Shown in pieces: positions 1 through 51,592 of a DNA stretch of 51,592 nt (position 1 is its first letter; each line of letters begins with the position of its first letter). The notes below the pieces were generated by a model. That model saw nothing but the letters and a program-made list of their open reading frames with translations, did no database searches and was not told where the DNA came from. The translations under genes were made by a program, and so were the position numbers. The DNA is from Halorubrum xinjiangense (lineage in GTDB: Archaea; Halobacteriota; Halobacteria; Halobacteriales; Haloferacaceae). The DNA lies in contig NZ_FNBO01000017.1 in the NCBI RefSeq assembly GCF_900102375.1, positions 1 through 51,592 of the forward strand. The letters are read 5' to 3'.

Positions 1-95
1 ACCTCAAGAACGGGTCACGTCGTAAACCACAATATCCCAACCCAGCGGCACGGTGCCGTGGGAATCCTCGCGCTTCAGCGCGGGGAGGATGTCAA
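1..95 (+). mobile_element. Right end of an IS200/IS605 (IS1341-type, TnpB) element
   Basis: The segment holds two small hairpins in a row: CGGCAC/GTGCCG around 44-56 and CCTCGCGC/GCGCGGGG (loop TTCA) at about 65-88, followed by AGGATGTCAA. This arrangement matches, from memory, the right ends of haloarchaeal IS1341-type elements, where the 3' end of tnpB and its omega RNA lie. The rest of the element, including tnpB, would be left of the window. The element boundary is probably the final A of GTCAA at about 95, so an omega-RNA guide would be read from about 96 onward. The family assignment is by recognition, and the boundary is inferred. Confidence 0.65.
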
Positions 96-505
96 TCATC
101 CGATCCGTCCGCCTCGTTCTCTAGCGCTTCCAGCTCCGCATCGAGCTCCTCGTCAGTCCGCCCGTCACCGATCCGCTTCTCTGGTGTCTCGGGAGTCGCC
201 TCCTCGTCACGGTGGTGGCCGAACATTCGATGGGTTTGATCGAGACTGGAGACGTAGCGCCGGACGTCTTCGCGATCGCTGAGGGCATAGTAGTAGCCGT
301 CGTCGGTTTTGCCCACATAGCTGTCGTCGTACAAGCGTTTGAGCGTGGTTGTTGCGGTTCCCCGAGGGACTTCGAGGGCTTCTGTGATGTCTTTCGGAGA
401 GTACCCCCACTCGGAGTGTTGATAAAGGAATTCAACGATGGCTGACTTCGTGGTCCCCGGTCGAAGGGCGAGTTCTGGATCGTGGTCTTCGAGGAGGATC
501 GGCAT
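92..505 (-). CDS. Winged-helix transcriptional regulator (MarR-like)
   Basis: A 137-residue protein starting MPILLEDHDPEL. The middle part, with KSAIVEFLYQHSEWGYSPKDI followed by EALEVPRGTATTTLKRLYDD, has the helix-turn-helix plus wing order of winged-helix regulators. A beta-wing segment (VGKTDDGYYYAL) comes next. The C-terminus is an acidic tail (about the last 40 residues). An in-frame ATG lies 33 codons upstream (604), but the region between looks unlike coding sequence, so 505 is preferred. The stop codon (92-94) lies in the terminal GTCAA of the IS605-type end, so the natural C-terminus may have been altered by insertion. The regulated target is unknown. Confidence 0.6.
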   Translation of the reverse strand: MPILLEDHDPELALRPGTTKSAIVEFLYQHSEWGYSPKDITEALEVPRGTATTTLKRLYDDSYVGKTDDGYYYALSDREDVRRYVSSLDQTHRMFGHHRDEEATPETPEKRIGDGRTDEELDAELEALENEADGSDD

Positions 506-637
506 AATGTAATCAAGTGTAGCCAGTTGTGTCACAAATCTGTTTCGGTCAGAGTACGCACGTCGGTACGACGAGACCGACGCCGGCCACTCGCTTACGA
601 GCATCGCATCGGGGCAAAACGCACGGTGAACGCCTGA

Positions 638-839
638 TCACCGGGGCTCAGCATCCAGTCGGGGCGCAGCATCGGCCTCGACGGCTGGCGAATCGACGTC
701 GACTACCCCGAGAAGCGCGACAAAGCCGAATGGAGCCTCGCCGGCGACGAGACCGCAGAATCCGACACCAGCATCGAGGACGACGCCGAGCCCGACCCGG
801 TGCCAAACCCTAAAGCGCCCGTCCCCGAACTCCTACCTA
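638..839 (+). pseudogene. Relic of an unidentified coding sequence upstream of ugd
   Basis: Frame 2 is open from after a stop at 635 into the ugd gene and reads like acidic haloarchaeal protein: GRSIGLDGWRIDVDYPEKRD, then KAEWSLAGDETAESD and a Glu/Asp/Pro-rich stretch. It has no start codon in the gap (the first ATG is near 800), and it would run out of phase into ugd. The best reading is the 3' remains of a gene broken by rearrangement near the IS end. No family was recognised. Confidence 0.35.
807..815 (+). promoter_or_regulatory. Possible TATA element for ugd
   Basis: CCCTAAAGC is centred about 28 nt before the ATG at 840. No Shine-Dalgarno sequence is visible, so a leaderless transcript is likely. 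The element is weak by sequence. Confidence 0.3.
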
Positions 840-3551
840 ATGCGTGTGAGTATCGTCGGCAGCGGCTACGTGGGAACGACCGTCGCGGCCTGCTTCGCCG
901 ACATGGGCCACGAGGTGGTGAACGTCGACATCGACGAAGAAATAGTCGCCGCGATCAACGACGGCCGCGCGCCGATCCACGAGCCCGGCCTCGATGAGCT
1001 TCTCGAAGAACACGGCGGCGACGCCCTCACGGCGACGACCGACTACGCCGCCGTCCGCGACACCGATCTCACGTTCCTCGCGCTCCCGACGCCCGCGAAC
1101 GACGACGGGAGCATCGACACGTCAATCATCGAGGCGGGCGCCGAGACGCTCGGCGAGGCCCTCGAAACGAAAGACGGCGACCACGTCGTCGTGACGAAAA
1201 GCACCGTCGTCCCGACGACCACCGAGGAGACGCTCGCGCCGATCCTCGCCGAGGCCGCCGGCAAGACGCTCGGCGAGGACCTCCACGTCGCGATGAACCC
1301 CGAGTTCCTCCGCGAGGGAACGGCGGTCGAGGACTTTCAGTCACCCGATAAGGTCGTGTTCGGCACACAAGACGACGACGCGGTCGCGCTCGACGCCCTC
1401 CGCGGGGTATTCGAACCGCTCCTCGACGCGACCGAGGCCGCGGTCGTCGAGACGGGGATCGCCGAGGCGGAGATGATCAAGTACGCCAACAACGCGTTCC
1501 TCGCGAGCAAGGTCAGCCTCATCAACGACATCGGAAACATCTGTAAGCAGTTCGGCGTCGACGCTTACGAGGTGGCCGACGCGATCGGCCTCGACGACCG
1601 CATCGGCGAGCAGTTCCTCCGCTCCGGCTTGGGGTGGGGTGGGAGTTGTCTGACAGTCGATCAACGCGTTCTAGCGAAAGACGAGGCGGGTACGAGACAT
1701 CTCACGCTCGGCGAGTTCTTCGACGAATACGTCTCCGACGGGACCGTCGACGATGTTTCGGTACTCAGTCGGTCAGAGCAGGGTGAATTCGCGTTCAAGT
1801 CCGTCGAGGTGGCGACGCGCCGCCGATACGACGGTCCGTTACACACGATCCGGACGAAGATGAACAAACGGGTGACCGTCACGCACGATCATCCGATGCT
1901 GACGCTCGAGGGGAACGATACCGCGGTCAAGCCGGCTGCGGAGCTCGAAGAGGGAGATTCCGTACCGGTGTTGGCCGATCTCCCGAGCGATCCCGTTTCG
2001 GAGTTTGACCTCATCGAGATCGTTGACGAGTCGCCGGACTTCGAAAACGATCGGGTGTATCTGAAGCCGTCGACGCCGTTGGAGGCGAACAAAGACGAGG
2101 TGTACGAGGTGCTTCGCGCGTATAACCGTCAGTTCGATTATCACAAGCTCTCCGATCTCGTCCGAGATAACTACCTGCCGCTCGACGCGTTCCTCACCTA
2201 CGAGGAGGAGTTGCCGGTCGAAAGGGAGGAACTGTCCCTCTACACGACGCGGGGCGGTGGGCAGACGTACGTGCCAGCCATACTCCGCGCGGACGAGCGG
2301 TTCTGGCGGTTCATCGGGTACTATCTCAGCGAGGGTCACGTCAACGACGACACCTCTGGACACGGCTCGACTACCCGAAGACGGATTCAGTTGAGTTTCC
2401 ATCCGAGCGAGGAGCCCGAGTACGTCGGCGATGTCGAGTCGTACTACGAGGATCTGGGAATTCGGTACCAGACTCGACAACAGGAGACCACGACGGAAAT
2501 CTGCGTCTCCAGCCGGGTCTTCGCCGCGTTCCTCGAGTGGCTCGGCTGTGGTACCGGGTCCTACTCCGCGGCGATCCCCGACGACGCGTTCCAAGCGACG
2601 GCCGACGAACGCGTGGCGTTGCTTTCTGGACTGTTCCGTGGTGACGGGCATATCGAGTACACTAATCACTCGAACGCCGTTGTCTACGATTACGGCTCCG
2701 TCAGCGAGGAGCTGATCGACGGGATGACGCTGCTGCTCCACAGTCTCGGCATCGTCCCGAGCTACAAGACCTCGCAGTCGGCGAAGTCGACGCGACCGGC
2801 CCACTTCTTGCGCGTGAGTTCGAAACGGCAGATCGCGGCGCTGAAGGAGCTGTTCCTGCCCGAAGAGCAAGACCGGATCAACGACCGGCTTGACGCGTAC
2901 GAGCGGGACATCGCGCCGACGGGGCACACGGCGGACGGCGGATTTACCTCAGTTCCGGTTCGCGATGTCACCGTCGAAGAGACGACGACTGATGTGTACT
3001 CGCTGGAGGTCGCCGAAGACCACACGTTCGTGACGACCGACGGACTGGTCGTTCACAACTGCTTCCCGAAGGACACGAATGCGATTATCGCCGCGGCGAA
3101 GGAGACCGACTACGACCCCGAGCTGCTCGAGGCCGCCGTGCGCGTGAACGACGGGCAGCCGGAACGGCTGCTCTCGCTGCTCGACGAGCACGTCGACGTG
3201 AGCGGCGAGCGCGTCGCCGTCCTCGGGCTTTCATTTAAACCGGGCACCGACGACGTCCGGAACTCCCGGGCCATCCCCGTCATCGAGGGGCTTCAGGCGC
3301 GCGGCGCGACCGTGGTCGCGTACGACCCGGTGGCGACGGAGAACATGCGCGCGCACTTCCCGGGCGTGGAGTACGCCGACGCGGCGGCGGCCGCGCTCGA
3401 CGACGCGAGCGCGTGCGTCGTCTGTACCGACTGGGACGAGTTCGCCGCGCTCGACATGGAGTTCGACGCGATGGCGACGCCGGTCGTCGTCGACGGTCGC
3501 CGCGTCGTCGAGCGACGAGACGGACTCATCTACGAGGGGCTCACCTGGTAG
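840..3551 (+). CDS. ugd: UDP-glucose 6-dehydrogenase family protein interrupted by an intein
   Basis: A 903-residue precursor. Removing residues 270-740 (the intein) leaves a 432-residue enzyme, the usual length for UDP-glucose/UDP-ManNAc dehydrogenases, which oxidise the sugar C6 to a uronic acid with NAD+. The N-terminus has the Rossmann motif GSGYVG (7-12). The central part carries EFLREGTAVEDF and KYANNAFLASK. The catalytic motif GGSCFPKD is formed only after splicing (GGS at 267-269, CFPKD at 741-745). The C-terminal domain has LGLSFKPGTDDVRNS. Haloferax AglM, a homologue, serves N-glycosylation; that role here is inferred. In the 137 nt downstream, minus-strand codons ending ELWRRRSE look faintly protein-like, but no start is visible. 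Confidence 0.93.
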   Translation: MRVSIVGSGYVGTTVAACFADMGHEVVNVDIDEEIVAAINDGRAPIHEPGLDELLEEHGGDALTATTDYAAVRDTDLTFLALPTPANDDGSIDTSIIEAGAETLGEALETKDGDHVVVTKSTVVPTTTEETLAPILAEAAGKTLGEDLHVAMNPEFLREGTAVEDFQSPDKVVFGTQDDDAVALDALRGVFEPLLDATEAAVVETGIAEAEMIKYANNAFLASKVSLINDIGNICKQFGVDAYEVADAIGLDDRIGEQFLRSGLGWGGSCLTVDQRVLAKDEAGTRHLTLGEFFDEYVSDGTVDDVSVLSRSEQGEFAFKSVEVATRRRYDGPLHTIRTKMNKRVTVTHDHPMLTLEGNDTAVKPAAELEEGDSVPVLADLPSDPVSEFDLIEIVDESPDFENDRVYLKPSTPLEANKDEVYEVLRAYNRQFDYHKLSDLVRDNYLPLDAFLTYEEELPVEREELSLYTTRGGGQTYVPAILRADERFWRFIGYYLSEGHVNDDTSGHGSTTRRRIQLSFHPSEEPEYVGDVESYYEDLGIRYQTRQQETTTEICVSSRVFAAFLEWLGCGTGSYSAAIPDDAFQATADERVALLSGLFRGDGHIEYTNHSNAVVYDYGSVSEELIDGMTLLLHSLGIVPSYKTSQSAKSTRPAHFLRVSSKRQIAALKELFLPEEQDRINDRLDAYERDIAPTGHTADGGFTSVPVRDVTVEETTTDVYSLEVAEDHTFVTTDGLVVHNCFPKDTNAIIAAAKETDYDPELLEAAVRVNDGQPERLLSLLDEHVDVSGERVAVLGLSFKPGTDDVRNSRAIPVIEGLQARGATVVAYDPVATENMRAHFPGVEYADAAAAALDDASACVVCTDWDEFAALDMEFDAMATPVVVDGRRVVERRDGLIYEGLTW
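1647..3059 (+). other. Intein with LAGLIDADG homing endonuclease
   Basis: A 471-residue in-frame insertion (precursor residues 270-740). Splicing block A begins with Cys270 (CLTVDQRVL). Block B is THDHP at 348-352. The C-terminal end is VYSLEVAEDHTFVTTDGLVVHN, with His739 and Asn740, and the +1 residue is Cys741. Between the blocks lie two LAGLIDADG-type motifs: FIGYYLSEG (acidic Glu498) and LLSGLFRGDG (acidic Asp602). Both acidic residues are present, so the endonuclease may be active. Base composition is visibly more AT-rich than the flanking extein, consistent with later arrival. Boundaries follow from the conserved Cys and His-Asn residues and from the restored GGSCFPKD motif. Confidence 0.93.
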
Positions 3552-3688
3552 TCACTCGGAGCGACGACGCCACAGTTCGCTCGCGACGACGCGACCGTCG
3601 CCGTCGCCGACATCCCTCGTTTCGGCGGCGATGAGTGCCGATCTCCGAGGGGGCGCGGCGCTCCGATCGGTCCCGCCCAGTACAGCGA

Positions 3689-4834
3689 TCAAACCGTGGC
3701 GTCGTACCCGAAAGTGGTTTGATCGATGCGTCGTTGGACGTCGCTCCGGGCCGTAAACGAGATCGCCCCCGTCCGCTGGCAAGAGAGCGCCACGAGAATC
3801 GGGACGTCGGCCTGATCGATCGCCGTCGACTCGAAGCGGTCCCGGACAGGAGGGGTTGGCTCGGAGCCGTCAGTGTCGACAGCCTTCGGACCCGCCGCTT
3901 GACCGTGGAGATCCCCGACAGTGGCGATCTCCTTGTCGGAAAGGGCGTCAGTGGTGGCGGCCGACAACCGCGAGAATTCGGCAAGCGGTCCGGAGACGGC
4001 GAGGGCGTCAGCGTCAGACGAAACCTGGATCGGCTTCTCGAAGACGGGGAGATCGCCGTCGATCAGCTCAAGCGCCTCCTCGAACCCGTCGCGAGCCTGC
4101 CGGTACCGGATCTTAGCGACGGTCTGTTCTCCGTTTACGTGTGCTCGCACCGCCGTTTGGAAGCTGTTCTCGGCGGCTGTGAGACGGGTTTTAACCGTTT
4201 CGCGGCGTTCTTGTAGTTCCGTGATTTGTCGTTGAGCAGCCTGAATATCGGTCAGGGCCGCTTCGATTGCGTCGTGGCGGTCATCACCGGCCGGGAGTCG
4301 CTCGAGGACCGTCTGGTACCCGGTGCTCGCGGTCTCGTACTGCTCGGTCGCCTCGTCAAACGATCCATCGCTGCGGGCACTCGCGGCGGCTTCGACGACG
4401 TCCTCGCAGTTCTGAATAGCGTGATCGATGTCAGTCGGGTGAGTTGGGTCAGTGAGTTCCGGGTCCGGAACCGCCGCAACCGCTGTCTGGAGGGTATCGA
4501 TGAATTCCCCGTCGGGGTCGTGTAGTTCATATGTGAACGAGTCGTCGACGGTTTCGAGTGTAATCTCCCGACGGCGCTCGCCCGGGAGATCGACGCGATC
4601 GGCTTCAATCGACGTAACGGACGTTAGCGGCACGGAGACCAGCGTGGCATCGATCAGCTTCGACACGATGATAAAGAGGTTATCGGAGGTGACGGCCAGC
4701 CACACGGTTTGCGTCAGTCCGCCGGTCGTTGTTTTAACGGCGGCACGGAACGTCTCGGCCTCGGTGATCGCATCGACCACATATCCTCGGATAGCGTCCG
4801 GAAGCTCGTTTTGTTGTGTACAGTACTGAGTCAT
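3689..4834 (-). CDS. PH-like domain protein with helical module (paralogue of the 5092 gene)
   Basis: A 381-residue soluble protein of unknown function. Residues about 25-120 look like a bacterial/archaeal PH or GRAM-type beta domain (TVWLAVTSDNLFIIVS, then ITLETVDDSFTYELHD). Residues about 147-180 form an MIT- or TPR-like helical hairpin (FDEATEQYETASTGYQ). Residues 190-260 are coiled-coil and end in KIRYRQARDGFEEALELIDG. Residues about 280-310 resemble a helix-hairpin-helix (LSDKEIATVGDL). The helical module and the C-terminal region align with the divergent gene at 5092. The gene starts 257 nt from that neighbour, so the pair may be co-regulated. Function is not known; a membrane-linked scaffold is a guess. 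Confidence 0.7.
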   Translation of the reverse strand: MTQYCTQQNELPDAIRGYVVDAITEAETFRAAVKTTTGGLTQTVWLAVTSDNLFIIVSKLIDATLVSVPLTSVTSIEADRVDLPGERRREITLETVDDSFTYELHDPDGEFIDTLQTAVAAVPDPELTDPTHPTDIDHAIQNCEDVVEAAASARSDGSFDEATEQYETASTGYQTVLERLPAGDDRHDAIEAALTDIQAAQRQITELQERRETVKTRLTAAENSFQTAVRAHVNGEQTVAKIRYRQARDGFEEALELIDGDLPVFEKPIQVSSDADALAVSGPLAEFSRLSAATTDALSDKEIATVGDLHGQAAGPKAVDTDGSEPTPPVRDRFESTAIDQADVPILVALSCQRTGAISFTARSDVQRRIDQTTFGYDATV

Positions 4835-4869
4835 CTAGATGACATGTTCGTTGGTGACGAACTTGGATG

Positions 4870-4921
4870 TACCGGCGGGATACCGCTACACACACTACCG
4901 GCAGGATGCCGTTAAACACGC
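4870..4921. repeat. Two imperfect 26-bp direct repeats between divergent genes
   Basis: TACCGGCGGGATACCGCTAC (4870-) and TACCGGCAGGATGCCGTTAA (4896-) are tandem copies with a 26-nt period, each followed by an ACAC-rich tail. Each contains an internal half-palindrome (CGGC..GCCG type). They lie in the gap between the two divergent paralogues and may bind a shared regulator; that is inference. Confidence 0.45.
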
Positions 4922-5091
4922 ACACAAAGACTACCCTTCGTGGGATTCGATATCGACGAGTATCCCGAGCGGACCCGCTACGCGACGTTCTCTCACGGTT
5001 GACGCCGTGGACGCACTCCTTGATCAGCTGTAGCGGGCACTAGTGTTAGCAGTTCAATAGTTTCATACGTCGCGCCTGCGGACCGCGGACC

Positions 5092-5982
5092 ATGCTCCAG
5101 AGCTCGTATACCTTGTGGATCGGCGGAATCGTCGTTGGGATGCTCATATTCGCTCTCGCACTGCTCTGGCTGATAGGGATTGCCGGAGCGAGCGGCGAAG
5201 AGACCCCCGCTGAGCGCGCCCCACACGAGACGGATTACACCACCGACGCCACGTCGGTCGATGAACTTCGATCTGAGGCCGAAGCGTTCCGCGAAACGGC
5301 TGCCGATGCCAGAGCGGACAACGACTTCGACGAGGCGATCGACGCCTACGGCGCGGCAGTCGCCCGATATCAAGCGATTCTTGACGAGCTCGACACCGGA
5401 GCCGCGGAGTCACATGAAGAGATTGAACAGTCTATCGACGCGACGCGTGAAGAGCTAGAGACGGTTCGAACGCTCAACGATCACCGACAGGAGCTTCTGG
5501 AGACACTGAAAACGGCCGAGCAGAGCTTTCAGGTGGCTATCGTCGCCTACACTGAGGGGAGCCAAACGCTCGCTCGGATACGGTTCCGGCAGGCACGAGA
5601 TTCGTTTGAGAGTGCACTCGACCTCGTTGAGGGGGCCAACGAGGAGCTGCTTTCCCCGCCCGTGGAGGTGAGTGTCGAACCGGATCGGACACTGCCATCG
5701 ACGATGTTGGATGAGCTTCCAGCGGTCCCGGAGCCAGCGACGGCGTCGCTAGCCGACGCCGGAGTTGAGACTGTTACAGAGCTTGAGAGCAGCGAAGAAC
5801 CGCCGTCGCCGCCTGCTGTCGTCGAAACGCTGGTGGCCGAAGAGGACCTCGACGATGAAGCGGCAACGACACTCACACTGCTTTCGTGGGTTGACGGCGC
5901 CGACACCCACGAGTTCGGTGCCACGACAGCCGTTTCGCAACGACATGAACAGGCCGTTTACGGGTTCACGCAGAGTTCGTAG
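5092..5982 (+). CDS. Membrane-anchored paralogue of the PH-like protein
   Basis: A 296-residue protein of unknown function. One N-terminal transmembrane segment spans about residues 8-32 (LWIGGIVVGMLIFALALLWL), followed by a cytoplasmic or external part. Residues 60-100 form the same helical hairpin as the divergent neighbour (FDEAIDAYGAAVARYQ). Residues 110-180 form the coiled coil ending ARIRFRQARDSFESALDLVE, clearly homologous to the neighbour. Residues about 203-235 look like a helix-hairpin-helix (LADAGVETVTEL). The PH-like domain is replaced by the membrane anchor. A TATA-like TTCATACG lies about 27 nt before the ATG. No known family was recognised with certainty. Confidence 0.7.
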   Translation: MLQSSYTLWIGGIVVGMLIFALALLWLIGIAGASGEETPAERAPHETDYTTDATSVDELRSEAEAFRETAADARADNDFDEAIDAYGAAVARYQAILDELDTGAAESHEEIEQSIDATREELETVRTLNDHRQELLETLKTAEQSFQVAIVAYTEGSQTLARIRFRQARDSFESALDLVEGANEELLSPPVEVSVEPDRTLPSTMLDELPAVPEPATASLADAGVETVTELESSEEPPSPPAVVETLVAEEDLDDEAATTLTLLSWVDGADTHEFGATTAVSQRHEQAVYGFTQSS

Positions 5983-6045
5983 TCGAGGCGAGGCACGGGG
6001 CACGAATCGTCGTCGAAGAATCTCGCACCGTCTGGACTGTGGGTG

Positions 6046-6489
6046 TTAGAGTGGCATCTCGACTTCTTCCACTCGTCGAACCCGATAGAACCGGACCCAC
6101 CGCGTCAGCGCGCGCCAGCACACAGTGGCGACGGCGGCCCCGACAGCGTTCACGAGCAGGTCGCCGAAGTCGGCGGTGCGCGCGTCCAGCGTCGACTGGA
6201 GCAGTTCGATGCTCCCGCCGTAGCCGACGGCAAGCAGGAACACGACCACCAACACGGAGCGGTCGCGCCACGGCGAGTCCTGAAACGCGTATGCGAGCGT
6301 CACTGCGAGTCCGGCGTACGCCAGCGCGTGGAGCCACGTGCTGTAGGGGAGCACACCGAGGGGCCCGGTCCGGATCGCGCCGCTGCCGGGGGGTGTGAAC
6401 ACGGAGTAGTAGAGGATTGTCGACGCGACCGCGACCACGCCGCCGAGGCGGAGCCACCGCGGAACGAGCGGGAGTCGGAGCCGACTCAT
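6046..6489 (-). CDS. VanZ-like membrane protein
   Basis: A 147-residue protein with about four transmembrane helices. The segment VGYGGSIELLQSTLDARTAD followed by DLLVNAVGAAV matches the VanZ pattern: an IELLQ helix, an Asp-containing loop and a DxxxNxxG helix. The start at MSRLRLPLVPR (6489) is preferred over the upstream ATG at 6618, because the extra 43 residues lack character and overlap the promoter of the divergent gene. VanZ-family proteins are of uncertain function (teicoplanin resistance in bacteria). In archaea they are small membrane proteins with no assigned role. Confidence 0.7.
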   Translation of the reverse strand: MSRLRLPLVPRWLRLGGVVAVASTILYYSVFTPPGSGAIRTGPLGVLPYSTWLHALAYAGLAVTLAYAFQDSPWRDRSVLVVVFLLAVGYGGSIELLQSTLDARTADFGDLLVNAVGAAVATVCWRALTRWVRFYRVRRVEEVEMPL

Positions 6490-6616
6490 CGTACCAGTCA
6501 CCTCCGACAGCGCGGGCAAAAGGCTACGGATCCGCTCCCCGAGCGCGGGGCGAACGAATACGCTTTTTACCCGCGCCCCGGTGGTCGTTGATAATGCCGC
6601 GCTCGGAGGGACCTCC

Positions 6617-7717
6617 ATGGAACTGATCGACGACGAGGGACGACTGTTCGGTCAAGTCAACGTCATCGACGCGCTCGTCGTCCTGCTGATCGCCGCCGTC
6701 GTCGTTGCGGGCGCCGCGTTCGTCCTCACGGACGACCCGGAGCCGGCACCGGAAACGGACACCACCTACGCGACGCTCGATGTCGGCACCGTCTCACCAT
6801 ATATTGTCGACGCAATCGAAGAAGGCGACACCCACAGCCCGAACGACGCCTCGACGCTCCGGATCACGGACGTTCACCTGACGCCACAGGGCGCGAACAC
6901 CCGTGTGGTACTCCGGGTCGCACTTGAGGGTGAACTCAACGACCAGGACAGCCTCATCTACGAGGGCGCCCCGCCGCGACTCGGCCGCACGCTCGGTATC
7001 GCCACCGACCGGTACCAGATCAACGGCCAGATCCGCGACGTGGGCGACAGCGACTCGCTCACGACCGAACAGCAGCGCGTGCTGCTCTCGAGTCGGGTCG
7101 ACGCGGGCACCGCAGAAGACGTGACGCCCGGCGACGAGATCCGCCTGAGCGACCGCACCGTGGCCCGGGTCGAGAACGTCACGACGTACACGACCAACCG
7201 ACCGACGCGCCGCCAACTCCTCGTCGAGGCGACGCTCACCGGCCACCGCCAGCAGGATCGACTCCGGTTCGGCGGCAGTCCGGTCAGACGGGGTCAGTCA
7301 GTCACGCTCTCGACAAGCGAGTACACGTTTAACGGCCGGATCGAGCAGGTCGGCGGCGACATCAGTCTGGGAGAGACCACGACCCGGACCGTCACCCTCC
7401 GGATGGAAGACGTCCGCGAGGACTTCGCGGACGCCATCGAGCCGGGCATGGTCGAACGCACCGGTGACACCACCGTCGCACGGGTCACCGGCGTGGAGAC
7501 GGAGCCCTCGCTCATCATCGCGACGGGCGAGGACGGCAGCGTCAACGTCGTCGACCATCCGGTCAACCGCGAGGTGACGATCACCGCGGAACTCCAACTC
7601 CGGGAGACGTCGAGCGGGCTCGCGTTCAAGGGCGACCAGATCCGCCAGGGGTCGACCGTCACGCTCGATCTCGGCACGGCCACCGTGGAGGCGACGGCCG
7701 TCTCCGTGGAGCGGTGA
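6617..7717 (+). CDS. DUF4330 family protein, single-pass membrane
   Basis: A 366-residue protein beginning MELIDDEGRLFGQVNVIDAL, the hallmark start of DUF4330 proteins. One transmembrane helix (about residues 16-37) is followed by an external beta-rich region containing repeated modules (RLGRTLGIATDRYQINGQI; PVRRGQSVTLSTSEYTFNGR; and a third at the C-terminus). The start at 6617 is supported by GGAGG at 6605-6609, placed as a ribosome-binding site. A TATA-like CTTTTTACC lies at about 6562. An alternative in-frame GTG/ATG upstream (6581) is less likely. Function of the family is unknown. The three repeats suggest duplication of one beta domain. Confidence 0.75.
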   Translation: MELIDDEGRLFGQVNVIDALVVLLIAAVVVAGAAFVLTDDPEPAPETDTTYATLDVGTVSPYIVDAIEEGDTHSPNDASTLRITDVHLTPQGANTRVVLRVALEGELNDQDSLIYEGAPPRLGRTLGIATDRYQINGQIRDVGDSDSLTTEQQRVLLSSRVDAGTAEDVTPGDEIRLSDRTVARVENVTTYTTNRPTRRQLLVEATLTGHRQQDRLRFGGSPVRRGQSVTLSTSEYTFNGRIEQVGGDISLGETTTRTVTLRMEDVREDFADAIEPGMVERTGDTTVARVTGVETEPSLIIATGEDGSVNVVDHPVNREVTITAELQLRETSSGLAFKGDQIRQGSTVTLDLGTATVEATAVSVER

Positions 7718-7778
7718 CCGCACCACCGGCTTGCCCCAGTCGCAACACACATGAGCGTCAACCCGAAGATCCACTCAG

Positions 7779-8423
7779 ATGAGTGACGAGACGGAGGCGG
7801 GCGCGCCGCCTGAGGGCCTCCGGCGGGCAGCCCACCGCTCGCGTCTCGGAAAGCTGTGGCGCCGGACGGCCGCGGCCGTGCGCAGCTCGTACCTCTACCG
7901 GTGGCTCACCGCGGAGCCGGACCCGGAAGTGATCGTGATCGACCTCCGGGAGACGTGGACGGTCGGCCCGTTCATTCGCCTCCTCGACGCGATCCTCGAC
8001 CGACTGCTTCCCGCGCTCGACGACTCCCGCCTCGCGGCCGCGGCCCGCACCGTCGTGCGGCGCACGCTGGCGGCGCCGGCGGTCGTCACCGGGGTGGCGC
8101 TCCTCGCAGCGGGCCTCGGCCTCGGACTGGTGAGCGTCGCGGCCGGAACGCTCGGGACGACTCGGCTCGGCGTCGCGGTCGCTCTCGCCGTCGCCGGCGT
8201 CGTCGCCACTCGCGAACGACGGAGCTGGGCGGAGCTGCGCGAGACGCGGCCGGTCGAACTCCTCGTCGCCGCGCTTGAACCCCCGGAGCCGCCGGATCGA
8301 TCGGGATCGGACGGCGAATCGACCGACCCGGCGCCCGAAACGGTCTCATCGGACAGCACAGCCGACGCCGCAGCCCCTGAACAGGCGGCGGAGACTGACG
8401 AGCAGTCTCGCGCCGACCGGTAG
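7779..8423 (+). CDS. Conserved haloarchaeal membrane protein
   Basis: A 214-residue protein of unknown function. The N-terminal half is basic and then has a conserved-looking stretch (VIVIDLRETWTVGPFIRLLD). Two adjacent hydrophobic helices lie at about 103-150 (AAPAVVTGVALLAAGLGLGL and TRLGVAVALAVAGVVAT). The last 50 residues are acidic and of low complexity. It lies 61 nt after the DUF4330 gene, in the same direction and close to uppP, so co-transcription of the three is possible. Confidence 0.6.
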   Translation: MSDETEAGAPPEGLRRAAHRSRLGKLWRRTAAAVRSSYLYRWLTAEPDPEVIVIDLRETWTVGPFIRLLDAILDRLLPALDDSRLAAAARTVVRRTLAAPAVVTGVALLAAGLGLGLVSVAAGTLGTTRLGVAVALAVAGVVATRERRSWAELRETRPVELLVAALEPPEPPDRSGSDGESTDPAPETVSSDSTADAAAPEQAAETDEQSRADR

Positions 8424-8470
8424 CCCGCAACCGGGGCTTTTTAGCTTCCATCCGACTTCCGTTTCCGATA

Positions 8471-9298
8471 GTGACTACGACGGAGCTGCTCGTTGCGATA
8501 CTCGCCGGAATCGTTCAGGGCGTCGTCGAGTGGCTCCCGGTGTCGAGTCAGGGGAATCTCTCGCTCGTGCTCACGCTCGTCGGCACCGACCCGGCGGTCG
8601 CCGTCCAGCTCGCCTTATTCCTCCAGCTGGGCACGACGCTGTCGGCCGCGACCTACTACCGCGCGGAGATCGCGACCGTCCTCAAGGCGCTGCCCGGCTG
8701 GCGCCCCGCGACGGCGTACGACGCCGACCACGCGATCGCGACGTACATCGTCGTAGCGTCGCTTTTCACCGGGCTCGTCGGAATCCCGCTGTACGTCCTC
8801 GCGGTCGACCTCGTGAGCGATCTGACGGGCGGCGTCTTCATCGCCGTCATCGGGGTCCTCCTCGTGATCACCGGCCTCCTCCAGCGGGCCTCGGACAGCG
8901 TCAGCATGGGTGGCCGGGAGACGCCCTCGCTCGTCGATTCGATCCTCGTCGGCAGCGCCCAGGGGTTCGCCATCCTCCCCGGGATCTCTCGGTCGGGAGT
9001 GACCGCGAGCACGCTGTTGTTCCGGAGCTACGACCCGCCGACAGCGTTTCGGCTCTCCTTTCTGCTGTCGATCCCCGCGAGCGTCGGCGCGGCCGCGCTC
9101 ACCGTCGCGGGCGCGGGCGGCCTCCCCGGAATCGCGCCGGTGCCCGCGGCGGTCGCGCTCGGCGTGAGCGGCGTCGTCGGCTACCTGACGATCGACGCGC
9201 TCATGCGCGTCGTCGAGCGCGTCCCGTTCGCGACGGTGTGTTTCGCGCTCGGGGCGCTCGCGATCGTCGGCGGGGGCGGGATCGCGCTGCTCGTGTGA
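8471..9298 (+). CDS. uppP: Undecaprenyl-diphosphate phosphatase (UppP/BacA)
   Basis: A 275-residue multi-pass membrane protein with a GTG start. It carries both UppP signatures: VEWLPVSSQGNLS near residue 20 (bacterial EFLPVSSSGHL, with His replaced by Asn here) and LPGISRSGVTAS near 175. The enzyme removes a phosphate from polyprenyl diphosphate so that the lipid carrier can be reused. In archaea it probably acts on dolichyl or C55-C60 polyprenyl diphosphate in glycosylation or lipid metabolism. A TTTTTAG element lies about 30 nt before the start. The His-to-Asn change in the first motif is seen directly; its effect is not known. Confidence 0.88.
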   Translation: MTTTELLVAILAGIVQGVVEWLPVSSQGNLSLVLTLVGTDPAVAVQLALFLQLGTTLSAATYYRAEIATVLKALPGWRPATAYDADHAIATYIVVASLFTGLVGIPLYVLAVDLVSDLTGGVFIAVIGVLLVITGLLQRASDSVSMGGRETPSLVDSILVGSAQGFAILPGISRSGVTASTLLFRSYDPPTAFRLSFLLSIPASVGAAALTVAGAGGLPGIAPVPAAVALGVSGVVGYLTIDALMRVVERVPFATVCFALGALAIVGGGGIALLV

Positions 9299-9366
9299 AC
9301 TGAATCACGCGACGTTAACCCGTCTACGGAATCAATCGGCTGCGCAAAAGATCCGATTCCGCCGCC

Positions 9367-10101
9367 TCAGTCCGCGCTCGACACCGACACCGTCGCGGCC
9401 GTGCCCGGGTCACCACCCTCCTCGCCAACTCCGGCCTCGGCTTCGGCCGCGAGCGTCTCCACGTTCGCGAACACGAAGCCGGCGAACCCGACCCGGAGGA
9501 GGAGGTCGAGGTACTCTAAGGTCACCGTCGCGGTGAACTGATCGAACAGCCCGGCAATCTGGAGCATCGCCCACGCGATCAACACGCCGAAGGCGAACAG
9601 CGCGAGGTTCCGCGTCTTCTTGTAGAACAGTTCGCGCTCGGGCGGCTGCCGCGCCGCCGCGCTCGCCACCGGTCCGAAGAACAGCCCGAGCAGCGTCGCG
9701 TACCCGACGAGGATCCCGAGGGTGCCCGCCGTCGCGAGCGCGCCTTCGAACACCTCCGCGAAGTCGTAGCCGAGCCGCATCGCGACGGTGATCGCGACGA
9801 CCCCCGCGACGTACCGCCGACTCGCGCCCGCGACGAACGCCGCGAACCCGAACAGGAACGGGTACGCCACGTAGTCGGTGAGCAGCTGGCCGCCCTCCAG
9901 CGTGCCGCTCGCGACCGAGAACGCCCCGATCCCGGCGCCCCAGAGTCCCACGCCGATTCCCGCGAACGCGACGACGGCGGCGAAGGGGTAGCAGTACCGA
10001 CGGAGTTCGGGGGGCTTGCGCCGCGCCAGCGCGAGCAGCACCACCGCGGAGACCGCGTAGATCGCCGCCGAGGCGAACCGCACCGCCGACGGCTCAATCA
10101 T
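9367..10101 (-). CDS. Bacteriorhodopsin-family protein without the retinal lysine (opsin-like)
   Basis: A 244-residue seven-helix protein. It aligns by eye with sensory rhodopsin II along its length: ELRRYCYPFAAVVAFAGIG in helix B, TDYVAYPFLF in helix C, GLFFGPVASAA and YKKTRNLALFAF around helices E-F, and EYLDLLLRVGFAGFV in helix G. The Schiff-base Lys205 of SRII corresponds to Arg203, and Thr204 to Leu202. Asp201 is kept as Asp199 and Tyr199 as Tyr197. The whole protein has only three lysines (29, 161, 162), none in helix G. Arg72, Asp75 and several retinal-pocket aromatics also appear changed. The start overlaps the upstream transducer stop by 8 nt. Retinal binding by a Schiff base is therefore not expected. 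Confidence 0.8.
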   Translation of the reverse strand: MIEPSAVRFASAAIYAVSAVVLLALARRKPPELRRYCYPFAAVVAFAGIGVGLWGAGIGAFSVASGTLEGGQLLTDYVAYPFLFGFAAFVAGASRRYVAGVVAITVAMRLGYDFAEVFEGALATAGTLGILVGYATLLGLFFGPVASAAARQPPERELFYKKTRNLALFAFGVLIAWAMLQIAGLFDQFTATVTLEYLDLLLRVGFAGFVFANVETLAAEAEAGVGEEGGDPGTAATVSVSSAD

Positions 10102-11689
10102 CGGCGCTCACCTCCGCGTCGCCGGCGGCGCCCGCCGGGGGCTCCGTCCCCGTCGCGGTCGTCGCGGCCGCGACGTCGGCCGCGTCTCCGCGCGTCTCGA
10201 ACTGGGCGAGCCGCTCGGTGAGCGACGCGGTGCGCTCGGCGAGCGCCGTCGCCGTCTCCGCAAGGTCGCCGACGGTCTCGGCCGTCTCGTCGGCGGTCTC
10301 CGCGAGCGACCGCGCGCGGTCGGCGGCGTCGGTGGCGGAGCCGTGGACGGCCTCGACGCGCGCCGCGACCGACTCGATCCCCTCGGCACCCTCGTCGGTC
10401 GCCCGCGCGATGTCGCCCATCGCGACGTCGACGTCCTCGACGGTGCCGGTGAGCTCCTCTATCGCGTCGCCCGCGGCCTCGACCGCCGCGGTCGTCTCGT
10501 CGAGCTCGGTCATCGTCCGGTCCATCTCGCCGGCGACCGCCGACACGTCCTCCGTCACCTCGCCGATCGTCGCCTCGATCTCCGTCGTCGAGGCGCGCGT
10601 CTCCTCGGCGAGCTCTTTCACCTCGTCGGCGACGACCGCGAACCCGTCGCCGTCGCCGCCCGCCCGCGACGCCTCGATCGAGGCGTTCAGCGCGAGGATG
10701 TTGGTCTGCTCGGCGATGTCCGCGATCACGTCGGTCGTCTCCGCGACGCCGTCCATCCGGTCGTCGAGCCCGGCCACGAGCTCGTCGAGCTCCGTCAGCA
10801 GGTCGCCGATCGCGGCGATCGCCTCGACCGCCTCGGTCGCCCGCCGCTCGCCCGCCGCGCCGAGCTCCGCCGCGGCGCTCGCGTCGCCCGCCACCTCGTC
10901 GGTGGTGGAGGCGATCTCCTCGACGGTCGCGGAGAAGTCGTCGGTGTCGGCGGCCGTCTCGCGCAGCCGGTCGGTCTGCTCGTCCAGCTCGTCGGCCAGC
11001 TCGCGCATCTCGTCGGCGACCTCCTCGTTCATCGCGGCGACCTGGTCGGCCTCCGACGCCATCTCCTCGCTCGTCGCCTCCACGTCGCCCGCGAACGACT
11101 GGATGTCCTCGACGGTCGCCGAGAGGCCGCCGGTCATCTCGTTGTACGCCGCCGTGATGCGCTCGATCGCGTCGACGTCGCTGTCCGCGTCGAGCCGTCG
11201 CGTGAGGTCGCCCTCGGCGGCATCTTCCATGGCGCCGCCGATCTCCTCGGCGCGCTCTAAGAGGGTGTCCGACAGCGCCTCGGCCTCCTCACGGGCTGAC
11301 TCCGCCTCAGACTGCGCCCGCTCGGACTCCGCGACGGCGTCCCGGAGCGACCGCCGGGTCTCGTCGAAGGCGTCGAACAGCCGCCCGATCTCGTCGCCGC
11401 GATCGGAGCTCGCGCTCGCGTCGAACTCGCCGCGCCCGACCGCCTCGGCCGTCTCCGTCAGCCGCCGGAGTTCGACCGCGACGTTGCCGACCAACACGAT
11501 GCCAAGGAGTCCGAGGTTCAGCGTGACGACGACGCCCACCGATGTCAGCGCCGCCGTCGCGGCCGCCGACGTTCCGACCGTCGCCACGTGCCCCGCAAAG
11601 AGGGCGACGAAGCCGAGCGTCACGCCAAGCGTCACGAGCACGGCCGCTCCGACCCGCCGCCCGTACCGCGCGGTGATCGCGTTCAACAT
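10094..11689 (-). CDS. HtrII-like methyl-accepting transducer
   Basis: A 531-residue chemotaxis/phototaxis transducer. Two transmembrane helices (about 13-33 and 46-70) are joined by only a short loop, so there is no ligand-binding ectodomain. HAMP-type segments lie at about 72-120 and 155-185. The conserved signalling tip is at 322-366 (IADIAEQTNILALNASIEAS, then GFAVVADEVKELAEETR). The layout and text resemble the HtrII of Natronomonas, including DRGDEIGRLFDAFDE and GDLTRRLDADSD. The gene immediately precedes the opsin-like gene, as htr precedes sop in known sensory rhodopsin operons. It would signal to CheA through CheW. Coding is confirmed by the classic tip motif on this strand. Confidence 0.9.
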   Translation of the reverse strand: MLNAITARYGRRVGAAVLVTLGVTLGFVALFAGHVATVGTSAAATAALTSVGVVVTLNLGLLGIVLVGNVAVELRRLTETAEAVGRGEFDASASSDRGDEIGRLFDAFDETRRSLRDAVAESERAQSEAESAREEAEALSDTLLERAEEIGGAMEDAAEGDLTRRLDADSDVDAIERITAAYNEMTGGLSATVEDIQSFAGDVEATSEEMASEADQVAAMNEEVADEMRELADELDEQTDRLRETAADTDDFSATVEEIASTTDEVAGDASAAAELGAAGERRATEAVEAIAAIGDLLTELDELVAGLDDRMDGVAETTDVIADIAEQTNILALNASIEASRAGGDGDGFAVVADEVKELAEETRASTTEIEATIGEVTEDVSAVAGEMDRTMTELDETTAAVEAAGDAIEELTGTVEDVDVAMGDIARATDEGAEGIESVAARVEAVHGSATDAADRARSLAETADETAETVGDLAETATALAERTASLTERLAQFETRGDAADVAAATTATGTEPPAGAAGDAEVSADD

Positions 11690-11715
11690 CTGTTGTTCGA
11701 CCGAAGCGAACTGCC

Positions 11716-11757
11716 CTATTTATGAGTGAAGGCCGAGTTACAGAGTCTGATAAATAG
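11716..11757. promoter_or_regulatory. Inverted pair of TATA-like elements upstream of the transducer operon
   Basis: CTATTTAT (11716-11723) and ATAAATAG (11750-11757) are exact reverse complements. The first, read on the minus strand, is a TATA box about 30 nt before the transducer ATG at 11689. The second, read on the plus strand, lies 90 nt before the thioesterase gene, which has a nearer T-rich element at about 11818. The symmetrical arrangement may be an operator or two opposed promoters. Confidence 0.5.
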
Positions 11758-11847
11758 CGGGCGAGCCGGAGGGAACTGACACCGGGCTCCCCCGGGGGCG
11801 AGACGGTCGAGGGCGGTGTTTTTCCCGCAGCCGCGCCACCGACGAGT

Positions 11848-12297
11848 ATGCCCAGCGTCAGCGACACGTACATCGAGAACCGCCAGCGCGTCCAGCCGAC
11901 CCACACGAACAACTACGAGTCGGCCCACGGGGGCAACGTCGTCAAGTGGATGGACGAGATCGGCGCGATGTCCGCGATGCGCGCCGCCGGCGAGACCTGC
12001 GTCACGGCCAAGATCAACGGGCTCGACTTCAAGCGGCCGGTCCCGCAGGGCGACACCTGTGTCATCGAGTCGTACGTGTACGCGGTCGGGCGCACGAGCC
12101 TCCGGACACGGATCCGCGCGTACCGCGAGTCGCCGCGCACCGGCGAGCGCGACCTCACCACGGAATCGTACTTCGTGTTCGTCGCCGTCGACGCCGACGG
12201 GAGCCCGACGCCCGTCCCGGAACTGGAGGTCGCGGGCGAGCGCTGCCGCGAGCTCCGCGACGAGGCGCTGGCCGCAGAGCCGGACGAGGACCGGTAG
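11848..12297 (+). CDS. Acyl-CoA thioesterase, hotdog fold (YciA/BACH-like)
   Basis: A 149-residue single hotdog domain. The segment NYESAHGGNVVKWMDEIGAM is the typical start of the acyl-CoA hydrolase family, where the HGG..vkw.DE stretch holds the catalytic Asp. A second conserved part is GLDFKRPVPQGDTCVIESYV. The enzyme would hydrolyse acyl-CoA to free acid and CoA in the cytoplasm. It stands alone, divergent from the transducer operon. Substrate chain length cannot be read from the sequence. Confidence 0.85.
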   Translation: MPSVSDTYIENRQRVQPTHTNNYESAHGGNVVKWMDEIGAMSAMRAAGETCVTAKINGLDFKRPVPQGDTCVIESYVYAVGRTSLRTRIRAYRESPRTGERDLTTESYFVFVAVDADGSPTPVPELEVAGERCRELRDEALAAEPDEDR

Positions 12298-12367
12298 GCG
12301 AAGCAGGGCCTCGCTCCGCGGGGCCGGAAGCGACACGCCCATGTGACCCTGGAGTCGTCGATCAGAT

Positions 12368-12547
12368 ATGCGGAGAGCCGTCGAAGTCCTCCTCGCGGGC
12401 GCCGCGGCGGCCGGCGTCGCGGTCGGGCTGTTGGTCACGGTCGGTGCGTCGACGGCGCTGATCCCGACCGGCGCGCTCGGCGCGGCGATCCCGGTCGCGC
12501 TGATCTACGTCGTGGTGACGGCGAACGGCAGCGACGGGTCCGGGTAG
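12368..12547 (+). CDS. Small two-helix membrane protein
   Basis: A 59-residue ORF beginning MRRAVEVLLAGAAAAGVAVG and ending ALIYVVVTANGSDGSG. It has two hydrophobic helices separated by a short TALIPTG turn. The short basic N-terminus and long hydrophobic stretches argue for real coding. No family was recognised. It lies 70 nt after the thioesterase gene in the same direction. Confidence 0.55.
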   Translation: MRRAVEVLLAGAAAAGVAVGLLVTVGASTALIPTGALGAAIPVALIYVVVTANGSDGSG

Positions 12548-12633
12548 CTGCCCCTCGGCGGCGTCTCACCGGCTCCGTCACCCGCGTCCTGACGGCCCGT
12601 CGCGCGCGACGAGCCCCCGTGCGACCCGCGAGG

Positions 12634-13431
12634 TCAGTAGTCACCGAGCACGCCGAGCCGCCGCGCCCGCCCCGTCGCCAGCTGGAAGACGAGGTAGCCG
12701 CCGAACAGGTAGCCGACCGCGACCGCGACGAGCAGCGCCAAGTCGGCGAGCGGGAACTCCCACAGTCGGATCCCGTCGACCATCGCGCGCTGGAGCATGG
12801 CGCTGCCGTGCGCCAAGGGGAGCACGCGCGTCCACGGGAGGTCGAAGACGGGCGCCGAGATCAGCGCGACGAAGCCGAACTGGAGGAGGTTGAGCCAGTT
12901 GCCGATCCGCTTGTACAACACCGTCACCCCGCCGGCGGCGAAGCCGAGCCCGAGGACGGAGACGATCGACAGCCCCGCAACGGTGACCACCGTCACGGGC
13001 GCAAGGCTGAGCCGCGTCCCGGTCGCGAGGAGCATCACCGCGAGGATCACCGCGCTCGTGAGGAACGTCCGCACCACCTTCGCGACCCCCTTCAGCAGCG
13101 CGACAGGCGCGAAGCCGAACGGCGTGGTGATGTGGCGTTCTAAGGTCCCCCACTGTACCTCGCTGCCGATGTCGTTCGACACCGACGAGTACGCGCCCAC
13201 CGACAGCGTCCAGAGGAAGTAGCCGACGACGATCCCCTCGATCGAGTCCGCCAGGGCCTGCCCCGCGAGCAGTTGCCCGCCGAGGAACAGCGCGGCGAAG
13301 AAGAACAGCGAGACGACGATTCCCCCGATCGCGTTGGCCGGGTACCGCACGAAGATAAGAAACTCGCGGTACAGCACCGCCCGCGCCAGGTGGTAGTACG
13401 TGGCCGGGCGGGGCTCCTCGTCGCCGCTCAC
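12634..13431 (-). CDS. ABC-2 type transporter permease
   Basis: A 265-residue membrane protein with about six helices. It starts with a cytoplasmic stretch (ARAVLYREFLIFVRYPANAI), as in ABC-2 exporters. It contains SSVSNDIGSEVQWGTLERHI and TPFGFAPVALLKG, which resemble the conserved cytoplasmic part before the second helix group. Its ATG overlaps the stop of the ATPase gene by 4 nt (13428-13431), so the two are translationally coupled and form one exporter. The substrate is not known. Confidence 0.8.
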   Translation of the reverse strand: MSGDEEPRPATYYHLARAVLYREFLIFVRYPANAIGGIVVSLFFFAALFLGGQLLAGQALADSIEGIVVGYFLWTLSVGAYSSVSNDIGSEVQWGTLERHITTPFGFAPVALLKGVAKVVRTFLTSAVILAVMLLATGTRLSLAPVTVVTVAGLSIVSVLGLGFAAGGVTVLYKRIGNWLNLLQFGFVALISAPVFDLPWTRVLPLAHGSAMLQRAMVDGIRLWEFPLADLALLVAVAVGYLFGGYLVFQLATGRARRLGVLGDY

Positions 13432-14513
13432 GAGGACTCACCCCCGAACGCGGCACCGGCGTCGCCGACCGCACCGGGCGCCGTGCCGGTGCGTTCGAGG
13501 AACACCTCCTCGAGGTCGGGCTGGACCGTCCGAATGTCCGAAACGGTGACTCCGGCCGAACGGAGCGCGTCGGTCAGATCGTACAGCCGGTCGCCGCCCG
13601 CCGCGACCGTCACCGCGGGCGGGCGCGCGTCACGGTCGACGCCGACGACCTCGACCGCCTCGCGGAGGTCGGCGACCGTCTCCGCGTCGAGGTCGGGGCT
13701 CGCCACGCGGACGACGTCGCTCGCGGCCGCGCCGAGCAGCGCGTCGACGGTGTCGTCCGCGACGATCCGACCGTTCGATAACATGACGACGCGGTCACAC
13801 ACCGCCTCGATCGTCGTCATGTCGTGGCTGCTGACGACGATGGTGAGCCCCTCCTCGGCCGCGAGCCGGCGCAGCTCCGCCCGGAGCGTCCGCGCGCTCT
13901 CGACATCGAGCCCGAGCGTCGGCTCGTCTAAGAAGACCAGCTCGGCGCCGCCCGCCAGCACGCTCGCGAGCGACACCTTCTGTTTCATGCCCCGGGAGAG
14001 GTCGCGGACCGGCGTGTCCGCCTTGTCCGCGAGGTCGAGCCGGTCGAGCAGCCGGTCGTGGCGCGCCGCCACGGAGTCGGGGTCGACCCCGCTGATCGTC
14101 GCGAAGTAGCGCAGGTTCTCTCTGACCGTGAGCCGCCAGTAGTCGTTTCGCGCGCCCTCCAACATCGCGTCCACGTCGGCGTAGGCCGCCCGCCGGCCGT
14201 CGCGCACGTCGTTGCCGAACACCCGCACCGAGCCCGCGTCGGGGATGACGATGCCGAGCGCGCACTTTATCAGCGTCGTCTTGCCGGCGCCGTTCGGCCC
14301 GAGCAGGCCGACGACCGAGCCCCGCTCGACGGTGAGGCTCACGTCGTCGACGGCGACCACCGCGTCGTCGCCGTCGCCGAACCGCTTCGTGAGCCCCTCG
14401 ACCGCGAGGGCCGGGGGGCCGGACCGGTCGGCGACCGACTCCTCGTCCCGTGCCGCGGCCGTCTCGTCGCGCTCGCGGGGACCGCCGCGCGCGCTCGTCG
14501 CGCTCCGTGCCAT
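13428..14513 (-). CDS. ABC-2 exporter ATP-binding protein
   Basis: A 361-residue ATPase. Walker A is [12 protein letters not shown], the signature is LSRGMKQKVSLA, Walker B is ELVFLDEPTLGL and the H-loop is VVSSHDM. A C-terminal extension of about 100 residues after the ATPase core (DLDAETVADLREAVEVVGVD and on) is typical of the NatA/DrrA type of exporter. The N-terminal 35 residues are Arg/Glu-rich and may not be part of the protein; internal starts are possible. It is coupled to the permease downstream. Drug, polysaccharide or lipid export are all possible. Confidence 0.85.
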   Translation of the reverse strand: MARSATSARGGPRERDETAAARDEESVADRSGPPALAVEGLTKRFGDGDDAVVAVDDVSLTVERGSVVGLLGPNGAGKTTLIKCALGIVIPDAGSVRVFGNDVRDGRRAAYADVDAMLEGARNDYWRLTVRENLRYFATISGVDPDSVAARHDRLLDRLDLADKADTPVRDLSRGMKQKVSLASVLAGGAELVFLDEPTLGLDVESARTLRAELRRLAAEEGLTIVVSSHDMTTIEAVCDRVVMLSNGRIVADDTVDALLGAAASDVVRVASPDLDAETVADLREAVEVVGVDRDARPPAVTVAAGGDRLYDLTDALRSAGVTVSDIRTVQPDLEEVFLERTGTAPGAVGDAGAAFGGESS

Positions 14514-14539
14514 CGCTTCCCGGTACGCGCCGGCGGCGG

Positions 14540-14545
14540 ATATAT
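14540..14545 (+). promoter_or_regulatory. TATA box for the 14570 gene
   Basis: ATATAT, within GGATATATCC, is centred about 27 nt before the GTG at 14570. This spacing fits a leaderless transcript and supports the GTG over the further upstream ATG. Confidence 0.55.
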
Positions 14546-14569
14546 CCGCGCTCGCCGGCGACTCGAAAC

Positions 14570-15028
14570 GTGGACCTCGACCGATTCGCCGCGGACGCCC
14601 CGGCGGACGACGCGCCCGGCGACGCCCGCGTCTGCGTCGTCGCGACCCAACCCGAGACCTTCGAGCGCTGCCGCGCCGGGTTCTACCCCGCGCCGCGCTC
14701 GTACGACCGCACTCGAGCGGCGTTCGGCTACATGGCTTTCTACCGCACCGCGCCGGTGTCCGCGATAACCCACTACGCGCGCGTCGTCGACCGGGCCGAG
14801 CAGACGCGCGGCGAGCCGGGCCCGATGGACGAGACCGACTGGGCGGCGCTCATCGACCCGTTCTCCGCAGAGCGCGTGGTCGTGGTCTTCGAGCTCGACG
14901 ACCTCGTCCCGCTGGAGCGCCCCGTCGAGAACGACCTGAACGGCGTGCGCGGCGCGTGGTACTGTACGATCGACGAGCTCCGCGCCGCGGGGACGCTGTC
15001 GGGACTGCGCAAGCGGGCGGACGCCTGA
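14570..15028 (+). CDS. Conserved haloarchaeal protein of unknown function
   Basis: A 152-residue acidic protein. The GTG start is chosen because a TATA box lies 27 nt upstream and because codons before it look unlike protein (Arg-rich). Recognisable stretches are ARVCVVATQPETFERC, GYMAFYRTAPVSAITHYARV and ERVVVVFELDDLVPL. No transmembrane segment is seen. Alternating strands and helices suggest a compact alpha/beta domain, but I recognise no family. It is divergent from the ABC exporter and convergent with the cobalamin-binding gene. Confidence 0.65.
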   Translation: MDLDRFAADAPADDAPGDARVCVVATQPETFERCRAGFYPAPRSYDRTRAAFGYMAFYRTAPVSAITHYARVVDRAEQTRGEPGPMDETDWAALIDPFSAERVVVVFELDDLVPLERPVENDLNGVRGAWYCTIDELRAAGTLSGLRKRADA

Positions 15029-15046
15029 CGCGGCGGCCGGGAGCGC

Positions 15047-15991
15047 TCACCCGCCGTCGGCTCGGACGGACCGCGTCGTCGCGCGCTCGACCCGCGCGAT
15101 CCGGTCGTGCGCGGCCGGGGGTGTCGCGGCGTGGTCGGGATGGAGACAGGCAAACAGCGCCTCCAGCGAGTCGACGAGCCGGTGGCTCGGCCGGTTGAAC
15201 AGGCCGTTGCCGTCGACCGCGTAGGCGCGGTCGTCCGCGACCGCGCGCAGGTCGTCGAAGCCGGGCCGTTCCGCGAGGTCACCGACCGCGTCGGCGGCGC
15301 GGTCGCGGTCGAACCCGCAGGGGGCGACGACGAGCGCCTCGGGGTCGGCGTCGACGACGCCGTCCCACGCGACCGGCTCGGAGGGGCCGTCCGGCTGGAA
15401 CGACGGGTCGCCGCCCGCGAGCTCGACCATGTCGCGCACCCAGTGGCCCGCCCGAATCGGCGGGTCGGTCCAGTCGAGGACGGCGGTCCGGGGCCGCCCC
15501 TCGTCGGCGACCGCCTGCTTAGCGCGCTCGCGGACGGCGTCGACGCGCTCGCGGAGATCGGCGCGGAGCGCGGTCGCGGCCGCCTCCTCGCCGACCGCCT
15601 CGCCGATCCGCACGACGTCGTCGAGGGCGTCCGCGAAGGAGTGCGGGTCACAGGCGAGCACGTCGGGCGCGGGGTCGAGCCGCGCGGCGGCCGCGCGGAC
15701 CTCGCTCGCGTCGACCGCGCAGACGTCGCAGGTGGCCTGCGTGACGAGTAGGCCGGGCGCCAGGGCCGCGAGCCGCTCCTCGTCAAGGTCGTAGACCGCG
15801 CCGTCGACGTCGCGCATCTGCTCGTCGATGTCGGCGGCCGAGCGGTCCGCGTGGTCGACGACCGTGCTCGTCAGCGTCGGCAGGTCGCGGGCGGCCGGCG
15901 GGTGGTCGCAGCTGTGGGAGACGCCGACCGGTTCGACGCCGAGAGCGAACAGCGTTTCCGTGGCGGAGGGGAGCAGGGAGGCGACGCGCAT
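15047..15991 (-). CDS. Cobalamin-binding BtuF-like protein
   Basis: A 314-residue protein with the opening MRVASLLPSATETLFALGVE, typical of BtuF-like periplasmic-binding domains. Further matches are VGVSHSCDHPP, LLVTQATCDVCAVD and GHWVRDMVELAGGDP. There is no signal peptide or lipobox, so this appears to be a cytoplasmic member, as often annotated 'cobalamin-binding protein' in haloarchaea. No BtuC or BtuD gene is adjacent. Iron-siderophore binding is an alternative, but the CDVC-containing segment fits the cobalamin-type group. Confidence 0.75.
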   Translation of the reverse strand: MRVASLLPSATETLFALGVEPVGVSHSCDHPPAARDLPTLTSTVVDHADRSAADIDEQMRDVDGAVYDLDEERLAALAPGLLVTQATCDVCAVDASEVRAAAARLDPAPDVLACDPHSFADALDDVVRIGEAVGEEAAATALRADLRERVDAVRERAKQAVADEGRPRTAVLDWTDPPIRAGHWVRDMVELAGGDPSFQPDGPSEPVAWDGVVDADPEALVVAPCGFDRDRAADAVGDLAERPGFDDLRAVADDRAYAVDGNGLFNRPSHRLVDSLEALFACLHPDHAATPPAAHDRIARVERATTRSVRADGG

Positions 15992-16015
15992 AGGCGGAGA
16001 TAGGCGCTCGGCGGC

Positions 16016-16297
16016 CTAAAGTGAGGGGTCCGACCCGGCGACGGCGTCCGCGGTCGCCGTCGCGTACGCGGCCGCGAGGTCGCCGTTCGGCAGCGCGTCG
16101 AGCGCGGCCGCGCAGCCCCACCGAACGCGGTCGCGGCGCTCGCCGGTCGGGAGCTTGTTCGTCGCCACCGTCTCGGCCGTGTCGAGGGCCGCCCGCGCGG
16201 TGGGCTCGTCGCCCTCGGCCGCCGCGTCGGCCGCCGCCGCGAGCAGCTGTTCGAGGCTCGCGCGCACGTCGTGGGGCACCTCGTCGGGGGCGGTCAC
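16016..16297 (-). CDS. Small helical protein coupled to the methyltransferase
   Basis: A 93-residue protein with a GTG start, whose codons overlap the stop of the methyltransferase as GTGA (16294-16297). The text ASLEQLLAAAADAAAEGDEP and TARAALDTAETVATNKLPTG reads as two or three amphipathic helices, perhaps TPR-like. A much longer open frame runs upstream on this strand but is the shadow of other genes, so the coupled GTG is preferred. Function is unknown; a partner of the methyltransferase is a guess. Confidence 0.6.
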   Translation of the reverse strand: MTAPDEVPHDVRASLEQLLAAAADAAAEGDEPTARAALDTAETVATNKLPTGERRDRVRWGCAAALDALPNGDLAAAYATATADAVAGSDPSL

Positions 16298-16944
16298 GGC
16301 CGCGACGGGGAATCGTCGGCTCGGTCGCCCGTCAGCGTCGCGAACGCGAACTCGGTGCTGCTGCCCAGCGGGTCGCTCGCGGTCGTCGTCTCGACGTCGG
16401 CGAATCCCGCCGCGCGGAGCTGGTCGAGCGTGCGCTCGCGGCCGGGCGCGGAGAAGAACATCCGGCCGCCCATCCAGCCGCGCCGGACCGTCTCGAACCG
16501 GCCGCTCGGCAGCGTCAACAGGAGTCGACCGCCGGGGCGGAGGACGCGCGCGAACTCCTCGTAGACGGCGGGGTGGCGCTCGCGCTCGACGTGAAACACC
16601 GCATGGTATGCCGTTATCGCGTCGAAGCGATCGGCCGTGAACGGGAGCGCCGACATCTCGCCGTGGACGAGTCGCGCGTCCGGCACCGTCTCCGCCGCGA
16701 GGTCGAGCCCGCGCCGGGAGACGTCGAGCCCGACGCTGCCCGGCGGGAGGTTTGCGAGGGTCCGCGCGCCGTCGCCGCAGCCGGCGTCGAGGACGAGGGG
16801 GTCGCCGTCGCCGCCTCGTGGGTCGCCCGCCAGCGAGTCGAGCAGGTCGTCGATCAGCGCCGCGTCCGAGCCGTCGGGGTCGCGGCGGGCGGCGTACGTC
16901 TCGGCGACCTCGTCCCACGCGCGACGCACCGCGTTGCGGTCCAT
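16294..16944 (-). CDS. Class I SAM-dependent methyltransferase
   Basis: A 216-residue protein. Motif I is VLDAGCGDGARTL, followed by GLDVSRRGLDLA (motif II), FDAITAYHAVFHV (motif IV) and LRPGGRLLLTLPSG (motif V/VI). The start MDRNAVRRAWDEVAETYAAR is typical of UbiE/tRNA (ALKBH8/Trm9)-type small methyltransferases, and the RFETVRRGWMGGRMFF segment points the same way. It is followed by a coupled 93-residue gene. The substrate (tRNA wobble base or small molecule) cannot be fixed from the sequence. Confidence 0.8.
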   Translation of the reverse strand: MDRNAVRRAWDEVAETYAARRDPDGSDAALIDDLLDSLAGDPRGGDGDPLVLDAGCGDGARTLANLPPGSVGLDVSRRGLDLAAETVPDARLVHGEMSALPFTADRFDAITAYHAVFHVERERHPAVYEEFARVLRPGGRLLLTLPSGRFETVRRGWMGGRMFFSAPGRERTLDQLRAAGFADVETTTASDPLGSSTEFAFATLTGDRADDSPSRP

Positions 16945-17015
16945 ACGGTACGTACGAGCGCGACCGCCATGATTGCTCGGGGGAGCCGGTACCGCGCCGC
17001 GCCTGCGATCGGGAA

Positions 17016-17022
17016 TTTATTA
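17016..17022 (+). promoter_or_regulatory. TATA box for the VOC protein
   Basis: TTTATTA is centred about 26 nt before the ATG at 17045, fitting a leaderless transcript and supporting this start. Confidence 0.5.
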
Positions 17023-17044
17023 CGGCGGGGCGCGACGCCGACGC

Positions 17045-17407
17045 ATGGAGATACTCCACACCTGCCTGAACGTCGCGGACGCCGACCGGACCGCCGACTG
17101 GTACGTCGACGAACTCGGGTTCGAACGGTCGTGGGAGTTTACCATCGACGACACCCGCAACGTGTACGTCGCCGACGACAGCGGCGTCGAGTTCCAGCTG
17201 TCGGACACGGCCGGCGAGGAGCCGAGCGCGGACGGCGACCGCTACGACCACGTCGCCGTCGGCGTCGACGACGTGGACGCGGCGTTCGAGGCCCTCGACC
17301 ACCACGGCGTCGTCGAGGCGCCGACCGACCACCCGGAGGCCGGCGCGCGGGTCGCCTTCGTGAAGGATCCCGACGGCCACGTCGTCGAACTGATCGAACC
17401 GCTCTGA
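17045..17407 (+). CDS. VOC family protein (glyoxalase I-like)
   Basis: A 120-residue protein made of two beta-alpha-beta-beta-beta halves. The first starts MEILHTCLNVADADRTADWY and the second YDHVAVGVDDVDAAFEAL. The conserved metal ligands of glyoxalase I would be His5, Glu55 (in SGVEFQL), His in YDHVAVGV and Glu in GHVVELIEP, and all four are present. This suggests a working lactoylglutathione-lyase-type or related metal enzyme. Haloarchaea use gamma-glutamylcysteine rather than glutathione, so the natural thiol may differ. Confidence 0.85.
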   Translation: MEILHTCLNVADADRTADWYVDELGFERSWEFTIDDTRNVYVADDSGVEFQLSDTAGEEPSADGDRYDHVAVGVDDVDAAFEALDHHGVVEAPTDHPEAGARVAFVKDPDGHVVELIEPL

Positions 17408-17494
17408 GGCGGCTGCGAGGGCGGCGCCGTCGCTATGCGGCACGACGCGCGCGATAGAAAATCGGGGTTCGAGGCGGGGTCGTTCCCGACCGCG

Positions 17495-17671
17495 TCAGTC
17501 GTCGGCCGGGGCGCGCGGCTCCGCCGGGGGCTCGGACTCCTCCGTCTCGCGCGCCGGCTCGTCGACCGCGTCAACGTCGGGGATCTCGTCGGCTTGCTCG
17601 TCCGCCTCCTCGGACCGGTGACGCGCCTGAATCTCCGTCCACGTGCGCGCCTCGTCGTAATGATGGCACAT
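17495..17671 (-). CDS. Small acidic protein with CHH motif
   Basis: A 58-residue ORF beginning MCHHYDEARTWTEIQARHRS, followed by a strongly acidic Glu/Asp/Pro-rich tail. The N-terminal Cys-His-His cluster might bind metal. Start at 17671 is chosen over an ATG five codons upstream. Similar small MCHHY proteins occur in haloarchaea (recollection). A TTTAGTA element lies about 35 nt upstream. Function unknown. Confidence 0.55.
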   Translation of the reverse strand: MCHHYDEARTWTEIQARHRSEEADEQADEIPDVDAVDEPARETEESEPPAEPRAPADD

Positions 17672-17767
17672 GACAACAGGTAACAAGGACTTGAGCGTAC
17701 TAAAGGTTACGCCGATACCGCCGAAATCGAACGTTTAAGCGGTTCTCCCATCGGTGCGTCCGAGTGC

Positions 17768-18215
17768 TTATAAACGGAAGCTGGCCCAGCGAAGTCTTCT
17801 GGATCCACGGCCGCTCACTTATAAATAGTCAAATCCGGATCGACAGAGAACACCACCAAAGCCCCAGCCGGGAGGCGGGCGTACGCTCGCGGTCGTTCGA
17901 AAGGCGCGAAGCGCCTTTCGTGATGACGAGACGCCTCCGGCGTCTCGAACCACGCTCCTCGCTCAGTCGCTACCGCTCCTTCGCTGCGGTGCTTCCGTCG
18001 TCATCAGAACGCTTCGCGTTCTGATTGGCTCACGAGAGCTCTGCTCTCGTGAACGCCTGCGCCCGCCTCCCGGCTGCCCCTTTGATTCCCGCCCCCCACA
18101 GCGACCGCACCTCTCGCCTCCCCAACCTCGCCGCTCACGCCCTCCGGGCGTTCGCGGCATCCCTCGCGCGTGCTGACTCGCGGCCGCCGGGGGCGGCCGC
18201 TCGCAGGCACGCGCC
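17768..18215 (+). repeat. Dispersed structured repeat, copy A
   Basis: The 599-nt gap between two minus-strand genes is filled mainly by this element. TATA boxes lie at 17768-17774 and 17819-17826, and the conserved leader GAACACCACCAAAGCCCCAG follows the second. A 16-bp long-range stem pairs AGCCGGGAGGCGGGCG (17866-17881) with 18060-18075. Between the arms are four perfect hairpins: 17898-17920, 17927-17947, 18005-18023 and 18031-18051. An 8-bp stem encloses the first three (17921-17928 with 17999-18006). The 3' part has a terminal double stem: 18166-18173 with 18207-18214, enclosing 18180-18188 with 18192-18200. Copies B, C and D share the layout. Confidence 0.8.
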
Positions 18216-18270
18216 AATATTTAAAAATCGGTTTAGTGGAGTCAGCGCGGAGGGCGGGGCTCGCGGCCGA

Positions 18271-19323
18271 TTACGCGTCCCCGTGCGGCTTCACCAGCAC
18301 CTTGATCGCCTCGCGCTCGTCCATCATGCGGTACCCCTCGGCGACGTCGTCGAGGCCGACCGACTCGGTGAAGATGGGCGCGGGGTCGAGCGTCCCCTGA
18401 AGCACGTCGTCCATCAGTTCCTCGGCGTACGCGCGGACGGGGGCGACCCCGCCCGCGAGCGTCACGTTGTCGCCGAACATCCCGAACACGTCGAGCCCCT
18501 CGTCTTCGACGCCGTAGGGGACGCCGACGTAGCCGATCGTGCCGCCGGGCCGGACCGCGTCGATGGCGGTGTTCATCGCGCTCGCGGCACCGACGCACTC
18601 CATCACGTGGTTCGGCCCGCCGTAGGTGAGTTCCTGGATCCGCTCGACCGCGGCCTCGCCGCGCTCGGAGACGGTCTCCGTGGCGCCGAACTCCTCGGCG
18701 AGTTCGAGACGGTCCTCATGGTGGCCGACGGCGATGATTCGCTCGGCGCCGAGCCGGCGGGCCGCGAGCACGCCACAGAGCCCGACCGCGCCGTCGCCAA
18801 TGACGGCCACGGTCGAGCCCTCCTCGACGCCCGCGCTGACGGCCGCGTGATGCCCGGTTCCCATCACGTCGGTGAGCGGGAGGAGCGAGCGGAGGGTGTC
18901 CTCGTCGTCGGCGTACCGGTCGGGGACGCGGACGAGGGTACCGTCGGCGTGGGTCGACCGGACGTACTCCCCCTGGCCGCCGCCGTTGTCGCCGCCCCAC
19001 GAGTCGCCGTTCGCACAGGAGGTGTGGAGCCCCTTCCGACAGAACTCGCACTCGCCACAGGAGATCGCGAAGGGGGCGAGCACGCGGTCGCCGGGGGCGA
19101 CACTCGTGACGTCGTCGCCGACCGCCTCGACGATCCCCATCGGCTCGTGGCCGACCGGCGAGCCCGCGTCGCGGTCGCTGTCGCCGCGGTAGAACCAGAG
19201 GTCCGAGCCGCAGACCGCGGTGTGGGTCACGCGGACGATCGCGTCGGTTGGTGCCTCGATCTCGGGCCGAGGTCGCTCTTCCACGTCGATCTCGCCGGGG
19301 CCGTTGAAGACGGCTGCGCGCAT
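18271..19323 (-). CDS. Zinc-dependent alcohol dehydrogenase (MDR family)
   Basis: A 350-residue medium-chain dehydrogenase. The catalytic zinc ligands are in HTAVCGSDLWFY and VGHEPMG. The structural zinc site is CGECEFCRKGLHTSC. The NAD(P) Rossmann motif is VIGDGAVGLCGV. The start MRAAVFNGPGE (19323) is preferred to an ATG eight codons upstream. The enzyme type (threonine, sorbitol or formaldehyde dehydrogenase-like) cannot be told; DLWFYRGDS resembles formaldehyde dehydrogenase-like members. It lies 82 nt downstream of a second alcohol dehydrogenase in the same direction, so the two may share a transcript. Confidence 0.85.
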   Translation of the reverse strand: MRAAVFNGPGEIDVEERPRPEIEAPTDAIVRVTHTAVCGSDLWFYRGDSDRDAGSPVGHEPMGIVEAVGDDVTSVAPGDRVLAPFAISCGECEFCRKGLHTSCANGDSWGGDNGGGQGEYVRSTHADGTLVRVPDRYADDEDTLRSLLPLTDVMGTGHHAAVSAGVEEGSTVAVIGDGAVGLCGVLAARRLGAERIIAVGHHEDRLELAEEFGATETVSERGEAAVERIQELTYGGPNHVMECVGAASAMNTAIDAVRPGGTIGYVGVPYGVEDEGLDVFGMFGDNVTLAGGVAPVRAYAEELMDDVLQGTLDPAPIFTESVGLDDVAEGYRMMDEREAIKVLVKPHGDA

Positions 19324-19405
19324 ACCGCGGCTGCGAGCGGCTCGCACAAAAGCACGGCGGGTCCGGCGATCCGCGGGGACGGGAGCGACCGCTCCGAGGC
19401 GTCGT

Positions 19406-20422
19406 CTACGGCTCCAAGACGACCCGGAAGCGCGCCTCGTTGTCGGCCATCCGGTCGTACGCGTCGGTGACCTCGTCGAGCGCGAACGTCTCGACCTCGG
19501 GCGTGATGTCGCGGAGGGCGCTGAACTCCAGGGTATCCTGCGAGTCGCGAGCGTGACCCGACCCCCATCCCTCGACCGCGCCGCGGGCCCCGACCAGCTG
19601 CTGGGCGTCGACCGACACCGGCTCGCCGGGGATGCCGGCGATTATCACGGAGCCGTCGACCCCGAGCCCGCCCACGACGGACTCGATGGCGTCGCTCGCG
19701 GGCGCGGTCGTGAGGACGACGCTCGCGCCGCCGAGTTCCTGGAGCCGTTTGGCCGGGTCCGCCTCGGCGGCGTTCACGAAGTGGTCGGCCCCGAGATCCC
19801 TCGCGAGCGACTCCTTGTCGGGGCTTCGCGAGACGGCGACCGTCTCGTAGCCGGCGGCGTGGGCGTACTGGACCGCGAGGTGGCCGAGGCCGCCGACGCC
19901 GACGACCGCGACGAGGTCGCCGGCGCGCGCGTCGGAGTTGCGCAGTGCGTTGTAGGTGGTGATCCCGGCGCAGAGCAGCGGCGCGGCGTCGACCGCGTCG
20001 AGGTCGTCGGGGATCGCCGCCAGCGCCTCCGCGGGGACCGTCGTATACTCGGCGTACCCGCCGTCGAAGCTCAGGCCGGTGATCTCTGCGTTCTCGCACT
20101 GGAGGAACTGCCCGCGACGGCACGGCTCGCAGGTGAAGCAGTGCCCCCCGTGCCAGCCCGCGCCGACGCGCTCGCCCGCCTCCCACGCGTCGACGTCGTC
20201 GCCGACCGCGTCGACCGTCCCGGCGATCTCGTGGCCGGGGACGCGCGGGTAGCTCACGCCGGGGTACGACCCATCTACGACGAACTCGTCGCTGCGACAG
20301 ATCCCGCACGCGTCGACGGCGACACGGACCTCGCCGGGGCTTGGCTCGGGGATCTCCCGTTCGACGAGTTCGAACTCGGCACCGGGCTCGGGTACGACCG
20401 CGGCTCGCATGGTGTCCGTCAT
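19406..20422 (-). CDS. Zinc-dependent alcohol dehydrogenase (AdhA-like)
   Basis: A 338-residue medium-chain dehydrogenase. The catalytic zinc ligands are in CGICRSDEFVV and VPGHEIAGTVDAV. The structural zinc site is GGHCFTCEPCRRGQFLQC. The coenzyme motif is VVGVGGLGHLAVQYA, characteristic of the cinnamyl/AdhA-type group. The substrate is probably a primary alcohol or aldehyde; the direction of reaction is unknown. It is closely followed by a second, distinct family member. The start MTDTMRAAVVPEPG could also be the internal Met four residues in. Confidence 0.85.
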   Translation of the reverse strand: MTDTMRAAVVPEPGAEFELVEREIPEPSPGEVRVAVDACGICRSDEFVVDGSYPGVSYPRVPGHEIAGTVDAVGDDVDAWEAGERVGAGWHGGHCFTCEPCRRGQFLQCENAEITGLSFDGGYAEYTTVPAEALAAIPDDLDAVDAAPLLCAGITTYNALRNSDARAGDLVAVVGVGGLGHLAVQYAHAAGYETVAVSRSPDKESLARDLGADHFVNAAEADPAKRLQELGGASVVLTTAPASDAIESVVGGLGVDGSVIIAGIPGEPVSVDAQQLVGARGAVEGWGSGHARDSQDTLEFSALRDITPEVETFALDEVTDAYDRMADNEARFRVVLEP

Positions 20423-20486
20423 CGGTGTACGGTCCGGGAGAGACGGGAAAGAACCTGACGCCGTCGGCAGGGAGGCGGGCGGACGG

Positions 20487-21431
20487 TCACTCCTCGCCCC
20501 GGTCGAGGACGGTCACGTCGTACAGCGACAGCCACCGGTAGCGGCGTCCGCCCCACTCGAACTCGACGCGGAAGAGCGCGTAACACAGCGGCGCGAGGAC
20601 GAGCGCGTACCCCGGCACCGCGAGGAGAAACGTCCAGCGGCGAACGCCGAGCGCCGCGTACGCGGCCGCGGCGACCCCGGTCACCAGCGGGACGGTGAGG
20701 AACGGCGCGAGGAGCGTTCCGAGGAGGACGGCGAGCGACACCAGGATCCTGGACGCGATGCCGCCGGGGTCGAGGTACAGGCCCATCCGGGTCCACCGCA
20801 CCCGTCGGGCCACCGTTCCGCGGAGCGTGCCGTCGACTGGCATCTCGCGGACGAGCGAGCGCGCCGTCTCGATCCCGTCGGCCCGCTCCGCCAGGAGGGC
20901 GTCGTCGCCCACGGTCCGCCGGAGGTCGCCGACGAACGCGTCGAGGTCGATATCGTCGCGCCGGAACGCAATCGTTCCGCCCCAGACGCCCGTGTCGAAG
21001 CGGACGCTCCGCGCGACGCCGATGACGCTTGAGGGCTCCAGCAGCTTGCCGAGGGGGCCCTCGCTGGCCAACACCGGCGCCGTCGAGAGCACGTGCCCGT
21101 CGGGAGTCCGCGCGAGTCGCCGCCGGACGGTGTCCAGCCACCCGTCGCCGTGCTCGAAGTCGGCGTCGGTACACACCAGCCGGTCGTGCGCAGCGCGCGC
21201 CAACCCCGCCGCCAGCGCGTTACACTTCGCCGAACAGTCCGTCGGCTCCCCGGCGACGACGACCGTCGCCGCGCGCTCCGCGGCCGCCTCGACGACGGGG
21301 TCCGTCCGGCGGTCGCAGACAACGAGGAACTCGTCCGCGGGCGTCGTCTGCGCCGCCAGCTCGTCGCAGGCGACGGTCCACTCCCGCGTCGGCAACACGA
21401 CGCTCACCGGCGCCGCCGAGGGGCCAGCCAT
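20487..21431 (-). CDS. Family 2 glycosyltransferase, membrane-bound
   Basis: A 314-residue protein. The GT-A domain begins SVVLPTREWTVACDELAAQT, has an ADFEHGDGW acidic motif (DxD-like region) and EMPVDGTLRGTVARRVRWTR, which resembles the Q/RXXRW motif of ceramide-glucosyltransferase-type enzymes. Three or so C-terminal transmembrane helices follow (ILVSLAVLLGTLLAPFLTV and on). It would transfer a sugar from a nucleotide donor to a lipid acceptor at the membrane. The start at 21431 is chosen because a TATA element lies about 25-30 nt upstream. The acceptor is unknown. Confidence 0.75.
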   Translation of the reverse strand: MAGPSAAPVSVVLPTREWTVACDELAAQTTPADEFLVVCDRRTDPVVEAAAERAATVVVAGEPTDCSAKCNALAAGLARAAHDRLVCTDADFEHGDGWLDTVRRRLARTPDGHVLSTAPVLASEGPLGKLLEPSSVIGVARSVRFDTGVWGGTIAFRRDDIDLDAFVGDLRRTVGDDALLAERADGIETARSLVREMPVDGTLRGTVARRVRWTRMGLYLDPGGIASRILVSLAVLLGTLLAPFLTVPLVTGVAAAAYAALGVRRWTFLLAVPGYALVLAPLCYALFRVEFEWGGRRYRWLSLYDVTVLDRGEE

Positions 21432-21453
21432 CGACGGATCGTCGGATGTCAGA

Positions 21454-21474
21454 ATAATATACCTACCGGTAGGT
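21454..21474 (-). promoter_or_regulatory. Promoter with 14-bp palindrome for the glycosyltransferase
   Basis: On the minus strand a TATA element (TATATTAT, 21454-21461) lies about 27 nt before the ATG at 21431. Directly upstream is the perfect palindrome ACCTACCGGTAGGT (21461-21474), where the BRE would be. Such a site could bind a dimeric repressor and block TFB; this is inference. Confidence 0.5.
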
Positions 21475-21545
21475 CGCGTCACCGGTCGACTCCGTGTCGG
21501 CCTTTACCGGCCGCATAAGCTGACTCTCGCGGCGAAACGCCGCCG

Positions 21546-21554
21546 TTTATAAAA
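21546..21554 (+). promoter_or_regulatory. TATA box for the pilus operon
   Basis: TTTATAAAA is a strong TATA box. It would start transcripts near 21577, about 180 nt before the GTG of the secretion ATPase, so this operon probably has a long leader or a missed upstream start. Confidence 0.55.
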
Positions 21555-21566
21555 TCTGAAACAAGT

Positions 21567-21758
21567 AAGATAGCGGAGAAGAAAACGCTTAACAGACTCA
21601 CCGGGCGTCCCGCAGACGAGGACAATGACGACGAGGCGAGGCGGGCGGCGGCGGCCAAAGTTGTCAAGGAAGCGAGACGGGCAGCAGAGGCCGAAGTTGT
21701 CGAGGAAGCGAGGCAAGCAGCGGAAGCGGAGCGAGTCGACCCGGCGGGGGGCCGAGCC
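21567..21758 (+). other. Open leader with tandem 39-bp repeats upstream of the secretion ATPase
   Basis: The ATPase frame stays open upstream, back to a stop at 21516, and reads DEARRAAAAKVVKEARRAA, then EAEVVEEARQAAEAER, an amphipathic helical style. No ATG, GTG or TTG lies in frame. Another frame holds a 45-codon ORF (21625-21762, basic, two RPKLSRKR units) whose stop overlaps the GTG as GTGA. Both patterns come from a DNA repeat of about 39 bp (GGCCAAAGTTGTCAAGGAAG / GGCCGAAGTTGTCGAGGAAG). Which is translated, if either, cannot be decided. Confidence 0.4.
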
Positions 21759-24191
21759 GTGAGCGACGGCGCGACCCTCCGGATCGTCGACGATCCCGAC
21801 GACGACCCGGGCGGCGCGGTCCCCGCGCCGGTGCCGCCGGACGATCCCGAGGCGTGGTACGCGCCGGACGTCCGGGCGCAGTACGAGGCGGCGCCCGGCG
21901 TCGTCGCGACGATTCGCGAGCGCGACGGCGGCCGGTTCGGCTACGACGTCCGCGAGCCGCCGCTGTCGGCCGCCGACGAGCGGGCGCTCGACCGCGTCCG
22001 CGACCGCTTCTCCGCGGTGCGGCACCGCCGCCCCCTCACCCGGGTCGGGGTCGTCGAGCGCGCCGAGCGGGGGTTCGAGTCGAAGTACGCGCAGGCGATC
22101 GACCGGCTGGTGGACGCGAGCGCGGCCGCGCGCCGCCGTCTCGACTACCACGCGCTGCGGGAGTTCCGGCTGCTCGGCGAGCTCACCCCGGTCGCCTTAG
22201 ACGATCGGATCGAGGTCGCGGACGTGGGCGACGACCGCGAACTGGTCGTCCACACCGAGACGTTCGCGCCGCTGGAGACCGGTATCGACGCCGACGCCGA
22301 CTACGTTGAGCGGGTGGCCGCCGAGCGGCTCGCGCAGTATGCGGTCGAGTTCGCCGGCATCCCGGTCGAAGTGGTCGTCTACCGCGAGCGGCTGCTCGGC
22401 TCCGACGCGTTCGAGACGAAGTACGCCGTGTTAGAGCCGGACCTGCTGCCCGGCGACGAGGCGCTCATCGAGGAGTGCAAGTCGCGCATCTGGGAGACGA
22501 CCGTGAGCGACGTGATCGAGGACCGCGAGTCGTTCGTCGCCGCCCGCGCCCGCCGGTTCCTCTCGCGCCGGCTCACCGCGCGCAACACCCGGGCGTGGCT
22601 CGACGCCGCGGTCCACCGGGCGCGGGCCGCGCTCGCGGACCGGGGGCTCGCCGCGCCGCCGGTCGACTCGCGGTTCGCCCGCGACCGGCTCGACGACCTC
22701 GCGTACTACGTGTTGCGCGACTTCGTCGGCGAGGGAATCCTGACGGTGCCGATCCGCGATCCGCACCTCGAGGACGTGGAGGCGAACCGCGTCGGCGAGC
22801 GCGTGAAGGTCGTCCCCCGCGCCTCGGTGCTTTCGGGGTCGACGGACGAGGCGGGCGAGGCGGGCGGGTTCGAGGCCGACGACGCCCCCGAGGCCGGCGC
22901 GCGGATCCCGACGAACCTCGCGTTCGAAGCGGAGACGACGTTCGTCGACGTCGTCACGGGGATCGCCGCCCGCGACGGCACGGAGCTGAACGCCTCGACG
23001 CCCTCCGCGAAAGTGAACCTCGAACTCGACGGCGTGCCACAGACGATACGGTGTGCGGTGGCGCTGCCCGTCATCTCGGAGGGCGGGCCGCACGTCTCGA
23101 TACGCAAGCAGCGCGCCGACGCGCTCACGCCGGTCGACCTGATCGAGCGGGGGACACTGTCGGTCGACCTCGTCACGCTGCTGTGGCTGCTGTACGAGCA
23201 CCGCGGCGTCGTCCTTTTCGCGGGGCCGACTGGCGTCGGAAAGACGACGCTTCTCAACGCCCACGCGCCGTTCATCCCCTTCGACGCCCGGCCGGTCTCC
23301 GTCGACGAGGGGTCTCGCGAGGTCCGGCTCCCCCACGAGACGGGCGTCTCGCTCACCACCCGCGACCACGAGGACGCCTACAAGTCGGTCGGCATGGCGG
23401 AGCTGATGACTGAAGCCAATTATCTTAACCCCGACGTGGAGGTGATAGCCGAGATCAACACGCCCGAGAGCTTCGAGACCTTCGCGGAGAGCTTGAACAC
23501 GGGCCACGGCGTGATCGGCACGACGCACGCGGAGGACGTCGAGGCGCTCGCCAACCGCCTGCGCGAGCGCGACCTGCCCGCCCGCCTACTTCGCGAGGTC
23601 GACCTCGTGGTTTTCCCCCGGCAGGTCGACGGCGAGCGGTACGTCTCCCGGGCGATCGAGCCCCTCTCCGAGGCCGCGTACGACGGCCTCGACCCGGAGG
23701 CGAAACGGAGCCCGACCGGCGACCCGAAGCGCGGCGGCGCGGGCGTCGTCGAGGCCGGCGGCGAGTCCGTCCGGTACAACACGGTCGCCTGGCGCGACGG
23801 CGACGGGGCGTTCCGGTTCCCCGGCGCGCCGGGCGGTGACGCGAACGGGGGAGTCTCGAGGGCGAGCGCAGCGGGGGCCGGCGCGACCGGGTCGGGCGAC
23901 TCTCCCGGCGACGGCCGCGCAGGCCCGCGGTTCCGCGTCTTCGATCGGATCGCGAACCGGACCGACCGCGACCGCGAGGCGGTCGCCGCCGAGTTCGAGT
24001 CGAAGCGCCGGTACGTGGAGTACCTCGTGCGCGACGGCGTCGACGACCCCGAGGATCTGTTCGAGTTCCTCGCCGACCTGCGCACCGACGAGGCGGCCAC
24101 CGTCGAGCGCGCCGCCCGGACGATGGACCGCGACGGCGACGGAAGCGACGACCCTAGTCGGGCCGAGTCTGCGGACCGGAGGCGGCCGTGA
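21759..24191 (+). CDS. Type IV pilus/secretion ATPase (PilB/TadA-GspE family)
   Basis: An 810-residue ATPase. Walker A is FAGPTGVGKTTLLN (Lys495). A conserved Asp box follows (SVDEGSREVRLPHETGVSL), then Walker B-like VEVIAEINTPESFETF and the His box TGHGVIGTTHAEDVEAL. The long N-terminal domain is typical of archaeal GspE/PilB proteins, and the C-terminal tail (RFRVFDRIANRTDRDREAVA and on) is seen in haloarchaeal members. It powers assembly of type IV pilus-like filaments at the inner face of the membrane. The next gene, overlapping by 4 nt, is the membrane platform. No pilin or prepilin peptidase gene is adjacent. Confidence 0.9.
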   Translation: MSDGATLRIVDDPDDDPGGAVPAPVPPDDPEAWYAPDVRAQYEAAPGVVATIRERDGGRFGYDVREPPLSAADERALDRVRDRFSAVRHRRPLTRVGVVERAERGFESKYAQAIDRLVDASAAARRRLDYHALREFRLLGELTPVALDDRIEVADVGDDRELVVHTETFAPLETGIDADADYVERVAAERLAQYAVEFAGIPVEVVVYRERLLGSDAFETKYAVLEPDLLPGDEALIEECKSRIWETTVSDVIEDRESFVAARARRFLSRRLTARNTRAWLDAAVHRARAALADRGLAAPPVDSRFARDRLDDLAYYVLRDFVGEGILTVPIRDPHLEDVEANRVGERVKVVPRASVLSGSTDEAGEAGGFEADDAPEAGARIPTNLAFEAETTFVDVVTGIAARDGTELNASTPSAKVNLELDGVPQTIRCAVALPVISEGGPHVSIRKQRADALTPVDLIERGTLSVDLVTLLWLLYEHRGVVLFAGPTGVGKTTLLNAHAPFIPFDARPVSVDEGSREVRLPHETGVSLTTRDHEDAYKSVGMAELMTEANYLNPDVEVIAEINTPESFETFAESLNTGHGVIGTTHAEDVEALANRLRERDLPARLLREVDLVVFPRQVDGERYVSRAIEPLSEAAYDGLDPEAKRSPTGDPKRGGAGVVEAGGESVRYNTVAWRDGDGAFRFPGAPGGDANGGVSRASAAGAGATGSGDSPGDGRAGPRFRVFDRIANRTDRDREAVAAEFESKRRYVEYLVRDGVDDPEDLFEFLADLRTDEAATVERAARTMDRDGDGSDDPSRAESADRRRP

Positions 24192-26257
24192 GCCGACGCC
24201 GCGCGAGCGGGGCGGTGGAGGCGAGCGGGACGGTGGAGGCGAGCGCGGACGACGCTGGCGCGGACGGTGCGAGCGCGGTCGGGGCGGACGCAGACGACGC
24301 GAGCGCGGCCGACACCCTCGCGACGGGCAGTCGGCTGGCGGTCATCGACCGCGTCTGTTACGCGCTGTTCGCGCGCCACGCGAGTGATCGCAGGCACGAC
24401 GCGGACCGGAAGCGGTACCGCGGGACGGCCCTCGATACGGGCTTCGAAACGTACCTGGCGCGGGCGTACGCCCTCTCGTGGGTCGTCGCGGTCGCCGCCT
24501 TCTTCCCTGCGCTGGTCGTCGCGACGGGGGCCGCCCCCGCGGTCGCGGCCGCGGTCGAGGCGCGGTTCGGCGCGGCGCTGCTCTCGTCGGGGTCGACGGC
24601 GGCGCCCGCGCCGACGCCGGACTCCGTCGGGCCGCTCCGGACGGACCGCGCCGCGCTGCTCGTCGCGGCGGCGGCCGCGCTCCTCGCGAAGCGCGCGACG
24701 GTTTCGACCGCCGGGGTCGGCCTCCGGTGGGTGGCCGCGACGCGGCGGACGGACATCGAGCGCACGCTTCCCGGGGCGGTGCGGTACCTCGAACTGCTCT
24801 CCTCGGGGAGCGACGAGCCGCGGGCGATGCTCCGGAAGGCGGCCGCCGGCGACGCGTACGGCGCCACCGCCACCTCGCTGCGGAAGGCGCTCAACGCCGC
24901 CCGGCTCGCCGGGAGCCTCGACGAGGGGCTCCGGCGGGTCGCCCGCGACACACCTTCGCGGGAGCTGCTCGCGCCGTTCCTCCTGAAGTTCCGGAAGCGG
25001 GCCGCGGCCGGCGACGAGGCGCTTTCCGAGTTCCTCGCCACCGAGCGCCGAATGCTCTCCCACCGGCAGGACCGCGCCCGGAAGCGCGCCAGACGGTTCC
25101 TCGAACTGCTCACGGAGCTGTTCGTCGCCGTGTTGGTGCTGCCGGCGCTGCTCGTCATCGGCGCGACCGCGCTGTCGGTCGTGATCCCCGAGCTGCTCCC
25201 GCCGGTCTCCACGCCGGTCGGGGTGGTGCCGACTCGCGCCGTGGTGCTGTACGGCGCCGTCGCGTTCCTCGTCGCGTTCGGGCTGGCGGCCGCGGTCGCG
25301 GTGGGCACGCTCCGGCCGCCGAGCCAGCGCGCGAGCTACGCGGCGCCCGCGAGCCCGCGGGCGATACTCGCAACGGCCGGGCACAACCCCGCCAGTACGG
25401 CGGTCGTCGCCGCGGGGCCGGCCGTCGCGCTCGCGGCCTGGCTCGCGGTCGCGGGCTACACGCTCGTCAACGTCGCCCTCGTCGGGTACGCCGCCTTCGC
25501 GGTGCCGGTCGGGCTGGTCGCCGCGCGGCGCACTCGGATCGACGACGCGAAGGACCGCGAGCTGGCCGACTTCGTCCACGCCGTCTCCGGCCACGTCGCG
25601 CAGGGGCGCCCGCTCGAAGCGGCGGTGGCGGCGGTCGCGCGCGACGACGACCTCGGCGTGCTCGACGACGACGTGGCCGACCTCGCGTTCGCGCTGCGGT
25701 CGACGACGGCGCCCGAGGGGACGGCCCAATCGGAGTCCGGCTCCGCCGAGGAGTCGCCCGCGGTCAACGTCCGCGGCGCCGCGATCGAGCAGTTCGTCGA
25801 CCGCGTCGACACCCCCCTGGCGGCCCGGACGCTCGGGCTCGTCACTGGCGCGCTCGACGCGGGCGGCGACGCCGACGCGGTGTTCGAGACGCTCCGGATC
25901 GAGGTCGGGCGGCTGTACAGCGAGCAGCGCGCGCTCCGCTCGTCGATGCAGCCGTACATCGCGGTCGGCTGGGCCGCGGCGGTCCTCGTCGCCGGCGTCG
26001 TCGCGGTCGTGAACACGCAGGTGGTCGACGCCGCGCGGCTCGCCGAGATCGCCGCCGCCTCGGAGGCGGTGACGGAGCCGGAGGGGGTGTATCCGGAACT
26101 GGAACGCTTCCGGCTGTACGTCGTCACGCAGGCGACCATGCTGGCATCCGGCTGGTTCGCCGGGACCGCCGCGCGGGGGCGGTACGCGGCGCTGCTCCAC
26201 TCCGGCGCGCTCGTGGCGTGCTGTTACCTGGTCTTTACCGTCGGTGGGTTGGTGTGA
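24188..26257 (+). CDS. Type IV pilus membrane platform protein (PilC/TadC family)
   Basis: A 689-residue membrane protein with two copies of the T2SS-F/GspF module. The first is around 190-320 (ATRRTDIERTLPGAVRYLEL, then GSLDEGLRRVA). The second is around 450-580 (DAKDRELADFVHAVSGHVAQ). Transmembrane clusters lie at about 95-125, 155-170, 310-380, 400-450 and 590-680. The GTG start overlaps the ATPase stop by 4 nt, so the pair is translationally coupled. It anchors the ATPase and drives filament assembly. The N-terminal 55 residues are Ala/Glu/Asp-rich with imperfect repeats (SGAVEASGTVEAS...). Confidence 0.88.
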   Translation: MSRRRASGAVEASGTVEASADDAGADGASAVGADADDASAADTLATGSRLAVIDRVCYALFARHASDRRHDADRKRYRGTALDTGFETYLARAYALSWVVAVAAFFPALVVATGAAPAVAAAVEARFGAALLSSGSTAAPAPTPDSVGPLRTDRAALLVAAAAALLAKRATVSTAGVGLRWVAATRRTDIERTLPGAVRYLELLSSGSDEPRAMLRKAAAGDAYGATATSLRKALNAARLAGSLDEGLRRVARDTPSRELLAPFLLKFRKRAAAGDEALSEFLATERRMLSHRQDRARKRARRFLELLTELFVAVLVLPALLVIGATALSVVIPELLPPVSTPVGVVPTRAVVLYGAVAFLVAFGLAAAVAVGTLRPPSQRASYAAPASPRAILATAGHNPASTAVVAAGPAVALAAWLAVAGYTLVNVALVGYAAFAVPVGLVAARRTRIDDAKDRELADFVHAVSGHVAQGRPLEAAVAAVARDDDLGVLDDDVADLAFALRSTTAPEGTAQSESGSAEESPAVNVRGAAIEQFVDRVDTPLAARTLGLVTGALDAGGDADAVFETLRIEVGRLYSEQRALRSSMQPYIAVGWAAAVLVAGVVAVVNTQVVDAARLAEIAAASEAVTEPEGVYPELERFRLYVVTQATMLASGWFAGTAARGRYAALLHSGALVACCYLVFTVGGLV

Positions 26258-26371
26258 GGCCCGTCGGGGCGGAGCGCGCGACGCGCCGACGCCCGAGCGG
26301 GCGCCGCGCCACCAGAGCGGACGAGATGCCGACGCGAGGCTTTTCCACCCTGCCCGCGTAGTCAAAACCCC

Positions 26372-27076
26372 ATGGACGAGAAGACCGCCGAACTCCGCGA
26401 TCTGTTCGTCGAGGCCACCGGGTCGGAGAGCGTCACCGAGCGGCAGGCGGACGACCGCGGCACTCTCGTCGACCGCGACGACGAGGCAGTCGACGACGCG
26501 GTCCGCGAGCTCGTCGCCGCGATGCGCGAACGGTACGGCTTCTCGACGCCGCTCGGCGACGACGCCTACGCGCTGGTCGCCCGCGGCCGGTTCGACGACG
26601 CGGAGGACGCCGCGATCGCGGCGGCGATCCGGGACGGGCTCGGGGAGCGCGAGGACGCGGACGGCGACGCCGAAGTCGACGGCGACGCCGTGGTCGACCC
26701 CGAGGACGTCGACGCCGAGACGGTCCGCAAGGCGCGCCTCGACCTCCACCTCGTCCGCGAGTCGGACCGGGAGGTCGAGGCGCCCGACGAGAGCGGAGAC
26801 CCACCGTTCAACTACGCCGACCTGAAGCGGCTCACCGCCGCCGGGAACTCCATCGTCGAGTGCGCCGAGCAGTTGGGCGCCGCGCCGGACGGTGTCGCTC
26901 GGTACGCCGCGGTCGCGCGCACCGACATCGCCTCCACGCGGGCGAACGACCGCTTCCGCGACGCGTTCCGCGACCTCCTCACTGACGCCGACATCGAGGG
27001 GTCGCTCGCGAGCGACGCCCGCGAGGACGGCCTCCGCGAGGCGACCGAGGATATCGAGACGGACGTCTCTTTATAA
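26372..27076 (+). CDS. Cmi4-like haloarchaeal protein
   Basis: A 234-residue acidic soluble protein beginning MDEKTAELRDLFVEATGSES. From memory it resembles haloarchaeal proteins annotated 'conditioned medium-induced protein 4'; I cannot check this. The middle part is Asp/Glu-rich (DGLGEREDADGDAEVDGDAV). The C-terminal part (FNYADLKRLTAAGNSIVECA and EQLGAAPDGVARYAAVA) looks like a helix-turn-helix that could bind DNA. The TAA stop (27074-27076) lies within the TATA box that begins repeat copy B. Confidence 0.65.
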   Translation: MDEKTAELRDLFVEATGSESVTERQADDRGTLVDRDDEAVDDAVRELVAAMRERYGFSTPLGDDAYALVARGRFDDAEDAAIAAAIRDGLGEREDADGDAEVDGDAVVDPEDVDAETVRKARLDLHLVRESDREVEAPDESGDPPFNYADLKRLTAAGNSIVECAEQLGAAPDGVARYAAVARTDIASTRANDRFRDAFRDLLTDADIEGSLASDAREDGLREATEDIETDVSL

Positions 27077-27427
27077 ACAATTGGCTGTGGATCGTCGGTG
27101 AACACTTCCAAATCTCCGGCCGCTCTCTTATAAATAGCCAACTGCGATCCGGCGGTGAACACCTCCAAAGCCCCAGCCGGGAGGCGGGCGCACGCTCGCT
27201 GCGCTCCTCGTCACTCGCTTCGCTCGTTCCTGCGGTGCTTACGTCGCCTGCGCCCGCCTCCCGGCTGCCCCTTTGAGTCCCACCCCACCGCACAGCACCG
27301 CAGCCTCACGCCTCCCCAGCCTCGTCAGTCGCCCTCCGCGTTGCTCCGGGCGACTGACTCCCTCGCGCGTGCTGCTCGGCCGCAGAGCGGCCTCGCAGGC
27401 ACGCGCCACCGCAGTTCTATTTATAAA
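27071..27427 (+). repeat. Dispersed structured repeat, copy B
   Basis: Two 57-bp tandem units each begin with a TATA box (27071-27077 and 27128-27135) and carry GGTGAACAC(C/T)TCCAAA. The long-range stem pairs AGCCGGGAGGCGGGCG (27175-27190) with 27251-27266, with a 60-nt loop instead of copy A's 178 nt. The 3' part has CAGTCGCCC...GGGCGACTG (about 27325-27356), then GGCCGC (27378-27383) pairing with 27387-27392, enclosed by GCGCGTGC...GCACGCGC. The copy ends with another TATA box at 27419-27427 that serves the next gene. Confidence 0.85.
27419..27427 (+). promoter_or_regulatory. TATA box at repeat edge for the Cas4-like gene
   Basis: ATTTATAAA lies about 27 nt before the GTG at 27451, so the repeat edge appears to supply the promoter of the Cas4-like gene. 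Copy C ends with a very similar ATTTATAAAT. Confidence 0.5.
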
Positions 27428-27450
27428 CGATGCCGCGGCCAGCCCGTCGC

Positions 27451-28146
27451 GTGACCCTCGTCCCATTCAGCGACCTGGCCCGCGCGGCGTACTGCCCCCG
27501 ACAGCTCTACTACGTTCGGCGCGACGACGAGCGCAGCGTCCCGCCGAAGGCGCGCGAGCGCATCGACCTCGCGTTCCGGTACGACGAACTGGTCGACGCG
27601 CCGGATCGAGTGCTGCGGCGGCTACCCCTTCACCGGTCGCCGGCCGCCTACCGCCGGAATCTGGACCGCCTGCGCAAGCGCGAGGAGTACGGGAGCCTCG
27701 TCGATCCCGCGATCGAGCGTGGGTTCCTGTCAGGAAAGGACTGCCACGGCACCGTTCACAAGGTCTTGGAGCCGGCCGCAGGAACGGAAGAGTCGGACGA
27801 GGCTGCGCCGTCACCGCCGCCGATCCCGACGCTCGTCTCCTCGGGCGAGCCGCCGGCGAACGGCGTGTGGGAGCCGCAGGCGGTCCGCGCGGTCGGGCTC
27901 GCGAAGGCGCTGGCGTGGGAGCGCGAGCGGGAGATCGATCGGGCCTTAGTCGAGTATCCGGCGGTGGGCGTCGTCCGCGAGGTCCGACTGACGCTGCGGA
28001 AGAAGGCGGCGTACCGCGAGGCGCTCCGCGCGGCGCGGTCGATCGACGGCCCGCCGCCGCGCGTCGACGACGACCGCTGTGAGCCCTGCGACTACCGCGG
28101 AGAGTGCGGGACGCGGCGGCGGTCGATCCGGTCGCTGCTCGGCTGA
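27451..28146 (+). CDS. Cas4-like (DUF83) Fe-S protein, solitary
   Basis: A 231-residue protein. Its Cys layout is that of Cas4 nucleases: one near the N-terminus (ARAAYCPRQLYY) and three at the C-terminus (DRCEPCDYRGECG), which together bind a 4Fe-4S cluster. Between them PD-(D/E)XK residues are plausible (VEYPAVGVVREVRLTLRKKA) but the catalytic motif is not crisp. The GTG (27451) is preferred to ATG 27430, because the TATA box lies 27 nt before it. No cas1, cas2 or CRISPR repeat lies in the window, so this is a stand-alone member with unknown role. Confidence 0.75.
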   Translation: MTLVPFSDLARAAYCPRQLYYVRRDDERSVPPKARERIDLAFRYDELVDAPDRVLRRLPLHRSPAAYRRNLDRLRKREEYGSLVDPAIERGFLSGKDCHGTVHKVLEPAAGTEESDEAAPSPPPIPTLVSSGEPPANGVWEPQAVRAVGLAKALAWEREREIDRALVEYPAVGVVREVRLTLRKKAAYREALRAARSIDGPPPRVDDDRCEPCDYRGECGTRRRSIRSLLG

Positions 28147-28195
28147 ACCGGGTGATACGGCGCGGGGCGGCCGTCACCGAGCGCTGCGAGGGACT

Positions 28196-28684
28196 CTACG
28201 GCGAGAACGACGTACCGCACTCGGTACAGGTGAAGCGGAACCGACCTTCGTCGGTGAGTTCCGTGTCTTGGACCCGTTCTTCGCCGCAGTCGCGGCAGTC
28301 GACGATCGATTCGATCTGGTCCCAGTCGTGGCGCGCGCCGGGCGCGCCGATCGCCCACGCGACCACCCCCTCGTCGGCGTCCGCGGGCACGAATCCGGAC
28401 TGGAACTCGCCGGGCGCGAACCGGATCAGCTCGTCGGGGCCGACCGCGACCCGCTCGCGCTCGCGGCCGACCTCGAACGCCGCGGTGCCGGAGATGATAT
28501 AGAATATTTCTTCCTGGTCGTCGTGGGTGTGGAGGCCGCCCGAGAACGCGTCGCCGGGCGCGAGCTCGAAGTAGTTCATCGCGACGTGGTCCGTTCCGAG
28601 CGCGCGCGAGACCGGCTTCCGGTGGTCGTGGACGTCCATGGGGTTCGTGACGACGTCGACGTCGTCGATCGCGACTCGCTCCAT
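28196..28684 (-). CDS. Cupin domain protein with C-terminal zinc ribbon
   Basis: A 162-residue protein. The cupin barrel runs to about residue 110 with metal-ligand motif GLHTHDDQEEIFYIISG (motif 1: His, His, Glu) and motif 2 around PDELIRFAPGEFQSGFVP, where the usual His is replaced. The C-terminal zinc ribbon has CRDCGEERVQ followed by CTECGTSFSP, two CxxC pairs. The likely role is a metal-dependent small-molecule enzyme or sensor. It is convergent with the Cas4-like gene. Confidence 0.75.
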   Translation of the reverse strand: MERVAIDDVDVVTNPMDVHDHRKPVSRALGTDHVAMNYFELAPGDAFSGGLHTHDDQEEIFYIISGTAAFEVGRERERVAVGPDELIRFAPGEFQSGFVPADADEGVVAWAIGAPGARHDWDQIESIVDCRDCGEERVQDTELTDEGRFRFTCTECGTSFSP

Positions 28685-29009
28685 GGGGGTCGCTCTCAGG
28701 GGGAGCCCCTAACGCTGTCGGCGAGCCGCGCCGCGAGATCGTCGACGAGCCGCATCGAGGATTCCTCGGTGACTCCCCGGGCCGCGCCGACGATCGGTCG
28801 GTCATACCTGACGCGACCCGGCAGTTTATATGTGTGTGCGGCATCCGCACGGGTACGAATGACGCGAGACACTCGCGATCGTTCGGAGGATAGAGGAAGT
28901 CGCCTCGCGGCGGCTGGCCGCGAAATTCTCCGACGATAACGACTCCGGGGCACGACCGCCCCGCGGCGGCACCGACCCCGAGACCACCGCAGAGCCGACG
29001 GACCACCTT
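28685..29009. promoter_or_regulatory. Intergenic region with the citramalate synthase promoter and a possible leader ORF
   Basis: A TATA box (TTTATAT, 28825-28831) lies about 30 nt before an ATG at 28859, which would open a leaderless 26-codon ORF (28859-28939; MTRDTRDRSEDRG... ending REILRR). The citramalate synthase frame is open from 28863 onward (IEEVASRRLAAKFSDDNDSG reads like protein) but has no start codon before the TTG at 29010. A short minus-strand stretch (MRLVDDLAARLADSVRGSP, ending at 28696) also looks protein-like without a clear start. Confidence 0.45.
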
Positions 29010-30587
29010 TTGACCCGAACACCGCTCACCGAACTCGACGAGGTACAGCTGTTAGACACCACCTTACGCGACGGCGAACAGATGCCGGGCGTCTCCTTAT
29101 CCCCCGGCGAGAAGGTCGACGTCGCGCGCGAGCTCGACGCCGCCGGCGTCCACCTGGTCGAGGCCGGCTCGGCGTGTACCTCGGAAGGTGAGCGCGAGGC
29201 GATCCGCCGGGTCGCCGACGAGGGACTGGACGCGACCGTGACGAGCTTCGCCCGCGGCGTGAAGCAGGACGTCGACCACGCGCTCGACTGCGGCGTCGAC
29301 GGGGTGAACCTCGTCGTCCCCGCCTCCGACAAGCACGTCGAGACGAAGGTGGGGTCGACCCGCGACGAGGTCGTCGAGACGACCGTCGAGCTCGTCGAGT
29401 ACGCGAAGGATCACGGCCTGTGGGTGGAGGTGCTGGGCGAGGACGGCTCGCGGGCCGACCTCGACTACCTCGAACGCCTGCTCGGCTCCGGCCTCGACGC
29501 CGGCGCGGACCGGATCTGCTACTGCGACACGGTGGGCGCGGCCGACCCCGAGCGCACCGCGGCGGTCGTCTCGCGGCTCGCCGACCTCGGCCCGACGAGC
29601 CTCCACACCCACGACGATCTCGGCTTCGGGCTGGCGAACGTCCACGCGGGGCTGAAGGCGGGCGCCGACACCGTCCACGGCACCGTCCTCGGCGTCGGCG
29701 AGCGCGCCGGCAACGTCGCCCTCGAAGAGGTCGCGGTCGCGCTCGACCGCTCGTACGACGTCGACACCGTCGAGCTCTCCCGGCTCTACCGGCTCTGCCG
29801 GACCGTCTCGGAGGCGACGGGCGTCGCGCTCCCACCGAACAAGGCCGTCTGCGGCGCCAACGCCTTCGCCCACGAGTCCGGCATCCACACCGACGGCACG
29901 CTCAAGGACGGGACGATGTACGAGCCGTACCCGCCGGAGACGGTCGGCCGCGAGCGCCGGCTCGTCTTAGGCAAGCACGCGGGCCGCGCCGGGGTGAAGG
30001 CCGCGCTCGCCGAGCACGACGTGGCGGTCGACGACGACGAGCTGCGCGAGGTCGTCGCCCGCGTCAAAGAGCTCGGCGAGCGCGGGAAGCGCGTCACCGA
30101 CGCCGACCTCCTCGCGGTCGCCGACGACGTCCGCGGGCGCGAGCGCGAGCGCCACGTCGAGCTCGTCGACCTCTCGGCGTCCTCCGGCGGCAACCTCCCG
30201 ACCGCCTCGGTGCGGCTCCGGGTCGGCGACGAGGAGCGCGTCGCCTCCGGCACCGGCGCCGGCCCGGTCGATGCCGGGCTCGAGGCGGTCCGCGCGGCGC
30301 TCGCGGGCGACGGCGGCGACGAGCGGGGAGACGGAGAGGGGGCCGAAAGCGACGGCGTCGCCTTCGAGCTCGACTCCTACCACGTGGACGCCATCACGGG
30401 CGGCACGGACGCGGTCGTCACCGTCGAGGTCGACCTCTCGCGGGGCGACCGCTCAGTGAGCGTCTCGGCGTCCGACGCGGACATCACCCGCGCGAGCGTC
30501 GTCGGGATGGTCGACGGGCTCGACCGCCTGCTGGCCGCGGAGGCGGACGCGGCGGACGCCGAGCCGGGCGCCGTCGCCGACGACTGA
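29010..30587 (+). CDS. cimA: (R)-citramalate synthase / 2-isopropylmalate synthase family
   Basis: A 525-residue protein. The catalytic TIM barrel opens with LLDTTLRDGEQMPGVSLSPG and has LHTHDDLGFGLANVHAGLKAG (metal ligands) and GVGERAGNVALEEV. A C-terminal regulatory (LeuA dimer) domain follows around 385-515. The overall form resembles methanogen CimA, which condenses pyruvate with acetyl-CoA to give citramalate for 2-oxobutyrate and isoleucine. A leuA-type role is possible. The TTG start follows a long leader. An N-terminal extension starting further upstream cannot be excluded. Confidence 0.8.
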   Translation: MTRTPLTELDEVQLLDTTLRDGEQMPGVSLSPGEKVDVARELDAAGVHLVEAGSACTSEGEREAIRRVADEGLDATVTSFARGVKQDVDHALDCGVDGVNLVVPASDKHVETKVGSTRDEVVETTVELVEYAKDHGLWVEVLGEDGSRADLDYLERLLGSGLDAGADRICYCDTVGAADPERTAAVVSRLADLGPTSLHTHDDLGFGLANVHAGLKAGADTVHGTVLGVGERAGNVALEEVAVALDRSYDVDTVELSRLYRLCRTVSEATGVALPPNKAVCGANAFAHESGIHTDGTLKDGTMYEPYPPETVGRERRLVLGKHAGRAGVKAALAEHDVAVDDDELREVVARVKELGERGKRVTDADLLAVADDVRGRERERHVELVDLSASSGGNLPTASVRLRVGDEERVASGTGAGPVDAGLEAVRAALAGDGGDERGDGEGAESDGVAFELDSYHVDAITGGTDAVVTVEVDLSRGDRSVSVSASDADITRASVVGMVDGLDRLLAAEADAADAEPGAVADD

Positions 30588-30649
30588 GCGACGGGCGGGC
30601 GCGCCGGCGTCTGACGAGGTTTTTACCTGATGGCGTCCGACCTCGGGGT

Positions 30650-30961
30650 GTGAGCGTCGTCGTCGCGATCAAACCCTCGGCCCGCAAGCGGAACGCGAAG
30701 GTGGGACGGCTCGTCTTCGAAGACGGGACCCGCCACGCGTTCGAGAGCCGCGCGGCCGCCGAGCGGTGGGCGGACGATCTCTCGGCCGGCGACGGCCACG
30801 TCTGGGTCGCGAGCGCGCACCCCCGCGACGACGGCGACGCGGACTGTTACCTCGTCTCGCGGGCGACGAACGCGAAGCTGGAGGCCGCCTACGACAAGCG
30901 CCGCCGGCGGCTCAGGGGCGACCCGGGATCCGAACAGGAGTCGCTCGGCGGCGAGCCGTAA
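30650..30961 (+). CDS. Conserved haloarchaeal small protein
   Basis: A 103-residue basic/acidic mixed protein with a GTG start. It reads VSVVVAIKPSARKRNAKVGR, LVFEDGTRHAFESRAAAERW and GHVWVASAHPRDDGDADCYL. The last 25 residues are Arg-rich, then Glu-rich. A TTTTTAC element lies about 25 nt before the start. No domain was recognised; a small nucleic-acid-binding protein is possible. It starts 62 nt after cimA. Confidence 0.6.
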   Translation: MSVVVAIKPSARKRNAKVGRLVFEDGTRHAFESRAAAERWADDLSAGDGHVWVASAHPRDDGDADCYLVSRATNAKLEAAYDKRRRRLRGDPGSEQESLGGEP

Positions 30962-31013
30962 GCGGGCAGAAACGGCCGCGACGTCGGCGCTTCCGTCGCC
31001 GCGACGGCGTCGC

Positions 31014-32459
31014 CTACGAGGAGTTTTCGCCCGGCGCGGGGTCGGATTCGGCCCCCGGCTCCGCGTCGGACTCGGCGCCCGGCCCGGATCCCCGCGCGTC
31101 CATCATGTCCGCCGCGCGGCTCGCCCAGCCCGAGTAGCGGAAGCCGGCGGCGACGACGAGCGCCATCCAGGCGTAGGCGGCGAACACCCCGACGTACGCG
31201 CCTTCGGGACCGAACCCGGCGGTGCGACCGAGCAGCCACGAGAGTCCCAGGAAGAGGGCGAACATGCCTGAGACGCGCGCGACGAGAGGGATCCGGGTCT
31301 CGCTGGCGCCCTGTAGCGAGCCGGAGAGCGCGGAGAAGCAGGCGAGGGCGGCGCCGGCGATCCCGTACACCCGCGCGAAGTCGACCGCGGACGCGACCGT
31401 CGCCGCGTCGTCGGTGAAGATCGGAACGGCACGGGGGGCGGCGACGACGAGCCCGAGCCCGATCGCGCCGACCGTGAGCACGCCGAGGCTCGCGACCGCC
31501 CACCCGTTGAACCGCGCCGCCTCCGGATCGCCCTCGCCGAGCGCCTGCCCGACCAGGATCGACGCCGCGACGTTGTACCCGCGAGAGAGCGGACCGGTCA
31601 CCTGCTGGTAGACGCGGCGGCCGATCTGGAAGCCGGCGTTGACCGTCTCGCCGAAGCCTAAGAGGAGCGCGTTGAACGGGAACTCCGCGATTTCGGAGCC
31701 GAACCCCTCCAAGACGCGGGGGGCGCTCACCACGAGGAGCTGCTTCGCGATCGTGAGGTCGCGCGGCCGCGCGAACTCCGCGTCGGTCCACGACCCCCAG
31801 ACGGCGAAACAGAGCAGCCCGGCCGTGAGCACGTTAGCGCCCGCGGTCGCGAGGCCGACGCCGACGACCTCCAGCCGCGGGAGGCCGAACAGGCCCAGCC
31901 CGAGAACGACCGACCCGGCGATGTTGACGGAGTTGGCGGCGATGTTGACGTACATCGGTGTCCGGGTGTCTCCGGTCCCCTGAAGCGCGCGGGCGCCGAC
32001 CAGAGCGACGTGGCGCGCGGGGGCGGTCGCGAACACGATCGCGAGGTACGTCGAGCCGAGGTCGACGACAGCGGGCGAGGTCTCCTCGCCGACGAGGCGG
32101 CCGAACACGTCGATCGCGAGCTCGCCGAAGAGGAAGCCGAAGAGGACGAACGGGACGCCCGCGAGCGCGCCGAGCAGAATCGCCTGCGTCACCGCCTCGT
32201 CGCGGTTCTCCGCGGCGCCGGCGCCGGTGTCCTGCGAGGAGAGCGCGATGGCGCCGCCGCCGAGGCCGAGCCCGATCCGCAGCGGGAACCGGGCGTACAG
32301 GTCCGCGAGCCCGATGGCGACGACCGCGGCCGGCGAGAACAGCGCGGTGACTAAGACGTCGGTCGTCCGCATCGCGGTGCGGAACGTCTGCTCGGCCATC
32401 ACGGGCCACGCGAGCGAGAACACGCGCCGCCAGACGCGCCGCAGCCGCGGGAAGTCCAT
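31014..32459 (-). CDS. MATE family efflux transporter
   Basis: A 481-residue membrane protein with twelve predicted helices in two halves. It starts WRRVFSLAWPVMAEQTFRTA, typical of MatE (pfam) proteins. The second half begins AKQLLVVSAPRVLEGFGSEI, and AASILVGQALGEGDPEAARF is a classic MATE segment. It exchanges Na+ or H+ for organic cations, drugs or metabolites. The last 30 residues are acidic and of low complexity. Neighbours give no hint of substrate. Confidence 0.88.
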   Translation of the reverse strand: MDFPRLRRVWRRVFSLAWPVMAEQTFRTAMRTTDVLVTALFSPAAVVAIGLADLYARFPLRIGLGLGGGAIALSSQDTGAGAAENRDEAVTQAILLGALAGVPFVLFGFLFGELAIDVFGRLVGEETSPAVVDLGSTYLAIVFATAPARHVALVGARALQGTGDTRTPMYVNIAANSVNIAGSVVLGLGLFGLPRLEVVGVGLATAGANVLTAGLLCFAVWGSWTDAEFARPRDLTIAKQLLVVSAPRVLEGFGSEIAEFPFNALLLGFGETVNAGFQIGRRVYQQVTGPLSRGYNVAASILVGQALGEGDPEAARFNGWAVASLGVLTVGAIGLGLVVAAPRAVPIFTDDAATVASAVDFARVYGIAGAALACFSALSGSLQGASETRIPLVARVSGMFALFLGLSWLLGRTAGFGPEGAYVGVFAAYAWMALVVAAGFRYSGWASRAADMMDARGSGPGAESDAEPGAESDPAPGENSS

Positions 32460-32602
32460 GCGTCGCCTTCGACGGACCCCCGCGGTATTGATATACCGGA
32501 GCCGGTCGGCGTCGCCGGAACCCGGCGTCGGAACGTGACGCCGCAGGGGTCCCCGTCGCGTCGCGCCCGAACGTTGAAGCCCGCGAGCGACCCACGGGCC
32601 CC

Positions 32603-33010
32603 ATGGACGTCTTCGTGTACGGGACCCTGACCGAGCCCGACGCGGTCGCCGAGGTGGCGGACTCGTTCGTCTTCGTCGGGCCCGCGACGCTCGACGGCCT
32701 CCGCCTCGTCGAGGGGCGGTACCCGACGCTCGCGCCGGGCGGCGAGACCGCGGGACGGCTTCTCCGGACGGAGGCGGTCGACGCGCTCGACGCGTACGAG
32801 GACGTCGACGGCGGGTTGTACGTCCGCGAGCCCGTGCCGCTCGACGCTACGGCCGACTACCCGGAGACGGCCGCGGTGTACGTCGGCGACCCCGACCGCC
32901 TCGACGCGGACGCGACGTGGCCCGGGTCCGGCCCGTTCGCCGAGCGGGTGCGGTCGGTCCTCGACGAGCGCGGCGTGCGGGTGCGGCTCACCCACCGAGA
33001 TCCCGTCTGA
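32603..33010 (+). CDS. Gamma-glutamylcyclotransferase-like protein (AIG2/GGCT)
   Basis: A 135-residue protein starting MDVFVYGTLTEPDAV, the YGTL motif of the GGCT-like fold. GRLLRTEAVDALDAYEDVDGG leads to the position of the catalytic Glu, here in YEDVDGG or LYVREPV. It probably removes gamma-glutamyl groups as 5-oxoproline, or acts on a related amide. Since haloarchaea make gamma-glutamylcysteine, this would be a reasonable substrate. The gene is divergent from the MATE gene. Confidence 0.8.
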   Translation: MDVFVYGTLTEPDAVAEVADSFVFVGPATLDGLRLVEGRYPTLAPGGETAGRLLRTEAVDALDAYEDVDGGLYVREPVPLDATADYPETAAVYVGDPDRLDADATWPGSGPFAERVRSVLDERGVRVRLTHRDPV

Positions 33011-33288
33011 CGGAGCGATGACGGCGCCGCAGTCGTGCGGTTTCACTTTCGCTCTGGTAGCCTCACCTTTTTGTATTCCCGTCGCTTCGTTTTACTCGCA
33101 CGTCACACGCGTGCATTCCCCCCCCTTATCAACCGCGAGCCGCTGGGCCGTCGGTCCGGATCGCCGCGCAGTCGGTCCGGATCGCCATGCCGGACGACGC
33201 GGCGACCGCGGCGCCGCGGCCGCTCGCCGTCTTTCCTCGGTCGAGACCGACCGGAACCGATTAGCGGTCGGCGCGGCGACGAGGTGGC

Positions 33289-34500
33289 ATGCTCAGTCTT
33301 GCCGACATCCGCGAGGCGCGCGAGCGGGTCTCGGGCGTCGCCCGGCACACGCCCCTGGAGCGGTCGCGCTCCTTTTCGGAGATGAGCGGCGCCGACCTCC
33401 ACCTCAAGTTAGAGAACTTCCAGCGGACCGGCGCGTTCAAGATCCGCGGCGCGATGAACCGGATCCGGACGCTCTCGGACGCGGAGCGGGAGGCCGGCGT
33501 CGTCACCGCGAGCGCGGGCAACCACGCACAGGGCGTCGCGCTGGCGGCCAGCCGCGCAGGCGTCGACGCCACCGTCGTGATGCCGAAGTTCGCGCCCGTC
33601 TCGAAGGTGAAGGCCACCCGCGGGTACGGCGCGAGCGTCCGCCTGGAGGGCGTCGACTACGACGAGGCGCAAGCGTACGCGCACCAGCTGGAGCGCGAGG
33701 AGGGGCGCACCTACGTCCACGCGTTCGACGACCCGGTCGTGATGGCCGGGCAGGGGACGCTCGGCTTGGAGATCGTCGACGACTGTCCCGAGCTCGACAC
33801 CGTCGTGGTCCCGATCGGCGGCGGCGGGCTGATCTCGGGGGTCGCGGTCGCGATCAAAGAACAGCTCCCCGACGCCCGCGTCGTCGGCGTTCAGGCGGAG
33901 GGCGCGGCCTCGGCCGCGAAGTCGCTCGAGGCGGGCGAGGTCACGGAGATCGACAGCGTCGACACGATCGCCGACGGGATCGCGACGCGGTCGGTCGGCG
34001 AGGGGACGCTCGACGTCATGGAGGAGTACGTCGACGAGGTCGTCACCGTCGACGACCGCGAGATCGCCTTAGCCCTCACGCTGCTCTTGGAGCGCGCGAA
34101 GACGCTCGTGGAGGGCGCGGGCGCGGTCGCGCTCGCCGCCGTCCTCTCGGACGCCTTCGAGTACGACGACGGCGAGACGGTCGTCGCCGCGCTCTGCGGC
34201 GGCAACATCGACCTCAACCGCCTCGGGACCGTGATCCGCCGGGGGCTCGTCCAGATGGGCCGGTACCTCAAGATCACGATCGACTTAAAAGACCGGCCCG
34301 GCGAATTAGAGCGCGTCTCCAGTATCGTCGCGCGCACCGGCGCGAACGTGTACGCGGTCCACCACGACCGCACCTCGCGGGACGTGGCCGTCAACGCCGC
34401 CGAACTCGAACTCGAATTAGAGACCGACGACGCCGAACACGCCGCCGACATCGTCGACGCGCTCGAAGCCGACGGGTACGAGGTCGAGATTCTGTCGTAA
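33289..34500 (+). CDS. ilvA: Threonine ammonia-lyase
   Basis: A 403-residue PLP enzyme. The Schiff-base lysine is in NFQRTGAFKIRGAMNRI. The Gly-rich phosphate loop is VVPIGGGGLISGVA. SAGNHAQGVALAASRAGVDA is the other conserved block. A C-terminal ACT-like domain (LKITIDLKDRPGELERVSSI) occupies about 327-403, suggesting allosteric control, as in short-form biosynthetic or catabolic enzymes. It converts threonine to 2-oxobutyrate and ammonia. The citramalate synthase 2.7 kb upstream offers an alternative source of 2-oxobutyrate. The 278-nt gap before this gene shows only two GTCGGTCCGGATCGCC copies. Confidence 0.9.
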   Translation: MLSLADIREARERVSGVARHTPLERSRSFSEMSGADLHLKLENFQRTGAFKIRGAMNRIRTLSDAEREAGVVTASAGNHAQGVALAASRAGVDATVVMPKFAPVSKVKATRGYGASVRLEGVDYDEAQAYAHQLEREEGRTYVHAFDDPVVMAGQGTLGLEIVDDCPELDTVVVPIGGGGLISGVAVAIKEQLPDARVVGVQAEGAASAAKSLEAGEVTEIDSVDTIADGIATRSVGEGTLDVMEEYVDEVVTVDDREIALALTLLLERAKTLVEGAGAVALAAVLSDAFEYDDGETVVAALCGGNIDLNRLGTVIRRGLVQMGRYLKITIDLKDRPGELERVSSIVARTGANVYAVHHDRTSRDVAVNAAELELELETDDAEHAADIVDALEADGYEVEILS

Positions 34501-34516
34501 CGGCGGCGAATCGACC

Positions 34517-34664
34517 GTTCGGCGACTGTGGCCGGCCGCTCGACGACCGGAACCAACCGTTCGGTGACCGGAACCAACTATTCGGTGACCGGAACCAACT
34601 ATTCGGTGACCGGAACCAATTTTTTGATGATCAGAATCGACTATTTGATGGCCAAAAACGGTTT
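34517..34664 (+). repeat. About seven degenerate 21-bp tandem repeats before the DUF2270 gene
   Basis: The unit TTCGGTGACCGGAACCAACT(A) repeats with an exact 21-nt period: 34560, 34581 and 34602 are near-identical, and 34539, 34623 and 34644 are diverged. A still weaker unit may start at 34517. A TATA-like CATATAC (about 34671-34677) follows, before the ATG at 34739. The 21-bp spacing equals two helical turns, so any bound protein would lie on one face of the DNA. A seven-codon peptide repeat is another reading. Confidence 0.75.
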
Positions 34665-34738
34665 ATTCCCCCATATACGTGAGTTTCAGGGAGCGTACCA
34701 CCACGTCCGCTTTTACGGCGAGGACCCGTCTGTGCGCC

Positions 34739-35458
34739 ATGAGCGATTCGAGTAGCGACGAGTTCGACCCGGCGGCGCCGGACGAACGGGAGATCGGCCG
34801 CGAGATGATCGACGACAGCACGGGGCTCGGTTCGATGATGGCCCACGCCTATCGCGGGGAGATCGACAGGGTGGGGACGTGGCGCCAGCGCCTCGACGAG
34901 ACGACGACGTGGGCGGTGACGCTGATGGCGGCGATCCTGACGTGGGCGTTTTCGAGCGCCGGGAACCCGCACTACGTCCTGCTGGTCGGGATCGTCGTCG
35001 TCACCGTCTTTCTGGGTATCGAGGCGCGGCGGTACCGGGACTACGACGTGTTCCGCTCTCGCGTTCGAGTCATCCAGGAGAACCTGTTCGCGAACGCCCT
35101 CGACCCGTCTCAAGGCACCGAGAACCACGACTGGCGGGCGGAACTGAGCAGGGACTACCGCAGGCCGACGCTGAAGGTGTCGATGTACGAGGCGCTCGCG
35201 AATCGACTCCAGAGCGTGTACGCCGCGCTGCTCAGCGTCCTCTTAGTCGCGTGGGTGTTCCGAATCACGGCGTTCGCGCCGCGGCAAGAGTGGCTGACGA
35301 CGGCCGGAATCGACCGCATTCCCGGGACTGCCGTGGTCGTCGCCGTGGCCGCGTTCTACGTCGCGCTGTTGGCCCTCACCTTCTGGCCCCACGAGCGCCA
35401 CGCCAAGGGGGAGTTTAGGGAAGGGAACTCGGGCGACTGGAAGGAGACGGAAGAATGA
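34739..35458 (+). CDS. DUF2270 family membrane protein
   Basis: A 239-residue protein with the GLGSMMAHAYRGEIDRVGTW opening of DUF2270 proteins. Four hydrophobic helices are visible: WAVTLMAAILTWAFSS, YVLLVGIVVVTVFLG, VYAALLSVLLVAWVF and GTAVVVAVAAFYVALLALTF. The loop between the pairs is long and basic (RRYRDYDVFRSRVRVIQENL). The start MSDSSSDEFDP at 34739 is preferred to a GTG-like upstream extension, because the preceding region is repeat and promoter. The function of the family is unknown. Confidence 0.8.
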   Translation: MSDSSSDEFDPAAPDEREIGREMIDDSTGLGSMMAHAYRGEIDRVGTWRQRLDETTTWAVTLMAAILTWAFSSAGNPHYVLLVGIVVVTVFLGIEARRYRDYDVFRSRVRVIQENLFANALDPSQGTENHDWRAELSRDYRRPTLKVSMYEALANRLQSVYAALLSVLLVAWVFRITAFAPRQEWLTTAGIDRIPGTAVVVAVAAFYVALLALTFWPHERHAKGEFREGNSGDWKETEE

Positions 35459-35479
35459 CCCGTCGAGACGCGCAGCGGC

Positions 35480-35971
35480 TATTTATAAATGAAACTGCGG
35501 TGGCGCGCCTGCGAGCGGCCGCCTTCGGCGGCCGCGAGCCAGCCCGCGAGGGAGTCAGTTGCCGGAGCGAAGCGGAGGCGACTGACGAGGCTGGGGAGGC
35601 GTGAGGTGCTGTGCGGTGCGGGGCGGTGCGGGACTCAAAGGGGCAGTCGCGAGAGCGGCGCAGGCGACGTAAGGACCGCAGAGAACGAGCGAAGCGAGTG
35701 ACCGAGGACCGCAGCGAGCGTGCGCCGCTCTCGCGACTGGGGCTTTGGAGGTGTTCACCGTCGATCTACTGTCAGCCATTTATAACCAAGCGGCTGGGGC
35801 TTTGGAGGTGTCCGCAGACAATTCGTAGTCGGCTATTTATAAACGATCGGCTGGGATCTTGGAAGCGTTCGCCAAGGATCCACAGCCCATCAAGCATAAG
35901 TAAACGGTTGGTCCGCAGCCAATCAGTCGCCGACCGCTGAAGACGGAGCCGGACGATCGTTTATAAATATC
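35480..35971 (-). repeat. Dispersed structured repeat, copy C (reverse orientation)
   Basis: The 531-nt gap between DUF2270 and trxB is filled by this copy, read on the minus strand. TATA boxes lie at about 35958-35971, 35831-35844 and 35777-35786; the last two units have a 57-bp period. The leaders carry GGACACCTCCAAAGCCCCAG and GGTGAACACCTCCAAAGCCC. The stem is 18 bp: 35721-35738 with 35645-35662, a sequence unlike that of A or B (AGTCGCGAGAGCGGCGCA). A terminal hairpin of 9 bp lies at 35515-35535. The copy ends near ATTTATAAAT at 35481-35490. Confidence 0.85.
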
Positions 35972-35989
35972 GGCGTTGGCAAACGAGTC

Positions 35990-37060
35990 CTAGTCGTCCG
36001 CGGCCGCGGCGTCGACCTCGCCCTCGTACAGCTCGCCGGCGCGCTCGCGCTCGGAGAGGTACTCGTCGGCGTCGAGCGCGGCCTTCACGCCCATCCCGCT
36101 CGCGGTGGCCGCCTGCTGGTAGTGGAAGTCGACCACGTCGCCGGCACCGAAGAGCCCCTCCACGCCGGTGGCGGTCTGGTTCCCGCCGCGGCCGCCCTCG
36201 GTGATCAGGTAGCCGTCGTCGTCGGTCTCGATCCCCGTCCCTTCGAGGAAGTCCGTGTTCGGCGTGTGGCCGATGGCGTAGAAAACGGCGCCCACGTCGA
36301 ACTCGTACTCGTCGACCTCGTCGGCGGTCGCCGGGTCGTCGAGCTTCTCCGTCGGGTGGCCGTCCGGGTGTTCGACGAGCGTCACGTGCTCGATCCCGTC
36401 CTCGGGGGTGCCGTGGATCTCGGTGAGCTCGGTGTTGAGGAGCAGTTCGATCTCGCCGTCGTCGACCTTCTCCATCGTGCGCTCGATCCACACGTCCTCG
36501 GCGCGGAACTCCTCGCGGCGGTGCGCGACGTACACCGTGTCCGCGAACTTCGTCAGGAAGTTCGCCTCCTCCATCGCGGCGTCGCCGCCGCCGACGACGA
36601 GCATGTCCTCGTCGCGGAAGAACGCGCCGTCGCAGGTCGCACACGTCGAGAGGCCGTACCCCATCAGCTCCTCTTCGCCCGGGACGCCCAGCGTCCGGGC
36701 GCTGGCGCCCGACGCGGCGATGACGGCGTCGGCGGTGTAGGCGTCGCCGTCCGAGAGCTCGACGCGGAAGTGGCCCGCGGGCGCCTTCGAGACGTCCTCG
36801 ATGACGCCGTTGCGCGACTCGGCGCCGAACTTCTTCGCCTGCGCTTTCATGTCGTTGATCAGCTGCGGCCCGGAGATCCCCTCGGGGAAGCCGGGGTAGT
36901 TTTCCACGTCGGTCGTCAGCGTGAGCTGGCCGCCCGGCTCGTCGCCCTCGATGAGCAGGGGGTCGTTGTTCGAGCGAGCGGCGTAGATCGCCGCCGAGAG
37001 CCCGGAGATACCGGTGCCGGCGATGATCAGTCGACGGTGTTCGACGATGTCGTCGGTCAT
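35990..37060 (-). CDS. trxB: Thioredoxin-disulfide reductase (TrxB)
   Basis: A 356-residue flavoenzyme (counted from MTDDIVEHRR). The FAD motif is IIAGTGISGLSAAIYAA. The redox-active disulfide is STCATCDGAFF. The NADPH-binding GxGxxA-type motif is MLVVGGGDAAMEEANF, and VFYAIGHTPNTDFL and GLFGAGDVVDFHYQQAATAS are the conserved C-terminal FAD blocks. It reduces thioredoxin with NAD(P)H. A second ATG two codons upstream (37066) is also possible; a TATA-like TACATAC about 25 nt upstream fits either as a leaderless start. It lies next to repeat copy C. Confidence 0.9.
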   Translation of the reverse strand: MTDDIVEHRRLIIAGTGISGLSAAIYAARSNNDPLLIEGDEPGGQLTLTTDVENYPGFPEGISGPQLINDMKAQAKKFGAESRNGVIEDVSKAPAGHFRVELSDGDAYTADAVIAASGASARTLGVPGEEELMGYGLSTCATCDGAFFRDEDMLVVGGGDAAMEEANFLTKFADTVYVAHRREEFRAEDVWIERTMEKVDDGEIELLLNTELTEIHGTPEDGIEHVTLVEHPDGHPTEKLDDPATADEVDEYEFDVGAVFYAIGHTPNTDFLEGTGIETDDDGYLITEGGRGGNQTATGVEGLFGAGDVVDFHYQQAATASGMGVKAALDADEYLSERERAGELYEGEVDAAAADD

Positions 37061-37177
37061 ATCCATCAGTTGGCCGGCGCGTCGTATGTACGTTGCGACC
37101 GTTGCGCGATTCCCGCACAACCGTCCTCCCACGCTCCGACGACCGCCCTCCCACGCTCCGACGACCACCCTACCACC

Positions 37178-37921
37178 CTACCGCACCGCGACGAACACGC
37201 TCCGCTCGTCTCCGGGGCCGTACCCGTCCGCGACGTCGACGCCGTCGAACCCGGCCGCGGCGAGCGCGTCGGCGACCCGCTCGTCGGCGAACGGCGTCAT
37301 CCGGCGGCGGTCGACGAAGGGATCGCCGTCGGGGGTGAACGTCACCGCGCGCCAGTCGAGGCGCCCGTCGTCGGTCGCGACGTGGTGCGCGACGCGGACG
37401 TACTCGATCGCGTCAGCGGCGTCGCGACCGACGTCGAGGCCCGGACGATTTCCCTCGGGCGGCAGCGGCGAGTTGTCGAAGACGAGGACGCCGCCCGGCC
37501 GCAGTCGGTCGCGGAGCGCGGCGAGCGCGGGGTCCAGGTCGCCCGGCGGGAGGTGATTCACGACCCCGCGGATCGCGACGGCCGCGTCGAACGGTTCCGA
37601 GTCGTCTAGGTCCGGGTCCGGAAGGCCGGTTCGGCGAAAGTCGACGTCACCGCTTCCGGCGTCCGAATCGAGGGCGGCGCACTTCTCGCGCGCGACGTTC
37701 AACATCCCCTCGTGGACATCGACCGCGGTGATGTCGACGCCGCGGGCCGCGAATCGGCGCGTGTGCTCGCCGGTCCCGCAGCCGACCTCCAGCAGGCGCT
37801 CGGGGTCGATCTTGCGGTCGGCGAGCGCGTCGGACACGAAGTCGACGTCGCGGTCGTAGTCCCACTCGGACTGGATCGCGTCGTACAGCCGCGGGCGCTC
37901 GTCGTAGAGGCTGTCGGACAT
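37178..37921 (-). CDS. Class I SAM-dependent methyltransferase
   Basis: A 247-residue protein. Motif I is LLEVGCGTGEHTRRFA, the acidic motif II is ITAVDVHEGMLNVA, and LRPGGVLVFDNSPLPP is the post-II block. The start MSDSLYDERPRLYDAIQSEW resembles SAM methyltransferases that act on small molecules or polyketide-like groups. There is no clear target-recognition region. It stands alone, 117 nt before the trxB start, in the same direction. Confidence 0.8.
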   Translation of the reverse strand: MSDSLYDERPRLYDAIQSEWDYDRDVDFVSDALADRKIDPERLLEVGCGTGEHTRRFAARGVDITAVDVHEGMLNVAREKCAALDSDAGSGDVDFRRTGLPDPDLDDSEPFDAAVAIRGVVNHLPPGDLDPALAALRDRLRPGGVLVFDNSPLPPEGNRPGLDVGRDAADAIEYVRVAHHVATDDGRLDWRAVTFTPDGDPFVDRRRMTPFADERVADALAAAGFDGVDVADGYGPGDERSVFVAVR

Positions 37922-38021
37922 GGCGGCGACGGGGAGGATATCGACAGCGATCGACGAGTGTCTTGCGCCGCAGCGGGACCGGTTCGCACGCCGCCATGGG
38001 ACTAGTTCGCATGCCCCCGAC

Positions 38022-39533
38022 TCAGTCGGTCGGGAACTCCGGCGGGAGCCCGGTCGGCTGCGCGGGGGCGTCTTCGAGCGCCTCGAAGAACCGCCCGGCG
38101 ACGAACGCCTCGACGACCTCCGGCAGCGACTCCGACTCTGAGACCTCGCTCAGGATACCGAGCGGGACCTGCGCGCCGGCCATCGAGGCGTGGCCCCCGG
38201 CCGAGCCCACGGGGTCGAGCGCGTCGCGAAGCAGCTCGCCCGCGTCGAGGTCGGCGCCGCGGGCGCGGGCGGAGCCGTAGATAACGCCGTCCGTGTAGCC
38301 GTAGACGAACGTCACCGTCACGTCCTCTAAATCGAGGAGCCGCTCGGCCGCCTGCGCGAGCGCGTCGCGGTCGGATATCTCGCCGACGCAGGAGGCGGCC
38401 ACCGACCCGCGGACGTCGCGGTTCTCGATAGCGGCCGCGAGCACGCGCAGCGTCTCGGGGCTCACGCTCGGGCTCTCGACGCGTTCGAGCGTCGACTCAT
38501 CGGCGTGCGCGAGCAGCGCGGCCGCCGCCTCGAAGTCGTCGATTGCGGTCGCGCGCGTGAAGTCCTTCGTGTCGATACGGATGCCGTATAAGAGAGCCGT
38601 GGCGAGGTCCCGCTCCGGCGCGATCCCGTACCGCGAGAGGTACTCGGCGATTAGCGTGCTCGTCGCGCCGACCGCGGGGCGGACGTCGAGGAACGACCCC
38701 GCAACCGGCCCCCGCGGCGGGTGGTGGTCGATGACGACGTCGACCGGGTGCCCCTCGGGGAGGCTGTCGTTGATCCCCGCACGGGAGTGGTCGACCAAGG
38801 CGACGCCGCCGTACGCGTCGAGGTCGATCTCGTCGAACGACCGGAGCCCGATGTCGAGGAGGTTCACCAGCGCGCGGTTCTCCTGGTGGGCGATCTCGCC
38901 GCCGTAGCAGGCGTCCGCCTCGACGCCGATCGACGCCGCGATCCGCGCCAGCCCGAGCGCGCTCGCGATGGCGTCCGGGTCGGGGTTGTCGTGCGCGACG
39001 ACCAGCAGCGGTCCCGAGAGCCCACGGAGCGTCGCGAGCAGCCGAGCCGGCTTCTCGCCGCGCCCAGCGTCAGCACCGGGGAACTCCCCGACGGCGTCGG
39101 AAGCATCCCGGGCGGCGCCGCGGTCGTCGTCGAGGCCGACCGCCTCGAAGACCCGACCCGCGACCGCCTCGGCGGGGTCGACCACGCGGTCGGCGACGGC
39201 CTCGACCGCCGCGCGCTGCTCGTCGGTCGGCGCCGCCCCGAGGTGGGCGACGATCATCGCGTCCGGGTACCGCTCCCGGGCCGCGCGCGCCGCGGCGACG
39301 TTGCGCGCGGCGTCGTCGCTCGCGACAAGCACGACCGCGGCGCTGTCGGGATAGCTCTCGGGGTCGGTCGGGTCGGCCTCGACGGTCGCGACGTTGCGGT
39401 CGCGCAGCGTCGACACCCAGCCGGTGTCGTCGGTGATCGCCACCAGGTCGTCGCGCCCGCCGCGCTCGTCGCGGGCGTGTTCGACGAGCGCGTTCCCGAC
39501 CGCGCTACAGCCCAGCAGCAGGCGTCGGGTCAT
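38022..39533 (-). CDS. DHH family phosphoesterase with N-terminal Rossmann (TrkA-N) domain
   Basis: A 503-residue protein. The N-terminal RLLLGCSAVGNALVEHA and the DDTGWVSTLRDRNVATVEAD segment look like a TrkA/RCK NAD-binding domain (about 1-150). The DHH core starts VVAHDNPDPDAIASALGLAR (motif I) and has VALVDHSRAGIND (motif II), VVIDHHPPRGPVAG (motif III, DHH) and LLYGIRIDTKDF (motif IV). The DHHA1 domain ends DPVGSAGGHASMAGAQVPLG. The enzyme probably hydrolyses short RNAs or cyclic dinucleotides, as RecJ/NrnA/GdpP relatives do. The nucleotide-sensing domain hints at regulation by NAD(H) or a cyclic nucleotide. Confidence 0.88.
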   Translation of the reverse strand: MTRRLLLGCSAVGNALVEHARDERGGRDDLVAITDDTGWVSTLRDRNVATVEADPTDPESYPDSAAVVLVASDDAARNVAAARAARERYPDAMIVAHLGAAPTDEQRAAVEAVADRVVDPAEAVAGRVFEAVGLDDDRGAARDASDAVGEFPGADAGRGEKPARLLATLRGLSGPLLVVAHDNPDPDAIASALGLARIAASIGVEADACYGGEIAHQENRALVNLLDIGLRSFDEIDLDAYGGVALVDHSRAGINDSLPEGHPVDVVIDHHPPRGPVAGSFLDVRPAVGATSTLIAEYLSRYGIAPERDLATALLYGIRIDTKDFTRATAIDDFEAAAALLAHADESTLERVESPSVSPETLRVLAAAIENRDVRGSVAASCVGEISDRDALAQAAERLLDLEDVTVTFVYGYTDGVIYGSARARGADLDAGELLRDALDPVGSAGGHASMAGAQVPLGILSEVSESESLPEVVEAFVAGRFFEALEDAPAQPTGLPPEFPTD

Positions 39534-39609
39534 ACCGGCGCGACGGGACCGCGAGGCAAAACGCTGCCGTCGGCGCGACGCGAGGCCGGGACCGGACGCG
39601 GGTTCCGGG

Positions 39610-42231
39610 TCACTCCGCGTCCTCGCCGCCGCGGAGCGCGCCGCCGCGAAGCGCGTCGTCGCGAAGCGATCCGTTCACCGCCGCGGCGACGTCGACCGCC
39701 GCACGGTTCTCGGCGACGTCGTGGACCCGGACGATGTCGGCGCCGCGGTCGGCGGCGAGCGCGGTGCCCGCGACCGTCGCGTGCTCGCGGTCGCCGGCGT
39801 CGCGCCCGACCGCGCCGAACACCGACTTGTGCGAGTGGCCGACGAGGACCGGGCAGCCGAGCGCCGCGAACTCCCCGCAGCGCGCGAGCAGCTCGAAGTC
39901 CTCCGCCGGCGACTTCCCGAAGCCGAGCCCGGGGTCGACGATGACGCGGTCGCGGTCGATGCCGGCCGTGTCGGCCAGCGCGAGGCGCTCGCGCAGCGCG
40001 TCGACCACCTCGCCGACCACGTCGTCGTACTCGGGGTCGGCGTCCGGGTCGACCGGCGCGTCGAGGCTGTGCATCACGATCACCGGGCAGTCGGCGTCGG
40101 CGACGACCGACCGCATCTCCGGGTCTTCCAGCCCCGTCACGTCGTTGATGACGTCCGCGCCCGCGTCGAGCGCAGCCTCGGCGACCGCCGGCTTCCGCGT
40201 GTCGACCGAGACCAGCACCTCCCCGGAGTCGACCGCGGGCACCGACTGGATCGCCTCGATCGTCGGGACGACGCGCTCAATCTCCGCCTCGGCCGGGACC
40301 GGGTCCGCGCCCGGCCGGGTCGACTCGCCGCCGACGTCAACGATATCGACCCCCGCGTCGACCATCCGCTCGACGCCCGCGACCGCGTCGTCGAGGTCAG
40401 CGTGGCGCCCGCCGTCGTGGAAGGAGTCCGGCGTGACGTTGAGCACACCCATCACCGCGGTACGGTCGGTCCACGGGTAGTCGGGGTCGGCGTCGTCGGT
40501 CGCGTCACCGCCTGTCTCGGCCTCGCCGGCCTCGTCGAGCTCGGCCGCCGCCGCGAGGTCGACCGCCACGCCCCCGAGTCCGCCAGCGTCGGCCGCCGCG
40601 AGCCGGTCGACGAGCGCGCGGAGTTCGGCGACCGTCCCCGCGACGGTGACGGGGACCTGCTCGCCGCCAGCCCCTCGGTCCTCGCCCGCGCCGAGGCCGC
40701 CGAGCGCCGCGTCGCCGCCGACCGCCCGGGCCTCGGCCGCGACGCGCTCGGCGCGGTCGCCGCGCAGCCGGAGCGTGAGAACGCGGTGGTCGACGCCGTC
40801 GCGGTGGGTCGCGACCCCCGTCGGCGGGACCCCGGCGGTGTCGAGCGCGTGGGCCGCGTCGTCGCCGCCGCGAACCCCGCGCTGGCGGACCGTTCGCGTC
40901 CGGGCCGCCCGGGCCTCGGCGACTGCGAACAGCGAGCCGACGAGCAGCACGCAGTCACCGTCGTCGGCGCGGTCGACGGCGTCGGCGAGCGCGTCCGCCA
41001 CGTCGTCGCCCGCCGTCACGCGGTCGACGCCCGCGGCGCGCAGCGCCGCGGCGAGCACGTCGGGGTCCTCGGCGCGGTCGATCGCGGGCCGGCAGGTGAC
41101 GGCGGTCGCCGCGTCCGGGAGCGCCGCGGCCGTCTCCGCGTGGTCTTTGTCGTGCATCGCGGCGTACACGAGGTGGAGGTCGTCGTAGTCGTACTCGTCG
41201 AGCGTCGCGGCGAGCGTGCGGGCGGCGGCGGGGTTGTGCGCGCCGTCCAGCACGGTCAGCGGCGCCGTGTCGATCACCTCGAACCGGCCGGGCCACGTCG
41301 CCCGCGCGAGGCCGTCGCGCACGGCGCGGTCCGGGAGGTCGGTCTCCAGCGCCGTCGCGGTTCGGTCCGCGAGCGCGACGGCGACCGCCGCGTTCGCTGC
41401 CTGGTGGCGGCCGACGAGCGGGATCCGGTAGGTCCCCTCACGCTCGCCGGCGAGGGTCACCTCGGCGTCGGTGGCGCTGACCCGGCCCTCGTAGGTCGCC
41501 GCGAAGGCGGGCGAGTCGTCGGTCTCGTCGGCCTCGTCGTCCGGTTCCCGCTCGTCTGCGTCGCCGTCGCCGGTCACCCGCGTCACCGGCGCGCCGGCCT
41601 CGCCCGCGACCTCGCGGGCCACGTCGAGCGCCTCGCCCTCGCAGGCGGTGACGAAGGGGGCGTCCGGGCGAGCGATCCGGGACTTGGTGCGGGCGATCTC
41701 CTCCACCGTGTCGCCGAGGACCGCGGTGTGTTCTAAGGAGACGTTCGTCACGGCGGTCGCGACGGGGTCGACCGCGCTCGTCGCGTCGTACTCGCCGCCG
41801 AGGCCGACCTCCAAGACCGCCACGTCGACCTCGCGCCGCGCGAACTCGCGGATCGCCATCGCCGTCACGACCTCGAAGAAGGTGAGCGGCTCGCCGGCGG
41901 CCGCCCGCTCTATCAGCCACGGGCGCACCTCGGCGACGAAGTCGGCGATCGCGGCCTCGGTCATCTGCCGGCCGTCGACGCGGACCCGCTCGGCGAGCGC
42001 GGAGAGGTGCGGAGAGGTGTACAGCCCCACCGATAACCCCGCCTCGCGGAGGACCGACTCGGTCAGCCGCGCCGCGCTCCCCTTGCCGTTCGAGCCGGCG
42101 ATCTGGACGAACGGCACGTCCTCCTGCGGGTCGTCAAGGTGGGCTAACAGCGCCGCTACCCGTTCCGTGCCGGGCTTGACCGAGAAGCGGCGGAGGTCGA
42201 AGAGGAACGCCGCCGCCTCGTGGTAGTGCAT
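39610..42231 (-). CDS. folCP: Bifunctional folylpolyglutamate/dihydrofolate synthase - dihydropteroate synthase (FolC-FolP)
   Basis: An 873-residue fusion. The FolC half (1-about 430) has the Mur ligase ATP motif QIAGSNGKGSAARLTE, the LYTSPHLSALAERVRVDG block and VLEVGLGGEYDATSAVDP. A linker domain of about 150 residues (Ala/Asp/Gly-rich, LRLRGDRAERVAAEARAVGG) follows. The FolP half starts VMGVLNVTPDSFHDGGRHAD (near residue 594) and has GGESTRPGADPVP, VIVDPGLGFGKSP and PVLVGHSHKSVFGAV. It joins two steps of folate synthesis: pterin plus p-aminobenzoate, then glutamate addition. FolC-FolP fusions are known in haloarchaea. The start MHYHEAAAFLFD (42231) is favoured over an upstream ATG with Arg/Pro-rich text. 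Confidence 0.92.
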   Translation of the reverse strand: MHYHEAAAFLFDLRRFSVKPGTERVAALLAHLDDPQEDVPFVQIAGSNGKGSAARLTESVLREAGLSVGLYTSPHLSALAERVRVDGRQMTEAAIADFVAEVRPWLIERAAAGEPLTFFEVVTAMAIREFARREVDVAVLEVGLGGEYDATSAVDPVATAVTNVSLEHTAVLGDTVEEIARTKSRIARPDAPFVTACEGEALDVAREVAGEAGAPVTRVTGDGDADEREPDDEADETDDSPAFAATYEGRVSATDAEVTLAGEREGTYRIPLVGRHQAANAAVAVALADRTATALETDLPDRAVRDGLARATWPGRFEVIDTAPLTVLDGAHNPAAARTLAATLDEYDYDDLHLVYAAMHDKDHAETAAALPDAATAVTCRPAIDRAEDPDVLAAALRAAGVDRVTAGDDVADALADAVDRADDGDCVLLVGSLFAVAEARAARTRTVRQRGVRGGDDAAHALDTAGVPPTGVATHRDGVDHRVLTLRLRGDRAERVAAEARAVGGDAALGGLGAGEDRGAGGEQVPVTVAGTVAELRALVDRLAAADAGGLGGVAVDLAAAAELDEAGEAETGGDATDDADPDYPWTDRTAVMGVLNVTPDSFHDGGRHADLDDAVAGVERMVDAGVDIVDVGGESTRPGADPVPAEAEIERVVPTIEAIQSVPAVDSGEVLVSVDTRKPAVAEAALDAGADVINDVTGLEDPEMRSVVADADCPVIVMHSLDAPVDPDADPEYDDVVGEVVDALRERLALADTAGIDRDRVIVDPGLGFGKSPAEDFELLARCGEFAALGCPVLVGHSHKSVFGAVGRDAGDREHATVAGTALAADRGADIVRVHDVAENRAAVDVAAAVNGSLRDDALRGGALRGGEDAE

Positions 42232-42398
42232 GTCCCGTGGGTCGGGAGCGCGTCGCTTAGGCGTAACGGACCGGGACGAGGTGGTCGAGTGCGTGGAACG
42301 TCGATGGGACCCGGTCGGTGTCGAGAGCGCAACCGTCGGCGCTCGGGCCGCGGGGCCGGACCAGATCGGTCTCGGAACCACGACGACCGCCGAAGCCC

Positions 42399-42690
42399 CA
42401 GTCGGTCACTTATAAATAACTGAGAACAGATCCGCGGCGAACACCTCCAAAGCCCCAGCCGCGAGGCCGCCGTACGCTCGCTGCGCGCTTCACTCGGTCG
42501 CTCACTTCGTTCGCTCCCTCGTTCCAGTGCTTACGTCGCCTACGGCGGCCTCGCGACTGCCCCTTTGAGTCCCGCCCCGCACCGCACAGCACCCCACGCC
42601 TCCCCAGCCTCGTCGCTCGCGCTTAAAAGCGCTCGCGACTCCCTCGCGCGTGCGGTTCGCGCCGCATTGCGGCGCTCACCGGCACGCGCC
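42399..42690 (+). repeat. Dispersed structured repeat, copy D
   Basis: The 531-nt gap between folCP and the ABC gene holds this copy. A partial upstream unit end (GCCCCAGTCGGTCAC) precedes the TATA box TTATAAATAA (about 42410-42419). The leader is GCGAACACCTCCAAAGCCCC. The 15-bp stem pairs CGCGAGGCCGCCGTA (42460-42474) with 42541-42555. The 3' part has GTCGC...GCGAC around 42612-42639 and the hairpin GCGCCGC (42659-42665) with 42669-42675, flanked by GCGCGTGC and GCACGCGC. The region 42232-42398 shows nothing further that I can support. Confidence 0.85.
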
Positions 42691-42762
42691 GAACGGCGGT
42701 TGATCGGGGCGTGTCGCCGCCGAAGAGCAACCCTTACGCGCGCCGCGGCCGCATCCGATCGC

Positions 42763-43908
42763 ATGGACGAGACAGCGACCGACGCCGCGGTCGACGCCCC
42801 CGCCGACGGGGCGACTCCGGGCGGCCCCGCGGCCGACCCCGTTGTCGTCGGGGAGGGGGTTCGCAAGTCGTACGGCGACGTCGACGCGCTCGACGGGGTC
42901 GACCTCGACGTCGCGGCCGGCGAGGTGTTCGGGCTCATCGGCCCCAACGGCGCCGGGAAGACGACGCTGGTGCGCGCGCTCACCGGCACCACCGAGGCCG
43001 AGGGCGACCTGCGCGTCTTCGGCGCGCCGCCGGGAGCCGTCGACCCGGCCCGGATCGGGCTGCTCCCGCAGTCGTTCGACCCGCCCGCGCGGCTCACGGC
43101 CCGCGAGCTGGTCGACTACTACGGCGGGCTCTACGACGCGGCCCGCGACACCGAGTCGGTCCTCGAGGACGTGGGGATGGCCGACGACGCGGACGCCTGG
43201 TACGAGACGCTCTCGGGCGGCCAAAAGCGCCGGACCTGCGTCGCGACCGCGGTCGTCAACGACCCCGACCTCCTCTTCCTCGACGAGCCGACGACCGGGA
43301 TCGACCCCGCCGGCCGGCGGGCGATCCACCGGCTGATCGAGCGGCTCGCGGCCGGCGGCACGACCGTCTTCCTCACGAGCCACGCGATGGACGAGGTCGA
43401 GCGGCTCGCCGACCGGGTCGCGCTGCTCCGCGAGGGGCGGGTGGTCGCGAGCGGCGCGCCCGACCGACTGGTCGCCGAGCACGGCGGCGCCCCGCGGCTC
43501 GACGCGGCGACCGCGGAACCGACGACCGAGGGGGCCGTCGAGGCCGTCGCGGCCGGCGTCCGCGAGCGCCTCGGCGACGACCCGACCGTCGAGGCGACCG
43601 ACGAGGGGCTCCGGGTGCGCGGCGTCCGGCCGGAAGCGATCGGCGCCGCGGTCGACGCGCTCGACGCCGCCGGCGTCGCCTTCGACTCGCTCTCGTGGTC
43701 GGAGCCGTCGCTGGAAGACGTCTACCTGCGGCTCACCGGCGAGGAGTACGCGCGGCGGGGGGACGGCGGACTGCCTGACGAGGCGGGCGGCAAGGGGCGT
43801 CGCGCAGCCGACGACGCGGCGCCGGATGGGGGCCGCGCAGCCGACGACGCGGCGCCGGACGGGGGCCGCGCAGCCGACGACGCGGCGCCGGACGGAGGCG
43901 ACCGATGA
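42763..43908 (+). CDS. ABC-2 exporter ATP-binding protein with a repeat tail
   Basis: A 381-residue ATPase. Walker A is [16 protein letters not shown], the signature [13 protein letters not shown], Walker [14 protein letters not shown] and the H-loop [10 protein letters not shown]. Residues about 240-340 form the C-terminal extension of exporter ATPases. The last 40 residues contain three identical 11-residue units ([11 protein letters not shown]), a low-complexity tail. It overlaps the permease gene by 4 nt (43905-43908). The start follows a strongly biased N-terminal Asp/Ala/Pro region and is supported by absence of better upstream codons. Confidence 0.87.
43802..43900 (+). repeat. Three 33-bp tandem repeats in the ABC ATPase tail
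   Basis: GCGCAGCCGACGACGCGGCG followed by CCGGANGGGGGCC repeats at 43802, 43835 and 43868 with a 33-nt period and few changes. It encodes 11-residue units. Such near-identical repeats change copy number easily, so protein length may vary between strains. Confidence 0.85.
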
Positions 43909-44660
43909 CCCGCCTCGGCCGGATCCGGACGGAGGCCGTCGCGGCCGCGCGGTCGTTCACCCGGCGTCGGACGGCGGTGTTCTTCACATTCTTCTTCCCG
44001 GTCATCCTTGTCGTCATCTTCGGCGCGCTGGTCCGGACCCAACCGACCGGGGGCGGCCTCTTCGCCGAGCCCGCGGGCTACTACATCCCGGGCTACCTCG
44101 CGGTCGTCGTCCTCTTTACGCCCCTCTCGCGCGTTGGCTCGGAGATCGCGCGCCACCGCGATGGTGGACGGTTCGAGAAGCTGGCGACGACCCCGCTCTC
44201 GCGGGCCGAGTGGCTGCTCGCGCACACGCTCGTCAACGTCGGGATCATCGGCGCCGCGAGCCTGCTCATCCTCGGGCTCGTGCTGGCGGTGACCGACGCG
44301 ACGCTCATCGTCTCGCCCGCGTTGGCCGCCCTGCCCGTCTTCGTCGCGGTCGCGGTGGCGCTGTTCTGCGGGCTCGGCGCGGTCCTCGGCGCGCTCGCGG
44401 ACTCGCAGGACGGCGTGATCGCCGCGAGCAACACGGTCGCGCTCCCCCTGCTGTTCCTCTCCGAGACGTTCGTCACGCCGTCGCTTTTACCCGAGTGGTT
44501 CCTGCCCGCGGTCGCCGCCTCGCCGCTGACGTACTTCGCGCGGGGGACCCGCGCCATCACCTTCGAGGGCGGCGCGTGGGCCGGCGACCTGCTGGTGTTG
44601 ACCGCGCTCGCGGCCGGCTTCCTCGCGGTCGGTGCGTACGCGGTCCCGCGGACCGAGTGA
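43905..44660 (+). CDS. ABC-2 type transporter permease
   Basis: A 251-residue membrane protein of about six helices. It starts with [20 protein letters not shown], a typical ABC-2 first helix. The segment [28 protein letters not shown] is the conserved cytoplasmic helix pair found in ABC-2/DrrB-type exporters, and [20 protein letters not shown] is the family's late conserved block. It pairs with the ATPase upstream through an overlap of four bases. Substrate unknown. Confidence 0.85.
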
Positions 44661-44737
44661 CGCCGCCGGCCGCCCCGCCCCGGAACCGTCCATTTATGTC
44701 CGCAGCCCGCGCATCCGTGAACTGAGAGGGAACGCCG

Positions 44738-44881
44738 TTGACCACCGTCCACTTCACCTGTCCGGACTGCGAGCAGACCATCGAGGTCAACGACGCGATG
44801 CGGGAGACGATACTCCAGACCGGCTGTCCGGTGTGTACCGCGGTCGCGGCGGAGGAGGACTTCGCCGCGACGTGCGAGTAG
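44738..44881 (+). CDS. Small zinc-ribbon protein
   Basis: A 47-residue protein with a TTG start. It has two CxxC pairs, TCPDCEQTIEV and GCPVCTAV, as in DUF7560-type haloarchaeal zinc ribbons, plus a final Cys. The tail is acidic (AAEEDFAATCE). A TTTATG element lies about 45 nt upstream. Small zinc-finger proteins of this kind are abundant in haloarchaea and some act in transcription or stress control; the role here is unknown. Confidence 0.7.
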   Translation: MTTVHFTCPDCEQTIEVNDAMRETILQTGCPVCTAVAAEEDFAATCE

Positions 44882-44960
44882 CCGTCGGAGAGAGTGACAC
44901 GTTCGCACACCGCATCCGGTTGCTGAGGCTTTTTGCGTCGACCGCGACAACCGTTCGACG

Positions 44961-45974
44961 ATGACGCCCGAACTCGACGAGATCGATCTCGGAACCGTGC
45001 CGCTCGGCCGAACCGGCCTGCGGACGAGCGAACTCCAGTTCGGCACGTGGCGGTTCGGCCGCGTGACGGAGGAAGGGAACCTGGAGATCGACGAGAAGCG
45101 GGCCCACGAGCTGCTCGACGCCTACGAGACCGCCGGCGGGCGGTACATCGACACCGCCGACGTGTACGGCGGCGGCGACTGCGAGCGCTGGATCGGCGAC
45201 TGGCTCGCCGAGCGCGACCGTGAGCGCTACACGGTCGCCTCGAAGGTGTACTGGCAGATCCGCGACGGCGACCCGAACAGCCGCGGCACGAACCGCAAGA
45301 ACGTCCGTCACCGCGTCGACGCCCTCTTAGACCGGCTCGACACCGATTACATCGACGTCCTCTACATCCACCGCTGGGACGACGAGACGCCCGCCCGCGA
45401 GCTGATGAAGACGCTGAACGGGCTCGTCGAGTCCGGGAAGGTCCACTACCTCGGCGCCTCCACGCTCCGCCCGAACGCCTGGAAGGTCGCCCGCGCAAAC
45501 GAGATCGCGCGGGGCGAGGGGTGGGAGCCGTTCAAGGTCCTCCAGCCGCGCTACAACCTCGTCGACCGCGAGGTCGAGGGGGACTACCTCGAGTTCGCGC
45601 GGCAGCAGAACCTCGCCGTCTCTCCGTGGAGCCCGCTCGGCCAGGGCTTCCTGACCGGGAAGTACGACCGCGACGCCGACCTCCCCGACGACTCGAAGGC
45701 GGCCGAGTCGAGCCGGTTCCAGGAGGCGTACCTCACCGAGGAGAACTTCGACGTCCACGACGAGCTCGATCGGGTCGCCGACGAGGTCGACGCCTCGCCC
45801 GCGCAGACCGCGCTCGCGTGGCTCGCGCACCGCGACGGCGTCACCGCGCCCATCGTCGGCGCGCGCACCGTCGACCAGCTGCGCGAGAACCTCGCGGCCG
45901 CGACGATCGACCTCTCCGACGAGCAGGTCGACCGACTGACCGCGGCCAAGCCCGGACCCTACGACGACTTATAA
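44961..45974 (+). CDS. Aldo/keto reductase
   Basis: A 337-residue TIM-barrel oxidoreductase. The catalytic tetrad is recognisable as Asp (YIDTADVYG), Tyr in the same segment, Lys in TVASKVYWQI and His in VLYIHRWD. The NADPH-binding end is TAPIVGARTVDQLRENLAA. KWD-like FQEAYLTEENFDV marks the AKR11/12-type (Tas, voltage channel beta) group. It would reduce carbonyl compounds with NADPH. The substrate is unknown. It starts 79 nt after the zinc-ribbon gene. Confidence 0.87.
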   Translation: MTPELDEIDLGTVPLGRTGLRTSELQFGTWRFGRVTEEGNLEIDEKRAHELLDAYETAGGRYIDTADVYGGGDCERWIGDWLAERDRERYTVASKVYWQIRDGDPNSRGTNRKNVRHRVDALLDRLDTDYIDVLYIHRWDDETPARELMKTLNGLVESGKVHYLGASTLRPNAWKVARANEIARGEGWEPFKVLQPRYNLVDREVEGDYLEFARQQNLAVSPWSPLGQGFLTGKYDRDADLPDDSKAAESSRFQEAYLTEENFDVHDELDRVADEVDASPAQTALAWLAHRDGVTAPIVGARTVDQLRENLAAATIDLSDEQVDRLTAAKPGPYDDL

Positions 45975-46022
45975 CGCGGCCGGCGCGGCCGACCGCGCAA
46001 CGCTGGACGCGGCGGAGTCGGC

Positions 46023-46682
46023 CTACCGCTCCGCGCAGTACTCGACGAAGTTCCGCAGGATCTTCAGCCCCGTCTCGCCGCTCTTCTCGGGGTGAAACTG
46101 CGTGCCGAACACGTTGCCGGCCTCGTTGGCGACGACCGCCGGGAAGTCGACGCCGTAGTCCGCGGTGGCGACGACCGCGTCGGGGTCGTCCGGCGCGGCG
46201 TAGTAGGAGTGGACGAAGTAGGCGTACTCCCCGTCTATCCCCTCGACGATCGGGTGGTCGCGCGTCACCTCCAGCTCGTTCCAGCCCATGTGGGGCACCT
46301 TCCGGTCTACCTCGAACCGGACGTTGGTTCCGGGGACTAAATCGAGGCCGGTCACCTCGCCTTCGCCCTCGTGGTCCGCCTCCTCGCTCGTCGTCAGGAG
46401 CATCTGCATCCCGAGGCAGATCCCGAAGAGGGGGTGTCCCGCCGCGGCGTGGTCGGTCAGCGCCTCGCGCAGCGGGCCGGCGTTCTCCATCCCCTCGCGG
46501 AACGCGCCGACGCCAGGGAGGACGACGCCGTCGGCCTCGGCGAACGCCTCAGGGTCGTCGGTGATCTCGACGGCCGCGCCCGCGCGCTCCAACCCGCGGG
46601 TCGCGGACCGGAGGTTCCCGAGCCCGTAGTCGACGACGACGACGTCCGCCAGCGTCTCCGCGGGCGGTTCGAAGGTGCTCAT
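46023..46682 (-). CDS. hisH: Imidazole glycerol phosphate synthase glutaminase subunit HisH
   Basis: A 219-residue class I glutamine amidotransferase. The nucleophile is Cys89 in PLFGICLGMQMLL, and the catalytic His197/Glu199 pair is in VFGTQFHPEKSG. VVDYGLGNLRSATRGLERAG is the characteristic HisH start. It makes ammonia for HisF in histidine and purine-linked AICAR production. hisF is not adjacent; haloarchaeal his genes are scattered. The gene is convergent with the aldo/keto reductase. Confidence 0.92.
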   Translation of the reverse strand: MSTFEPPAETLADVVVVDYGLGNLRSATRGLERAGAAVEITDDPEAFAEADGVVLPGVGAFREGMENAGPLREALTDHAAAGHPLFGICLGMQMLLTTSEEADHEGEGEVTGLDLVPGTNVRFEVDRKVPHMGWNELEVTRDHPIVEGIDGEYAYFVHSYYAAPDDPDAVVATADYGVDFPAVVANEAGNVFGTQFHPEKSGETGLKILRNFVEYCAER

Positions 46683-46771
46683 ACCTCCCCTCGGAGGGGA
46701 ACGGAAAAGTCGGTTTCCCTTGGAACAGCCGAGGACGGTCGGTCGGCGAACCGGAACGGGGAGCGGTCAGC

Positions 46772-47740
46772 TCACTTCAGCGCCGCCTCGGCCATCCGCT
46801 GCGGGAAGCCGAGAAGCAGCGCCACGATCCCCTGCGCCTCGTCGCCCTCGCGGAGCGCCGACCGGATCCGCTGGGAGACGATCTCCACGGAAATGATCAA
46901 CACGAGGATGACGAGGATCGTCGCCATCATGTTCGTGAACCGGAAGAGCCCCTGCTGGACGGAGAGCACGTTGCCGAGCCCGCCGCCGCCGATGATGCCG
47001 AGCGAGACGGCGATCCGGACGTTGATCTCGAAGATGTACAGCGTCCACGCGATAAACGGCGTCGTCACCTGCGAGAGCATCCCGAAGGTGATGAGCTGGG
47101 GCTTGTTCGCCCCCGTCGTCTCCATCGCCTCGATCGGCCCGTCCTCGATCTCCTCGAGCTCGTCCGTGAACAGGCGACCGAGGTTGCCGACGGTGTCGGT
47201 GGCGATCGCGAGCGTCGCGGTCACCGGGCCGATCCCGCCGAGCGGGATGTAGATAAGCCCCCACACGAGCGCCGGGATGGCGCGGATAGAGGACATGAGT
47301 CCGCGGAAGATGAAGTTGAACGGGAACGGGGTGACGCGCCCGGAGCCGAGCACGCCGAAAAGCAGCGCGAGCGGGAATCCCATCACGGTGCCGGCAAAGC
47401 CCATCGCGAGGGTGATGCCGGCCTCGCCGAGGAGCGGCGTCTCGCCGCCGAAGCCGCCCCAGATCAGGTTCCGCTCGTCGATGAACGCCCAGTAGTCGAG
47501 GAACCCGCTCGGCTCGATGAACGGGAACGCCGGCGTGAAGAACGGGAAGAAGTCGCGCAGCGCGTTGAGGAAGTTCGGGAGGTAGTTCGGGATGTTCGCC
47601 GCGAAGAAGCCGACGGAGATGAGCGCGTAGTAGAACAGGCCGGCGAGGGCGCCGAGCCCGACGAGGAACACCAGCGCGCGGACCCGCCGCGCGAGGACGA
47701 TCTCCTCGTATCGGTCGCGGACGCTGTCGCCGTAGCTCAT
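46772..47740 (-). CDS. phnE: Phosphonate ABC transporter permease PhnE
   Basis: A 322-residue membrane protein. The family block is VWGLIYIPLGGIGPVTATLA, then LFTDELEEIEDGPIEAMETTGA (the EAA loop), and SLGIIGGGGLGNVLSVQQGL near the end. Six helices are expected. Its start overlaps the ATPase gene by 4 nt. With PhnC and PhnD it forms an importer for phosphonate, phosphite or phosphate. No C-P lyase genes are seen, so import of phosphate or phosphite esters is as likely as phosphonate use. Confidence 0.88.
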   Translation of the reverse strand: MSYGDSVRDRYEEIVLARRVRALVFLVGLGALAGLFYYALISVGFFAANIPNYLPNFLNALRDFFPFFTPAFPFIEPSGFLDYWAFIDERNLIWGGFGGETPLLGEAGITLAMGFAGTVMGFPLALLFGVLGSGRVTPFPFNFIFRGLMSSIRAIPALVWGLIYIPLGGIGPVTATLAIATDTVGNLGRLFTDELEEIEDGPIEAMETTGANKPQLITFGMLSQVTTPFIAWTLYIFEINVRIAVSLGIIGGGGLGNVLSVQQGLFRFTNMMATILVILVLIISVEIVSQRIRSALREGDEAQGIVALLLGFPQRMAEAALK

Positions 47741-48564
47741 TGGCCCATCCCCCCGCCCGTGGCTCGCTTCGTCGACGCGTCATCGGACCCGCCCGACGAG
47801 CCGGGACCGTCGTCGGCCTCGCCGTCGGGCGCAAACATGCCTTCGGTGTCGATGTCGCCGTAGATGTCGTCGATCACGTCCATGTCGAACTCGTCGCGAT
47901 AGCCGTCGAACACCTTCTTGCCGTCGCGGAGCCCGATGAACCGCTCGCCGAACTTCCGGGCGAGGTTCACCTGATGGAGGCTGATGACGGCGGTCAGGCC
48001 GCGGTCGGCGGCGGCCGTCCGGAGGTAGCCCATCACCTGCTGTGAGGAGCCGGGGTCGAGGCTCGCGACCGGCTCGTCGGCGAGGAGGATCGTCGGGTCC
48101 TGGACCAGCGCCCGGGCGATCCCGACGCGCTGCTGTTGCCCGCCGGACATCTGCTGGGCGTTCTGTTGGGCCTCGTCTAAGAGCCCGACCGTGTCGAGCG
48201 CGTCGAGCGCCTGGAGCTTGTCCTCCTCGCTCTGTCGCTGGAAGAGCGAGTCCAGAAACGTGTTCCGGTTGAGCGAGCCGGTGAGCGCGTTCGAGTAGGC
48301 GTTCATCTGCGCGATGATGTTGTGCTGCTGGAAGATCATCGCGATGTCTGGGCGGGGCTCGTCGACGGGCGTGTCGCCGATCCGGATCTCGCCTTCGGTG
48401 GGGGTTTCGAGCCCGTTCATACATCGGAGGAGCGTCGATTTCCCCGAACCGGAGACGCCGAGCACGATGACGAACTCTCCTTCCGGGACCTCGAAGGAGA
48501 CGTCGTCGAGCGCGACGGTCTCGCCGAACCGTTTCGTTAGTCCCTCGACTGTGATGCTGCTCAT
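47737..48564 (-). CDS. phnC: Phosphonate ABC transporter ATP-binding protein PhnC
   Basis: A 275-residue ATPase. Walker A is VLGVSGSGKSTLLRC, the signature is MSGGQQQRVGIARAL, Walker B TILLADEPVASLDP and the H-loop ISLHQVNL. The last of these and the Q-loop AMIFQQHNIIAQM resemble PhnC proteins. The final 45 residues are low-complexity Asp/Gly/Ser. It is in an operon with phnE downstream and phnD upstream (28 nt). Confidence 0.88.
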   Translation of the reverse strand: MSSITVEGLTKRFGETVALDDVSFEVPEGEFVIVLGVSGSGKSTLLRCMNGLETPTEGEIRIGDTPVDEPRPDIAMIFQQHNIIAQMNAYSNALTGSLNRNTFLDSLFQRQSEEDKLQALDALDTVGLLDEAQQNAQQMSGGQQQRVGIARALVQDPTILLADEPVASLDPGSSQQVMGYLRTAAADRGLTAVISLHQVNLARKFGERFIGLRDGKKVFDGYRDEFDMDVIDDIYGDIDTEGMFAPDGEADDGPGSSGGSDDASTKRATGGGMGQ

Positions 48565-48591
48565 TAGGGCGAAATACTGTTTTCGGAGGGT

Positions 48592-49647
48592 TTACGAAAG
48601 GTCTTCGAACTCGAGACCGAGCTGGTCGAGCACGGTACGGATCATCTCGTAGTCGTCGATCGACCCGTCCTGAACGCCGGTGAACCACAGCGGCTCGCCG
48701 TCGTAATCGTCGCCGTGCGAGAGGTCGTCCTCCCCGACGTTCAAGATCGCCTCCTCGATCTCGCCTTTCACGGAGTTATCCCAGTTGGAGCGCGTCACGA
48801 GCGGGGCGCGCGGGATCGGGTCGGAGACCGCGAGCAGCTGTAGCTCGGTGCCCGACTCCTCGATCTCGTCGCCGGCGCCAGAGTACTCGGCGGAGATGTC
48901 GACGAAGTCCTGCGACATCTCCTCGAACTGCTCCTGGGGCACGTACGGGGCGGAGGAGAACGCGCCGGTCGTCGCGGCCATCACGTCGTCGCGCTGGACC
49001 ATCTGCTCGCGCGCCGTCGTGTGGTCCGAGTACTCGGCGTCGAAGTCGGCCGCGTCGCCGTCCGGGGCGTTACCGATGTCGAGCCCGGCGTCCTGAAGTA
49101 CCGTGAGCGGGACGAGCGTGCCAGACACCGAGAGGATGTCGCCCATGTAGATGAGCTCGCCCCCGAGGTCCGAGAGCGACTCGATGCCGGTGTCGGGCGT
49201 CGTCGTGATCGTCGAGAAGTACTGGGCCGCGCCGTACGCGATCCGGATCCCGACGATGTCGAGGATGTCCTCACCGGCGATGACCGCGGACGGCGAGATG
49301 TCGGCAATCTCGCCCTGATCGTTGCGGATGGCCTGGAGCGTCGCCGTGTAGCTCTCGGCGCGGCTCGGCTCGATCTCGACCTCGACCTCGGACTCGAGGT
49401 ACTCGAACATCGGCTGGTACTGCTCCTCGATGGCGACGTCGGCCTCGGCCGGGTTCAACACGAACTGCGCCGTGGGCACGTCGTCGGTCTCGCCGGCCGT
49501 GCCGCCGTCGGATCCGTCGGATCCGTCACTTCCGTCGCCGCCGTCGCTTCCGTCGCCGCCGGAACAGCCGGCGAGCGCGACCACGCCGCCCGCACCCGCT
49601 GTCTTGACAAACGTACGCCGGTCCGCCGACCACCTGTTGTCGGACAT
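48592..49647 (-). CDS. phnD: Phosphonate/phosphate-binding lipoprotein PhnD
   Basis: A 351-residue solute-binding protein. The N-terminus has a twin-arginine signal (ADRRTFVKTAGAGGVVALAG) ending in a lipobox (LAGC), followed by a Gly/Asp/Ser-rich linker. The mature domain has the PhnD pattern: QYQPMFEYLESEVEVEIEP, GEIADISPSAVIAGEDIL and VSDPIPRAPLVTRSNW. It captures the substrate outside the membrane and passes it to PhnE. Tat export and lipid anchoring are the norm for haloarchaeal binding proteins. Confidence 0.9.
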   Translation of the reverse strand: MSDNRWSADRRTFVKTAGAGGVVALAGCSGGDGSDGGDGSDGSDGSDGGTAGETDDVPTAQFVLNPAEADVAIEEQYQPMFEYLESEVEVEIEPSRAESYTATLQAIRNDQGEIADISPSAVIAGEDILDIVGIRIAYGAAQYFSTITTTPDTGIESLSDLGGELIYMGDILSVSGTLVPLTVLQDAGLDIGNAPDGDAADFDAEYSDHTTAREQMVQRDDVMAATTGAFSSAPYVPQEQFEEMSQDFVDISAEYSGAGDEIEESGTELQLLAVSDPIPRAPLVTRSNWDNSVKGEIEEAILNVGEDDLSHGDDYDGEPLWFTGVQDGSIDDYEMIRTVLDQLGLEFEDLS

Positions 49648-49676
49648 ACAGGCGGTACTTTCGCTCGCGCGACTAA

Positions 49677-49700
49677 TCGTTTTCTATGTTTTCTATATAG
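49677..49700 (-). promoter_or_regulatory. AT-rich promoter of the phnDCE operon
   Basis: On the minus strand two ATAGAAAAC copies follow one another (CTATATAGAAAACATAGAAAACG), 30-50 nt before the phnD start. Either AT-rich block could be the TATA box. CTATATAG (49693-49700) is a palindrome. The arrangement suggests an inducible promoter, for instance by phosphate starvation; that is inference. Confidence 0.5.
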
Positions 49701-49743
49701 ATACTGAACGGCCGTCGCGTCCGGGCGGCGTCCGACCGCCGGA

Positions 49744-50376
49744 TCAGAACTCCCCCAGCCGGGACTGGCCGTCGCCGCCGCTCCCCTCCCGGTCGCCGAC
49801 GCCGCTCAGTTCGGCCGCCCGCGCGATCGTCTCGAAGAAGCCGTCGCGCTGGCTCCGGTCGTACAGCGTCGCCGCCGGGTGGACTGATAAGAGTACGCGC
49901 CGCGACTCGCCGGCGAGCCGCGCGTCGACCACGCCGCCCGACTCCCCCGTGATCGCCACCGACCGGTCGAGGAGGTGCTCGCTCGGTACCTTCCCGAGGG
50001 TCACGATCAGCTCGGGGGCGAGCCGCTCGATCTCGCTTTCGAGATGGCCGCGGCAGTTCGCCAGCTCATCGGTCGTCGGGTCCCGGTTGTCGGGCGGCCG
50101 GCACCGCACGCAGTTCGTGATCCGCACGTCGGCGCGGGCGAGCCCCGCGTCCCGCAGCGCCTCGTCGAGCACGTCGCCCGACCGCCCCACGAACGGCTCG
50201 CCCTCCTCGTCCTCGGTGGCGCCCGGCCCCTCGCCGACGAACAGCAGGTCCGCGTCCGTCGGGCCGACCCCGTCGACGATCCGGCTCCGCGACTCGACCA
50301 GCGCCGGGCACCGCTCGCAGGACGGTACGCGGAGGTCCTCATCGAGCGCGGCGCCGTCGCCGCCGTCTTCGCTCAT
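49744..50376 (-). CDS. Family 4 uracil-DNA glycosylase
   Basis: A 210-residue enzyme. Motif 1 is FVGEGPGATEDEEGEPFVGR (GEGPG variant of GEAPG), and motif 2 is LLSVHPAATLYD (HPA). Cysteines at 20, 23, 92 and 108 keep the spacing of the 4Fe-4S cluster known in family 4 enzymes (CxxC, then 68, then 15 residues). It removes uracil from DNA. GC-rich haloarchaea face high cytosine deamination. The C-terminal tail is Gly/Ser-rich. Confidence 0.88.
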   Translation of the reverse strand: MSEDGGDGAALDEDLRVPSCERCPALVESRSRIVDGVGPTDADLLFVGEGPGATEDEEGEPFVGRSGDVLDEALRDAGLARADVRITNCVRCRPPDNRDPTTDELANCRGHLESEIERLAPELIVTLGKVPSEHLLDRSVAITGESGGVVDARLAGESRRVLLSVHPAATLYDRSQRDGFFETIARAAELSGVGDREGSGGDGQSRLGEF

Positions 50377-50437
50377 ACCGATGGCTCCGGGCGCGGTCGT
50401 CTAAGTTGCGTCGGTCGAGCGGCCGCGCCCCCGAGGC

Positions 50438-51025
50438 TCACTCTCCCGTCACCGCCTCGCGGTGCGCGCTCGCGGCGAGCGCCGCGATCCGGAGCGGCTC
50501 GCAGCGCCGGACGCCGTCGCGGGTGAGTCCCCTGACGGCCGCGGCAGCGCGCTCGGGGTCGATACCGACGGCGCGGACGAACCGGGGCTCGTCGGCGTCC
50601 GGTTCGTCGTCGGCCGCGTCCGAGGGGTCGACCGGAACGCGAGGCGGGAGCGACCGGTACGTCGCGAGCCGGTCGGCGAGGGCGTCGCCGTCGAACGCCT
50701 CCCGCAGCGCCGGTTCGAGCCCGGGGCTCGCCTCGTAGCTCACGGCGTAGACGGGCCGGTCGAGCGCATCGCGGAGTCGGTCGAGATCGAGGAGGTTGAA
50801 CCACGCGGGCGCGACGCCCGCGCAGGCGACGTGGCGGACGTCCTCGCGGTCGAGCGCGCGCCAGCAGTCGAGGACCGCGTCGGTCGCGTCCGTCCCGCCG
50901 ACGGTACACCGCGCGAACGCGAAGCCGTCCGGCGTGCCGTCGGCGCGGACGACGACGCCGGCCGCGTGGCTCGCGGTGCGGGCGTCAGAGAAGGCGACGC
51001 CGAGCGTGCGGCTCGGCGGACGCAC
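50438..51025 (-). CDS. DUF99 family protein
   Basis: A 195-residue protein. It begins MRPPSRTLGVAFSDARTASH, the DUF99 pattern (G-hydrophobic-D). The internal segment ATDAVLDCWRALDREDVRHV followed by ACAGVAPAWFNLLDLDRLRD and PVYAVSYEASPGLEPALRE also matches, from memory. DUF99 proteins are archaeal and related in fold to endonuclease V; activity is uncertain. The stop of the small DUF5786 gene lies directly upstream, so they are a two-gene unit. Confidence 0.75.
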   Translation of the reverse strand: MRPPSRTLGVAFSDARTASHAAGVVVRADGTPDGFAFARCTVGGTDATDAVLDCWRALDREDVRHVACAGVAPAWFNLLDLDRLRDALDRPVYAVSYEASPGLEPALREAFDGDALADRLATYRSLPPRVPVDPSDAADDEPDADEPRFVRAVGIDPERAAAAVRGLTRDGVRRCEPLRIAALAASAHREAVTGE

Positions 51026-51208
51026 CTACGCGTCCTCGGCTTTGATCTCCTGGAGCCGGTCGAGAAGCTCGTCGTTCGAGGCGCCGGGCTCGTAGTCGAC
51101 GGATCCCTCGTGGGTCTCCTCGGCAGCCCGGACGCCGTCGTCGTCGTCGAAGTCCGCGTCCAGGTCCTGATTCTCCTGTTCGGACTCGTCGTAGCTACCG
51201 AAGCCCAT
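51026..51208 (-). CDS. DUF5786 family small protein
   Basis: A 60-residue acidic protein starting MGFGSYDESEQENQ, the recognisable start of DUF5786. The rest (DLDADFDDDDGVRAAEETHE and GASNDELLDRLQEIKAEDA) is acidic then helical. It directly precedes DUF99 with no gap. Its function is unknown. DUF5786 proteins are found only in haloarchaea, to my knowledge. Confidence 0.75.
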   Translation of the reverse strand: MGFGSYDESEQENQDLDADFDDDDGVRAAEETHEGSVDYEPGASNDELLDRLQEIKAEDA

Positions 51209-51305
51209 ATGTGTGTAAAGCTAACAGGGGGCGACTGATAAATCTACGGCCGCCAGCGGCCGCGGTGTTAAGTTAAGAATGAGGCGGGACGAGGATTCAG
51301 TGCCT

Positions 51306-51592
51306 ATGCCGAAAACCGCCCGCCTCACCGAGTCTACCGAGTGGATCGACTTGGGGTTTGTGGAGCGAGAACGGACACCCCGCGAGATCATTGAAAAGGG
51401 TATTCGCCACCATCTCGCTGGACTATCACTTTCGAATACAGTTATTCTTCTTGAGGAGTTGGGTGTCGATCGAAGTCGTGTTGCTGTTCACAATTGGGTA
51501 CAGAAAGCCGATCTACAGCCAGCTGACGGTGAGAGCCCGGATCGCGTTGCGGTCGATCAGAAAGCGATCCGGATCAACGACGAGCAGTACTG
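51306..51592 (+). CDS. IS6-type transposase, N-terminal part (runs off the window)
   Basis: The first 95 residues of a transposase start at ATG 51306 (MPKTARLTESTEWIDLGFVE). HLAGLSLSNTVILLEELGVD, then VHNWVQKADLQPADGE, is the helix-turn-helix region of IS6-family DDE transposases. VAVDQKAIRINDEQY contains the first catalytic Asp. No stop is reached before 51592. The base composition is much richer in A/T than the neighbours, consistent with mobile DNA. The left terminal repeat probably lies around 51265-51280 (GTTAAGTTAAG); this is not proven. Confidence 0.85.
   Translation, partial: MPKTARLTESTEWIDLGFVERERTPREIIEKGIRHHLAGLSLSNTVILLEELGVDRSRVAVHNWVQKADLQPADGESPDRVAVDQKAIRINDEQY

Follow-up and report, generated by a model that had tools for sequence, protein, structure and literature searches.

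An arginine-type opsin-related protein and its HtrII-like transducer in Halorubrum xinjiangense

A protein of Halorubrum xinjiangense appears to keep the fold of sensory rhodopsin II (SRII), carries an arginine at the site of the retinal Schiff-base lysine, and is encoded next to an HtrII-like transducer. It is likely a chromophore-free receptor that signals through this transducer. The gene lies in the window, i.e. the whole stretch of 51,592 nucleotides analysed here (contig NZ_FNBO01000017.1). An initial annotation had proposed a retained fold, a lost chromophore site and a transducer pairing, and all three are supported. It also noted that naturally lysine-less homologues had been reported; the same reading was in fact published in 2016, when Becker et al. 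described 48 haloarchaeal “opsin-related proteins” (ORPs) (PMC4915679). The observation is real, correctly read and already described.

The ORP gene and its altered retinal site

The ORP is an Arg-type protein of 244 aa with seven predicted helices, encoded on the minus strand at 9367..10101, with its ATG start at 10101 and its end at 9367. Alignments and the family profile both place R203, within the helix-G motif YLDLLLRVGF, in the column of SRII Lys205 (codon 9493..9495, minus strand, computed from the start at 10101), and the proposed replacement of the Schiff-base lysine stands. A residue count bears out that K29, K161 and K162 are the only lysines. None occurs past residue 162, and a lysine elsewhere in the last helix, sought as a refutation, is offered by no alignment. 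The protein has no histidine and a single cysteine (C37).

The surrounding pocket is changed at every position that had been named (72, 75, 76, 171 and 174). Compared with SRII, the ORP has Q72 for R72, T75 for D75, D76 for W76, F171 for W171 and L174 for Y174, with A178 for W178 and T127 for F127 in addition. The Thr75-Asp76 codons, which correspond to the SRII counterion Asp75 and to Trp76, lie at 9874..9879 (minus strand, computed). As had been read, Leu202 aligns with Thr204 of SRII. M108 is hydrophobic, and T127 places a polar residue in the Phe127 column.

Named orthologues occur in H. ezzemoulense, H. distributum, H. tebenquichense and others (75–88%). Against seven Halorubrum orthologues dN/dS is 0.19–0.36, and the gene is under purifying selection. 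These values bear on another reading, in which the ORP is the decaying remnant of a sensory rhodopsin. In its favour, some other genomes contain broken copies: the ORF is split in two in L092 (genome G152), and in L107 (Halorubrum californiense) a C-terminal ORP fragment lies downstream of an intact gene. Considering the dN/dS values, the presence of Arg203 in 72 sequences and the retention of a transducer in 71/72, decay of this kind is extremely unlikely.

The cysteine where helix B starts, Cys37 (codon 9991–9993), is kept in 50/54 proteins of the window’s clade and in 0/77 of the other aligned proteins. It is a possible candidate for a redox or metal site.

Homology to sensory rhodopsin II

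The single ORP protein has no match in Pfam (including PF01036, Bac_rhodopsin) or NCBIfam. Against the PDB it finds SRII weakly (E 2e-4), its best match being 9wxr (8.5e-7). The rhodopsin profile search suggested in the initial annotation therefore fails literally for the single sequence, but this outcome is overturned by the family. A 23-member family profile matches SRII over its full length at E 1.1e-21, with R opposite Lys205, and PF01036 is matched by 5/23 family members (best 3.7e-11). In the profile search, SRII structures score 1e-20 to 1e-21, with pumps behind at 1e-9 and weaker. At about 20% identity the ORP is, on these alignments, a remote but certain relative of SRII, and the homology is not due to chance.

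Structure prediction agrees with this at low confidence. An AlphaFold model built from 11 close orthologues without templates has a mean pLDDT of 54 and consists of seven helices, B and C being joined by a hairpin. Foldseek still ranks SRII first for it (E 1e-5, TM ~0.68), a fold match that is counted as weak support only given the poor model. Owing to the pLDDT of 54, no side-chain distances were taken from it.

The transducer partner and neighbouring genes

An HtrII-like transducer of 531 aa is encoded directly upstream on the minus strand (10094..11689), and its end overlaps the start of the ORP at 10094–10101. It comprises two TM helices, a short external loop, a HAMP domain and an MCP signalling domain; the helices and loop were read off the alignment with NpHtrII, which the N-terminus matches at 1.5e-11.

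In the SRII-HtrII complex, a hydrogen bond between Tyr199 and Asn74 is known (PMC3274258). Tyr199 corresponds to Tyr197 of the ORP (codon 9511..9513, minus strand, computed), and Asn74 aligns with Asn58 of the transducer (codon 11516..11518, minus strand, computed). Among the transducers of the window’s clade, 44 have Asn in the Asn74 column and 9 have His. As judged from the aligned columns, these contact residues are mostly kept in both partners. Available portions of the main text of PMC4915679 do not mention conservation of this transducer-side position, and the terms “N74” and “HtrII” do not occur in them.

A 4HBT thioesterase gene (11848..12297, plus strand) is the divergent neighbour. 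It adjoins the pair in all 10 named Halorubrum loci, where the order thioesterase / transducer-ORP is constant and the downstream genes vary. In other genera, no such gene was detected next to ORP-transducer pairs. The thioesterase was considered as a clue to the stimulus and dropped because its linkage is limited to Halorubrum; it is probably not part of the ORP-transducer system.

Distribution and conservation across Halobacteria

Matches with an E value no higher than 0.001, canonical rhodopsins among them, occur in 171 of the 391 Halobacteria genomes surveyed. The alignment of 131 distinct proteins, drawn from these matches and other loci, has R in 72, a hydrophobic residue in 41, K in 16, S in 1 and H in 1 at the lysine column. 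The suggested search for the same arginine in other genomes thus yields 72 Arg-bearing homologues in two clades.

In the tree, the ORPs as a whole stand apart from the single K clade (support 100/99). Hydrophobic proteins form one clade matching Becker’s group B, and Arg appears in two places. The window’s clade contains 55 rows (54 R, 1 S; support 100/99), and a second Arg clade of 18 rows lies beside the hydrophobic clade (support 100/97). A transducer is encoded directly upstream on the same strand in 53/54 Arg proteins of the window’s clade and in 18/18 of the second Arg clade; one lies directly upstream in 17/41 of the hydrophobic set. These counts agree with those of Becker et al. (15/16 and 17/32).

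The second Arg clade (L081, L084, L108–L111, L115–L118, L122, L123, L125–L128, L132 and L134; one family, f4) is SRII-like in keeping R72, D/E75 and Y174 and, for the most part, the Thr204 column; it has Y76 and W108. It is nearest to group B, a group reported as hydrophobic at the lysine column, and available portions of the main text of PMC4915679 do not mention it. Genome G357 holds two Arg-type ORPs, L106 and L048, which are 74% and 44% identical to the window’s protein and each have their own transducer. Two isolated ORP-like proteins on long branches, L080 in G173 and L165 in G167, have Ser or His in the lysine column.

K162, N165, Y197 and R203 are invariant across all 72/72 Arg proteins; the window’s clade additionally conserves Y80, R164 and G205, among others. 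The conserved positions include the cytoplasmic end of helix F and the Tyr199 column, which are transducer-facing parts of SRII. An acid is present at 75 and/or 76 in 71/72 Arg-bearing proteins and in 0/41 hydrophobic ones, a contrast partly due to shared ancestry since the hydrophobic proteins all belong to one clade. Within the window’s clade, 53/54 proteins have an acid at 75 or 76, L078 alone lacking both. Exchange of the acid between the two positions reaches significance only when all 54 rows are counted, relatives included (Fisher p 0.006, against 0.13 for 23 representatives).

This pattern can be read in another way, namely that the ORP senses nothing and is a structural or modulatory partner for assembly of a transducer that is itself the sensor. 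Apart from Arg203, most of the strictly conserved sites do lie on contact surfaces or at the cytoplasmic end of helix F. Such a role is nevertheless quite unlikely: with only a short external loop, the transducer is an improbable sensor on its own, and R203, Y80 and the 75/76 acid, which the SRII alignment places in the core, are conserved beyond apparent scaffold needs.

Host genome and light sensing

The host genome encodes four canonical rhodopsins, 12 MCPs, CheW-domain proteins and archaellins. It also has two genes for retinal-forming Blh/BCD enzymes (G000:C1:214829-215686 and G000:C9:15967-16839), one of which adjoins a rhodopsin gene. A host that makes retinal and uses rhodopsins could in principle accommodate an ORP that is still a photoreceptor, binding retinal non-covalently or another pigment (carotenoid, flavin) and passing a light signal to the transducer; an alternative chromophore was left open by Becker et al. 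(PMC4915679). Such a function is very unlikely, as the aromatic residues W76, W171, Y174, W178 and F127 have become D, F, L, A and T. The ORP of Hrr. distributum, for which a native transcript was detected and which was expressed heterologously, showed no 480–580 nm absorption when purified and supplied with retinal (PMC4915679). ORPs are also present in species without crtY and brp (PMC4915679).

Proposed mechanism

Very probably, the ORP is a 7TM chemoreceptor subunit that carries no chromophore and serves as the receptor of a pair whose transducer relays the signal to CheA. It would sit in complex with the two helices of the transducer via helices F and G. A non-light stimulus would bind within or close to the cavity that once held retinal, now presumably polar, with Arg203 facing the acid at 75/76, plus Tyr80. 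Binding might move helix F or G, and this motion would shift TM2 and the HAMP domain of the transducer, altering CheA activity and in turn archaellum switching. Tyr174, Thr204 and Arg72, residues of SRII signalling, are all lost in the ORP, and signal initiation must therefore differ.

The conservation pattern hints that Arg203 may be paired with an acid inside the protein, in place of the Schiff base and counterion. A more specific and rather doubtful proposal is that a permanent pair between Arg203 and Asp/Glu at 75 or 76 replaces the buried Lys-retinal Schiff base and its counterion and does the chemical sensing; if an anion, pH or a small molecule broke the pair, an SRII-like helix motion would follow. 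Redox, membrane state and a lipophilic ligand, which the initial annotation had named as possible stimuli, are guesses. Non-light taxis was already proposed for ORPs by Becker et al. (PMC4915679), and in the available portions of later papers citing that work none was seen to test the stimulus of a haloarchaeal ORP. If non-light sensing is true, the type 1 rhodopsin fold has here been turned to chemoreception, as happened to the GPCR fold in animals. The ORP-transducer pair belongs to a culturable genus and provides a way to approach the stimulus.

Comparison with known systems

Group A ORPs are found mainly in Halorubrum; they adjoin a transducer and carry the exchanges Lys→Arg, W76→D and Y174→L (PMC4915679). 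By sequence, the window’s ORP is a Halorubrum member of this group and adds one member to it. It shares R203, D76, L174, A178 (W178→A), M108 and T127, keeps the Tyr199 and D189 columns, adjoins a HAMP/MCP transducer and belongs to a clade apart from canonical opsins; nothing essential differs. The ORP of H. distributum JCM 10118 is 84% identical to it, and the biochemically tested protein is that of JCM 9100.

With SRII/HtrII of Natronomonas pharaonis, the pair shares full-length homology, the receptor-transducer gene pair, the TM-HAMP-MCP layout and the Tyr199-Asn74 contact columns (Y197 and transducer N58). Unlike that low-identity relative, the ORP has lost what marks SRII as a photoreceptor, namely the Schiff-base lysine of helix G, the counterion, the pocket aromatics and the Tyr174-Thr204 signalling pair. 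Group B haloarchaeal ORPs are a related retinal-free group that also keeps the Tyr199 column, but they differ in having a hydrophobic residue at the lysine column, retained Arg72, Gly75-Tyr76 and an adjoining transducer in only part of the set (17/41). The lysine was also lost, independently, in fungal ORPs and in further type 1 opsins, to which Becker et al. ascribe a separate origin (PMC4915679).
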